A stretch of 64,000 nucleotides of DNA from Ectocarpus siliculosus (taxonomy: Eukaryota > Sar > Phaeophyceae > Ectocarpales > Ectocarpaceae): the NCBI GenBank assembly GCA_000310025.1, contig FN649729.1, positions 3,563,473 through 3,627,472 on the forward strand. The letters run 5' to 3'. Under the pieces are notes generated by a model that saw nothing but the letters and a program-made list of their open reading frames with translations, searched no databases and was not told the DNA's origin. Shown piece after piece: positions 1 to 64,000 of this stretch (within the stretch, counting starts at the first letter, position 1; each line of letters begins with the position of its first letter). A program made the position numbers and the translations under genes.

Positions 1-290
1 ACACCGACCGAACGACGACCTTTTCGACGACCTTTTGTCTACAGGCCTGTTGAGGCATTGCTGCAAAACAGGCAATACAGGCCTGTTGAGCTATCACTGC
101 AATACCACCAGTAGTGGCCGGGAGGAGGATGGCCTCCGAAGTGCTCGGTTCAACACGGCAGAACTGAATATTCGTAAGGTGTGATACTGGTGATCCTGTG
201 TCTTTAGAACACGGTGTCGTATATTGGCTGATGACAATGAGGTTGGTTTAAAATATTTCTTCATGTGTGAAAACGAACATTGAAGAAAAG
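1..290. other. Left edge, no gene seen
   Basis: No convincing exon. A short direct repeat beginning ACAGGCCTGTTGAG occurs near 40 and again near 75. The region lies downstream of the stop codon of the minus-strand gene that ends at 291, so it probably holds that gene's 3' UTR and flank. Confidence 0.4.
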
Positions 291-3200
291 CTAGGTCGGG
301 GCTGGGTTGCTGCGTGCCATGCGAAAACAAAGCAGCAACACCTGCGGTGGGAAAAACGGACGCATCTATCCATGCACGCCACTCGCGGGAACGAATCACG
401 CCAATAGACGGGCATCTGTCGATGTACACGACGGTGGTCATATTGACGGGTATAGCTTGCCTCGAGAAAATTGTTGCAGATATGGTCTATCATTCCTACG
501 CCGACCGGCCAATGCTGTGCTCTCTACCTTTTAACACCTTGCTCGTGGTTACGAGGCGTTGCCCCTGTACCCCACACCTTACCCAACAACTACACCGTAG
601 GTCAATCATATCTTACCCCGAGGATCCATTCGCCCATGCTCGGCGGGGTGCGCAGGCGGCGGCCTGTGCGGGCGTTCTCGAGCTTCTTGCGCTCCCAGTA
701 CTGCAAACAAAATCAGATGCAGTAATGGTGTGAGAGCGATATCGATTGGTCTTACGTCAAAATGTTGCAGTAGCCCGACAACTAATTGTTCCGGGTGGTA
801 CTCTGCCCATTGGGGCGACCAGCAAGAGGGGGAGGCAGGCGCGGTCGAAATCTACAAAAGCTGGACCCGAGAGCAAGAGGGGGAACCAGGCGAGGCGTGA
901 AAAACCGCCAAACGTAATAACATCCAGCTATTTTTCCCGCCGGACCTTCTCGAAGCCGAACGAGCGGCACGCGCCAGGGAGGTTAGCCGCCGAGACTTCG
1001 ACGTCTCCCCCGAGAACAACCGTGCCAGGGGCTAGCAACGACTCTTCTCCGTCGAGAAGCACGACGAGCGCGCCGTCCGCGAGGCAGGGCGAAACTCCGG
1101 CCGGGCAAGAGCTGTCTAGGCTGTGGGGGTTGGCGACCTCGATGACGATGCTGTGGTCGACACCGTCGGTGTCCGTAGTGAGGACGGACAGACCTGCTCG
1201 CACCAGCAACCGCCGTGAGGGGGCCAACAACAACAAACGAGGGTCACATCACAGGACATGGCGTGTGTGCGGCCCCGGGGAGTAAAACGGTATTCCTATC
1301 CCACAACAAAATTCTGTCATCCATTGTCTAACGGACATTTGAGTTCCACTTGCTCGAGAGCTACAGGCGGTCTCGTTACAGGTTCTGGCGCCCCCCTCGG
1401 CTAACCACTGTTTGCTGTTGATTGTGGATGCGCTGGCAAACGTATTCCGTCGAATGCGTGTATCAACGGTTCTAGGAACAGAGGAATCAACGCTCATCGA
1501 GTACCCACCTTTGGTACACATCACTCCGTTCTACTCGCTGCGCCGAAAGGTGGTAATCGAGTCGCGATACAATGTAGCGCAACTGGAATCCCTACTTCAA
1601 TAGCTGTACATATGTGAAGGTTCATCGAACGCCTACCGGTGATGTAGGTGATCTCGGGCAGGTCGGCGACGGGGGACGTGATCCTCATGTTGACGTTCAT
1701 GTTGGAGTCGGCGATGACGGAGTACCACCCTCCGTCCTCTCCCGTGAAGTCAAACTTTTGTCCCAGGAAGCCGGTCATGTGGGGGTCACCTGAAACAGAG
1801 AACATGTCAAGCGTCGATCAGGGTTTGGGATAGAATGTGGTAGACACCGTATAAAACGCTCATCACTCGCACACCAGGCCAACAAGACCAGCGATTCACT
1901 CGAACACTGGTGGCGACAGCCTCACCGGTACATATCCCCAGTGTAATTAAAACAGAGAGCGTTTCTTACCGCAGATCACGCCGTCGATGCTCTTCTCTTC
2001 GAACACGTCACAAAAGTCTTTGTCTACGCAGCAGATGAGAGGGTCGGGGCAATTCGCGTCGTCTTCATTGCAACCTGAGGTACATTCGTAGAACACGAGC
2101 GCCGGTAGGGCAATTGCATGTGTCAGCGTGGACAAAATAGAGCAGCAGCCAGATGTTGGGTTGTTTTCCCATCTAATTCCGTGCGCCCATCCACAGCTAT
2201 CTTACCCTACAGTCGTTTTGACAGCATTGGGGCACACAGGAGGAAGTTCTCCTCTCTCAATCCTACTCCACCTTTCCCCCGCGATTCTTGCAGTCAGACT
2301 ACGAAGGTCCCTTGAATCTTCCCACCCACTAGATCGCGGACCTTGCATTCCAGATATCTCAACCCGCAACGCAAAAAGACGTCGAGGACCCCATCAGAAG
2401 AGGATGTCCTCGATAGCTAGGATGTGCAGACGTGTGCTCTACACAATAAGCATACGCCAAGACAAAAAAAAAAAAAAACTGTGTTTTCGAAGTGGCCTAC
2501 TTCGATCGGTCGCCATGCCACCGAAGCTTGTGCACTGCCCTACGCTGCACTATTCTAAACGAGGCGGGTGACTCACTGCAGGTGGGGTTCAAGGGGAGGG
2601 TGACGTCGCCACAGTCAGGTTCGTTGTTCTCGAAGGCGACAGCCACTGTAATAGTGTACGCGATGGTGGGGTAAAGGGTTTCGGTCGCGGTGTTCCCGGT
2701 AGGAGAACCAGCGATGTCAGGAATGTTGAAAGTGCCATCCACCGCGGCGATGGTGTAGCTGACCTCGGCTTCTGTCGGGATGTTTCCTATGATGCGATTT
2801 TCGTCGGGAGAAGGGGCGGGCGGGGATGCACGGTAGCGAATCGTTCAGCTCGGGTGGCCCGCGTGCATCGACACGCAGCAAGCCTACTGCAACGCACAAC
2901 GGAGTAGCTCGTCAAATCCCCCACTGGACTCTACAGCAGAGGTATGTTGCGGCAGCCAGCAACACCACGCCATTCAGCGGTCCGGTGAAGTCGGGGTGAT
3001 CTTCGAGCAACTCTTGTGCAGTGTAGACTTCAGTATATGAAAAATCGCTTGCCTGACGCGCGAACGCTTGGCAACATTGGCATCAGCGAGGTAGTCGTCG
3101 CTCCGAACAATTTCACACACAACACGAGCGGCAAGGGCATGACTCAACATCAACGCTCGTGTTCCACTGACCGAACGTCAGGAGGAAATCCGATCCATCT

Positions 3201-6172
3201 CCGAGGCAAGGCTCGGCCACCAGAGATGGCGTGACGGAGATGGTGCCCAAATCCTTCGTTCGCGGGAAATAGACAAAACAAAGAAACACGACGACGGGCA
3301 GGGTGAACAATAAACCGTCAACAGGGAGCACGTCGTGTCTGGTTAGTCCCAATGAACGTACGAAAGGGAGAACTGCTTCCGCAACCGGGTACACCGGGTC
3401 CTCCTACGAATGTAGCTTTGAGAGGTACACGCACACATGCCAAAGGCGACCCGAAGAGCAGCTTGTTCGGAGTGCTTGTTGGCACTTGAGACACGCAGTA
3501 CTACCACTTTGTACCCGAAACGGAATGTTCTTCCTCATGCCTTCGTGATTGTATCAAAAAACCTGGGAGGGGATAAGAGTGCAATATATACTGGGGCCGT
3601 CCCCCACAAAACCCCAAACGTCTAACACCACATGTTGAGGTCAGCGCGAAGAAAAAGGCTAGTCGGATGACGGTTTTTAGCTGCCCATCATATAACTTGT
3701 CGATGCGGCCGATGCAAAACTTCAATTCAACTACAACGTGATGTGATAGTCGGATAAAGGTTTTTAGCTGCATATATAATCATATAACTTGTCGACGCGG
3801 CTGTTGCAAAACTTCAATTCAACTACAACGTGATGTGATGAGGACGTACCGGGCAGACTTTGAGGGCGGGGATCACCAAAGGATCCGGCGAACAGACGCA
3901 CTTGCTATCAGGGCCAGGGAAAATCTCGCCGGCTGTGGTGCACTCTTCATTGTCTTGCCCATTAGTCTTCGCCGAGACGCAGTACGGTACCACCAACTCA
4001 CCGGCGTCGTTCCCCACACACGGCACCTGCGGCATTATATACAGAAGTGGTAGTGATTTGTGGAGAGGTTGTGGCACATGCTTCCTTCGCACATGTTTCG
4101 TGGCTCAGAAGAAACTGGGAGCTGTGGACATGGACAGGAGAGAGCCTCCTCCGCATTTGTATCGTTACGAGGAACTCTTTCGATGGTTGAGGGCGCGCGC
4201 ACCCCGCGTCCTTCGTCCGTTCCAAAGGAAGCGCGGGGCACGAGGTCGATTTATTGTATCGATCGGAGTATACATGCGTGGGTTTGGAATGGAACATCTT
4301 GCCGTTCTTTGTGCAACCGATCAGCTCTGTTCTTATTGGATTGGGAACGCTTGCACGTTGTGCGGACTCGAGTCAGACAGGCACCCTTTGTCTCGACGCC
4401 GATTCATGGACCTCTCGTTGTACTTAGCATGCGAGCACGACCCACCGTGAATTGGACCCCTGCAAACAAGGTTGAGCCTTGCTGGACGTCCGCGCAGATG
4501 TCGGTCGGATTACTCTCCAGGTCAAATGTATCCTCTTCGCACTTGAACCCGTAAACGTCGCATGTTCCACCGGGACCAAAATCGCCAAGCCACCTGAAGA
4601 AATTCAATATGCTCGATCAACGTTGTCGACGTCCGTTCACGTGCTAGAAAAACAAATCACAGTCGTCCTGGTCCAAACGATAATCGTTCTTGCGTCGTTT
4701 TCATCTTTAGCAAGGGACACGGGAACGGAACGGATCGGCCTCAAATTTGTTATCAACATGACGATCCGACCGGGCGTTGGCGGGCTCGCCAATGCATCTT
4801 TCCGCCTGGACGCCTACATAGTGTGCGACCCGCACAAAGATTCAACAGCATATTGGCATCTGAGGTACTTTGTCACGACCCAAATTTCTTGACCCAAACT
4901 GAAAACCAACGATCTTTGGTGGGGAGTACAACTCTTTACTCACATTCCCACGTCCTGTCGATCACCACTACCAGTTGATAGGAATGTCAAGTCCCCCGTG
5001 AAGGTAATCGAGTCCCTGTGTGAAGGATCAACAGCACCACCGCCCACCAGAGGGACAGTTGTAAGCAACAAACAGTCGGAACAAGCTCCTCGAAGCAAGG
5101 GACTACTCAGAACGCGCGGCTGGTTAGATCGCGTCTTGCAAACCTTGCGGTAGAAATAGCTAAAACACTGGAAAAAGCAAGCTTCAGGTTCCTTCTCCCG
5201 CTGTTTTCATAATGGAGACACCCTCCCGTGCTCGGTTGGCAACAACTTCGAATTGTCCGTGCTGAACGTGCAGCAACCGCATCTATTAATGCATTCGAAA
5301 CAGATCATCGCCGGCTATCCTTGAGTAGCTTTTCGTGGAACAGCAATCCGAGCTTCAGGCCGGTGGGCACGTGCAACCGTAATCTCAAAATGTTCGCCAA
5401 TTCGTCATACACAAGGTTCACATTGGTTCCCAGACACTTACTGTGTTCCGTCGCAGAGATCGGTGGTCGCTTGGACGTTGGTAAGAGCGTCATCGTCTGG
5501 GAGCTGTCGGGACACAAGAACAAGGCAGCGGAGAGGACGGCGTGATGAGTGGGCAGCGCCCCAAACAGACGAACACGGCTGGCTGTAACAACACACCAAG
5601 GCACAAGTCCACGGTCCAACCCACGTAGACTAGTCTCCGACAAACACACCGCGCAAAAGGCTGGTTCTGGCAACACGGTCGGTGAGTCCTTGCTGGAATT
5701 TCCGGAGATGCCACCATTGCTGCACTGAATTCGAAAACCCCATACTTTTCGGAGGTGGGTTTGGTTCGGCCCTGGCATGTAAGCTACTACTGTAACCCGA
5801 CAAACGGACGGAACGACCGTCGCCGTCCCCAACACATCCAACCGTTTGCCCTCGCAGCAGGCTAGAGGAATTAGAACCGCACGGTGCCTCGTTGTGCCAC
5901 CACGGCATGTACCAATCGAATGGACAATGACGTCACACTACCAAAGAATGGTTTCCTTCGGCATCTTCTTCCATGTTTGAAACGTAAACCCTTGTTCTCA
6001 CATCGACATCTCCGGCGGTGCACGTGCCCCCTGCACTGGGGTCAATGCAATCCGCCTGGCCGCTGAGGGTTTCGGCAACCGTACAAGTAAAATCTTGGGC
6101 GGCCACTTGCAGCAGTTGCGGGAAGAGCGAAAGCCCGCAGGCGATGTACGCGGGCCTCACGATGAAGCCCAT
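291..6172 (-). CDS. Secreted cysteine-containing protein with GDPH (VWD-like) module, 11 exons
   Basis: Exons read from high to low: 6172-5937, 5015-4944, 4593-4446, 4026-3850, 3253-3172, 2786-2577, 2074-1970, 1789-1637, 1193-946, 700-617, 341-291. Every junction is GT-AG and in phase; the sum is 1566 nt (521 residues plus stop). Residues 1 to about 25 (MGFIVRPAYIACGLSLFPQL, then LQVAAQ) look like a signal peptide. Exons 2-7 carry many cysteines (for example CPDPLICCVDKDFC). From about residue 344 the motif GDPHMTGFLGQKFDF opens a module of about 130 residues ending with SFGFEK and YWERKKLENARTGRR. GDPH openings are typical of von Willebrand D-like extracellular domains; I infer a secreted or wall protein. 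The first junction (donor GTGACG at 5936), the exon ending at 3172 and the last small exon are the least certain. A tandem duplication lies in the intron after 3850. Confidence 0.8.
3661..3848. repeat. Intronic 87-bp tandem duplication
   Basis: Two adjacent copies begin with AGTCGGAT at 3661 and 3748 and share the block CATATAACTTGTCGA and the end AATTCAACTACAACGTGATG. The second copy runs up to the splice donor of the exon ending at 3850, so it abuts the coding sequence without entering it. Confidence 0.85.
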
Positions 6173-7556
6173 CCTGTTCCATGCGGGTAACCAGTGGGCG
6201 GTCAGCTACTCAGTCTACATGTATCGAAATGTTGCAGCGAGTTAAATCCTTTCGCGGGGGGATTGCCTTGTCTGCATCTTGCATGCATCAGCAACCACGA
6301 AAACACGCCATGTTTCTAGGGGGGATTGGAAACACGTGGATGGGGAAGTACAAATTGCGGGATATTTATGGGTAATGGAGGAACGAAAAAAAAAGAAGGG
6401 GGTAGGGGGGGGGGGGGGAAGGGAGCAAGCCCGTTGCTCCTAGCTTCAGGTTTTCACAGTTGTTTGATCTCTTGTTTAAGCCTTCTTCGGCCAGGTCCGT
6501 TCCGCGCACACTCGGAAGAGAGTGAGGGAACCGGGCTGGTGGGATCTTGATCCTCGTTCAAGCTACTTCAACAACACCCCGAAACAACCCGATTATCCTT
6601 ATCCAACGAAAGTTCGGAATATCCATTAAGCGCTCATACACTTATGTTGTACATACCACGTATTTCCCAAAGCCGCGACTCGATCGCCCTACCGTTGACG
6701 CAACAGAGTGGTGTGGTCGAAGCTAAACACGAAAGAAAATCAACACACGCCCGACACCGGCGCTCCCATTCAGAAGAAGCATGCGCCAATCATCTGACGC
6801 AGCTGCCGGTATTTTGCGAGGATTCTCGTGTAGGCCGGTAATCTTGCGGACGATAATATTGTAGCGCTCTGGAGGACAGTTCCGGCCAACCACTTGGAAC
6901 TACCGGAAAACCGCGCCGCCACGAAAATCGCCGCCGCCAATCGATCTGCAGCAAATATTGTTTTGGGCCATCTTCTGTGTGGCAAATAAAAAAGTCTCAA
7001 TGTGTTTGCCCGATCGGGGGGCTAGTCTACTGATGGATTCGCGGTCGTTGCGTGCAAAGCAAGATAATAATGGAACTTCATCTTCGCATTGGTGCACCAA
7101 TAGAAAATTCATTCACACTCGATTCGATGAAAAGTTATTAGCTTCACCTCGGATGTTCTCGAAAGTATTTGCGCCTCTGTGGAGCAGTTTCATCCTGAGC
7201 AGAAAAAACCCACTTCATCATGCGTTTTGCGTGAGATAGTTGCACTAGCACTATCAGTCGACACTTTCACTCTCCAACACGTTACATACACACATACCTT
7301 AACAATGCCGACAACAATATCCGGGCTCCTTGCCGTTTTGACCCCCCCACGTCGGGGGGGTTGTTTTCTCTCACGGGGGATTGGAGTTTCGTTGGATCAA
7401 GGGCAACTACAGCAGGTACTACACGAATGTGTTACATTCCTCCGCATTTCGCTTTCTCTTCCTTTTCAGTAGTGACACTTTCTTCATTTTCCCTTTCCAT
7501 TTCGACTTCGTTTCGTTCTCGTGGGTGTGGGGCGTCGCTCTTTGTTTTGCAGCTTT
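6173..7556. other. Upstream flank of the secreted-protein gene; no gene seen
   Basis: This should contain the promoter and 5' UTR of the minus-strand gene starting at 6172. I see no further exon. A poly-G run with purine-rich flanks lies at about 6388-6425. Short open frames on both strands lack splice context and codon bias. Confidence 0.4.
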
Positions 7557-8019
7557 TTGTGGAGACCACCTTCATAAAGTAAAAGGTAGAAACTCCCCAA
7601 CGTCTGTCGAGGACGATTCCCTCTTTTCACAATGGCGTCGACGTGAGATGTCAGAGTGTCTGCTTTTGGTTGCTAAAAGACACGGGTTCAAAACCCGCTG
7701 GTCACCAAATTTTCTTCCGGAAAACGGAAAAAGGAAAACGGTGGGTGGGCCAAGGGAGGACGCACTGGCTATCGCACTCGGAACTTCTGTAAACGTGGCG
7801 GACGTAGCGAATCCGTAAAACACGTACAGAAGATTGTGAGGAATGTGAATCGCCCCGCCGCCAGCCGGTCGGATTCTGGTTACCCCAAGAAGACTTCTCT
7901 TGCCTTGAAAACAAGAAAGAGTCTCGAAAAAAGGGGGGGGTAATGTGGAGACCACCTTCATGAAGTAAAAGGTAGAAACTCCCCAACGTCTGTCGAGGAC
8001 GATTCCCTTTTTTCACATG
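7557..8019. repeat. 75-bp direct repeats around a tRNA-like segment
   Basis: A block beginning GTGGAGACCACCTTCAT and ending GACGATTCCC followed by a T-rich stretch and CACA occurs at about 7557-7631 and 7944-8019 with only a few mismatches. The roughly 310 bp between them include a tRNA-like 3' half. This could be a SINE-type element, a partial tandem duplication, or a degenerate terminal-repeat pair; I see no protein-coding content. Confidence 0.75.
7645..7708 (+). other. tRNA-like segment (possible SINE head)
   Basis: The segment holds CGGGTTCAAAACCCG, which matches the pol III B box GGTTCRANNCC inside a 5-bp T-arm stem, an A-box-like TGTCAGAGTG upstream, a 5-bp stem CTTTT/AAAAG at the anticodon position, and ends GTCACCA. 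The acceptor stem pairs over only about four positions (GTGA with TCAC) and loop position 33 is not T, so I do not call a functional tRNA. Confidence 0.35.
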
Positions 8020-8729
8020 TTTCTATTTTTCAATAGTCTACAATGTCGTCGGTGGCCGCACAAACACAAACGGTCGTTTGTGCGTTGTTGTGCACACATC
8101 AGGGGAGGCTGCCGGGCATGCATGGAGTTTGAAAAACAGGCGATCTTATTCTTCTTCTATTCTACATGAGACAGCCCCGTTCTCCGCCGCTGTGTCTTGA
8201 CTTTCAATATTCCTGCCGTCTTCCTGCCACCTCACCGGCTTTACATGTTACTATTGTGGGCGGACGATGTGCTTCGTTATTTTGCACTCAGTAAGTTCCC
8301 ACGCTTTCAGGCCTTCGCCTGCCTTGCAATTGTCGTGTTGTTAGCGGTCGTTATCGTCCCTCGAGAAAAAATGCAGACATGCAGCCGGCAGCAGTCCTGG
8401 TCGGTCGCTATCGTCCCCAGAGAGTAGTAAGCAGACTGCCTTTCTTTTTCGCGGATCTACCGATCGATCTAGACTTCTGTACGCAACGGACGGACGTAAC
8501 GACCTCACATCGTCCAAGCTGACCTCGTTTGTTTTACCCTTTTGCCGTAGCGTCTACTCCCTCCGCCTGTCTATAATGAATCGCGGCACCCACATCCCGC
8601 GCGTGCTGGCCGCCCGCCCCGATGCCGGGCGGGGGGCCACCAAGCGTTCCCCGAGTAGTTCAGAGACCACCCAAGAAAGGAAGAAAGAGGGGAACAGAAC
8701 CAACCGAGGTCGGACTACGAGTTGTTGTA
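8020..8729. other. No gene seen
   Basis: Low coding signal on both strands. A short phrase around GTCGTTATCGTCCC near 8347 recurs imperfectly near 8402. Nothing else is identifiable. Confidence 0.35.
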
Positions 8730-9935
8730 CTTGAGATCCTCACCTGCAACGTTCAGGATCTAGCTGCTGCTATCTTCTTGTTACCGCTGTTTGTTGCCGA
8801 TTTAGAGGAGGAGGAGGAGAAGTGTGTGAGAGGTGCGGTGGCCGGGGGTGTGTTGTGTGTATGCGTGTGGCAAATAAACTTGCGTTCGATCTTGCCCCCC
8901 CTGGCTGGTAAGTAAACAAGGCGTGACAAGCTGGATTTTTTCTTCTCTCCGAAACTACTTGCTGAAGAAATGAAACGGCGGTGGGTTGTGGTCGTACGCA
9001 GGACTGCTGCAAACAGCAGCAGCAGCAGTGAGTTTTATGTTGTTGAAACCCTTACCTGCAAGGTTTCAGCATTTGCTATATCTTGTTGTGCTGCTGTTTC
9101 CGAGTGACGAGTGAGAGGACGAGGAGGAGGAGGGGGAGGAGGGTGTGAGAGGAGAGAGTTGAGAGGAGGTGCGATGGCCGGTGGCGAGAACACTTCTTTC
9201 TCCGTGTGTATCTTTTTTCTTGATAATACTTCGTTGGCGTTCGATCTCGCCTCCCCTGGCCGGTACACAAGCCTTGATAAAACTGGATTGTTCTTGGTTT
9301 AATTGGTCTTCTTCTGTCCGCAGCTTCTTGCCGGTAATAGCAGCAGTTAAGATGCAAAGAGGGGTTAACAAACACCGACGGGAGAAGGGAACGGAACAAA
9401 CAGCGGTTGATTGTGTGGTACGCCGAAGGACTGCTGCTGTGCAACTACGATATATACGGTGTGTGAGTTGTGCCATAACATGTACGTACATAGTTGAGAT
9501 CCTTGCATTGGAAGGTTTCAGGATCTGCTACGTTCTTGAGAGGACGAGGAGGAGAAGGAGGGTGTGTGAGAGGAGGTGCGATGGCCGGTGGCGCGGTTGT
9601 GTGAGTCGCAATAATTCTTCCTTGTTTGGCGTTCGATCTTGCCTCCCCTGGCCGGTAAACAAACCGTGACAAACTGGATTGTTCTTGATTTGTTTTTCTT
9701 GTCTCGGAAACTTCTTGCCGGTATACAGGATATATATTATGAACGATACAAAGGAGGACTGCTGTACAACTACTGCTGTATTACGTTGAGATCCTTGCAA
9801 GTGCAATGTTTCAGCTGCTGTCGCCGAGTGAGAGAGGACGAGGAGGAGGAGGAGGAGGAGAGGAGGAGGAGGAGGAGGAGTGTGCGAGAGGAGGTGCGAA
9901 AGGTGGTGTGGTGCGGGTGTGCTTGTGTTTACTTG

Positions 9936-9992
9936 TGCATCGGCCGCGCTAACCGGCTGACCCATGAAGAAGAGACGTCAGTCTCAGTGCGG
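9936..9992 (+). repeat. Dispersed repeat R1, copy 1
   Basis: It carries the signature CGCGCTAACCGGCTGACC followed by a GACGTCAGTCTCAG-like block. The same signature recurs near 10064, 44325 and 59929. Confidence 0.7.
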
Positions 9993-10063
9993 TCAAAAAA
10001 CACAAATAGGGTATGCATGTACAGCATCAGTATTAGCTGTGTGTCTTTCGTTAAGCTAGCATT

Positions 10064-10178
10064 GACCGTACCGACCGGCTGACTGACCAATGAAAGACGC
10101 CAGCTCGGCGGCAAGTTACTTGCAACACCCCCAGAACATTACTTCCACATGCCATGAACTGGGACCCCGTGTGAGAGG
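10064..10178 (+). repeat. Dispersed repeat R1, copy 2
   Basis: It carries ACCGGCTGACTGACCAATGA and AGACGCCAG, then GGGACCCCGTG and GGGCGGCATG about 85 bp later. That tail also closes the copy at 59929, so the family extends over at least 110 bp. Confidence 0.7.
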
Positions 10179-10395
10179 GCGGCATGGAGGAGGCTAAGCT
10201 ATTATTCTCCGGCAGAAACGGCAATAGAAGAAACTGCACGTGTGTGTGTTGTTGTCTCAGTACTTTGTGTGTGTGGCAAATAAACTTTGTTGTTTGATCT
10301 TGCCTCCCCTGGTCGACCTGGTAACTGTGGGCAGAGGCACAGCCATGCCGTGACAAACTAGATTCGTTCTGTACTGATTGTTCTTCACTGGTAGC

Positions 10396-10556
10396 CATCT
10401 TGCTCCATGGGCAGGGTGGGCTACTCCGACCTTGGCAGGGTGGTGACAAAAAATGGCGGACGAGACACATGGTTACCATGTGACAATCTTGCTCCATGTG
10501 CAGGGTGGGCTACTCCGACCTTGGCAGGGTGGTGACATAGAATGGCGGACGAAATT
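10396..10556 (+). repeat. 92-bp tandem duplication
   Basis: The phrase TTGCTCCATGGGCAGGGTGG followed by GCTACTCCGACCTTGG appears near 10399 and again 92 bp later with very few changes (TGGGC to TGTGC). Both copies end in ATGGCGGACGA. No coding potential is seen. Confidence 0.85.
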
Positions 10557-12077
10557 TATGGTCCCGCCCTGGCAAAAACAGTAAGGGTATACCCTATTAC
10601 CCTCGTCGCATGGTCACAACCCTCGGGACAGACCCGAGAGGTTCCTCAAGGGGGCACCGTGCCAGGGGGGGGCCTGGCAATGATAACTTCTGCGCAGGGT
10701 TAAGCCGAGGCTTCACTGAGCATTTAGCTATATGAGCATTCAGTTTCTCAATTTGTTTCGTATTCGGGGTTTGTTCATTCATCATGTTTCTCCTCGTGAC
10801 TTCAAGCATCGTCAACAATCCTAAAGTTCGGGCAAGCAGCCCCACAAAGCTGTAGCCCGGACTCCGGCTCTCACAATACATGAAGAAACCCACCCGGCGG
10901 GGGCTTCTGTGCGACAAAAGAGGACAAGAAATTACATCGCCATTAACAACACTGTGGACAAGATCATTTCGCGCGACGCATTCAGCTAGGCTGCTGTCGT
11001 TTTTTGAAGGCGAAGCAGAGAATCACTTGGTACCCGCCCAAAAAAAAACACGCTCTACGCGGACTGGGTCCCAATTCCAAGAGGTCAGCTGTAGTGCTCA
11101 ACTACAACCTGCCACACAGGCTGTGAGTTCTCCCCACACCAACTACACCCGTGCCAACGCACGCATTTCTCTGACCTGCACAAGACTTCCTTGAGAAAAA
11201 AAACGAAAAAAAAAACGCACGCGCGACAGACCAAAATAGAGAGTCGCTCTCAGCCCGCTAACAGCTTAGCGAGAGACCCAGCCATGAAAACCCATATCCC
11301 AACAACAACGAACCCTATGCGAGGATCATTTTGTGCCCCAAAAGATACGATGCAACCCCGTGAACACATGATCTGACAAGGTCAGAGCAAAACACGCAAT
11401 CAAGAGGAGGAGCCGTCCGCCCCCCAAGCGTGTGAGCCAAAACACTGCCACAGGTTGTGACGAGAACAGAGGGAAAAAAACTTTCCCACATGAGCTACAC
11501 ATGCTACAAAGCAACCGGCGATTATGAGCTCCCCATCCACACCGCAACCCGCCCCCCGTTCTCACACGGATAAGCGAACAACCTCGTGGTGCACACCATG
11601 AGTGCAGGATACCCAAAGAGTTTACGCGACAAGCCGATTACTACCCACACAACAAAAGACGGATCCTCACGCATTTCAGCAGAAAAAGCCGATGCAACAA
11701 CAAGCCAATATAGAATGCTCAACTAAGCCTACAGACTAGTGGATCTCCGGAGCCCCCCTCTGTGTATGTGAAAGGGCGACAGAACAAGTCCAAACTAAAC
11801 TTTGCCAACAGCTCGTGCCCCGCTAAGAACCTAAGTCGGCAAGACGCGAGGTGTAGGACATCTTGGGACGAATCATGCCAAGAGCACACCAACACAACTT
11901 ATTCTAACCAATCACACGTGTCGCGAATCTCCATATGCAGGACCGTGTGTAGAGGGCAGACAGAAATCTTGAGAAAAAAACCCAAGTGCGAGGTTCGTCG
12001 TCCTAAAAGGCGACCCAGGGAGGCAGGTCCATCCCCACCGAAAGCCGAAGGCGAGGACGGCGTGGGAGAACCTGAGC
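10557..12077. other. No gene seen
   Basis: About 1.5 kb with no exon I can support. A-rich runs occur near 11040 and 11195. Scattered open frames on both strands lack consistent codon bias. The right part is 3' flank of the minus-strand gene whose stop codon is at 12078. Confidence 0.35.
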
Positions 12078-14423
12078 TCAGTTCATGTCGGCAAGGAAGT
12101 CCTCGAGCTCCTCGCCATCCAGCTCGATGCTGTCGCCCCGGGGGAGGGTCTCTGCGACCACGAGGCAACCCTCCGTGTCGGACGATTCTCCGGCAGCGCC
12201 CTCTGCAGAGAAATTTTCAAGACCGAGAGGAAAGTCGGACGGGACCATTTTGACGGGGCAGGAATACTTGTGGTATGTGAGGCATCGCACGCAGTGTTGA
12301 CGAACCTGTACATATCTTAAGCGAGGTATGGCGAGTGGAGGAAATCGTGCATTAACTCTGCGTGTTTTGTGCTCCACCTATTTTCCGTATCGATATTGGC
12401 CTAACTTAGCAAGTGGAAGGGACAGACGCCCACAACGCGCGCTATCAAACATTGACGTCGATGGGAATGTTGTTGAGAGCTGTGAGCAACTAACGTTTTG
12501 TTGCACCTGAGGTGACGGCGTACGGGCACAGGAACTTGACGATCTTGGGGTTGTCGTAATCCCAGTGGGAGAGCGTCCGGAGGGCGTGCCCGTGGCGGCG
12601 GGGTCCCGTGAGATAATGGAACAGCTGGCGCCACATGCTGGCAAGGTAAAACACAGTACACGGGTCGTCGGATAGGGCGACAGACGAGATGCTGTCGAGC
12701 AACGTCTGAAAGCCACAAAGGAGTGTGATCACGAAGATATGGACAATGCCCTGGGCTTGGTCAAGCTAGAAATAAGGTTGGCCTAAAGTATCGGTGCGTT
12801 TACTACATGTACGCACGGGAGCAGGCAGCTAATTCTTTATGGTGGGAGGACTAAAACAAGACAAACCAGCCAGAGTATTTATTCTTTCATCGCAACACAA
12901 CATCAGCAAAAATGTTCATCTCTCCTGGAAGGCTCGCGCTCGACGGTCAGGGAATCCCCCGTTGATCAGCCTCGACCAAGACCGCATCTGCCTGGTGGCC
13001 CTGCACGCCGCCGACTCGTGCGTGCCGATCTCGGGCACACGCAGAAAATCCATATCGCGGACCGCGTGGAGGAGCATTGGTGTCGCAAACTACATGCAAA
13101 TAGGGTCAGCACACAAGTGGGTCAGCAAGTGAGCCATCTACGTAGAAGTACATTTACCCACAGATCCGCGTAGGGCCTTGTTCGACGCGTCCTTGTCCGA
13201 CGGAACGGGAGGCTGCCCTTGCATCATGGGCACCTGGGTGTCGGGGGGTGCAAGTACGCGAACACGGACGGTGGGAGAGGTGGCAAGAGACACCCGCGCG
13301 ATACGGCCGTCAAGTTCAGCGCTGCAAGTCTGCAAGTGAACCCTGTGGGTTACAGGTGCTTCTGTTATGTTGGTGCCGTCGCTAAATTATGGTTGAACGG
13401 TGCGGATCTAAGCATGTGAAAAACACACTCGGCAAGATCCAAGGTGTTGGTAAACCGGTTTTGGCTACTATAAGAGGGGTGAAGCTGTAAACCAAGCCAT
13501 ATGGAAACATACCTAAACATCCTGTTGGAATAAAACACTGAGACAACGGTAGAAGAACGATAAAAAAAAAAAATGCCACGGGGCGAATAGTACCCGCGGT
13601 GTTGTCTGTTCTCTGCTGTGATGCACCTGCCATAGCACCCTAGAAGCAACACCAACAGCAAACCACCTACTATTATACGACCAATCGGCAACCGCACACA
13701 CGAAAATTCTCCCATAATGGAATGCCTGGGTTTGTGTGTGAATGCCCCTATCGGTAGGACAATTTTGACGTCAATGAAGAACATCCCGTTGGGGCTCGCA
13801 CAAGAAACAGGGGTGGGGGGGGTACGAAAAAAACTATGGTCATCCGGGCCTACTACAATGTATTTTTGGTACCCCGGCGGTATTTTTCTTTTCTTTTTGG
13901 GGGAGGGGGGGGGTTGCACGGAGGGGGGCTACCACAAAGGATACTACGGTATCGTACAAAACAACGATCACTTACCAACTGCGGATTGACCAGCAGACCT
14001 GACCTAGCCACCACGTTCACATGAGCGACCAGGAGGCAGTCGTAAAGCTCATCCCCGGTCATTCCAGAGTTGATCTGCTTACGGTGAAGTGCCGGAGGCG
14101 CCGGTGGAGGCAGCGCGGTGCACGACCGAGGCAGCTCCGCCGCGTGAAAAGGCACCGGAACGACCGTCCGCCTGGGTCGAAAAGGTGCTGGCGGGATCGC
14201 GGCGGCTGGAGCACTGCCCTGCATGCCCGCCGCGCCTGGAAGGCAGGCGGACCGAGCGGGCGTCGTTGCCGCGCATCGCCGCCGGGAGCGGCCGCGGCGC
14301 GAGAAGGTCCACGCTGCCTGTGTCAGACCCCTCACCGCCGTTGTCGTCGATGTCGAACCGGTTGGAGTCGACGGTCAGCTCTTCGTCCCTCGAGTCGTTG
14401 CCGGGGTCGCTCTCCGGGTCGTA
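12078..14423 (-). CDS. Unidentified multi-exon gene (partial model)
   Basis: Supported exons, high to low: a coding block ending at 13976 (frame includes MTGDELYDCLLVAHVNVV; donor GTAAGTGATC), then 13329-13158 (in phase; TCSAELDGRIARVSLATS), possibly about 13100-12930, then 12705-12507 (HWDYDNPKIVKFLCPYAV) and the terminal exon 12305-12078, which ends in the acidic tail DGEELEDFLADMN. The 5' end near 14423 is uncertain: the reading frame changes inside the GC-rich stretch 14040-14420, where YDPESDPGNDSRDEELTVDS follows a possible acceptor. The junction between 12507 and 12305 does not keep phase, so an exon or boundary is missing. I recognise no family. The composition, with acidic low-complexity ends, suggests a nuclear or cytosolic protein, but that is only inference. 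Confidence 0.5.
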
Positions 14424-17400
14424 CTATGAACCGAACTCTTGCATGGGTTGGACGGCATCTTCCGAGTCCTGCATCCACGGGGCGACAGAGGTCGGGAACG
14501 GCGGAGGGTGCAAAAATGCATGAGTTGGTCGGATAGAGTGTGGTATGCTGTGGGCGAAAACTTTGCCGGCGCTATGTATTTGAACAAATGAACCATCTCG
14601 GGCCAACCATGACGATCTACACCCAGTATGTGAGATACGGCCCACCCCAAATTTGAAACTCTTGCACAAACAAAGAAGTCATCAAGCAGGAAAATGCGCA
14701 TTTTTTTGTCCGAGATTTTTCGTTGCTGTAGGAAACGGCCTTATAGGCAGAGGGAGAAAGCAATGGACTCGCATACATCTGTGCAAGATATGAACTTGTT
14801 GGGTGACCATCGAATCGGAGATACAACCGGGGGCCAACATCGACCATGTCCTCTTGCGAACCCCGTGGGAATCAACAAACCAAACTCTTGAGTGGAAGCC
14901 CTGTGTCCTTGTAAAATGCACGGTTTATATATTGCAATTCCTATGTGGACGCCGCGGAATACTGTATCCAATACCATTCGACTGCCGGTGGCGAAAAGAA
15001 AAGAGGGCACATGGCCGTATCGATCGGATTGGATGCTAGTATGCATACTTCGCATTTATTGTCCATTGCGGGAACACAGAATATGTGGATGTGTGTCGAG
15101 GTTGCTGTTCTCCCCCCGGGTTATATCATTACCCGGGGTATTCAATGGCAGGAAAAATACGACCCCCCCCCTGTTTGTACGTACTCCGGGCGCGCAATTC
15201 AGATGCAAAGTTCATCCCCTCCCCGCGGTGCGGCACCGTTGATTTCCGATTTGCAAAGAATTAAGTGCATGTTGCCGGATTCTCCGGCAGAAGGGACGCC
15301 AATGTCGTACCTTTGAATGTTCTAACTCTTTCACTCGCGCTCGGAACAACCCCACGGAGCACCGACGCGGATTCTATCCACCTTACATGTGGGTGTGCAT
15401 GCATTCTTGTGCGTGGAGTGCAAGTATTACCTGTCACCGCTGTTCAGGCGTTACAGGACGTACTTGAGTGGCACAACACATGCCATCCTCTGCTTATACG
15501 GAGTACCTGGCATAGGTTGCATAAGATACCACACGCTCTTCGTCACTTGTAAAACCTACAAGGGGTTTCGGCGGCTTGCGCCGCCTCGCTTAAGGAAGCG
15601 ATTCCAACATGCATCTACTTCGTTTTTCCCGTAAAATACACGATCGATGAAACGTGGGCATGGGGGTAGATGGTTGTGTGTGGCATGCTTTTCCCGACGT
15701 TCGTGTTCAAAGTTTATGTGTTTTGAACGATGTTGACCGGCTCTTTTATGTCGCAGCTTTTCACCGAATATGTACCCGAGATGAGTTTCCCACGTAATCT
15801 AGCCAAGACGAAATCAAAAGGGAACATCTACCCGAACGACAATCTTGACCGAAGGGCTATGCCAACGACTCCTCCGAAACACCAGCAGCGACTTTACCCG
15901 CATGAGCAAATGCGTAATCGTTCGAACTACAAGACAGGAAGAAGATTGTCATGAGCGACGAAACGACAGGAGGCGATACAACGCGACAGCGGTGTCTATA
16001 CCCGCCAACAACACACACACACGATAAACGCAATCGCGATCCCGACACCATTGACACAGACTTCCAACATACCGTCTGTGACACACGATACCACACCCCC
16101 CGGGTCGATGTGTAAAGCTCAATTGATCCACAGCAGCAAGAATGGCAGCGCCGTAAACGGTAGCGTTCAAGCCATCTCATCGAGTGCTTTCCGAAAATGT
16201 ATCGTTTCCTTCGTGTGCACTCTTTGTGGAGTAATCGAGCTTTGAAAATCGGTCCAGGGGGCGTCGTATATTACCACGTACGGTACGATGTTAACGAAGC
16301 CTGGGTAAGTTGGGATGTGGGAGAACGTTGAAGGAGTGAGGAACATGCGCGACCGAACGAGTGCGGGTGTCGAGAAAAAGCGTCACCCATGGTTGTCATA
16401 TCTTGCGATTGCACAGACGGGCGACGACCTGACGACTCAAGATCGAAACACAAAAACCCGCTTCTACGTATAGTAAGTGGCAGAGAGAGGGAGAGAGAGA
16501 GGAGAGAGAGAGGAGAGAGAAAGACCGGGTACATGCAGACAATTAAGGAATAATAAAAATACACACAGAAATACTACCCATTCGAGATATACCCACAGCA
16601 GTCGAACGGGATGTGGTGGAGTCTTTTCAGTGAGTGGAGGAAAACCGGCTGGGTACTGGACTTATTTCGAGTCTTTTTAAGTCTATACACTGATGATTCA
16701 TACCCGTGATGCAACAATCGAATTCTGTGTGTGCGTACACTTGGATGACTGCAGCACGGTCGATGGTAGATTGCGGAGAGCATGGATGCGAGCAGCTGCC
16801 TTGGGCACGGGGATGTGGCTACTGATCAATGCTTGAAAACAATGAATGAATGCAACGCTGACGGGGTGCAGAGCCCGGATGCACTGGGTGGGTGCAGAGG
16901 GGCCCAAGACAGCGACAACGGCCACAGCGGTCGATTGTACTTAAGTGAGAAGGGAGAACAACGAACGACAGGGCGGACCTAGAAAAAAAAAAACCGCGAA
17001 AAAAAAGGCAAAATGGGTGCATGCATGCGCATGCGCCCATGCGCCCATACATTCCAAACGATGCAGGATATATTCGGGGACAACACGTGAGACTCACCAA
17101 GGATGGCGCTCGCCTCTTCTTCCGGACGATGGTCTTGCGACCCTTCTCCTTCGGCGTCGTGTAGGACTTGGACGGGATTTGGTGGCCTTGGCGACCGTGC
17201 GCCCACGGGTTTGGTGATGATGGGCTTCATTCGCGTTGACCTCGGAATGGACACCCCTCGCCGCAGAACGACCTTGGACGCAGCGGGCGGAGGACATCGT
17301 GACGAATAGAGAAGATGGAGAGGCGGGGAGTGAGAAAACGGAGTCCAAAGGGAGGACGAGAGGGGGATGAGAAGAAATGAGCTCGGGCAAAAGCGTGCGC

Positions 17401-17522
17401 GCGCTTCTACATGAGAGCAGCAAGTTGTGAGGCCACTTCCTCGGACCAATAAACCCACACGAACACCACTCAAACTGTTCGCAGACACCATGTAAACGGC
17501 TATACTATCGGGCAGTTGTCAC
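14424..17522. other. Mostly non-coding; no firm gene
   Basis: It contains a GA-rich run at about 16480-16530, one copy of dispersed repeat R2 (16227) and a small hairpin CCCGGGT/ACCCGGG near 15117. At 17100-17300 the minus strand has an open stretch ending in a good donor (TTG|GTGAGT, about 17102). It may be a further exon of the gene at 17523-17866, but I cannot place its frame. Confidence 0.35.
16227..16290 (+). repeat. Dispersed repeat R2, copy 1
   Basis: The signature GGAGTAATCGAGCTTTGAAA, then ATCGGTCCAGGGGGCGT, matches segments at about 21878 and 50192, all in the same orientation. Confidence 0.65.
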
Positions 17523-17866
17523 CTTAGCGCCAGATAACCGCCGGGTCGAACGTCCTCCACAACGTTAGCCAGGGCGCGTGCTGCAGGCTGGCTCTGACAG
17601 CGGGCTTTCTCGTTCTTCTCATCACAGAAAAAAAAAATGTTTTTTTTTTTTCTCATAATTTTTTTTTTACTGATTGGTGATGATCTCCGATTGTACATGT
17701 GCTGTACCAGGTGTCGCGTCGGACAGCAAAGGTACATATCACGTTCGTACGATGACGAGCCAAGATCACAGTGGGCATCTTGGCGATTTCCTGAGCCAGA
17801 TTGTGGATACATTTGTCGGTGTGGTACTCGTTGGTGTCGAGAACGGGATAAGAGTCGTTTCTCCGG
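17523..17866 (-). CDS. Two exons of an unidentified gene
   Basis: Exons 17866-17743 and 17593-17523 join in phase. The first follows a GCGCAG acceptor and encodes a stretch including LDTNEYHTDKCIHNLAQEIA. The second follows GTCAG, encodes SQPAARALANVVEDVRPGGY and ends at CTAAG|GTGAC. The intron between them is about 150 bp and includes T-rich runs. Neither the start nor the end of the gene was found, and I recognise no family. Codon choice in this frame is regular, while the opposite strand is also open over part of it, so confidence is moderate. Confidence 0.45.
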
Positions 17867-19024
17867 CTGCGCTACCCCTACGGATCCACTCGGAGACGCT
17901 TTGAGGAGCAGCCGCTTTGTCAGGCTCTGCTATCCATCCTGGCGGTAGGGGGGCGGCAGGCGAGGCCGCAGATCATGGAGTTCCGCAGGACTAGGGTAGT
18001 GGAGTCGTCGAGCTGGCGACCCGAACGGCTTCGTCAATTCGAACGCCTCCAGGTAAATATTTCATGTGAACAGCAGTGTACAGACAGACATCATCGCTGC
18101 AGTCCGAGAAGCAGTGCCGTATTTTGCATAAGATACCGCACCCCCTTGGACCGATTTTTAATGCCCGATAACAATCCATGACAAAAACAGCAGTGTGTAG
18201 GCATATAGCCCCGGCCTCAAGTGATGGAACTTTTTCCTTTTTCCCAGGGAGTCCGTCTATCTGTCTGTGTGGCATATGATGCGAGTTTTGGTCGGCGTGA
18301 CGAGAGGAATCTGTTTGAGGTTGGATAAAACAACCGCAGTACGAAAATGTTAACATCGAAACAAACATTGTGGGCAAGATAAAAGACAGCAGGTCACCTG
18401 GGTCCCAACCACTGACGACGTTACCCACCCGACGTTCGCACAGATGATAACCGCACTTTAGTTTTGTTGGAAACGGTTTGGGGGTAATGAGTGGGAACCC
18501 GGACGATTTGAGTGGGAACGGTAATTCCAATTGACAGCGGGAAGATATCTGCGGATAAATTTCGGACGACCGCCAGCTGTGGTGTGTTCAACGACATATG
18601 AACGGGAATGGTACGTGCGCGTGCTGCAGTCTGAGAGAGGGAGACTACACCTAGACTAGACTAGTCTGACTGGTGGAAAACGTGCGGCTAGCCTGTAGCC
18701 ACGGGCTTGATTGAACGAACGAAGCGATGTATAAGATATAGCGAACACCTCTCACATGTATATGGTATTGTCTTCGTTACATGTAGCATGTGCAACGGAA
18801 TATGTATGTCTTGTGTATCATCTCTCGCGCGAGGCCAGAACCGAGATCATAGAGGTGATTTGGCTGCAGTCTGGTAGCCTGCGACCCTCAAGCTCTCGCA
18901 AACATGGTCTCGGTATTTCATTTCCAATGCGTGGACTAAGGTTCGGAAAACACAAAGAGAGAGGAAGCGTTGAACTGGTTGAACTCAAACCGAAACACAA
19001 TGGTTGACGACAGCCGCGGAAAAG

Positions 19025-19119
<95 letters not shown>

Positions 19120-19964
19120 CAAGGGCGGCGCACAATACGGAACGGGTGGGGTGATCGAAAGCAAGGGCAACATGATGGATCTCTTCTTACGGAAACGCGT
19201 GGATATCTGCGGCATGTTTGCTTTTGATCATATACGCCACAGAGACTTGATGAGACGTGTCATGTCGGACCGCATCAGACCGTGCGAGCGACAGACATCC
19301 CCAGCGCGCGACTGAGAAACACGGCGCGACTGAGCGATTCATGGGCAAGGCAGTCGGCAGTTGCCTTTCTTGCACTTCAGTGCGTTGGTAGGAATTTGAT
19401 TCCTTTCCTGTCCCCATTTTCTAGCAAGACGAGGAAGAGTTTGAGTACGGATGAGGGGAAAACGACAGTCAGTGAAGAACTGCTGTTGTAGGGGTAGTAA
19501 AGAATCAACCGGTATGTGTACCTGCGGTCTACAGCAGTAGTCGGGAGGGAGACTAATACTTTATCCGTGTGCGTGTTTGCTTCGCTGGCTGCCCTTTTGA
19601 TACTGGTTCTTATCGGGACGCGTCTGTCAATAGTTTAGCCGCTTCCATGGGCGTAGGGCTTGAGAGAGGGCTCCATGGCTCCATCATCATCTGTCCTCTT
19701 TCCTCACAGCCTGCAACTTGATCTTCCTTCCAAGAGATTTATTCTATCGAACTATCCTCGTTCCTGATGGCGACGGCAAGTAGTAGTAGAGCCAGAAGTA
19801 GCAAGTTGAAAACCCGTGGGGGTAAAACCGAACGAGATACTGCAGTTCTGCCTGTGGTTGGTGCTATGTATCGTTTTTCCCGCGGGATAATTCTTCACAT
19901 AGCAGAGTGGGATTACCTGGGATAGACAATTATATATACAACACCCCCTCAACAACAACAATCT
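17867..19964. other. No gene seen
   Basis: No supported exon. An open stretch at 17975 on the plus strand (MEFRRTRVVESSSWRPERLR, then QFERLQ before GTAAAT) is a possible first exon but has no partner. The GA microsatellite at 19031 lies here. Confidence 0.35.
19029..19110 (+). repeat. (GA)n microsatellite, about 80 bp
   Basis: Uninterrupted alternation of G and A from about 19031 to 19108. Apparent proteins of repeated RE or SL residues are translation artefacts. Confidence 0.95.
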
Positions 19965-20034
19965 GTGTGGGACTGTGCTCTGGGAAGATACTTTTACGTA
20001 GACCCTCACAAAGTTGCTTCATCTCCGCCCACAC

Positions 20035-21183
20035 CCTCCCCGTATATAGGTGTCCCGGACGCGAGTTCCGGGGAATTCGCGCACCAGCAGAACAAGTCTG
20101 GCGCCAAGTCGGACTGTGGACGTAACCCTCCGGTGCACTATGCTGTGCGCGCCAACACCAATGCCGCCATACTGGCACTCGCCAACGGCCTGCAGTACGA
20201 AGTGACGAAGTACAACCACAGCACCAGGACGCACGAGGTTGTCTGGGTCAGCCCCGGTCCTGGTTGCGTTCGGATGTTGCAATGGCTCGGCCCTAGCCTT
20301 GGCCACGATCGCGTGCCTACAGACATCAAAGCAAAGAGGCAGCCAGTCGCCAGGCGAGCTAAAGGGATAGTTCCCGGGCTCGGCAGTATGGGCGGCGACT
20401 CTGTTCGAAGACGGGGACGTGTGCAACGTCGCTGGGACCTGGACGGATCGTGTGGCGTCAGGGCATCTCCGACCCGACGAAGAAACTTTGTCTAGGGCTT
20501 ACGAGACGTACTACGGATGCGGGAGGGGAGAGACGTGCGAGAACTTACGATGTCCCTCGTGCTGGGACGATGGTCATGCCTCAGCGCTCGAAGTCAACCA
20601 GATCGCGTGTTCCACATATATACGCGTCCCCCTCGTGGCGAGTTGCGGACAGGGTCGCTTGAAGGGCGGCGATGCCAAAACCGCGGACAGACCAGGGCCG
20701 CGCGATGACTGGGCCTTGGGGGACGGAGGTGGTGATAATGTTGAGGTATACAACGGGCCACCGCCACCACCTGACGTTGGAACTGTTGCAACGGACTAAT
20801 TGACATTGGTCAAGATCCTCTACATCTTCCTGCACGAGGGGAACCCTCGTTCCCTGAGCGGGGAGCCGCCTCCGCTTACCTGGTGGGTGCTCGGGTACGA
20901 GTATGTGGGGGTTGGTGAAGGAAACGAACGTGTGCCCGATTCAATCACGGGGCACCCAACCTTGCTCCTGCGTGGTCGGGGGCGTCCGTTGGTCTTCCCC
21001 TTGGACGCCATCCGACGCCAAGTGCACATCTATCACCAATGCCCTAGGAGAGGAGATGTCGATCCGGGACAGGCTTTTGTTTGCGAACAAACCCAAGGGG
21101 AGGGTCGCACCACGCGCACTTGGCACCACAGATTCAGGCTGGCCATCCGGGCTCTCACAACGGCTACGATAGGTACCTTTTAA
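20035..21183 (+). CDS. Unidentified gene, cysteine- and tryptophan-containing (possible mobile-element origin)
   Basis: Three open stretches show consistent coding codon bias on the plus strand. About 20035-20250 includes VRANTNAAILALANGLQYEV. 20370-20755 includes FEDGDVCNVAGTWTDRV, ETCENLRCPSCWDDG and then NQIACSTY. 20815-21183 includes PLVFPLDAIRRQVHIYHQCP and GQAFVCEQTQGEG, then TWHHRF, and ends in TAA. The last two share one frame, separated only by a TAA at 20797. A short intron from GAG|GTATAC (about 20747) to TCAAG (about 20814), with a CTAAT branch-like site, would remove it; otherwise this is a pseudogene. The first stretch is in another frame and needs an intron near 20250-20390. 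The clustered cysteines suggest zinc binding. I recognise no family. Confidence 0.45.
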
Positions 21184-23022
21184 ACGAGGTTCACCACAGC
21201 GTCAACCAGGACACTTTCGTTTGAGGTGGGAATGGATCTGTATGCTTCTCAACATTCGGATGTTGGGCCGGGACGCGGCCAAATAAGGACCTCATTGTAC
21301 GAGCCACGCATTAATTTTTCGTCTACGTAGAAATTGTACGGGCCCTGAATTCACTATATACTTGTACGAGTACACGTCGCCGCCGCAGAGCTTGTAGATG
21401 TTGTTTTGTCGTCTTCCTTTTTGACAACGACTCGTTTCGTCCTGTGTGCATTGACGTCACAGGATCGACGGTTCTGATGGACCCGACGTGGCGGAGACAA
21501 ACCCCGAGGGAGACAAACCAGGGTAAATAGTGCCCTTGGCCTCATGCTCATCATCGACAAAGTAGCACCACATGTTTGGTTGTATGTTGTATATTCGCGC
21601 GTTGTACGGACCGTTGTTTTAGTTTGCGCCAAGTGTCGTTCATCGATGCTTTTTTGCGTATCCTTGCGTGCTGCACACTTTGTATTTAGCAGATTAAACC
21701 GCGGTAACCGTGTGACATCTGAACTACTATACCTCTTGTTGGGGAATTTCATTGGTGTCCGTGTTGGTGTCTGTTCAAAATGTTTTCATTTTTTTTGGGT
21801 GGATATTGCATAAATGGAACGACACCTTCTTCAACGCCGCCGTTTTCGGCGCTGCCACTAATTCTGTTTTGCGGAGAAAAATCGAGCTCTGAAAAGCGGT
21901 TCAGGGGACGTGGTATCTTGTGTCACCTCCGGTACGTGCTGCGGATCTTTTTCTTTTTTTTTCCGTACTCGTAGACGGCCTCTGGAAATCAAAACACATC
22001 GTACTCCGGAGTATGTATGCATATTCTGATACCATATTTAGTATAATACGAACACATATCGTCGGGTGAGGACTCTTTAATGGTGGTGCCTCTTTTGGCA
22101 CTCTAAATACATGCCAGGTGGCACAGGGTATAGGCAATGCACCCCTGACCAGGGTGGTCTCTCCACAAGGTCTCCGGTACGGCGACCTTGTAGAACAAGA
22201 GTCCTGGCAGGGTCTCGACAGGGTCTGTACAGGGTGTGTACAGGGTGTTGGTCCCGCAGGGTACGCAAAAGGCGGAGCAAAGTGGCTACCAGTGTTTTGC
22301 TTTTTTTTTCCTTCCCCTGGCATGCTGGATTCTTGAAGCTGAAGTTGTTATTCTCCAACGAACGAACCATTGTTGTTGTTGTTGTTGTTGTTTTTCTTCA
22401 CATTAAACTCGTGTCAGTTGCTAATCCCAAAATCTAGCAAAGACTCGGCCCGTGGTCACAAAAATGCTAAAGCCATCAGAAGATCTAAAGAACACGCACA
22501 CTATTATTAGCAAGAAAAGGGTACACAAGCCCAAGGAGGTACACCTACAATCCCTGCAGCACGTTTGCGTGCTCACAACTGAACTACACGCCCACACACT
22601 ACAATTCGACTACAGCAGGCGGCATCACCCCCCTTGTCCCGCACTTCACCAAAATGAATGTTTGTCGACTACAGCGTACTGCTGTCTGCTGTCTGAAGGG
22701 GCTGTCTGCACAAATAACATGGTGTATGGTGCACAACAAGCTCGGGGCATGCAGCTGCTGTCTGAAGTGCTGTCAGAATGGGTCCGTGGACATACAGTGA
22801 AGAAGAACAACCAACCAAAGCCATCATCATTGCACTTGACAATCGCCCGAATCTATCCAGATCATCTGTGTTAGACACAGCAGTGTAAACATCGACACTG
22901 ACTACGAATCGTTCCACATTGAAGGGGTCTTCCACGATGCAGGTACACAATTAAGGCACCCGGGTTATCCGCGCCATCTCTGCCGCGTCTCTCTACAAAA
23001 CCAGTGACGTCATCACACATAC
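21184..23022. other. No gene seen; repeat R2 copy and CAGGGT-rich patch
   Basis: At 22150-22260 the motif CAGGGT recurs many times, with an inverted pair ACAAGGTC/GACCTTGT near 22170. A (TTG)n run lies near 22371. Open frames here are short and not supported. Confidence 0.35.
21878..21942 (+). repeat. Dispersed repeat R2, copy 2
   Basis: AATCGAGCTCTGAAAAGCGG and TTCAGGGGACGTGGTATCTT, then a CACCTCCGGTACG block, match the copies near 16227 and 50192. Confidence 0.65.
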
Positions 23023-23549
23023 CTAACACCTATATTCAGGAAAAAAACGGAAAATAATTGTCAACACAAGAGATGTTTGTCCGTGCGACACGGTTCGATG
23101 CCGTCCGCATGCTCCGGTGTCGCTGTGGCCAGTCCTAGCACGACCAAACTCGACCCGCTCCGCTTCGTACACGCTCTCGTTGCTGTCCTTCCCAGTCGGT
23201 TCCTCGCTTTCTCCCTCGTTGCACTTAGGGTTCTTGGTCTGAAAATTCTCGCGCCGAAGGGTCAACCAGCCCAGCCAGTCAGCTCGTCACCAGCTGTCCT
23301 CTCCTCATTTGATGGAAAAACCAGGTTATTTACTGAGACAGTACAACTCCCTCTAGCAAACATAGGGCCGGGTACATAGTGCCCGTCCACCTTTCTGATG
23401 GCGTCTGCCTCCGCGCACAAAGATGAGATGGGCATTGCTGCCTGCACCGACGGCCTCGAGGCCCGCGCATCTGCACCTTTGTACCTGACGCACCAGTGCC
23501 GACCCAACTCCACCACTACGCACGCCTCGCGGCGGGTGCGCCGTAGCAA
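23023..23549 (-). CDS. Two 3'-terminal exons of an unidentified gene
   Basis: The last exon, 23238-23023, follows a strong TTTTCAG acceptor, is 72 codons long and ends in TAG. It includes KNPKCNEGESEEPTGKDSNE and ARTGHSDTGACGRH. An upstream open block (to about 23549) includes GRHWCVRYKGADARASRPSV and EADAIRKVDGHY. Donors at AAG|GTGGAC or TCA|GTAAAT would both join in phase. The 5' end is unknown. The sequence is hydrophilic and no family is recognised. The opposite strand is also open, but the minus frame has the better codon regularity and splice sites. Confidence 0.4.
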
Positions 23550-23817
23550 GAAGGTATCGGTCCCTTGAGGGTGAGTCTAGCCCTGCTCGCTAGAAAGACC
23601 CCCCCCCTCGCTTTGGGTCATGCCTAAGCAAAACCTTGCCGAGGCAGCGAGGTGTTCTTCACTCAAGTCCGCCCAAAGCCCGAACACGAGTTAACCAAAC
23701 ACAAGGCATCCCTCCCGAGTGAGGGAAAGAGAGCACCGGGCCAAGGGGTGATGCAAGAACATCCAACAAGCATACAGAGGAAACATCACATAGATAATTT
23801 CGTATATACTGCTGCAG

Positions 23818-24028
23818 TACAGATGGCGCCCGCACTTAAGAACCTACCTGTTAAGAACATGAGGCTCAAAAAATCCAAAACTCATCATGAACATGAGCGT
23901 ATTTTAGTGGTCCCCGTTAAGAACCTCACACTAAAACCTATATAATGGCCATTCGCAGCCTCAACAGGCAACTAAGAACCCCAGCCTCACGCAAATTAAG
24001 ATGTTCTTAAGTGCGGGCGCCATCTGTA
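23818..24028. mobile_element. MITE with perfect 26-bp terminal inverted repeats
   Basis: TACAGATGGCGCCCGCACTT (continuing AAGAAC) at 23818-23843 is repeated exactly in inverted orientation at 24003-24028. Both ends carry TA, which fits a TA target duplication as in Tc1/mariner-type elements. The roughly 160-bp interior has no open frame, only internal repeats of GTTAAGAAC and TTAAGAAC-like words. It is a non-autonomous element that must be mobilised by an enzyme encoded elsewhere. Confidence 0.9.
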
Positions 24029-26057
24029 TGCCATCACTAAGAGGGTTTGCGCAGGTCGGCCGGCGCGAAAGCATTGTCATCCAGATGAAGGATGCGGAAA
24101 TCTGGCTGCAACAATTATTTCTTCAAGTGAATTTCAGAAGCTGAACAAGCTGCGCACCCATGCACAAGTGTACACTTACAGTACTTGCATCCCTTCAATT
24201 GATGCAACATACAACAGCTGACATACAATATGAAATACACGAAAGCGGTTCGACACAGTAGCAGCAACGTCTCTCACATCAGTTGAAACGCACCCGTCAG
24301 CATGGCCCAATCTCCCCCCGTAACTGAAAGCACAACAGCAGCAGCAGTACTGTAAAGTAACAACTAACAACAAACCTGCTTTTAAAAGTAACATCAAATG
24401 GTTCCCTGTTTGTTTTCCGTTGTTTTTTCCTGTGAAACACACGTTGTCAATCACGCGCAACCGCGAAAATAAAAGGCCGACACATGTCGCAACTGTTTGA
24501 CAGCATAGAGCATAGACGCACAACACACGTCGGACGTACTCTAGACCTACCGCATGCCAACTAAGGGTTAAGCGCAGCTTGATGCACGTATGCATATCTA
24601 CAGCACCAGCACGATTGATACAGCACACAGTAGTACGCAACAGCCAGCACCACGGGACAGCCAACGTTGTTCGAATTCTCCGCAAACAAAGAACCCTACT
24701 GGTTGTAGTTCTGGTGCGTGTCCATATCCATCACAACGAAAGAAAGCAGCAGGGGGAGTTGCGGCCGCTGTCGTGCGCCGAGCACATCAATCTGCAAACT
24801 ACGCTGTACACCACCGCCCTAGAGCAGTCTTCATTTTGATAACGTTCGATCACCCTGAGTTATTATAGGGTATCCACTATGGATTGACGCGGAATTTTGA
24901 CCTTTGAGGATTGACGCCAACATAAAGTGACGGTTGAGGGTTTTGACGGGAAAAAATTCGCACCGCGTGTGCCCGTTGACACGTGAGAGGTGAAAAAAAA
25001 AAAATGGTGGAGGTAGAGTTCAAGGTTGGTTCGGGCTGCCACCCAGGGTCGACATTCCGAAGCGAAGACTCACACCCCCAGGCTCCCAGGAGACTAGGTG
25101 TACCCCTTCGCCTCATCCCGCCGACCTTCCCTCCTTTGCCGCGGCGACTTTTCCCAGGCGTCAAACTGCGACTTCCCAGGCGTCAAACTGCCGTTCGTTG
25201 CTGATGAGTAAGGCAGCTGCTCGCTGTACTGCTGTGTATATACCGATGTCACTGCGGCAGCAGAGCACCGAACCCCGTGAGGGGGCGGGCGAAATGCACC
25301 TACTGACTGGCAAAGTCCGTGTACCCTCCCTTACTCCTCTCCATGTGCTGCCTTCGAGGGCGAGACTCCCCCAATCACTCCCCTGCCTATGCCCCTTTTT
25401 GCTGCTGAAAGCCCGTGCGCAATCGCGACGGCGCATCTACCGAACGCGCGCGCCGAACACGCGCGTCTGGCCACTTGGCCGCCGTGAGAACTGCCGAGAC
25501 GCGTGGGTGCAGGACCGCTAGGAGCAATCAGTATAGGCATGACCAATGTGTTCGCTGCTGACCGCGCACAGCAGACCGCAGCAGAGCAAGCGTGTGTGAG
25601 CCACAGTCTGGCGATGTTTGAAGCGTCAATCTTTTCGCGTCGTTTTATGTTTGGGTGAAATTTAATTTTGACGCTTCCTCACAAAAATTTCGCCGTCAGA
25701 GTTTGCCCCCAAAAAAGCGGCGCAACCTCTTCACGTCAAAACTTCCTGAAATGTCAATCTTTCACGTCATTTCAACAACACGTGGATTCCCTCTATTACA
25801 CGAAGGATTCATTCCGTCGCACTAACCCTACTTGAACATCTAGAGTAGATGGATTTTTGTTTTTTTTTGCACGCTGCCCACCTATGTATGAGACTGAATA
25901 CGACATTGTACGGGCTGCCCCCGACCGCCAAAACTTTGGACAACGGAACTTGAACTCTCACACTTGAGAATGATCGTGATCGAATGAGTGTGGTGAGGAG
26001 TTTTAGACATACGGTATCTTGAGCAGCGCACGATTACGTACACAGAGCGGCAACCAC
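24029..26057. other. No firm gene
   Basis: Open frames at 24176-24685 (minus) and around 25200-25550 (both strands) lack convincing codon bias. A 22-bp tandem copy of CTTCCCAGGCGTCAAACTG-like sequence lies near 25150. The phrase ACCCCGTGAGGGGGCGG near 25270 resembles the tail of dispersed repeat R1. Confidence 0.35.
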
Positions 26058-26467
26058 CAATCTCCCACACTCTACTGACAGCTTTTCTAAACCGCCCATC
26101 CATGGGGGCCTGCCCATGAACTGCCCACCGTGGGCACTTCAACCAGAACTTCGCCACCTTCACGTAGCCTAGAACTTATAGCCAACTTCACATAACCTAG
26201 AACTTTGCCACCAGCGCCAACCTAGCACGTATCGGGTGGGCTTGGGGTTAGGGTTACGGTTAGGGTTAGGGTTAGCGTTAGCGTTAGGGTTAGCGTTAGG
26301 GTTATTATTAGGTGCTATATATAGTGCCCGTTCCAAAGCAGATGATAGCATTTTTTGGAATACATGTACACTGGTTCGCCTTGCGGGGTGCCCATGGGTG
26401 GTCCATGGGTCGCCCATGGGTCGCGTCCCATGGGGTCGTTTGGGAAAACTGTAGAAAGTGTGGGCGA
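26058..26467. mobile_element. CCCATGGG-rich TIR element, copy A (inverted orientation)
   Basis: The ends are CAATCTCCCACACTC on the left and AAAACTGTAGAAAGTGTGGG on the right, which pair as inverted repeats with the copies at 30613, 36955 and 43789. The interior holds GCCCACCGTGGGCAC, a telomere-like block of GGTTAGGGTTAG words at about 26240-26310, TATATATAG, and CCCATGGGT palindromes at the right. No target duplication was found for this copy. Confidence 0.75.
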
Positions 26468-26790
26468 CCCAATGGGCGGGGGAGCCTGTAGTTGCCTCTA
26501 TTAACTACAGCGTATTATTGCAAACGGACGTCAAGACGTCCGCCTTCTTCATACTTCACATTGTGATTGTCTTCTCTCATTTTCTACCCTTTTGGTTCGT
26601 TTTGGGTGGCCCTCTTGGGTCGCCTTTGGACCCCTCGGCGTCAGTAGCTACGTACAATGTCTCGTGTTGTGTTCGTTTCACACCATTGAGTTATTTCGTC
26701 GAATATGGGATCCTTCACTATCTCTCATGCTTAAGCTATTTACATCCCCTCGATCAGAAGTTGGAAGTCGGGTTCCAGTTCTTCTTTCTC

Positions 26791-27208
26791 GGCTACGGTT
26801 TAACATAGGGCCGTGACAAGCCAAAATCCTTCTGTTAAATCGGCACTTCTGAAAAAACTGTTTGGGCTACGGTATAACATAACATCAAATAAAGTGAAAT
26901 ATCACGCATTGCATTTAGTAGAAAGTGTCGGGAAACAAATCACGCGTCAGACCTCTGCAGTTTTGTTGCCTTGTTATAGATGTGGTGCTACCCGCAGCTC
27001 TTGCTCCAGCATCCAAGAGAACTCCACCCAATCACTCACTGGACGAACCACTGGCTGCGTGACGCGGCCTCCAGAAGCTCGATTTAACAGAAAATCTCAG
27101 AGAAAAGACAAATAAATTTTCTGTTCAACTGATTTTGGTCGTGCCAAGCCAGTTCACCTCTGTTAAACCCGGACTTTCTGTTAAACATCTCATGTTAAAA
27201 CCGTAGCC
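26791..27208. mobile_element. TIR element, about 418 bp
   Basis: The left end GGCTACGGTTTAACATAG is mirrored at the right end as CATGTTAAAACCGTAGCC. The word CTGTTAAA is repeated inside both ends, and a second GGCTACGGTATAACATAA-like copy lies near 26865. No open frame spans it. It is probably another non-autonomous DNA transposon; the target duplication is unclear. Confidence 0.6.
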
Positions 27209-27594
27209 GCTATCTCTTTCTTCGCGAAGTCCCGCCGCATGGGCACCGTTGGAAAAAAAAGAGGGTAGGCACGTGTTTGCTAACCTTTGAGTGGTACTTG
27301 TGGCGTAGATATTTCAGTCATTCTTCGCGGTGTTGTTTGGTTTTTTCTTCTGCATATTTTTGTCGGATCCTGCAGCCTCCACGCCGTTTTCGGATGGTTG
27401 TTACACAGTAAATATCATCTTCACAAAAATAAACTATTTTTGGCAAGCCTTCATCACCTTGACATACAGGTACCCGTGCGTTCTCACCACACATTACGCG
27501 GTGCCACGCCTTTCCACTCTCACCCGCGCACGGGAACAAATGATTATCAGCTTTCTAACTTCTTCGTCGTCTTCATGTTGATCTGCGCCGTGTG

Positions 27595-27795
27595 GGACGT
27601 CCCTAGCGTGGTGCCATGGGGCGTCCCACGCGTCCCACGTTCTAGATTTGGTGTCCCATGGGACGTCCCACGTGTCGCACGGGACGTCCCACGTGTCCCG
27701 TGCGTCCGTATGGGCCATCCCATGGGACAGGTGGGATGTCCCACCTGTCCCATGGGCCGGCCCACGTGTCCCATGGGACGTCCCACGTGGGATCC
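27595..27795. repeat. Block of GTCCCACGTG / TCCCATGGGA palindromes
   Basis: Over about 200 bp, GGACGTCCCACGTG, TCCCATGGGAC and related palindromic words recur every 15-25 bp (for example 27656, 27690, 27718, 27750, 27770). It resembles the palindromic ends of the CCCATGGG-rich elements but uses a different core (ACGTCCCACGTG) and lacks their terminal repeats. Confidence 0.7.
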
Positions 27796-28045
27796 CAATA
27801 GTGTCAGTACCTGTTTGATCTTCCCTTTTACCGTCGTCGTCGATTACTCTCGCTCTTGCATTTCGGGCCCCCGCGCCCACTGGGGGCGTGTTCAGTACCC
27901 TAGTATATATATGTGATTTATCCTCCGCCGGGAAGTGCATAGTCTACAGCCAACCGTGTGACATTCAAACTCGATCTTCAGGAAAAAATCCTGTAGATAT
28001 GCACACCAGGCTCGAGTTTGCAATGTGTCACACGGCAAATAACAA

Positions 28046-29918
28046 TACAGTAGCAGTTAAGAACTTGAGCCTCAAAAACTCCATAATCTAAGAGCTTGGC
28101 CACAAGAACAGGTAGGTGCTCAGTTCCGACCTGACATTAAGAACAAGAACCCGCCCTCATGGTGTACCAAGACGCATATAGATAAAAACGGAGCCCCAAA
28201 ACGCGGCGGCTGCAGGATTAGAACTCAGCAAAGTGGGGGGTGACCCAAACAACAGTAGTTTAATATTCGAGGCGGGGGGGGAGAGGGCCTCGTGATACAA
28301 TGATTGCACGCGCGGAGAGGGGGGGCGTACTCTCTCTCTCTCTCATGTTTCGCATGCCTTAGCGGTTTGACCATTCACCACACTTCCTCGAGAGAACGCA
28401 TCATTGTTCCAGCAGGACCGAGATCAGGGATGTTCAACCTACTTCGATGTACTTCCCAAAGGTAGCCAAACAAGGTTTTCCCTAGCCCATCTATCCCATC
28501 GATATCACTTCCCGCCTTTTCAGCCCATTTCCGATGCCCCAGTACAGCTACCGTCTTCTCCTGGCTATTTCATGCCTCAAACATCTCCCTGTACCTTTCC
28601 TTCTACTTGTTCAACTCAGCCGTGTACATTTCTCTGCCCTTGTCGCCTAGCACGGACGTTTCGCAACGACACGAACCCGGTGTCCACACTCGGAGCCCTC
28701 GTTCACATTTGAACTTACTTGTCATTTTCATCGTCTTCCTTCTTGAACCTTCGTCAACGTTCTCAAAGGCCGATGTCCCAATCTCTCCTCTATTTCGTAA
28801 GTTTCATACGGTACTACTTGCCATTTTTTGCTTCCTTACGCTTCTTCAAGATCGTAGGAGTTGGATCCGAAGGGGGGGCGTACTCTCTCTCTCTCTCATG
28901 TTTCGCATGCCTTAGCGGTTCGACCATTGACCACGCGTCCTCGACAGGACGGAGCATTGTTCCCACAGGATCACCGATGGTCAGTCGTTCCTTCCTATTT
29001 TGCGAAAAGGTGTCTCAAAAAATGTTTTCCCTAGCCTATCTATCCTTCCTATCGATATCACTTCCCGCCTTTTTCAACCCACTTCCAATGCCCCAGTACA
29101 GCTACCGTCTTCTCCTGGCTATTCCATGCCTCAAACATCTCTCTGTACATATTCCTTCTACATTTTTCCAGCTCAGCTATTTACATTTCCCTTTCCTTCT
29201 TATACAACGGACATTCCGCGAGTACATCAACATGGTCTTCATCATCTACCTTCCTACTCCCTAATTCTTCGTCTACGTTCTCGAAGGCCGATGTCCCCAG
29301 TCCTAAATTTGACCTTCAGCTTTATCCCTGCATCTATCTATCGGTCCATGTACAGGTAGGTATTCCTTGAATCTTTCCTTCTTTCAATATTCCGTACACA
29401 TCCAGACCCTCCTTATCCTTGGTTTCTTTGTTTTGATTCTGTCCTTCTTCCTCGGCAAAAGCAAAATATCTTCTCCTTGAACCCCTCAAGACCTTCCGAT
29501 TCAGTGTATCGCCGTCAATTTCGAACACCTTCCATGCGTCATCTACAACATTGACCCACTCCGTAGGCTGGTACACCAATTCTTCTTGTTTGTCCACTTT
29601 GCCTCCCAAGCTTTTGTCGGCGACCTCTCCTCTCCCATACCGTACATGGGGTACTGACATCTAGGGGGCGAATTGACGGCTACTACTTTACTCTTACAGC
29701 AGTAGTGTCTCGTGATGAAATCCACCCACGGAAAGACCTGTGTCCTCTGCATACAGGCAATCGGTTTAGAAATGAGAACAACAACCCCGATTATCACAGG
29801 TGGATGCCTGCTCCAAATAAGAACTAGGAAAATAACAACATGTGCTCCGTCGGAGGCAACGAATAAGCGTCGAGCCTCAAGCTGAATATGCGGTTCTTAA
29901 GTGGTGGCGCGTTCTGTA
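28046..29918. mobile_element. Relative of the 26-bp-TIR MITE, split by LINE fragments
   Basis: The left end TACAGTAGCAGTTAAGAACT with GAGCCTCAAAAACTCC matches the left part of the element at 23818. The right end GGTTCTTAAGTGGTGGCGCG, then TTCTGTA at 29918, matches its right end. Between them lie the minus-strand LINE fragments at 28320-29660. I infer an older MITE of the same family interrupted by LINE sequence. Confidence 0.45.
28320..29660 (-). mobile_element. LINE 3' end fragments, tandemly duplicated
   Basis: On the minus strand, 29660-29335 encodes EELVYQPTEWVNVVDDAWKV and KDKEGLDVYGILKEGK. 29270-29000 continues as the C-terminal part of a LINE polyprotein in several frames (GKVEG-like, YKKEREM, CRRNMYREMFEA). 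A second, shorter copy of the C-terminal part and 3' tail lies at about 28760-28320. The two tails (CT microsatellite, then GCATGCCTTAGCGG) are 553 bp apart, at 28327 and 28880. Several stops and frame changes show decay. The tail resembles sequence just upstream of the LINE open frame at 62 kb (GGTCAA..GGCATGC). Confidence 0.6.
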
Positions 29919-30612
29919 GGCATGTTGTTCATCGAACAGACACGGAATACAGTTTCGGATTGATGGTATTTGTTCTGAAAACCTGGGGATCACCAGGGGG
30001 AAGAAATTGTAATTCCAGGTTTCTATTACCGTTTTATTATGCATAATACCAGGTTTTACGGGGCAATTTGTTTGTTTTTTTTCCGCCGCACCCGTTTCGA
30101 AATAGAGTCTACGCCGAAAAACGCTACTTAAGTAACTTGCAGTATCTATCTTGGACTCTTCAAGATAGAGATGGATTCGTTGGGTCATACTAAAAAAACA
30201 ACGTTCAGTTTGGAGATTCGGAGCACCTCAGGATACACGCTCCCGCAAGCCGCGGATCGATCGGCGTGACGTCGGTCGACATCTGCAGGCGGCGGTAGCT
30301 CAAGGCAAACAATAAACAACCCTGTTCCGCACAGGTTGGCACCTCCACACGCCAAGTGGCACACACGGGAAGCAAGCTCAGACCTTCTCGAGTCGTCTCT
30401 CAGACTACCCCTCTCGAGCGGTATATCGAACCGGTCTTCCCCCGGAGCCGGCGCCGTATCCTGTGCGCAGCCCCCTGCGGGCCTGTACCAGTGTGGAAAG
30501 TCACGCCTCCTGGGAACTCGCTCCTGCCGATCTCGCTACAACCCAGCTTCAACACGCACACAGCCGGAGTTCAGCCGCAATTTTGTTTTGCGGTGGTCCG
30601 CCATCACTCGGG

Positions 30613-31129
30613 TCTCCCACACTTTCTTCAGTTTTGCGAAACCGGCCATGGGACACCCATGGGCGGCCAATGAGTGCCCTTCAACCGGAACCAGTGTGTA
30701 GTACTCCTAAACAATAGATTTCTGCGTTGTGGAACGGGCATTTTCGAAACGGCAAAAAAACGCACCGGTTTTTCGTTCACCGATCCGGGATTTGTTCTAC
30801 CCAACGCATGTGTTTTTTTCTGATCTCCGATGGCAATGGGCCTATATATAATTCCCTAACGCTAACCTAATAGAGCCCTAACCCCAAGCCCATACCAAAC
30901 GTGCTAGGTAGGCTTTGGGTGGCTAAGCTCTAGGTTGATATGCCGTGGCGAGTCCTAGGTTGCCCACGGTGGGCATCACTTCGTGGGCAGTTCATGGGCT
31001 GGGGCCCGCCCACGGGCAGCTCATGGGCAGCCCATGGGCAGCCCATGGGCAGCCCATGGGCCGTCCATGGGTCTGGGATGCCCATGGGGACCCCACGGGC
31101 GGTTTAACTGCCGGTAGCGTGGGAGATTG
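30613..31129. mobile_element. CCCATGGG-rich TIR element, copy B
   Basis: It begins TCTCCCACACTTTCTTCAGT and ends GCGTGGGAGATTG. The interior has GGGCGGCCAATGAG, a CCCTAACCCC telomere-like patch at about 30875, GCCCACGGTGGGC, then at 31015-31075 an array of CCCATGGGCAG words about 10 bp apart. No clear target duplication. No coding content. Confidence 0.75.
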
Positions 31130-32479
31130 GGAAAGGTTGACCAAGCTCCTATTGACTACGTATGAAGTGTGTTTGCGTTAGCAATCAAGTTTGCACAAAA
31201 AGCAGACGTTGGTACAATGTATGCTGCCTACTACCTGGTTGCGACGGGTTCCGAGCTAAAGCGGGCCCCCCCTCAAGGCATGGATTTTACAAGAAAAAAA
31301 AATGGCTTCGTTGATGCCGGACGTACGTGAGAAAAACAATTACCCCAAAAACAAAAGGTCGGGTCGAACTCGATTCCAACTTGTTTTTTTCCGCATTCCA
31401 GAACTTGTTTTTTATTGGGGAAGTGACGGCAATCACTTCTGCTTGGCCGAATTAGGGAGGGTAGAGCCACTCAGAAAGTTAGTCAAGCAAAAACCCGTGC
31501 CCGGAAGCGCATGTGAAAATGGTCTATTTTCCCTAGCGAAAGCTCTGGCTGGTCGCAAGTGTAAACTTTGAAGAGACGTAAGTAATGTAATAGCGTTGAA
31601 AAGCCTGAAACTCTCACGTTTTGTCTTCGCTCTCAGTTCGCGAATTTGACGACTCACGGAGGCCTGAGCTGTATTCCTTTGTCTTCTCTCTCTTTCTCGC
31701 TCTCTATCACTCACACACACACTTTCGAGCTAATGTCTCGAGACCGGGTCTTGGCTTGGTTGGAGCTCAGCTTCACGAACAAACGGTCTCAATATGTTCG
31801 AACATCACGACGTTACGTGATACGAACAACAAGTCACGGGGGTTTGGTTCTTGACTGAAAACCAGGTTCGTTCTTGGTAGACAGGTCTCGACCCCGAGAC
31901 CGCCTGCTCAAAGAAACATAACAGTTGCCCGTTCGTTGAAGGTTGCGGTTTAACTCCTGATGCTTCGGCTCATTTATCACATTTATGTATCCAAAAACAC
32001 AAGCTGTCATTTCCCCCCCCCGATCGTGAACACAACTTGGAGGCGGACTTGTGCAGTCTGTAAGAGCCATTGGTGCATGACGCAAACGCACCAGAAGAAT
32101 TGAGATGATGTCCAAAGGTTCGCAACTGTACGCCTATTTCCCCCAGCGAATCAAACCAGTAAAAGCTGATCGCTGCGTACAGATGTACCGTTGCGAAAGG
32201 ATCGATTTTGTGTTTATTCGGGACACGGCCTGACTCAACGGCTGACAAAACGTAAAGAGACATTTATGAGTTTGACGAGAAAACCTGGTCCGTGCCTGCC
32301 ACTAGGAATTTGAAAGACCGATTGCGAAGAAACCGGCTGTACAGTCTTTTGTCTCAAGAAAAGGAAAATACGTTTCCGATACGTACCTGAACATAGAGCA
32401 GCCGTTCGGCAGAGATAACCTATCTCCATGAAGGGGCTGCTGGTGCATGTCAGCAACTGCAAATAGACAACCTATGTAA
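31130..32479. other. No gene seen
   Basis: Short open frames on both strands, none with coding character. A pyrimidine-rich stretch with CACACACA lies near 31680-31720. Confidence 0.35.
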
Positions 32480-34190
32480 TACAGTAACGATGACGCCCAG
32501 CAATTGCAAAGAGGCAACCTGTCTCGATAACGCGGTTGCTGGTTTCCGTGGTCTATGGAAACGCTCCCCGGCGCGTTTCCGCGATGTTAGGTTTGACTCG
32601 GGTTGGGCCATCGAAGCCATAGACAGGTTGGTGGATGTGCCGTGTGACTTCCCGGATATGGTTTCGCGTTGAACATCTGATTTTAGTCGTTGTTCCGTGA
32701 AACCGTTTCGTTTTGGACATGCCCCCCAGAGCGAAGCCCTTGGTTTCCTATCGAATCAACCTTTTGGTGGAGATAAAAAAGGTCGATGCCATTCTTGGCC
32801 AATTCCCTGCTGCGAGTCTCATTCAGCAGCCGCAATCGCTCAGGGCGCACCCTCTGGTTTTGTCACTCCCGGAAAGGACGGCAATCTGCGGATGACCGTG
32901 AACTACGTAAAGCTCAACTACCCTGTGGAGCAAGCAATCTTTGCCAGCAAACGCAGCCACGTGTCAACCATATGTATATGTCCTCGATTATCTGCCCAAA
33001 GCAAGGTATTTTCCATTTTCGGCTTGACTCCCGCTCTCCGCAGATCACCGTGGACACTGACACAGTACAGCAGACGACGTCTTTTTACGCCTGTTCCGCT
33101 TTTAGATATTTTTTTTCAAAGGATCCGGATGCTTCACACGTCGTGATTCATCGTGGTCATCGACGAGGTTGCGTGTGTAGACGATCTTGTGTGTGTACCC
33201 TAACCCGATCGAACGTGTCGCCAACACAATTTATGTAGTGAGCATCTTCGCAAGTACAACCTCAAAATTTCTACTTTCACGTGTCGGCGATCAAAGCTGT
33301 TTGATTTTGGTCACACCATCTCCCCTGCGGCCGTTGGGCATTATCACCCTCACGCCGTGGTTGATTCCCTCACACAAATGCAGCTACCAGCCAACGTCGA
33401 GCAGCTGCGTTCTTTGCTGGGCGGGCCTTCGTGCTATTCCTAACATATCCAGGGTCTGGCCATGCGCGTAAACCTCTCACCAACCTCCTGCGTACGGACG
33501 CCAAGTTTGACTATCACAAAAGTATTGGCGGGACTCTCGGAGCCTCCAGTTATTGCCTGTCCGGGTTGGGAAGTTGACGTGAGTTGTAGCCGTCCCCCCC
33601 GCCTGTGCTGTGACACGTGTTCTGTGGATTTTCGGGGCGGCGCTCGAACAACAGGCCCGCCCATGGATCTATCCCCCCCATTCTGATTATGAGTCGCGCT
33701 ACGCTGATATTTCGAAGCCGCAAGAATCGTGTCGGCGTTTGAACGCTTGCGGGGTTACCATTGGTTCACGCTTCATGATTCGGATCGCAATGCCGGCGTA
33801 CAACGCTGGCGTGAGTTCTTCTCCATGGAAGCTACCACAATTGTCAACCAATGTAGGAGATCGCGAAGGACCCAGCTCGCTGCTTACACCTTTCCGAATC
33901 AAAAAATCATTCCTACTTCCATCCTTAGAACGTTACACTCAAGTGCTATCCGCACGCCCCCGGAAGGTCAGGACTTTCTACGCAGATCATTGACGGGCAC
34001 GCACGAGCAGCATGCGATACATCAATGCAACAGCACCAAGAACAATTTGGATGCCATGGTCTTGTGGGCCAAATCCGCAGTTTATCGTGCTGGGCAAATC
34101 CTTCCACCTCAACCTCGTTTTGTCCATCAGTTAGACTACACTTGGCAATCCTTCGACGCCGAATTATGTGTATCTAAGCATTAGACTAGA
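32480..34190 (+). pseudogene. Decayed Ty3/Gypsy-type pol (reverse transcriptase onward)
   Basis: Reverse-transcriptase-like pieces appear in order but in different frames: DMPPRAKPLVSYRIN and VDAILGQFPAASLIQ (about 32715-32840), GKDGNLRMTVNYVKLN (about 32870-32920, the conserved motif before the first catalytic aspartate), PQITVDTDTVQQTTSFYAC (about 33040-33090), then QLPANVEQLRSLLGG-like and VLAGLSEPPVIACPGWEVDV (about 33380-33580), which match the RT/RNase H connection. The catalytic aspartate pair is not recognisable. At least three frameshifts mean it is dead. I did not find long terminal repeats. Confidence 0.7.
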
Positions 34191-34309
34191 CTCCGTGGGC
34201 AACGATCTCGGATTGAATGCACATCGATCGATACTGCCGTCGACATGATAATTCATCGCTTCTCCGCCGCACGAAGAGGCCGAAGCCTTTCGATACTTTC
34301 GATACAGTC

Positions 34310-37300
34310 TCATTGTCCGGCCAGCAGCTGCGTGGCGAAGCTGGCAGCGGCAACGGCGGTGGCGGCGGCGGCGAAGAGGCCACCCGAGCGGAAGAAAGCG
34401 CCGGTCCCTGCGGCCACATTCCCCTAGCATGTCACCAACACCGGCATGGCAGATATTGGAGAAGAATTGCACGGAGAGTTAGGATCAGGATCAGGGGGGG
34501 GCGGGGTCGCCGTGCATCGTGCAAACCACCAGCAACATCTGAGGACGCCTGGAGTACTACGACGAAATCTAGAACCTCGTACATGTATGTAAAGTTTTTA
34601 GATTAGTACGTAGTGTACTTGTGTGTAACAACGGCGGTAGTCGAACTGAAGCACTATGTACACGCTGGAACGGTATGGCACATGCCGCCCACACTGACTG
34701 GTACATATTCCCTGGTACACAACATCGCACTAACCTCCTGCGTGTCTGCCTCCTCATCCGCCTCCGCAACCACGGCGGCGGAGAGCTCGTCGTCCCCACC
34801 GCCATCTTCGATGGATGTGGTGGTGGTGGTCGTCAACGCACGTTGTCATCACCGCCATCATCATCCCCAACGAAGGATGTATGGAGGAAAGAAAACGAAG
34901 GTGTAAAGTTGTGTTTTCCTGCTGAGCAGGTCGGGACTGTTGCACCCGAAAACGCACGCGGTGCAAACACACCACGGGATTGGAGCTCGAAACAGAGAGA
35001 CGCACAAAGAGCATATACGGAGCAGTGGGCATTGCTGACTATCCTCAGAGCCATACGCCACCAAGCATACCGTACTCGCCGCGTGACCTGACGAGGAGAC
35101 ATCGGTTCTCGACAGCAATCTCGAGGGCTCTCAATTGACCTCTGTTTTAGGAGTCAATCGGTTGGGTTCCATGTTCGGTGATGAAGGAAAGTCGTGATCC
35201 TCACGCACATTGCTGTGTGTAGGCGAAAGTTGGATTTTGTTCTGATGAAAATACGGTCCCAGGAAAGCTCGGCATCTAGTCTTTCCGTCGGTTTGCACTT
35301 CATGGCGTAGAGCCTTTCCGCAACACGCCCAGCCACAACCGGCAATCGCCATGTTCTCGACCTACTTACCAGTGCTGCAGGTGTAGCCGTCTGTGCCAGG
35401 AGCGCAAGATTCGTCAGATTCACACGCACCGTCCTCCTCAGGGCAAGCTGCGAAAGGAAATAACGGGGGTAGGTGCTTTGTCAAGGAGCGTGGGAGGACC
35501 GGACGACAGCGCTACAGAATACTTTATTCCATCTTACAAGCATCCAGGTGTTCTGGAGTGCGCAACGACTCGCTGTGATGCGCTCAAGGGGCAAAAACTA
35601 CCTGTTGCACCGGAATCGTCATCTCCATTGAATGCCACGGTGTCGGCTACTCCTTGATATACACAGTGCCGACGAGCATTGGTAGGCCTTATGTTGGGAG
35701 GCGGATCAAGGCGCGCAGACATTTTACTTGTTTCGTACGGAAAAGGTTGTGTCGTCAAGCGCACGTTTTATTGTTGTTGGGACTATTCGTTGCACAGAGA
35801 AGTTGGACCAATACGTCGGCGACAATATTGCCGTCTATTGCTTCGGAACATCAATGGAAGTACCACAACGCTAGCTGTGAGTAGAGTTCTCACAGCATAT
35901 GCCGCCATCCTCAAAACCATCTGGGAGGAACAGGCTGTCGTCCGTGAGAAGAGGTGACCTGAACGGGGCGAAGGTTGCAAAGAGTGAAAGTGCATTTTGA
36001 GAGATGTGGGAGGTACCCATCATTCGACCATCTGCCGACGGCGACTTCACAGAAAATGCTCGCCTAAACTCACACAGTATTACACGCCTAGATCAACTAC
36101 GCCAGGGGAAATCGTTTTTATCCTCGGGCAGAATAGATTCCATAGACATGTCGCCCCTCCAGGAGCGCCGCGGACGTTCAGCCATGGAGTAGCCACCGCA
36201 ACGCTCAACTCCTCGGAACGCCGTCCACGGGTATAGTATGAAGAAGCATAAAATATGTTCACCACAACAACGGAATATTTTTCTCCTGGTACTTTGTGAC
36301 ACGAAAACCTTCACAAAGACGCCGCACCACCGACGGCTGCTCACCCGGTCAACGACGGTAGGCACTGTAAATTTTCGTTGTCTTCCAAGTTCCTGTGTGG
36401 AGCGAATGAGCACGAAAGCGTCAAAGACGGGTGAAGTGGCTGGGGCAGCGAGAGTTCTGAACGTGCGAACGATTGACGGAAGGGCGACGGTCACAGATGA
36501 CTTAGCTAATCTATGCAGTTAAATAAGGTATGCCTCGCTCTGCTAGAGTGGGCACGCCGTCTAACACGTTCTCGATCCAACAATCCGAGGCACGAAGTGG
36601 TAGTGTGCCGATGAAATCAACAGCTGTATCGTGCAGATAGAAGGATTGCACGCTGTTCAGGAGTTGTAGCCAATGGGATCGACATGTCTCCCACTTGATG
36701 TTGATGATACCCATCATGGTCAGTCGCCGGTCAGATGCCGCCATGACTGTGCGAAGAAATTTCTTCTTTTCCGTGGATGAGACACTCACTGCTGTGCCAA
36801 CCACAAGCAAGCGTCAGGACGGCAGTGTAGAAGTGAATACTTATTGGAGGTTCGAGACTTGAATATTCTACAATGCTTGGAGCATTTCCGCACATTGCTG
36901 CTTCACAAGCACCACTACCTGGAAGGGTGTCTCGCCGAACCCTTATCAACAGGGTCTCCCACACTTTCTACAGTTTTGCTAAAACGCTCATGGGTGACCC
37001 GTGGGCCCACCATGGGCCCTTTGTTGCGCATGGGGAACCCATGGTTGACTCATTGGCAGCCCATATGGGCCGCCCATCGGCATGCCCATGGGTATGTCCG
37101 TAGGCAGCCCATGGACAACCCATGGGAAGCCCATGGGCGGCCAATGAGAGCCCGTCAACCGGAACCAGTGTACTCCTAAACAATAGATCATCTGCTTTGG
37201 AACGGGCGTTATAGCGGCTAAAAACCCTAACGAAAATCCTAACCCTAACCCCAAGCCCGCACGATACGTGCTAAGTTCTGCAGTAATTTGATATGCCGGT

Positions 37301-40300
37301 GGCGAAGTTCCAGGGTCAAGTGCCCACGGTGGGCACTTCATGGTCACTTCATGGGCCGCCCATGGGCGGCCCATGGGTGACCCATGGGTGTCCCATGGCG
37401 TTTCAGCAAAACTGTCAGCAGTGTGGGAGATTGTATCAACAGGGCGTTTATGCCATGCGTGTTCGTTTGGGGGGGTTGCAGTTGTCTGCGCGGCCAAATC
37501 GCTGAGTCGCGGGTTGTGTACAACATGGCAGGAAAACCGCAGTGAACATTAGTGTAGGTTTCATTCGTCTCTCCCGGACAGGCATTGACCATCAGATGCC
37601 AGCTACCTGGAGCGTTCCGGTATGTAATTCAGCATTCGTTCGAGGCGCAAAGTAGCATGAAGACCGTTTCAACATTCGCACGTCGATACCATATGCGATA
37701 CGGGAACAGCAAGTAAACTGTGAGCTATCACCAAACACTCGTTTCACATTAGCGACAAAGCGTTTCACGCTGCGGTAGCTCTCGTTCGTGCAGCGAGGAG
37801 AGTGTGTAGCAAGGACGAGTATTTGACGGTCAAACCACCAGCCTACCGCAAGCGCTCTCCTCGTCCACACTACGCGGTGCTGTCACCGATGGAGTTGGAT
37901 ACTTTCGACCTAACAGGATGCCTTCTTTAGGTGCACCGAGGGAACGACAAGGCATCACACAACTCACAGAAGTTGAAGCGCGTCCAGACCGTCCAGGAGC
38001 CCCGCGGGGAGCGAAGCGAGCTGGTTGCCATGCAGATAGCTGATTTGTGCCGTACCGCGCAGACGAACATGGGGTGACGACAGTGTGCGTTCAGAACACA
38101 CGGTACCAACGGTAACGTCATTTGGTCTCCAAACGGCACCCACAAAACCGGTGCGACACCGAAAAAATGCGTGAAACGTCAGCCATCACCAAGCACACGG
38201 AGCGAGAAACAACGGGTATTTTGGCGGTAAGACCACAAGCCTACTGTACGCGTTCTCCTCGTCCAATCTACGCCGCACTCCCGTCGATACTCTCGAACAA
38301 GAGGTTGCGGCTCAAGCTGATGGGTTCCACTGAGAGGAACACGAGGCGTTAAATAACTCACAGGTTTCTTAGAGAACCCAAACCGTCCAGAAGCTCCACG
38401 GGGAGAGAATCCAGCTGGTTGCCATTCAGATAGCTGAGATGTGCCACACATATCCAAAAACGGGGAGTGACGACGGTGGGCGTTCGGAAAAGGTGCAATC
38501 AACGGTAGCGTAATTTCGTCACCAAGGGCACTCAACAAACCTGGTGCGACACCTGAACAACACGTAACCCGTCAAAACGATCACCAAACACTCGTTCCAC
38601 GTCCACGAAAGCTTTTGCGTTGTGGAACCTCCCGTTGTGCGGGGAGTGAGCTTCGGCAACAAGAACGGCCAACTCACTTAGTAGCCTACTACAAGATTTT
38701 TTCCCGTCCACTCTACGCGATGCTCCCGCTGATGTACACAGTGCGACGCTCGACTACAAGTTGGGTGCTCAAGCTCAAGAGGATGAGTTGCACCGAGTGG
38801 AAGATGAGGCGTCACACAACTCACATGTTGCGCAGCCCATCGTTTCCGTCGAAAAGCCCCGCGGGGAGCGAAGCGAGTTCGTTGCTATAAAGATAGCTGA
38901 TTTGTGCAGCACCGAGCGGGCGCAAAACGGAGAGTGACGATGACGTTACGCGTTCAGAAAAGATGGAAATCAACGGCAACGTCATTTTCGTCTCAACGGC
39001 GCCCCCTACAATGCTGGTGTGACACCGGAACGGAAAGTGGACCGTGAGCGATCACCGAACACACGTTCCATACGAGCGACACCGGCCGGTTGTGGTAGCT
39101 CTCGTTGTGCGTGGGGTGAATATGGGTAGCGGGCAACAAGAACGGGAAGTTGACGGTTGACCACTAGCCTCCTCTTTCCTCATCCACTCGTTGCGGTGTT
39201 CTAGCCGATGGAGTTCGATTCTCGCGAACAAATAGGTTGCGTTCTGTAACTTGTGTGGATGAGCTGTAGCGAGATGAAACCGAAGCGTCACGCAACTCAC
39301 AGATATTGCAGCGCACCCAGACCGTCGAAAATCCCCGCGGGGAGCGAAACAAGCTGGTTCTCATACAGAGAGCTGATTTGTACCGCACCGAGCAGACACG
39401 AACGGGGAGTGACGACGGTGTGCGTTAAGAAAATGATGGTAACCAACGGCAACGCCGTTTTGCCACCAAGAGATACCCTATAAAGCTGGTGCGACACTGG
39501 AACAGTACGTCAACCGTCAGCCATCACCCAGCACTTTCGACATCAGCGAAAGCGATTCTCTGTACGGTAGCTCCTGTTGTACGGGGAGTGGGCGTGGGCA
39601 ACAAAAACGGGAATATCGAGGGCTAAACCAATAGCCTACAGCAAGCGGTCGCCTCGTTCACTCTATGCGATGCTCTCGCCGATGAAGTTTGATGCTCTCG
39701 AACAAGCAGGTTGCGTTATTTACCTCAGGTGGATGAGTTGCGCCGAGAGGAACACGAGGCGTCATACGTACAACTCACAGGAATATAAGCGCATCCAGAC
39801 CGCCGAAAATGCCCACAGGGAGCGAAGCGAGTTCGTTGTCATCTAGAAGTCTGGTTTGCACCGCCAAGCAGAGGCGAAAATGCAGAGTGGCGGCAGAGCA
39901 CGTTAAGAACACGGTGTCAATCAACCACAACGTGTTTTTCGTCACCAAGGTGCACCCGATACAAAGCTGGCGCGACACGTGAACCGTCTACCATCACCAC
40001 GCGCACGTTCTTCATCAGCGAAGCTTTTCGCGATGTGCTTCTTGTAGCTCCCGTCGGGTGGGGAGTGAGCGTGAACGGGGATTGGGGAGGTCAAACTGCC
40101 AGCCTATTGCATCAAACTGCCAGCCTATTGCAAGCATTCTCCTCTTCCACTTGATGCCGTGCTACCGCCGATGGAGTTCAATACCCTCGAACAAACAATT
40201 GCGTTGTGTGCCCAGGTGGATGAGCTCCACGTAGAGAGGAAGACGAGGTCTCACATAACTCACAAACTTCGCAGGGCACCCAGACCGTCGAATATCTCCG

Positions 40301-43300
40301 CGGGGAGCGAAGCCAGCTGGTTTCCATTCAGATAGCTGATTTGTCCCGCACACATCAAGCAAAAAACGGAGTGACAACGGTGTGTGCGTTCAGGAACGCG
40401 TTTCGCGTTGTGGTAGCTCTCGTTGTCCGTGGAGTGGGCGTGGACAAGAAGAACCGATACTTGACGGTGAACTCACTAGCCCAGTATGCGGTGCTCGCGC
40501 AGATGGATTTCGCCATATGTTCGATAAATGAGGTTGCGTTGTGTAGCTCAGGTGGATAAGATGTACCGAGAAGAAGACGAGGTGTCACACAACTCACAGA
40601 TATTGCAGCGCATTCAGGCCGTCGAAAAGACCCGCCTGGAGCGAAGAAAGCTGGTTGTCGCGTAGATTGCTGTACTTCCGCATCGAGAAAGCGAGAAACG
40701 GGGAGTTACGACGGTGCGCGTTCAGAAAAGAGGTGGTAACCAACGGAAAAATGTTTTTCGTGACCCAAGAGCACTCTACAAAGCTCGTGCGACACCGGAA
40801 CAGCACATGAACTGTCAGCGATCATCAAACACACGTTCCATGTCAGCGGTACGTTTTCGGGGTGTGATAACTCCCGTTGCCCTGGGAATGGGAGTAGGCA
40901 ACAAGAACGGGAAATTGACGGTCAAACCAATAGCCTACTGCAAGCGTTCTCCTCGTCCACTCTACGCGGTGCTCTCGCCGATGGAGTGTGATACTCTCGA
41001 ACTAGCAGGTTGCGTTGTGTAGGTCAGGTGGATGAGGGCCAACGAGAGGAACACGAGGCGTCACGCAACTCACAGATATTTCAGCGCACCCAGGCCGTCG
41101 AAAAGCCCCACGGGGAGCGACGAGAGCTGGTTCTCATGTAGATAGCTGATTTGAACCGCACCGAGCACATGCGAAAAGGAGAGTAAAGACGGTGCGGGTT
41201 CAGAATAGGTTATCATGAACGACAACATATTGTTTGTCGTCAAGGGGCACGCTACGTTGGAGTGACACCGGAACAGCGCATCACCCGCGAACTATCACCA
41301 AGCACACGTTCCACATCAGCGAAAGCGTTTCGCCTTATGGTAGCTCCCGTTGTACCGGGAGTGGGCGTGGGCCTTGAGAACGGAAATTGACGGTCAAACC
41401 AATAGCCTACTGCAAGCGTTCTCCTCGTCCACTCTACGCGGTGCTCTTGCCGATGGAGTGCGATACTCTCGAACAAACAAACAGGTTGCGTTGTGTAGCT
41501 CAGGTGGATGAGGGCCAACGAGAGGAACACGAGGCGTCACACAACTCACAGATATTTCAGCGCATCCAGGCCGTCGAAAAGCCCCACGGGGAGCGAAGAG
41601 AGCTGGTTCTCATGCAGATAGCTGATTGGAACCGCACCGAGCAGACGCGAAACGGGGAATGACGACGGTGCGGGTTCAGAAAAGGTGATCATGACCGACA
41701 ACATACTGTTTGTCGCCAAGGGGCACGCTACATGCAACAGCGAAAGCACATGGCCCGTGATCACCAAGCACACGTCCACATCAGCGAAATCCGATACGAT
41801 GGGTTTGTCCAGTGCCTCGGTATCCGGGCGTGGAAGGCACGGGACCTTCACATGGGGTTCAGCTCGAACCCGGCATTCTGCAAATGGGCATCCACTCGGA
41901 CCTGCGTTCTTCCTGTTGCACGTTTTGTTGGGTTTTCGTTTGTTCGAGGCCGAAACTCTGCGAGCGGCACTTGAAGGAAACATCCCACCGTCTCATCCCC
42001 CGCTCTCACATCTAGCTTTTCTCTCACATGTAGGTGATGATGTCTCGTCCAGCCGAATCGAAGCACGCCTGGATATCGGGAATGTCAGCATCAACCAGAT
42101 CTTCACACGAATTGCTCGCGGAAGATGACCACGTGAACGAACTGTTGGGCGAGAGACAACGTGGCAAGGTAATCCATAAGGTTAAGGGAGATACAGAGAA
42201 AGAGAAGGAGAAGTCACGACAAAGAGAACGACGGGCGGAGAGAGACAGGGACAATCCACAACGTCAGGACAAGCCATTTCCCAACGCTTTCATTTCGCGG
42301 ATACCGACCTAAGAGGCAACATCCCGGGCAAGAATACTGTACAACCCACAAACACTTGCCACAAATCCGACAACAGGTACCTCTCGGCATGTAAAAATAC
42401 GTGTAGCTAACCAAGGCCCACGCAATCAACTTCTCACAGCACGCGCTACAGTGTAAGTCTTGGCCTCTACAAAACCGATGAAAATGTTCTCCTTTAAAGC
42501 ATTAATGAGGACAGACCCTCCTCAACGACACTCCTCGCTGCCCAAGGCCGAGAATGGTTGGCTACTACCGGAAGCACCAGACCCCAGCATCACGTAGTAT
42601 ATGCGATTCTCAACAAGCCTGAAGTCGAGTGGTTCTCACCAAGCAGCGCGTCGGCTAGCAACGTTGGGAGGACAGCCACATATAGTGGGACCCCGAGCTT
42701 CCGGTAAGTTGGCAACTCAGCGGCACGAGTGAACATCTAGTTTATGATAGCTTCGATAGTTTCGAAGCGATAATCCTTCCCTACCTCGGGAAAACGAGCC
42801 GGAACTTACATTTGGGTCGTGCCGGGGGCACACCTATAGTTCACGCTGTCGTTGGCGTCGAGGCAAGGATTCAGACCTGAAAATAACGTGCAGCGCTGTC
42901 AAAAAAATGGAGCGACGCTGTAGATGAGAACCATGATCAGAAACGCACCCCGCCAACATCGTGGAGCCAGCGGGCGGCGGGTGCCGTGACAGAATGGGAC
43001 AAATTGGAATTGTGATCGTCGCCACGCATACGTTCGTCCTCGACAAGTCGGCTCAATATGGGGCCTGGGATTCACAAGGCCCGTCCAATGAAAAGGCCCA
43101 TTATGAGCTATGCACGCAAATACAAGAATGTTGTTTCGAGGCGAATGGGCGCACTAGCAAAAATATTCCGTCGCATCACATAGCCGCAGCAGCCGTATGA
43201 TTGCCGTGTTGTCATATTGATTGAGGCCGTGCTACTGCGGCGACTGTGGCACCAGGCATATAACGATTCGGTGTCGTGTGCAATAGACTGGAGATTGCTG

Positions 43301-43651
43301 GTGCTGTGTTCTTGCTGGGACGACGTGTCAGGCGTCGAACATCCGGGGATTGTGATGAAGTTTTCATGGATTCCACGACAACAAACACGTGCGTTGTTGC
43401 AGATCTGTGCTATCAGGTAAGGCAATGCCTGTCGGCATATATTTGTCAAGGTTTTGACGGCTGTGTAACCATCCGTCGTACAGCACGGCTCGCCTTCTTT
43501 TTCACCAAAAGGAATCGAGCAGATATTTGGGCGCGCGTTTGTTGAGCCCCGCACACACTCATTCGTCACGTCACTCACCTTTTGCCCCAGAAATGACGAG
43601 TAGGGCCGTCGGCAGAAGTTTGTACCAAGACGAGGACCTCGAAGGGGACAT
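34310..43651 (-). CDS. Secreted or GPI-anchored LRR protein, 16 exons, nine single-exon LRR cass­ettes
   Basis: Exons high to low: 43651-43579, 42876-42810, nine LRR exons (41621-41550, 41145-41074, 40669-40598, 40335-40264, 39850-39779, 39372-39301, 38896-38825, 38433-38362, 38039-37968), then 35958-35894, 35646-35602, 35447-35370, 34805-34735, 34423-34310. The total is 1161 nt (386 residues), all in phase. Residues 1-24 (MSPSRSSSWYKLLPTALLVI) look like a signal peptide. Residues 25-46 carry two cysteines like an LRR N-cap. Residues 47-262 are nine 24-residue LRRs such as YLHENQLSSLPVGLFDGLDA. Then come a cysteine-containing stalk (CPEEDGACESDESC), an acidic linker, and a C-terminal hydrophobic segment (GLFAAAATAVAAASF) ending seven residues after LATQ-like sequence at a stop. 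That layout suggests a GPI-anchored or tail-anchored surface recognition protein. The stalk exons and the acceptor at 34806 (CGAAG) are less certain than the LRRs. Confidence 0.8.
36955..37433. mobile_element. CCCATGGG-rich TIR element, copy C, with 11-bp target duplication
   Basis: It begins TCTCCCACACTTTCTACAGT and ends AACTGTCAGCAGTGTGGGAG plus ATTG, with inverted GCTAAAACGC/GCGTTTCAGC inside the ends. TATCAACAGGG flanks it at 36944-36954 and 37434-37444, an exact 11-bp target duplication. The interior has CCCATGGG palindromes at both sides and CCCTAACCCC telomere-like words in the middle. It lies in the large intron of the LRR gene between exons 37968 and 35958. A 9-11-bp duplication is typical of Mutator-type transposition. 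Confidence 0.9.
37930..41660 (-). repeat. Tandem array of LRR exon-plus-intron units, about 476 bp each
   Basis: The nine LRR exons start at 41621, 41145, 40669, 40335, 39850, 39372, 38896, 38433 and 38039. The spacings are 476, 476, 334, 485, 478, 476, 463 and 394. Introns are homologous too: each repeats a GGTGCAACTCATCC-like start, a TCGGCGAGAGCACCGCGTAG block, CCCGTTCTTGTTGCCCACGC and a branch/acceptor ending AAATCAG|C. Exons are exactly 72 nt with phase 2 at both ends, so copies can be gained or lost without changing the frame. The 334-bp unit has lost about 140 bp of intron. Confidence 0.9.
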
Positions 43652-43788
43652 GTTTCTGGCAACATTCAAGTTGGGGGGGGGGATTGGCTCTGGATGATCA
43701 GATCTTCAAGTCATGCATTTTGATCAGCCCCGTCTGAAGGTGTTTCTGCTACCAGCATATATACAATACCTGGGGCTTCTTCCGCGTG

Positions 43789-44191
43789 CTTCCTACACTT
43801 TCTACAGTTTTGGTGAATGGGCGGCACGTTGTGCTCATGGGGAATGTCCGCAGGCAAGTCCATGGGTAGCCCATGGGCAGCCCATGGGCAGCCCATGGGT
43901 AACCAATGAGTGCCCTTCAACCGGAACCAGTAAACAATAGATTTTCTGCTTTGGAACGGGCATTATAACGGCGAAAAACCCGAAAGCTAACCCGAACGCT
44001 AACCCCAAGCCCACGATATACGTGCTAGGTTGGCGCTTGGTGGCTAAGTTCTAAGTTGATGTGCCGATGGCAACGTTCTAGGTTAATATGCCGGTGGCGA
44101 ATTCTAGGTTGAAGTGCCGACGGTGGGCACTTCGTGGACAGGTCATGGGCTGCCCATGGGCCCACCCAAGGGCATTAGTGCGGGAGAATTG
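43789..44191. mobile_element. CCCATGGG-rich TIR element, copy D, with 11-bp target duplication
   Basis: It begins CTTCCTACACTTTCTACAGT and ends GTGCGGGAGAATTG. TCTTCCGCGTG flanks it at 43778-43788 and 44192-44202, an exact 11-bp duplication of different sequence from that of copy C. The interior holds CCCATGGGCAG words at 43860-43900 and GCCGACGGTGGGCAC. Its left boundary lies about 130 bp upstream of the start codon (43651) of the LRR gene, so it occupies that gene's promoter region. Confidence 0.9.
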
Positions 44192-44324
44192 TCTTCCGCG
44201 TGGTATCTACACGGAATTGTAACATAACTGCTTTTTTAAAACAGAACGACACCTCATCGGTTGGCCTCGTTAATACATAGCTGCCAATACTGTGGTGTGC
44301 GTGTTTGTTTTCAGTATTAGCATC

Positions 44325-44376
44325 GGCTGCACTACATAATCCGCTGACCAATGAAACAGACGTCAGTCTCAGCGTT
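44325..44376 (+). repeat. Dispersed repeat R1, copy 3
   Basis: It carries CATCGGCTGCACTACATAAT, CCGCTGACCAATGAAAC and GACGTCAGTCTCAGCG, parallel to copies at 9936, 10064 and 59929. It is the most diverged copy. Confidence 0.6.
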
Positions 44377-45019
44377 TGTGTTCGTCGAGAATACATCTGG
44401 CGCTAGTGACCACCCTCTCAGCGTGCACACAGTGGGTTATCGTTTCGTCACGGATAAACTCCATCCCCTTCTGCCCACCACCACGTTCCTTCCTAGCGGG
44501 TCTAGTTAATACACGCGCACCTGTATGTATCTATCCATGCATACCTAAGCATGCTTCCCTAACTGTTGCTCCGAGGTCTTGTACCCCGCCAGATCTCGGC
44601 GCTGCTCGGCAGATCTCTCAACATGTTGTTTGGCAATAATTTGAATTCATCGAAGCACCTCACAAGTGATCACTGGGCCAAGCCACCATTGGCACTGTAT
44701 TGTAGCAGAGCGGACAAAACAGGATCGAAGGAATTGCCTCGACATGTTGACGACGGCGTGAGGGATGAATGCGTACGCATGCATCCCATCCACACTCGTT
44801 TGTCGGCCTTTTTTTTCGGCTGTTTTCGGGGTATATATGTTGGTATGCAGCACACAAGCTGGCAGATGCCGTAAAAATGAGTACCACATAGTTTGCACTG
44901 CTGTTCGCACAGTCTATGTAAAGTTGTAGATGTAGATCGGCTGCTGCTGTGGACTGGATCCCATACCAACCCAAATCTAGTCTACGCAACAACCTCTAGC
45001 ACCTACAAATGTCCATACC

Positions 45020-45328
45020 ATGAGCACACCACCCATCAACCTTAAACTTTTCCACCCAAAGCCACGCCAGCTGTACCGTGTGGGTTCGTACCTTTTCCTC
45101 TACAGCCGGACAGCTCCTTTCTCGATCGATGTTGTTGGTGGTTCTCTACTGGCCACGGTCGAAAACAAGTGCCGATCGGCCCGACCTACCGTAGTCTCAA
45201 CTCCTCACCACAGGGTCGAGTTGACTTGGACGAGTAAGCAGGGCCAACGGGGTGTGTTGGTACAAATATGTCTCGAGGGTAATCTCGGCCCTCTCGGAGT
45301 GTTTTTCGAATGTAGGGGCTACGAATGA
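45020..45328 (+). CDS. Possible small single-exon ORF, 102 codons
   Basis: An ATG-initiated frame with fairly regular codon use includes HPKPRQLYRVGSYLFLYS and VELTWTSKQGQRGVLVQICL, and ends at TGA. No family recognised, no splice context, and no neighbour to support it. It may be real or a chance frame. Confidence 0.25.
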   Translation: MSTPPINLKLFHPKPRQLYRVGSYLFLYSRTAPFSIDVVGGSLLATVENKCRSARPTVVSTPHHRVELTWTSKQGQRGVLVQICLEGNLGPLGVFFECRGYE

Positions 45329-46016
45329 CCTTCTGTGTGATCGGGGACTGGATTTTGATCGAACGAAACATTCGAACAAATCGAAAAAATTTGTCTCTTT
45401 TCTTTTCTCTTTCGTTTTCTCTGAAAGCTACTCCGAAGAAAAAGCCTCTTGTATCTTTGGAACGCATACCATCACCGTACTGCTGTGTCACATAGGAGAC
45501 ACTTCCCACCAAAACAAGGAGCTCACGGTGAGGTTGAAGATTTTGGGAAGCTCTCTGACCTGAACTATTGTACCTTCTTGGGGTAGTTTTTTGAAGATTA
45601 AACACACAATCACTGAACTATGTACCCGCTCGAGAAAATACCCCAGTTGGAGGGACGTGCTGTAGCATGCAACACCAGTAGGGAAAGGGGGAAAGGGACC
45701 TGCCGGAAACCGCTGCGGCGTAATAAGAACGATTCCCGATTCTGCCGAGCGGCAACTTTCAAAAAGAGAACCAATAATTTCGAAAACTTCGCCGCGTCAA
45801 GTCATCAGCGCCAGGCCAACGCGGGGAGGGCTGGCACACAATAGAAGTTCGCGGTCCACGCTCATGGTTTTTAATCTGCGCTACAAGTCCCTCGGGAATC
45901 AGAGGAGCCTTGGCTCATCGTGGTGGTACCCCTGTCTTTGCCCGTCAAGAGAAGAGCGCAAAAGCTTGTCGTGTTGAACTGACGGCGGACCTGAGCGATG
46001 GATCGAGAAAACTTGG

Positions 46017-46331
46017 GTGCAGCTCGTACATCAACTACACCCACGCAGCAGGAAAGGATGTCGCCACTGGGAAGCCAAGGAGAGGTTTGTTGCTGCCTGG
46101 CAACCATCTCACTCCAGCGGCCATGCGCCGTACATCGATGCAAGTGCGTGCGAGGCCGAAGCCCCACCTCCCCGAGAAAAGCGGCCGCCGGAGTGTCAAC
46201 ATCGTGCTGCGGCATCAGCGGAGGGCGCGCCTGCTGACAAGCGCCGCGGAGCACGCCTTGGCGCCGGCAGGCCGAAGGGGAGATACGGGAAGATGAGGCT
46301 TCACTCGGTTGTGAAAGACTCGACACCATAG
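46017..46331 (+). CDS. Possible ORF with an AT-hook-like motif
   Basis: A frame on the plus strand includes KERFVAAWQPSHSSGHAPYI and ends in ARLGAGRPKGRYGKMRLHSV before the stop. The GRPKGR core resembles an AT-hook, a minor-groove DNA-binding motif. The same region is open in two other plus frames and on the minus strand because of its GC content, so the call is weak. Confidence 0.25.
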   Translation: MQLVHQLHPRSRKGCRHWEAKERFVAAWQPSHSSGHAPYIDASACEAEAPPPREKRPPECQHRAAASAEGAPADKRRGARLGAGRPKGRYGKMRLHSVVKDSTP

Positions 46332-48421
46332 GGATGTACGGGGTGACATGGTTACTTGTTTGTTTGTTTGTTTATTTGTTTTCGAGTAGGTGTCGTCTTT
46401 CACCTGTGGTGCCTTCTTGCTTGAGGTCTCGAGCCCCGAACTCTACGCTCGTTGTTTACAACCATGTTGCAGTATTCTCTGGGGGTTGGGAGTGGTACAG
46501 CGTCGGTACGCCGGTACCTGTTGAGGCATAAGGATAGAATCTTGTGAGTCTAAGTTTGATTTTTTATTTTGTTTTCGTTTTGCTTGGTCTCACGTGTCAC
46601 GTGGGAGCGATGGGTTCTTGTGTTGTGTCGATTCCTCCTTTCTCCATCCGAAACAACATACTGTAGCTTGTACAGCATGTCACCTGCTGCAAAGCCTGAC
46701 TGCTTGGGGATTGGGGACCTTCTTTTATTGTGCATTTCGTTCGTGTTGGTGTTTATGGGTCCTTTATCTTCTCTTTGTGGCTTTTCGATACATATATGTA
46801 CAAACTAATATACCGTGCTACAGGATGGTAGCCTCGGAAGGGCATCATCCGCATTATAATCAGTTGGACAAGTACGGAAGTTAGGGGGCTACGAGCAGAG
46901 ATCAAACGATTCAAGGTGTGAAAACAACAACGTTGCGCAAGTGAGTGTCGGCAAGGCAGTATTATCTCGCGACCGATGATGATGCAGTGGACGCGACTCC
47001 CAGAGGACACGCCCGAAACAGGCAACAACCAACCCAAGGCTTAACCAACCCCATCCACATGCCATTAGCATCAGGTCTGGCGAAGTCAGCCAATTCAAGG
47101 ATCCTCTGCATTCGTATGCATACAAGGTTGCTCCGCCGGCATTTTTTGCTCTCGTAGAGGACCCGTGTGTAGTGCCCTGCCCTGTCTTTCCATCTAACCG
47201 TGGCCCGCTGTGTGAGGTGCTACACTCTCGGAATACCAAGTCGGTCTAGCCTCGTGGCGCACGGTGTGGGAGGTTTGATGACCGTTCGTTGTGTGAGCCT
47301 GGTGCGGGTACGGTGCCGTAGCTTCAATTTTGCGACATCATCTGGGTCCCGTCCATATCATACACACACCTCCCGAGCCCGTGAGAAAGTGTGAAAACAG
47401 ACAGGAACCGATTTGTACGTGTGCGTGCCTGGCGCCACAGGAGTTTTCACGCAACAGAAATATTTCGTCCTGATCATCGATGCATCAACCTCATGACGTG
47501 TTTGTATCAGAGTTTGTAGCCGCTGCTTGGGTGGTTGATAACGCTCGGCAAAAATAATATTGTGGCCTCTATCCAGCTCCTCCCCCTCCCTCCCCTGCAC
47601 AGAAGGTAGACAATACTGCCGTGGTCATACGCTAATGTAAACACAGAGCCTCTGATGGAAGGCAATGTGCATCAAGGACAAAAAAAGTGAGGTGAAATCT
47701 CGAAAGTGGCTCGACGACACGCTTGCTCGTTTTATACACCCGATAGTGTGGTGCGGGCTCTCCGAGGCATTTTGGGGCTTGAGCGACAAACCCCTGAGCG
47801 GAGTACACTTGGAAGGATGCAGCGAGATGAGTTTCTTCATTTCGGAAAGGGGTGGCAGTGAATCTCCGATCTCCACTTTCCGTGACTTGATTTCGTACAG
47901 AAAAAAAAAATCAGCTTGACATTGATAGCCACGACACCTGGTAATCCCATCCTTGTACATCGCACAACGGGGGTACTTGGAGCCAAATCTGCACATCCTT
48001 CCTGTGCTTACGCCTCCGGAGAACTCGTATCAATCCCCCTCCCTCGGCTCCCTCACGCGCAACGGCCTCCTACATCGCAGACCCTACTGCCGACAATCAA
48101 TACTTCGTCGGTCGGCCCACATCCGACACTGCAAACATGAGCACAAAGCACAGCCCAGCCTTTTCCCGCGATCCGACCAAACCGCAGTGACTTGCTTCCC
48201 TCGCCTCCATACGCCCACATCTGGAAAAATCTCGTTTTTGTTGGCGCCCAACCTTTACGGCCTGACCAAAGCACGTTGTAAAAGGCTCCAACTGTCTACT
48301 TGCAGAAGAAACAGACCCCATGGGGAGGGAAGATGGATGGGGTCCCGCGTGGCACTTTCGACCGCCGTGTTGACCGTGTACCCCTGACGTACATACCGCT
48401 TCAACACGCCTTAGCCAGGGA

Positions 48422-49633
48422 TTAGAACTCGTCTTGATGGGCCCATACCTTGACGGTCCTATCGAACGAGCAGGTCACTATCTTCCTCTCATCAGGTGAG
48501 ACGTCGCAGCCCGTCACCTGTTACATACAGAGTGCATACACGCAAGGTTGTGTTCAAGGCGGTGGCCAAATTCAAAGGCAAAATCACACGCGTGGGCGCG
48601 GGTCGCGCGCCGAAAGCAATCAGCGATCGACGGACAAAGCGTCGTCCCGTGCAAACAAAAACAACCGAGAGACCAGACACTAAACGTTAATAAACGGACA
48701 CGGCGTGTCTACCCTCCGACAGCGGTAGCAGCAACGGTCTCCACAAGAATCAACCAGCGTGATATTTTGACAAAAAGAGACACCGCAGGACCTGATTGCA
48801 CGGATAATCCAGGATTCGCATGCCAAGCTCTTGACATGAAAACGTGCGATCATGTGCGTCTGGTCAAGCCCGTCTTGCCACCAAGCGTGACACCTTCGTC
48901 ACCATGAATTTAGGAAGAACTTCCTCGGTTTTAAGGGTGAACGCAGAGGAATAACGGACGAAGGCGCTTTGATAGTCTCCCCCTGCTTCATGGTCGGTCA
49001 TCCACAAGACCACTGAAATCCAGGCTAGAGCACACAAGCAACAAACTCAACAAATAACGGCACCCGTGTGATGTTCGCCATCTAGCGTTGCCCCACTCAC
49101 GGCCAAATACCGTGGCAGGCAGGAGCGACCAGTACTGCGTTTGAAGTGGCAGTGCATGCCATGTCGTATTCGTAACACCGCCAACAACCTCCGCCGAAAC
49201 AGACGGCCGCTACTGCAGTAACAATCATCAATCGTTCAACTTCGAGATGAATATTTCACGTAACGGTACCTGCCTGTGTATTTCCCCTCCCATCTAATAC
49301 GGCCACTCCATCTTTCCAACTACAATACGGCCTTGTCTCTCCAACTGACAAAATTTCGGCTCCAGGGTGACACGGACAACATTCCCTCATTATCTGCGAG
49401 TGCTTCCCTTAAAAAAACGCATCTATGAGGTTTTCCTACATCTAAAACACGGCAGCACCCCCATGTATTCAAGACACTTGCCTTGCCCTCGTGCCCGGAC
49501 AGCGTGCGCAGGAGCGACCAGTCCCTAGTGGACCAGACCTTGGCGGTGCTGTCGAAGGACGCCGACACTAGCACCTCCCCTGAAGTGCGGCTATACCTGT
49601 AATTCGTGATTCGAGAGTGCGTGGCATCCGAGA

Positions 49634-49665
<32 letters not shown>

Positions 49666-52600
49666 CCTCGCATAAAAACTCATCCGAGAATGTGGATGAA
49701 AATCAAGGTCCTGAAGCCAACGGCCAGATACTTCAAACCAATATTTTGACGAACTGAAAATCCAGGAACTTGATAGATAAAAATATATATATATTCAGTC
49801 AACACCACCAAGCATTGGGGCTGCTTGTCGCTCTTACCGTATGTCCGCGACCAGGGTGCTGTGGGCCGGCAGGGTGTAGCAGCAGCGTTGCTTCCGAATA
49901 TCCCACACCCGGACCTGTGATGGTTTTCACGGCACACAAGCACACGAGGAAGAACACACGCAGCCGTGAGCGTGGAACCAACCCTCACCCCGCGAGACCG
50001 TGAATCAGCTCCGGAACATACCGTAGGCGACATGACACAAGATACCACACCCGCTGCACCGATGTTCAAAAGGTCGGGTACACCCACGACGAAAAGGACG
50101 AAAAAAACAAGCGACACGTTTTCGGAAAAGCTCTCGACGAGCCGGTTCCAACTCCTCCCGCCATTTTCGATCCCACCACTACTCGTTGTTGTGGAGTAAT
50201 CGAGCCTTGGAAAATTGGTTCAGGGGGTGTGATGTCTTACGTCACCTCGGTGCACACAGCACGATTGGCAACGACAACCTCCACTGCCGCCAAAAAAACA
50301 CATTTCGCCACGTTTCACAACACTGCGGCCTGGCGGCGGGGGAACTACTCCGTAAATTGGGAGTGTGGTGGTAGGTTCTGGACCATCGTATCGCAGTGTG
50401 GAAGCAGTCTGCTGAGAAAGTCTGGTTTCCGCCACTCTGTGGGTGTACTTTCACAACGTTTGTACACCCCACCTTCATCCGCCCTCCCATATCCACCACC
50501 CGCGTGNNNNNNNNNNNNNNNNNNNNNNNNNNNNNNNNNNNNNNNNNNNNNNNNNNNNNNNNNNNNNNNNNNNNNNNNNNNNNNNNNNNNNNNNNNNNNN
50601 NNNNNNAAATTTTTTTTTCCCCCTTTTGGGGGGGTTTTTTTCCCAAGGTTTGTCCCCCCCCCTTTTTTCCCCCCTCCCATTTCCCCCTCCCAGGGGTAAC
50701 TTTTCCCCCCCCCCCCCCCCTCTGAACAAGTCAATTTCGTTTCACAACCTTGGTTTGTCTGTCCAATTTTTTTGCCTTGCTTTCTGTCTTTCTGTCCTTC
50801 TGTCGGTCTGTCTGTCCATTTCTGCCCCCCCCCCCCTCCTTTGAGCTCGGCACGTGACTCGTCCGTCTCGCTTTCCTTTTGTCCCGTCGTTCTATCCTAC
50901 TGCTCTGCCTCTTGTCATGTCACTCCGAGCTACATATGTGTCTCACCGTGTGGTCGTCGCTCCCGCTGGCCACCTCGTACGCACAGGGGGAGAAGTCCAT
51001 GCACGTGATGCGCTGGGAGAGGAATGAAAAAGAAGGGAACAAGTCGTATCGAAATACGAAATAAACTGGGGTGTGATACCGTATTTTCTGAAAATAAGAC
51101 CGGGTGGGGGCGGCCTCGGATTGAAACAAATGGAAAAGAACAAAAACCATAAAAGCGAGAACCAAGAGAGGGCGGGAAGGACGCCGCGCGGATACAACGA
51201 AAGGAACGTGTCCGACAACATGTTTTTCGTCAAGAGCTCTACGTCTCAGCGGTGTACCTCTCGGGTGCGTTCAACTCGATTACCCTCGACCGGAAACGAC
51301 GGTTAACTCGCTACAGCGAAGAGCAGCAGTACAGCGGTCCAGGAGAGGGGACAAAGTACCAACAAGAACACACAGAGGTTGGACAACGGTGGAGGTCGAA
51401 CACCACAATCTCTCTTCCTACACACACAACAGCCGCACACCACACACACCTTCACGTGCCCCTCCATTGTCCACACGCTCTTGCCCGACCGCAGATCCCA
51501 CACACGGCCCACCCCGCCTAGGTCCCCGGTAGCCACCAGAGCACCGTCCTGGAACAAGCACGAAAACAGGAAACATGAGAACGGTCAAACACCTGACCGG
51601 TCCCCTGTAGTCTTGCAAAATCACTTTCTGTGAGTTCTAGATCTCTGGGGGGGGGGGGGGGGGTGACCATGATGGTTCTGTGGATGGAATAAAAAAAATG
51701 CTGGAATGAAGTAGTAGCGGAGGGATGGTCGCCGCCACCGCGGTCATCTCCCGCCTCAAAGCCCTAGGTATTCCCCGAACAATTAATGGAAGCAAATCAG
51801 GAAACTGGCGACGACCTACCAAGCACACCCACGATAAAACCCGAAAATGTTGTCAACACCACAACGGGTTTGTTGTCAACACCACAACGGCGTTGGTTGG
51901 GACTAGCTCTGGGTTGGACGGATCGTATCTCACCGCTTGGGAAAGAAATCCCGTACACTTCCTTGTGGTGGCCGTCCTGTCAAGGGGATCATGCAAAACC
52001 AAGCAGAGGGCAAAAACAAAAGGAGAACATGAGATAAGTTCATTGTAGAAACCGAAGGCAAGAACGAGAAAATAGGAGGAAAACACAGAAGGAGGCGATA
52101 CACAAAAGGAGATCGTGGTGTCGTTGCCGGACAAGGGGCGCAAATTCCAAGAAAAAATAAACTAAACAAACGATAATACCACAAACAACGACAACAACAA
52201 CATATATAACAACCAAAATAGTTGCACGGCATCTATAAAGTAACACGATGCAACACACAAACCCCGCTGGCTAACCTGCAAGAGCAACTCCTCCCCCGTC
52301 TCCGCGTCCCACAGTCTCCACGTGTGGTCGAAGCTCGCGGTGCCCAAGTAACGCCCGCTAGGGTGGAAACCCACCCTCGCCAGCCGCCCCGCGTGACCGT
52401 GAAAAGTCTGCACGCACTCCCCCGTGTGGCAGTCCCACAGCTTGGCCGTCCTGTTTGGTTTTCGTTTGAATTGGAATGTTTAAATTACGTAATGCACGAA
52501 GAATTCAGGCACAGGCGGTCGTGTGTGTAAGGAGGGCCCTGGTGTTCGCCTTTCATGGCTTGGTGTGTCTTGGAATAGTTTCGGGAAGAGCAGCCAATGG

Positions 52601-55600
52601 CGACCGCGGTAGAGGGCAATGGGTGTGTATGGGTGTGTAATGGTCGAACGGAGACGGGACATACTCTACCGTTCAATTTGAAAACCTTTGCCTTTCTCTT
52701 TCCTTTCCGGCTTGGCTAGGATTTCTACAAAAACAAGCGAGTTCGACACCGGACTGGAGGGGGGGAGTCAACGACTAGCATCCCCGTTGCAGTTTCGCCG
52801 GTTGGCAGCTTTCCTCTCTCTGCTCGGTTGGAATCGAAAGGGAGGTAACGAACGAGCTGTGTTCAGCACGAGCTACTGTGACAACTGAAAAACGTTTCCC
52901 CAACAACACGCAGCCAACACAACGAAAGAGGGGCAAAGAAGAGCACCCACAACAGTCAACAAATCACTCGGTAAAACACAACCATAATGTGAGCAACAGC
53001 AAAGAGCAAAGATTAGAACAGCAGAAGGGGCCGAATGACCCACACCAACAACTACAGCAAACGATTGCACCCAACCCACCAAGGGAAAACATGAGCGACA
53101 CCCCCGAGGCCGACCAACAGCGGACTCACTTGTCCGCGGCGCCGGTTGCCAACAAGGTCTTGTCCGAGGAGTAGGCTTCCGGATGCCACGTGACGCCGGT
53201 CACTCTCTCGCTGTGCCCTCGCAGCACCTTGCGCATCTCCAGGTTCTGCGGTATATCGTCCAGGAAGATGTGAAGAGAGAAGAGCAGGTTGGCTTCGCAA
53301 AGACAAATGCTGTGGAAGTACGTACGTGAGGCGTGGTGGCGAGAAGACAACCTACGGGAAAAAAAAAACATGACGCCACAAATTCTTGTAAATACTAGAT
53401 ATTCATGTGAAAGCGGTGAGTCTCTCCACGGGCAAGGGGGGTCGGGCCTTGCCTACCTCAATGTCCCACAGCTTCACCAGGCAGGTCCAGCTTCCCGAAG
53501 CTACGGTGCCCCCATCCGGCGAGACCTGAAAAGGGGGCGATGCAGGAGCAAGATCAGCAGCGGCAGCAGCAGCAGCAGTAGCTCTCAAATGCCAACATTC
53601 CAAGCCTAGTATGGCAACCAGGAGCTCAGATTCGCCCAACACACAGCAACTAAATAATTGCAGTACGAGGTCACCCAACACTTGGCAGCAGTCGCGAGGT
53701 CGAGCGGCGTGCCTTGCGACTCAGCCAATTACAGTACTACGATCATACGAGAAGAGCAACAACAGCAACAACAGCAACAACAAACACCACGGCCAACGCC
53801 ATCACCTCCCCAAACGGCCACCACCACCAACGACTTCACCACCAACTCCAACAAAACACAACAACAACAACAACAACAGCAGCAGCAGCATCGCCATCAG
53901 CACATATACCTGTATTGCCGACAGAGGTCGGTCGTCCGCGAACTGACTCGAGTTGATGGCTAGGTTCTTCATCGTCGAGAACGTTTCCACCGCGCGTCGG
54001 TCCACCGCCGACGTCTCCTCGGGAGTTCCACGGCGCCGTTTCGCCCCCGCCAGGCGGCTCTTGGCGCGCCCGAACGACATCGTTGCGATGGCCGCTCTTG
54101 CCTGACGCACAAAGGCGGGAGAGAGAGAGAGAGAAGACAAGCTAAATAGCCTCACGGGCTCTGGCTGACTGACCAAAGAACACTTGTCACTCAAAGTAAC
54201 TGCTCGTGCGCGTGCGAGAAAACCTTGGTGGTTAGCCTTCACCCCGTGGTGTGGATACGATCCTGAAAAAACAGTCTGCTTCGCTTCTTCGACCGGGCGG
54301 CTGCTGTTGGCACGCCGCCGAACGGAAAATTGCGATCGACGGTCTTTGAGGTGATGCAACGAGCCCCCGCGCAAAAGTGCACGACGCAGAAAAGAGTCGT
54401 GCGTATTTTTTGCTTTCCTTCCATCTTTGTCGGATATTGGCCGCACATCGTACTGGGCGGCAGGGACGGCGACCCCGATCACCCGATGACGCTGCGATTT
54501 GAGCCCCGTTCCAAACGCCGTCGTAACGCAACCCTCGCACCTGCGACATCACACCAAAACAACACCACGACAGCTAAAACTCACGGCCGCCACAGCACCA
54601 CAGCCGACTCAAACGCCAACACGAGCGGCACTAACCGACTACCACCAACCCCCGACGCGTGCCAACCAATCACACCATCCTACCTCCAGGAGGGCGTCCG
54701 AAGCAGGGGTGTAAACCACCTCCACTTTTTTCGCCGCCGGCGGTGCCCCCGCCGCTCCCGCCGCTCCCGCCGCCGGCTCGCCGCCCATCTGCATCTTCCT
54801 GGGCACGAAAGAGGGCTTGGGGGCTACCATGCCCTCAATCTTCTCGGCCTCCTCGTCCTCCATCTCCGACTGGTCAATTGTACGTGTTGCACACGAGCGG
54901 CGCACAACGATAGATGTGATTGGCATTGTCGTATGCATTACCGTATATGCACCAGGGGTGGGTGATTGAATGGTACATATTTCTGTGTCGTGGCTACGTA
55001 CGAAACAGAAGAAGGGGATGAACAAACGCCACGGTTGGATTTCCTCGTTTTCACCAGTCAGTACGGAAAAAAAGGAAAAAAAAAAAAAACATGCAGTCGT
55101 GGCCCCGGCTTAGCGGTCCATAGTGTCACAAAGTGTTATAACCGCTTTGAGGGCATCGTCGCTAAACCGGATTGCCAGGTATACTGTAGTTTGACTACCG
55201 AAGGGCAGCCGTGCGACAAGACTTCGGGACCGCTATTCAGGGCATCCCGCTAAATAGGGAACCGCTAACCCGGGACCACGACTACAATACCATACAGGGC
55301 GCATCTTTTTCTTGTCATTCGGTCGATCGGTGACATCAGCGAGCGTCAGGGCCACGCAGAGCCACTATAGGAGGCACAAACCAAGAAGACCCGCTACTTA
55401 ATTCGGCGGACAAAATTGTGATAAAAGTACCCACAAAAGCTATAATACGAAAGCAATACACACAGACACACATACCCACACGAATCTACATAAAACACAC
55501 ACACACACACACGTGTGTGTGTGTGTGTGTGTGTGAACCTTCCCCTACCCCCAACACCCTTTCGGCGAGGCAGAACAAACAAAATAGCACTCCCGGGGAA

Positions 55601-57871
55601 CAGCAGACTTCAATAAAAAATCGTCGCTATTGTAGTCCCTTGCTACCGCGACGTTTCTCCCGCGGGGCAACAAAAAGGCAACGTGAGGAGATGCTGTGCA
55701 ATGGCGGCTACGTTACTAGCACGTGGGAGACGAGACGATGGCAGGTCTTACCGCCGCGATGAATCTCCGGAGACGCTCCCGGATGTCGGCGACGTTCTCC
55801 GAGAAGAGCCGAACAGGCTGCCCCAGCTGCCTGTCATTTTGGGGGTGGGGCGGACAAAAAAGACGAAGCAGAAATGAGGCAAGGGAACGAGGACCGAGCA
55901 AACGGACCAAGCGGCAGCAACTGCATGCGAGAATCAAGGGCAGAGAAACAGCCGCGTTTGGTGCCGCCAAACCCGGAGCGTTCTTCGCTTAGAATGCGCG
56001 AGAGGGCGCACACGGGAGTACACCAATTGTTTCGGGGGCACGCGGCACGCATGCCGAGGGAAAATAACAAAGCGCACACCTGAGTTTCTTGGCGACGTCT
56101 TCGGTCTTGGTGGGCACCACCATGGTCCTCGCGCGCCGATCCGCCTCCACCTGCTTGAGCAGCCGAGCGTGCTCCTGCTGTGCCTCCTTGCTCTCCTCCG
56201 AGAGGTCCATGATCTCCGTGTCTGATCGTTTCGCGGCGTTAAGGTGCATCGCGCCAGCGCCAAGCCAAGCCAAGCCAAGCAGCAAGGTGGAGAGTCTGGT
56301 CAGAAACTTCGCAAGGGACCATGCACGGGGTGGAAAAGCTAAACATCTGTGGCAGTGATGGGGGATACACGCCACCGTTTGTTGTCCGCCTGCTCGAGCT
56401 CGTTCCTCTCACAGATACCGTAATCTCCGTTTGCGGTTGTTGGTACATCAAACCAAAAAAGACGAGCAGAAATCGGTCGACCAAAAGCGGCTTGTCACTG
56501 TTGGACAATTTTGGGAACGGGGGATACAACGCTCTCCGTGTATCAGATTGAACTCCTGCTGCTGCCCCAAGCTTTCTTCTCTCCGACAAATCCAGGATAC
56601 TCATCCGCACGAGTACTGATGTGTCCATCGAAAACAGGTCCGGCAATTTGCCCGGAGAACAAGGTTGAGGCCAAAACAGGTCATGCATGCGGATTTTCAC
56701 CAACAGGAATGCTGTGGTGTTGCTACAACTCTTTGCTTGAGGTGGTCTCAACAGCAAACGGTTTCAAGCGTGGTTGGTGTGCCTGCTCTCTCTCTCTGTC
56801 TCTGTCTCTGTCTCTGTCTCTGTCTCTGTCTCTGTTTCCCTGTCTCTCTCCCTCCCTCCCTCCCTCTCCCTCTCCCTCTCTCTCTGCTTCTCGCTGGCCA
56901 GGCCCATGGCTCACAGGCTTGTTTGCTGCGAGAATCAATATCTAGACACAAGGATGTACGTGGATTCACTCTACTCCAAAGTTTTTTTTTGTTGTCGAAC
57001 GGTAGAGATGGAGTGGTATTCATTGACGTGTCAATGTTTTCGCCTTCTTCAACTTCCGGTCTCCCCAAGGTCTCCCACAAAATGCGAGGCATCTCCGATT
57101 CGACGGAGCCCCGTTCCACTAGTTAGACTTGTACTGCTTTTTGCTTTGCCCAGCAGGCAACAAGAATATGATGCAATGTTCGTAGTCGTGGTTCCAAATG
57201 ATGCTGGTTCCAACAGAAACCTCAATTCTCGGTCGGCTTATTTAATTCGTGTAGCGGAACCCAACGTAAACGCAGCTGAGATATTGTGTGGTGGCCTATA
57301 AGTCGGACAACAGGTAAGGTACATGTTTTTGAATGCATCTTTAGCCATTGGGCAAGAAATGATTCAGCATTCGAGATGTGGCACCGAAAAATAAAAACAG
57401 AGATGCGTGTGCAGCTGTTCCCACCCCTCAACGTAGTCGTTGCATAATGACATCCCTTGGTGCGCGTGGTAAGCCGCGGGTAGTGCACCAAGGATGCATA
57501 CAACAAAGATCGAGCCGAGAGGGGGCTCCGTGGCATCACAGATAAACTCTCTTTGCTGCTGTTGTGTTGTTGGATTTCTGGCTTCGCTGCACTGCTCCTT
57601 AGGACCAAAGGACAAACAGGCGCATCCCAGCCCACGCAATACTGCTAGCAGCAATCTCACGTTCTTGTTGGTGAATGTTGATGTTGCCGGCTTTCACCGC
57701 GGCCTTGATTGCGTCCGATCCCGACGATGCACTGTTATTGCTGGCGCCGCCAGCAGCAGCAGCAGGCGGAGGCATCTTGTCGTCTCCGTTCTTAGCCTCC
57801 TTCTCCTTTGGTTCAGCCTCCTCCGCTTTAACACCTTCCGGCGCATCCTTCATGTCGGCATCTTCAGACAT
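48422..57871 (-). CDS. PRPF4: U4/U6 small nuclear ribonucleoprotein Prp4 (PRPF4), WD40 splicing factor
   Basis: PRPF4 is a core protein of the U4/U6 and U4/U6.U5 snRNPs needed for spliceosome assembly in the nucleus. Exons high to low: 57871-57661, 56221-56080, 55830-55752, 54869-54684, 54101-53910, 53525-53457, 53245-53130, 52450-52276, 51976-51934, 51548-51450, 51012-50947, 49914-49838, 49596-49482, 48517-48422. The N-terminus is acidic; AGNINIHQQ precedes [14 protein letters not shown]. The splicing-factor motif is [20 protein letters not shown]40 repeats follow in order, for example [53 protein letters not shown] and SFDSTAKVW, with the last repeat [15 protein letters not shown] at the stop. 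Order and content match the family throughout (about 555 residues). The intron after 49482 has a GC donor (AAG|GCAAGT). The join from 51934 to 51548 is one nucleotide out of phase, so a tiny exon or a base error remains there. A 100-N gap lies in the intron after 50947. Confidence 0.93.
50190..50262 (+). repeat. Dispersed repeat R2, copy 3
   Basis: GGAGTAATCGAGCCTTGGAA, then TTGGTTCAGGGGGTGTG and a TACGTCACCTCGGTGC block, match copies at 16227 and 21878. This copy sits inside a PRPF4 intron. Confidence 0.65.
50507..50606. other. Assembly gap (100 N)
   Basis: Exactly 100 N, the usual placeholder for a gap of unknown size. The sequence to the right (50607-50720) consists of long runs of T, C and G and looks like low-quality read ends. 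It lies in a PRPF4 intron, so no coding sequence is obviously lost. Confidence 0.98.
55495..55534. repeat. (CA)n(TG)n palindrome
   Basis: A CA run of about 20 bp is followed directly, at ACGT, by a TG run of about the same length, giving a near-perfect 40-bp palindrome that could form a cruciform or Z-DNA. It lies between PRPF4 exons. Confidence 0.9.
56786..56888 (+). repeat. Polypyrimidine minisatellite (CTCTGT/CTCCCT)n
   Basis: About 100 bp of nearly pure pyrimidine, beginning with TCTCTGTCTCTG hexamers and ending with CCTCCCTCCCTC words. It lies in the first PRPF4 intron. Open frames of repeated S, L, C and V residues here are artefacts. Confidence 0.9.
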
Positions 57872-58250
57872 GGCTGTCACCCGATGATCGTGGAAGAGCT
57901 GAGAGGCAGTGCAATGTGTAGCAGTCGAAGGTGCTCTGTGCTGCGGCAGGTGGGAGAAGGGTGGGAGAAGTGGGGAGCAAGAGCTCCCACCGCAGGTACC
58001 CTAATTGGTTCGATCCGGGTTGGCGGCCCCCCTCAATCATCTCCTTGCATCTCCCGACAGCCCGGGCGCCCAGGCAACCTAGCGCTGGATGAACGCTTTC
58101 CTCCGACGCACTCGCCATCTATCAAGACCCGTGCGTGCTCGCCTTTCGGTAGCCCCACCCGGCTTGTTTCCGTCAAAATACGTTTCTCCTCTCTCATTCA
58201 CCTCCATCATATTGTTGGGTTCAACATCACCACCTGCGGTAACAACAACA
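57872..58250. promoter_or_regulatory. Shared promoter region between two divergent genes
   Basis: Only 379 bp separate the start codons of PRPF4 (minus, 57871) and the deacetylase-family gene (plus, 58251). Both 5' UTRs and both promoters must fit here unless non-coding first exons lie elsewhere. I see no TATA box. The segment contains CT-rich stretches and TTGTTGGGTTCAACATCACC just before the plus-strand start. Confidence 0.55.
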
Positions 58251-60036
58251 ATGGCGGATTTTTCCGACAAAGGATCATCTACATCATCCGCCGACTGGAG
58301 CGACGAAGAAGGGGACGAGTACCTGGCCAAGGCGCTTGCTTCCGACGAGTACCTCCAAGGTGCGTGTGGTGCGACGACTCGCTGTGCGATAACTTCTCCC
58401 CGGCCAGCTCTCGGTCCGCCTATCGAACGACACATGTTCTTATTGGGGGGGGGGTTCGTTTCTCCCGGCAAAGAACAAGCTTCTTCAAACAGCAAGTATG
58501 CGGCCGCGGGTAGGTGCGTAGGTGCGACCCCCACGCCGTTCTCTGTGTGCGGACTTTCGGTCCTCTCCATCGGCACCACTTGCCAATGGAGGAAGCTCAC
58601 AGGACCTTGAGCTATCTCACTCTTTCTAAATAGGTTACACTGCTGCTGTGTAATGGTGTGCCGCCCTTACCTGTACGAGCGCGGGCGAAAGGCGTGAAGC
58701 AGGTGTGCAATCGTCGATCCATTTGTACAGGTCGATCGCTCCACAAGCTAAAAGCCTGCCAATCCCGACAACGTTGGCGACGAAAAGATCTGGTCGAGAG
58801 CGTACCTATGGCAGCACGTGTGGGCCGTATTTCGCGCCCTCTTTGTTGTGGGACTTAACAATCAATCTCTTAGAATCGATCGATCGCACGCTTGCTGCGC
58901 GTAGCCCAGCCCCTCACGGTAATCAACACCGGTGCTGGATTGATGCATCTGTTACGTACGATCTACTTTCAGGTATCATCCAAGATGATTTTGGGGCCTC
59001 CTTCAGTTGATTGACTTCACATCTTGGGGCGGTGCGCGCCCACTACCATCGCCGCCAAGAGGAATGTGTTGGTTTTACGCGCGGGGATTGGCAGAACACA
59101 CGCCAACATGAAATAACTGCCGTCCTTGCCGCTTCGTCACGAACAACGCCGCGCAGGGTCTAGCCGTTCCTCGCCATCGACGCTCCCTCCACCGCCGCCG
59201 CCGGCAAGCATGGCTGGTGGTGCTGGAGGGACACCACAGGTTACCGCAGGAAGGGGGGGGACAATTTTGGTCCACCACCCTCTGTGTGAGCTCCACGATA
59301 TCCCTGGTGAGCGAGGTGCCGAGCGCGTTTGTTGTGATTTTGGCCGGGCACGTGTGTGTTCCAGAGAGAGGCTAAACTACGCTGTCACCAGGTTATTATC
59401 CACTCTCACCTGCGCAGATCGTTGGCTATTCTCTGCGAGTTCGATTGTTGCCAGGCCAAGCGTTCCGAACAGCGTTACTCCAAGTTGCATGCAGTTCCAA
59501 CTCCTCCGATACTCCATTATCCGGTCAGGCATGCGTGGTCAGGCGTGGTTGTCACTCACAGTTGGGGTAACGGCCAGTAGCGCTCAGATCAGGTTCGTTC
59601 ACCAAAGCTTTCGCGATCACTTCCGGACACTTCGGCCACGGAGGCTGGGTGCCAGCCATCAGTCGGGGGAACCGTTTCATCATCGCGCGGGGAATGGAAC
59701 CAATAGCAACTACTCCGTTGGTTCCGTTATTAACCCGACAGGCGGTTACATCTGTCGGAAACCCCCCTCCGGGCACTTATGGGTAATGTCCCAGTTCCCA
59801 TCATAGGGACGTGTACTCCGGACGCTTGTTCCTAGCATCACAAGTGCCCGTCATCGCAATATTTAGAAACGGTGCATACCACCGTCCCGAACATGTGTGT
59901 GTGTGTCTTTGTTTTGTGTTCTTACTAACATCGACCGCGCTAACCGGCTGACCGATGAAAAGACGCCAGTCTCAGAGCGGTTGACAACGCAAAACACTTC
60001 TAAGTGCCGTTAACTAGGGACCCCGTGAGGGGGCGG

Positions 60037-60070
<34 letters not shown>

Positions 60071-61366
60071 AAGGTTGCCATGGGGTAGTAGCGACGAACT
60101 CGGCGTTGTCTTTCTGGAGCTCTTCAAGAGAGAGGAGAGGTGGCCTATGGCAGCGGTTTTTATTATGTTGCTGTTTCTTGCGACGACGGTGACGACGGCA
60201 TGGGGATTCGACCCCCCGAGGGTGGACGGGCCTTTGGGCTTCGGTGGCGCTCTCGGCACAAAACGAGTCGCTTTGACTGCGATATTCAAGGCCTTCCTGC
60301 TGTGAAGGGTTCGCCCTTCGCCGCTTCGCCCTTCCCCGCCCCCCCCGTGGAGCTGCGTGGTCAATGCCTCAGGACTTTAGATGAGTCTTGTGCGGGAGAA
60401 CATCCCCCCAAACCTCCGGTGATTCGTCCCACTAGGGGTGCGTGGCCCAATGATCAAATGGCTGCGACAAGCAACACATGGAGGAACGCACCAAGACTTG
60501 CCAACAATGCTTGTAAAAATGTTGCCATGTAGATGAGACTAGGCGTGTGTCCCAATCCCCGCCCCGCCAGTCTATCCCCCCGCTCTTTTGCCTACAAGTC
60601 CAGGCGTCCCTCGCGAAGCAGCTAATGAAATACGGCAATGACCTCCGAGCACCTCCCGCGGACCTTGTACCCGTCGCCTAACCGTGTGGCGCATTGAGAC
60701 TTTCAGATCACCCGGAGCGCCCGGGAAGGGTGCGCGCCATAATGAACGCCTTGACCAGGAACTTCCCGGACATGACCACCATGCTGGCGCCGGAGGCCAC
60801 TGTAGAGCAGGCGAGGGGGGTGATACGTACAAACATGCGTGCGGGCTATGCAACGCTCGCGTGCTGATTTGTGTTCTAGCACAACCACGCGCGCTTCTTT
60901 ATCACGCACGCACGCTTTCTCGTTTTCCGCCTTCCCGACACCAGCTAACCGCCGTACCACGCCCCGGCTCCCCAGCCATCTCCCCCCCGAGAAATCGCTT
61001 CCATCTAGGGGTAAGTAAGAGACACGATTTCAGTGCATACGTACAGTATTCCAACACATGGGTTCGTAAAATTTACGTGGGCGCTTTTTCCTGTGCCAGG
61101 TGCTGCGGTTCCACGACCAGCCTCACGTTGACAAGATCCTGCGGCTGTGCTCGGACTCGGAGAAGGCGGGCCGGGCGGCGGAGGCTAAGGCCTCTGCCTC
61201 CGCCTCCTCGAGGGGCAAGGGTTCGAGGAGAGGGAGTCCCACCGCTGACAGGCACGTCTCGCCGTACGCCGGGATCGTTCAGATCGACCCGGACACGGCT
61301 GTGATGCCGGCGTCTCGTGCGGCCATCTTCAGGGCGGCTGGGGCGGCGTGCTTCGCCGTGGACGAG
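58251..61366 (+). CDS. Histone deacetylase family protein, 5' exons (partial)
   Basis: Exons 58251-58359, 60707-60819 and 61100-61366 join in phase (GT-AG). The first encodes an acidic, serine-rich start (MADFSDKGSSTSSADWSDEE). The second opens with DHPERPGRVRAIMNALTRNF, the conserved HPERP entry of class II-type deacetylases. The third has VLRFHDQPHVDKILRLC and, after a basic serine-rich insert, IDPDTAVMPASRAAIFRAAG plus AACFAVDE, as in the family. The histidine pair and metal ligands come later in these enzymes and are not in the window. The second exon may instead end at 60810 with a GC donor. Downstream the intron meets a LINE at about 61.9 kb, so the gene either continues beyond the window or is truncated. 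It is transcribed away from PRPF4. Confidence 0.75.
59929..60040 (+). repeat. Dispersed repeat R1, copy 4
   Basis: CATCGACCGCGCTAACCGGC, TGACCGATGAAAAGACGCC and the tail GGGACCCCGTGAGGGGGCGG match copies at 9936 and 10064. It lies in the first intron of the deacetylase-family gene and is followed by a GT microsatellite (60041-60066). Confidence 0.7.
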
Positions 61367-61440
61367 GTGCGGTGATGAGATGGTAACCTCCAAGACACTG
61401 TGGGGGTAGTAGTCTAACCCCCCCCCCCTCCGCCCGCCCC

Positions 61441-61567
61441 GGTGTTTGCCATCGGGGTTTGGGTTTTCGTCGCTTGGCAACGACGTTGTAAAACAAGCCC
61501 CCCACTCGGTGTTTGCCATCGGGATTGGGTTTTCGTCGCTTGGCAACGACGTTGTAAAACAAGCCAA
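61441..61567 (+). repeat. 67-bp tandem duplication
   Basis: GGTGTTTGCCATCGGG, then TTCGTCGCTTGGCAACGACG and TTGTAAAACAAGCC, begins at 61441 and again at 61508 with one or two differences. It follows the third deacetylase exon and is non-coding. Confidence 0.9.
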
Positions 61568-62082
61568 TTCACTTCGTGAACTCGGCAACCAGGTTACTAC
61601 CGTTTTTTTTTTTTGCCTCGTTTTTTTTTTTGGCGGTAACCATAATGGTGGTCGAGTAGATCATGTTGTGCGGGGTCGAGAACCCTCACTCCGCGCAACG
61701 GGGGATGATCGCACCACGTTGTGTTAAAATGGTCAAGCTTCCTCGAGGCAGTTACCCAGTGTTTACAACTGTTTTTGGAAGTGAAAGCCCCAGAAAATAA
61801 ATTAAGTCATAGGTAGCTTTCATCCGTACGCAAGGAAGTAAGCCCAAGATGCCGAACCCCCTTAGCAGGATGCAGCTCCCCCTTCATGGGACTCGCCAAA
61901 TCCCTCCCGGCGTTTCGCGCTTGGTGATGTGAGACCCTGGTCCGGTGAGAACCCGGGGTGTTCCGTCCCGGCTTTGTAGGGATGGGAGGTCAATGGTCAA
62001 ACGATTAGGGCATGCACGATTAAAAGTCCCCCCCCCCCCCCCCCCACAAACAAGTGGCCGAGGTCCAGTTGCTGTAGAGATC

Positions 62083-63297
62083 ATGAGGATGGTGAAGAAG
62101 CCGGGAGGATGGAAGCAGAAACTGTGGCAGGGAGACAGGTTGGAGCTGCTGCTGTTTGGAATTCCAAGGGACATGACGAGGATAGAGTTCAAGAACTGGT
62201 GTGACACGGAGGGACTGCATTGCCTAGCAAGGGGAGAAGTAGGCAGAGAGCATGAACACTTCCGGGTGAAATTGACCAAGGGAGACAGCCAAGAGTGCTT
62301 GGGGGTTGACATCGAGAAGCTGTCGAACTACGTAAGGAAGGTTGGATGGAGGGTTTGCGTCGCGAACATGATAGGAACAGAGAAGGTAAGGCGACAGGAG
62401 GCGAGGGCGATAGAGGCGAAGAAGAGACCGGGTGGGGGAGACGAGCAGGCAAATCAGAAGAACGCCGAGAAGAAGCGGAAGGCGAAGGATAGAGTGCGCA
62501 AAATCTCCAATAGGGAAAAGCACAAGCTGAGAGTGGGGTCGTGGAACGTGTGCGGGTTCGCAAGGAGTGAGCGCAAGCGGTTGGAAATAGTGGACCAAGT
62601 AGAACAAAGCGATCTGGATGTAGTGGGGATCCAAGAGACGTGGGAACTGAAGGATGGGGACGTGATAAGCAAAATAGGGAAGTACCGGTGGGTAGGGAAG
62701 GCAAGAAAGGGCTTAGACCCGAAGAAAAGGGGGGAGGGGGGAGTCGGATTCCTGGTCAAGGAACACTTGTATGACGTGGTGGAAGTAGTGGTGAAAACGG
62801 AGTTCGAGGAAAGCCTATGGCTTAAGATACCTGGGGAGCGGGGTGAGAAAGATTTGTTTCTAGGGAACGTATACGTCCCACCGTCGTCGAAGAAAGTCGC
62901 AAGCAAGGCGCAGGAGAACTTCGGACAAATTGGGGAAGATGTCCAGAGGTTCAGTAGGAAGGGAGAAGTTGTCATGGTGGGCGATTTCAACTCCAGAGTA
63001 GGGAAAGCTTGCAGTAGAGGACAGGCGATCGGGCAGCACGGAGAAGACGAAGTGAATGACAACGGAGTGAGGATGCTTGAATTCTTGGGAAGCAACGAGC
63101 TGATGGTGTTGAACGGTAGGAGGGAAAGCGATAAGCCAGAGTTAACCAGGCAGAGGGCAGTTTGCAATGAATACTCGATCCTCGACTACATCCTGGTAGA
63201 TAGGGGGAGCACACAGGTCCCGGAGCTGCACGTAAGTGCGATAGATATAGGTTCGACCGACCATTTCCTCATATGGGCAAACATTCGACCGATCTAG
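62083..63297 (+). CDS. LINE endonuclease domain (AP/exonuclease III-like)
   Basis: The element's endonuclease nicks target DNA to prime reverse transcription. After an N-terminal region of about 150 residues (GDRLELLLFGIPRDMTRIEF, charged linker KKRKAKDRVRKISNREK), the catalytic motifs appear in order: VGSWNVCGF at about 62530, IQETW (metal-binding glutamate) at about 62629, GGVGFLVK, VYVPPSS, MVGDFNSRVG at about 62973, LDYILVD at about 63183 and STDHFLIW (catalytic DH) at about 63252. I prefer the ATG at 62083, although the frame is open from 61945. It stops at 63295, where related elements would continue in the next frame. Confidence 0.85.
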   Translation: MRMVKKPGGWKQKLWQGDRLELLLFGIPRDMTRIEFKNWCDTEGLHCLARGEVGREHEHFRVKLTKGDSQECLGVDIEKLSNYVRKVGWRVCVANMIGTEKVRRQEARAIEAKKRPGGGDEQANQKNAEKKRKAKDRVRKISNREKHKLRVGSWNVCGFARSERKRLEIVDQVEQSDLDVVGIQETWELKDGDVISKIGKYRWVGKARKGLDPKKRGEGGVGFLVKEHLYDVVEVVVKTEFEESLWLKIPGERGEKDLFLGNVYVPPSSKKVASKAQENFGQIGEDVQRFSRKGEVVMVGDFNSRVGKACSRGQAIGQHGEDEVNDNGVRMLEFLGSNELMVLNGRRESDKPELTRQRAVCNEYSILDYILVDRGSTQVPELHVSAIDIGSTDHFLIWANIRPI

Positions 63298-64000
63298 AAA
63301 GACGGAGAGTAAGAAAAAGAGGAAAGTGTTCCGGTGGAAAGTAGAGCGTTTGGGAGACGAGGGGACACGCGATGAATTCCAGAAGGGATTGGCTGGTAGT
63401 GTAGAACCCTTCAGGAAACTGCTGAGAAGCGTCGAAGACGGAAAGGTAGACGTACAAGCAGCAGGGGACAGGGTGATTGAAGGATGGGAGTCCATAGTGA
63501 ACACAACGGCAGAGAGAGTAGTGGGAAAGAAGGTGGTACGATGTGGGGTATCGGTTAAGTGGTGGGATGACGAGCTGAAAGAAGAAATAGGGGAACGTAG
63601 AGAAGTCTTCAAGCAGTACCTGGGTGAGGGGTCTGAAGAGAGTTGGGAAAAGTACAGGGCCAAGAGGAAACAGGTGAAGGGACTAGTGAAAAAGAAGAAA
63701 AAGAGCATTTGGGACGAAGTAGTGCAGAAGGCCAACGGACGCCTGGAGGGGAACGTCAAGCAGATGTGGGAAGGGATTAGTGGGATGGTAAAAAAGACCG
63801 CGCAAGGGGGGGATACAGGGGTAGCAACATTGCGAAGTGTGAACGGTGGACTAGTCAGCAGTGGGAAGGGAAAAAGGGAAGTTCTAGCAGGACACTACAA
63901 GAGACTTGGAGTGCCTTCGGAGAATGAAGATTTTGACCAAGTGTTTAAGAAGGAGGTGGACGCATGGGCCCAGAAAGAAGAAGAGACATCGAAGGCAGAC
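63286..64000 (+). CDS. Continuation of the LINE polyprotein in a shifted frame (partial)
   Basis: From about 63286 the next frame is open to the window end (about 238 codons). It encodes KTESKKKRKVFRWKVERLGD and then WWDDELKEEIGERREVFKQY and KQVKGLVKKKKKSIWDEVVQ, typical of the linker between endonuclease and reverse transcriptase. It follows directly on the DHFLIWANIR end of the endonuclease, so a one-base indel near 63280-63295 most simply explains the break. Confidence 0.75.

Follow-up and report, generated by a model that had tools for sequence, protein, structure and literature searches.

The closest described relatives of the locus analysed here come from the brown algae themselves. According to the available part of Teng 2024 (PMC11378527), brown algal ROCO genes possess leucine-rich repeat (LRR) exons of 72 bp in phase 2, with concave sites under positive selection and with alternative splicing; the same part mentions 15 further, non-ROCO sequences of Saccharina japonica, "most of them" with LRR motifs only. 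Brown algal ROCO LRR-GTPases with 72-bp phase-2 LRR exons are also credited to Zambounis 2012 by the papers that cite it. In Tetrahymena, as far as the accessible text of PMC6564038 goes, arrays of 90-bp phase-2 LRR exons occur in thousands of genes.

We analysed a stretch of 64,000 nt of the Ectocarpus siliculosus genome (C4:3563473-3627472), hereafter the window, to which all positions given without a contig refer; the genome searched comprised 189 Mb in 492 contigs. On the minus strand, from 41621 to 37968, lie nine exons of exactly 72 nt, every one with AG/GT borders, entered and left in phase 2 (9/9) and encoding a single 24-residue LRR, with the rough consensus YLxxNQLxSLPxGLFDGLxALxxL. 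The eight introns between them measure 262-413 nt, which gives a repeat unit of mostly about 480 bp. A strict exon pattern (AG-72-GT plus five fixed L/N positions) found nine matches in the array, none elsewhere in the window and none in 50 first-order Markov resamplings; LRR exon 3 had escaped the initial pattern scan, which required LP. The nine 72-nt, phase-2, single-LRR exons of the original prediction are thus borne out.

The gene around them, which had been described as complete with 1161 nt, needed correction. The five flanking exons that could be matched to that description and the nine LRR exons total only 1051 nt and, since LRR exon 9 exits in phase 2 while the cysteine exon enters in phase 1, a direct join is impossible. 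The similarity between the window and the DNA of contig C14 permitted a check of the flanks by homology, which revealed three overlooked exons. The corrected model runs on the minus strand from 43651 to 34310 and has 17 exons, with a CDS of 1251 nt and 416 residues; the three added exons close every phase, there are no internal stops and 16/16 introns are GT..AG. We consider it reasonably likely that this is a functional gene for a secreted, putatively GPI-tethered LRR surface protein with a varied concave binding face; the protein would probably be a surface recognition protein, and its anchor probably GPI. The exons, in the order of transcription, are the following:

43579-43651, minus strand: exon 1, predicted signal peptide MSPSRSSSWYKLLPTALLVISGAK, 73 nt, out-phase 1
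42810-42876, minus strand: exon 2, N-cap GLNPCLDANDSVNYRCAPGTTQ, 67 nt, in-phase 1, out-phase 2
42028-42114, minus strand: exon 3, N-terminal LRR segment NSCEDLVDADIPDIQACFDSAGRDIITY, 87 nt, phase 2/2, added by homology
41550-41621, minus strand: LRR exon 1, 72 nt, phase 2/2
41074-41145, minus strand: LRR exon 2, 72 nt, phase 2/2; 96% identical to LRR exon 1, the following introns 81%
40598-40669, minus strand: LRR exon 3, 72 nt, phase 2/2
40264-40335, minus strand: LRR exon 4, 72 nt, phase 2/2
39779-39850, minus strand: LRR exon 5, 72 nt, phase 2/2
39301-39372, minus strand: LRR exon 6, 72 nt, phase 2/2
38825-38896, minus strand: LRR exon 7, 72 nt, phase 2/2
38362-38433, minus strand: LRR exon 8, 72 nt, phase 2/2
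37968-38039, minus strand: LRR exon 9, 72 nt, phase 2/2
36345-36392, minus strand: C-cap exon 1 NLEDNENLQCLPSLTG, 48 nt, phase 2/2, added by homology
35894-35958, minus strand: C-cap exon 2 SPLLTDDSLFLPDGFEDGGIC, 65 nt, in-phase 2, out-phase 1, added by homology
35370-35447, minus strand: cysteine exon CPEEDGACESDESCAPGTDGYTCST, 78 nt, phase 1/1
34735-34805, minus strand: acidic exon DGGGDDELSAAVVAEADEEADTQE, 71 nt, in-phase 1, out-phase 0, weak donor gttagt
34310-34423, minus strand: last exon GNVAAGTGAFFRSGGLFAAAATAVAAASFATQLLAGQ, hydrophobic C-terminus, 114 nt including the stop

The paralogous DNA on contig C14 (C14:667798-719695, loci L025-L030) contains at least six modules, A to F, and in each of them the exon order is that of the window gene: N-cap, exon 3, LRRs, C-cap exon 1, C-cap exon 2 and cysteine exon. 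Module C carries an extra exon resembling C-cap exon 2, and modules E and F have two adjacent LRRs each; by eye, two types alternate, the first (A, C and E) resembling the window gene and the second represented by B, D and F. Measured between matches, the intermodule gaps are about 335 bp (A-B), 377 bp (B-C), 353 bp (C-D) and 342 bp (E-F), with 357 bp on contig C25 and 13.6 kb between D and E; four of the five gaps on C14 and the one on C25 are therefore like introns and unlike gene borders. The N-cap acceptors are in phase 1 in modules B-F and in C25, and the cysteine donors are in phase 1 in A-F, which makes the module from N-cap to cysteine exon a class 1-1 unit. From the arrangement of their exons, the tandem modules of C14 would possibly yield multi-module receptors related to the window gene. 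WSC domains, which are carbohydrate-binding, are found 1.3-3 kb downstream of module D. Looser kin are present at C4:3126124, C14:751 kb and C14:809 kb, and all family counts are lower bounds, the genome searches scoring best candidates only.

Comparison with these paralogues bears on each exon from the N-cap to the cysteine exon outside the array. Homologues of exon 2 occur in all six C14 modules, in C25 and at C4:3126124, with the two cysteines retained, and homologues of exon 3 in the six C14 modules, in C25 and in locus L037. C-cap exon 1 aligns with seven paralogous exons with no indel inside the exon, and its donor GGGTGAGC is retained in 5/7, C25 having GGGGGAGC and C14:718759 having GGTAAGC. 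The only indels between C-cap exon 2 and eight paralogous exons are of 3 and 6 nt, inside the exon, and an AG acceptor and a GTGAG donor are present in 8/8. The cysteine exon differs from seven paralogous exons by indels of 6 nt only; its donor is GTAAGT in four of the seven and GTAGGT in a fifth, the exceptions being module F of C14 (GTGTGT, at C14:719612) and C25, with no donor at the aligned place.

A candidate for an additional cysteine exon (PTNARRHCVYQG..., 35602-35711, minus strand) fits the phases between LRR exon 9 and the cysteine exon, but was rejected and judged to be intron with a chance open frame. In three of its four C14 homologues the frame is broken by indels, the aligned ends lack AG and GT in all four, and the phases already close with the two C-cap exons, so that it is superfluous. 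The sole point in its favour is the homologue at C14:693930, whose frame a 3-nt gap leaves open.

Towards the two ends of the protein the flanks proposed originally have fared unequally: the signal peptide, N-cap and cysteine exons hold, while the acidic linker and the tail each rely on one homologue. As a control for exon 1, 200 stretches of 2.1 kb were drawn at random from C14 and C25, and none contains an equally hydrophobic ATG..GTRAG exon in the same phase. A comparable phase-1 signal-like exon, MRVLACALAIWATGVAN, lies upstream of C14 module A, but the 2.1 kb preceding the kin at C4:3126124 yielded none. At the other end, the homologue of the acidic exon is on contig C48 and has 56 nt versus 71 nt, with equal phases and with AG and GT retained; that of the last exon, at about C48:274.04-274.15 kb, retains the AG and the position of the stop and is 6 nt shorter, in frame. 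In front of this second copy of the acidic and tail exons (C48:273422-274334) stands a dispersed repeat, and the 8 kb read at that place showed neither LRR nor cap nor cysteine exons; the copy may be a fragment. In the stretches of C14 and C25 that were read, the acidic and tail exons have no homologue. We rejected a transposon as the explanation of the 3' block, since among the matches listed there is only one partial copy (the two C48 pieces), beside three short matches adjoining the cysteine exons of C14 and C25.

The tail is hydrophobic and ends without a cytoplasmic part. Its hydropathy of 1.67 over 19 residues is barely at membrane level, and a stretch inside the LRRs is higher (1.76); on this hydropathy the tail is a putative GPI-attachment signal. 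After module F of C14 follows an open frame with many T, P and S residues; its end, before a stop, is a stretch more hydrophobic than the tail (2.18 over 19 residues), which would be consistent with a tethered family if the frame is spliced to the module.

The window holds other elements besides the gene. A dispersed repeat, by eye rich in CCCATGGGC, occupies 37134-37433, in the intron from LRR exon 9 to C-cap exon 1, and 43903-44161, upstream of the gene, with weaker matches at 26092-26268 and 30626-31101; it is also the repeat that precedes the C48 copy of the tail. On the plus strand, a 454-aa open frame at 61933-63297 contains an endonuclease/exonuclease/phosphatase domain (Pfam 2.4e-12) and is probably a non-LTR retrotransposon; the segment 61433-62045, mostly just upstream of it, shares 92% identity with part of locus L038. 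Another open frame on the same strand, 32673-33146, resembles by eye a decayed Ty3-type reverse transcriptase, with no Pfam match.

Between the cassettes of the array, exon identity is 61-96% and intron identity 52-81%, LRR exons 1 and 2 being the closest pair. Columns 22, 23, 1, 3 and 4 of the repeat, which we take to line the concave face as in LRR proteins generally, were named from that geometry, but after the repeats had been seen. Over 25 exons (the nine of the window, one of C25 and 15 of the 23 LRR-like 72-nt exons of C14, the set omitting eight divergent C14 exons and the C14 LRR exons found later in the module survey), dN and dS are 0.92 and 0.57 in the concave columns and 0.18 and 0.47 in the others. 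In the nine window exons alone the values are 0.62 and 0.88 for the concave columns, a ratio below 1, and 0.16 and 0.50 elsewhere; the concave pN of these nine exons was matched by none of 2000 random sets of five columns. The view of the locus as modular and rapidly evolving is supported by this spread of exon identity and by the concentration of variation at concave positions.

The same data bear on a different role for the same protein, which we regard as quite possible, if not the one we would expect: a cell-wall or adhesion protein acting in development, gamete or matrix contact, instead of an immune receptor, whose concave variation would reflect functional divergence or relaxed constraint among paralogues. 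The ratio below 1 in the window exons points in this direction, as do the WSC domains downstream of C14 module D, should they be part of one gene with it, and the available part of PMC8307928 reports LRR receptor kinases in brown algae with the ligand unassigned. However, the excess of dN over dS at the concave columns of the 25 exons, together with the turnover of cassettes, suits a varied ligand better.

It is improbable, in our judgement, that the locus is silent or decaying and acts as a reservoir of LRR cassettes for recombination, a role suggested for LRR-only sequences in the part of Teng 2024 (PMC11378527) available to us. The dispersed repeat within an intron would agree with decay, but the 17 exons are without stop, frameshift or lost splice site, the indels among the paralogues are in frame and their splice sites mostly retained, and the non-concave columns of the 25 exons are under constraint (dN/dS about 0.37).

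In a Pfam search of the model, LRR families alone exceeded the cut-off (LRR_8, 4e-53); LRRNT and LRRCT were not listed at E up to 1, and ROC and COR domains were absent from the result. Exon-by-exon searches of the genome gave at least 54 Roc, at least one COR-A and at least 32 NB-ARC matches, none of them in the window interval. Among the best 60 of 356 PDB sequence matches, the top ones are extracellular LRR proteins (the IGF-binding acid-labile subunit, LRRC15, LRRTM and LGR4); lamprey VLRA stands lower, and SHOC-2, which is cytoplasmic, is present too. These results support the claim that the LRR protein is secreted or tethered and has neither a GTPase nor an NB domain, to which the signal-like exon, the conserved cysteine caps and the hydrophobic last exon also conform. 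It is very improbable that catalytic exons beyond the model complete it to an LRR receptor kinase or an LRR-GTPase (ROCO), of which it would be the ectodomain: the LRR exons of brown algal ROCO genes are likewise of 72 bp and phase 2, but the lack of Roc, COR-A and NB-ARC matches in the window interval, the signal-like exon and cysteine caps and the in-frame stop of the last exon all stand against it. At two Roc-positive loci (L039 and L040), 10 kb each were read and contained no LRR exons of 72 nt; these loci may not be ROCO genes.

With the brown algal ROCO LRR genes, then, the window gene shares one LRR per 72-bp exon, phases 2/2, variable concave residues and shuffled tandem exons; unlike the ROCO LRR-GTPases it shows no ROC/COR, and a place outside the cell is indicated by its signal-like exon, its cysteine caps and its hydrophobic tail. 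On paper it also resembles the lamprey VLRs, which are GPI-anchored, in that its LRR arc would be capped and extracellular and its modules interchangeable, whereas the cassettes are here separate exons of one gene and Pfam finds no LRRNT or LRRCT. Compared by description only, from the part of the source at hand, it is like the 15 non-ROCO S. japonica sequences in its equal exon length and in being without ROC-COR, and it is very likely that these "shuffling LRR" sequences and the window gene are of the same kind. The Tetrahymena arrays, as described in the accessible text, are similar in their exact-length phase-2 exons and in tandem expansion via exon shuffling, and differ in exon length (90 bp versus 72 bp here) and in their thousands of genes; presumably the two kinds of array are convergent.

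The novelty implied originally is weaker, because both the exon type and the non-ROCO sequences are already covered by what is available of Teng 2024 (PMC11378527); the 72-bp phase-2 LRR exons of brown algae are published there, and what is fresh is the nested module. In the literature searched we found neither the capped secreted architecture nor the nested class 1-1 module, and its titles and abstract openings contain no brown algal GPI-anchored or multi-module 72-bp LRR family.

Returning to the surface recognition protein that we favour, its working may be pictured as follows. Nine standard 24-residue LRRs and a non-standard first LRR segment would stand between a two-cysteine N-cap and the C-cap, followed by the cysteine-rich exon, a short acidic linker and the hydrophobic tail, and the putative GPI tail would place this capped arc at the cell surface, facing outwards. 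There the concave face would bind a predicted ligand, which may be microbial, of the cell wall or of a partner cell, with the greatest variation at residues 22 and 23 of each exon and at residues 1, 3 and 4 of the exon that follows. Since the exon joints would thus fall within the concave strand, gain, loss, exchange or skipping of an exon would stay in frame and create a new binding surface. The cassettes would multiply when units of about 480 bp recombine unequally, and the class 1-1 module from N-cap to cysteine exon is itself present in tandem copies elsewhere in the genome. As no cytoplasmic domain is seen, a partner would be needed for signal transmission.

A class 1-1 module that is copied, with 2-2 LRR exons inside it, implies LRR exons shuffled within a shuffled module. 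We therefore propose, tentatively and as a doubtful extension, a two-level shuffling of surface receptors, with single-LRR exons nested in a capped ectodomain module, in which recombination or skipping at either level would give new faces in frame, in the manner of VLRs, and alternative splicing might possibly produce diversity within an individual. To our knowledge, the shuffled-exon receptor candidates so far in brown algae (ROCO and NB-TPR) are intracellular. A gene with a predicted signal peptide, caps and tail, and with tandem relatives, is a concrete candidate for the cell surface, and one that is simple to test.
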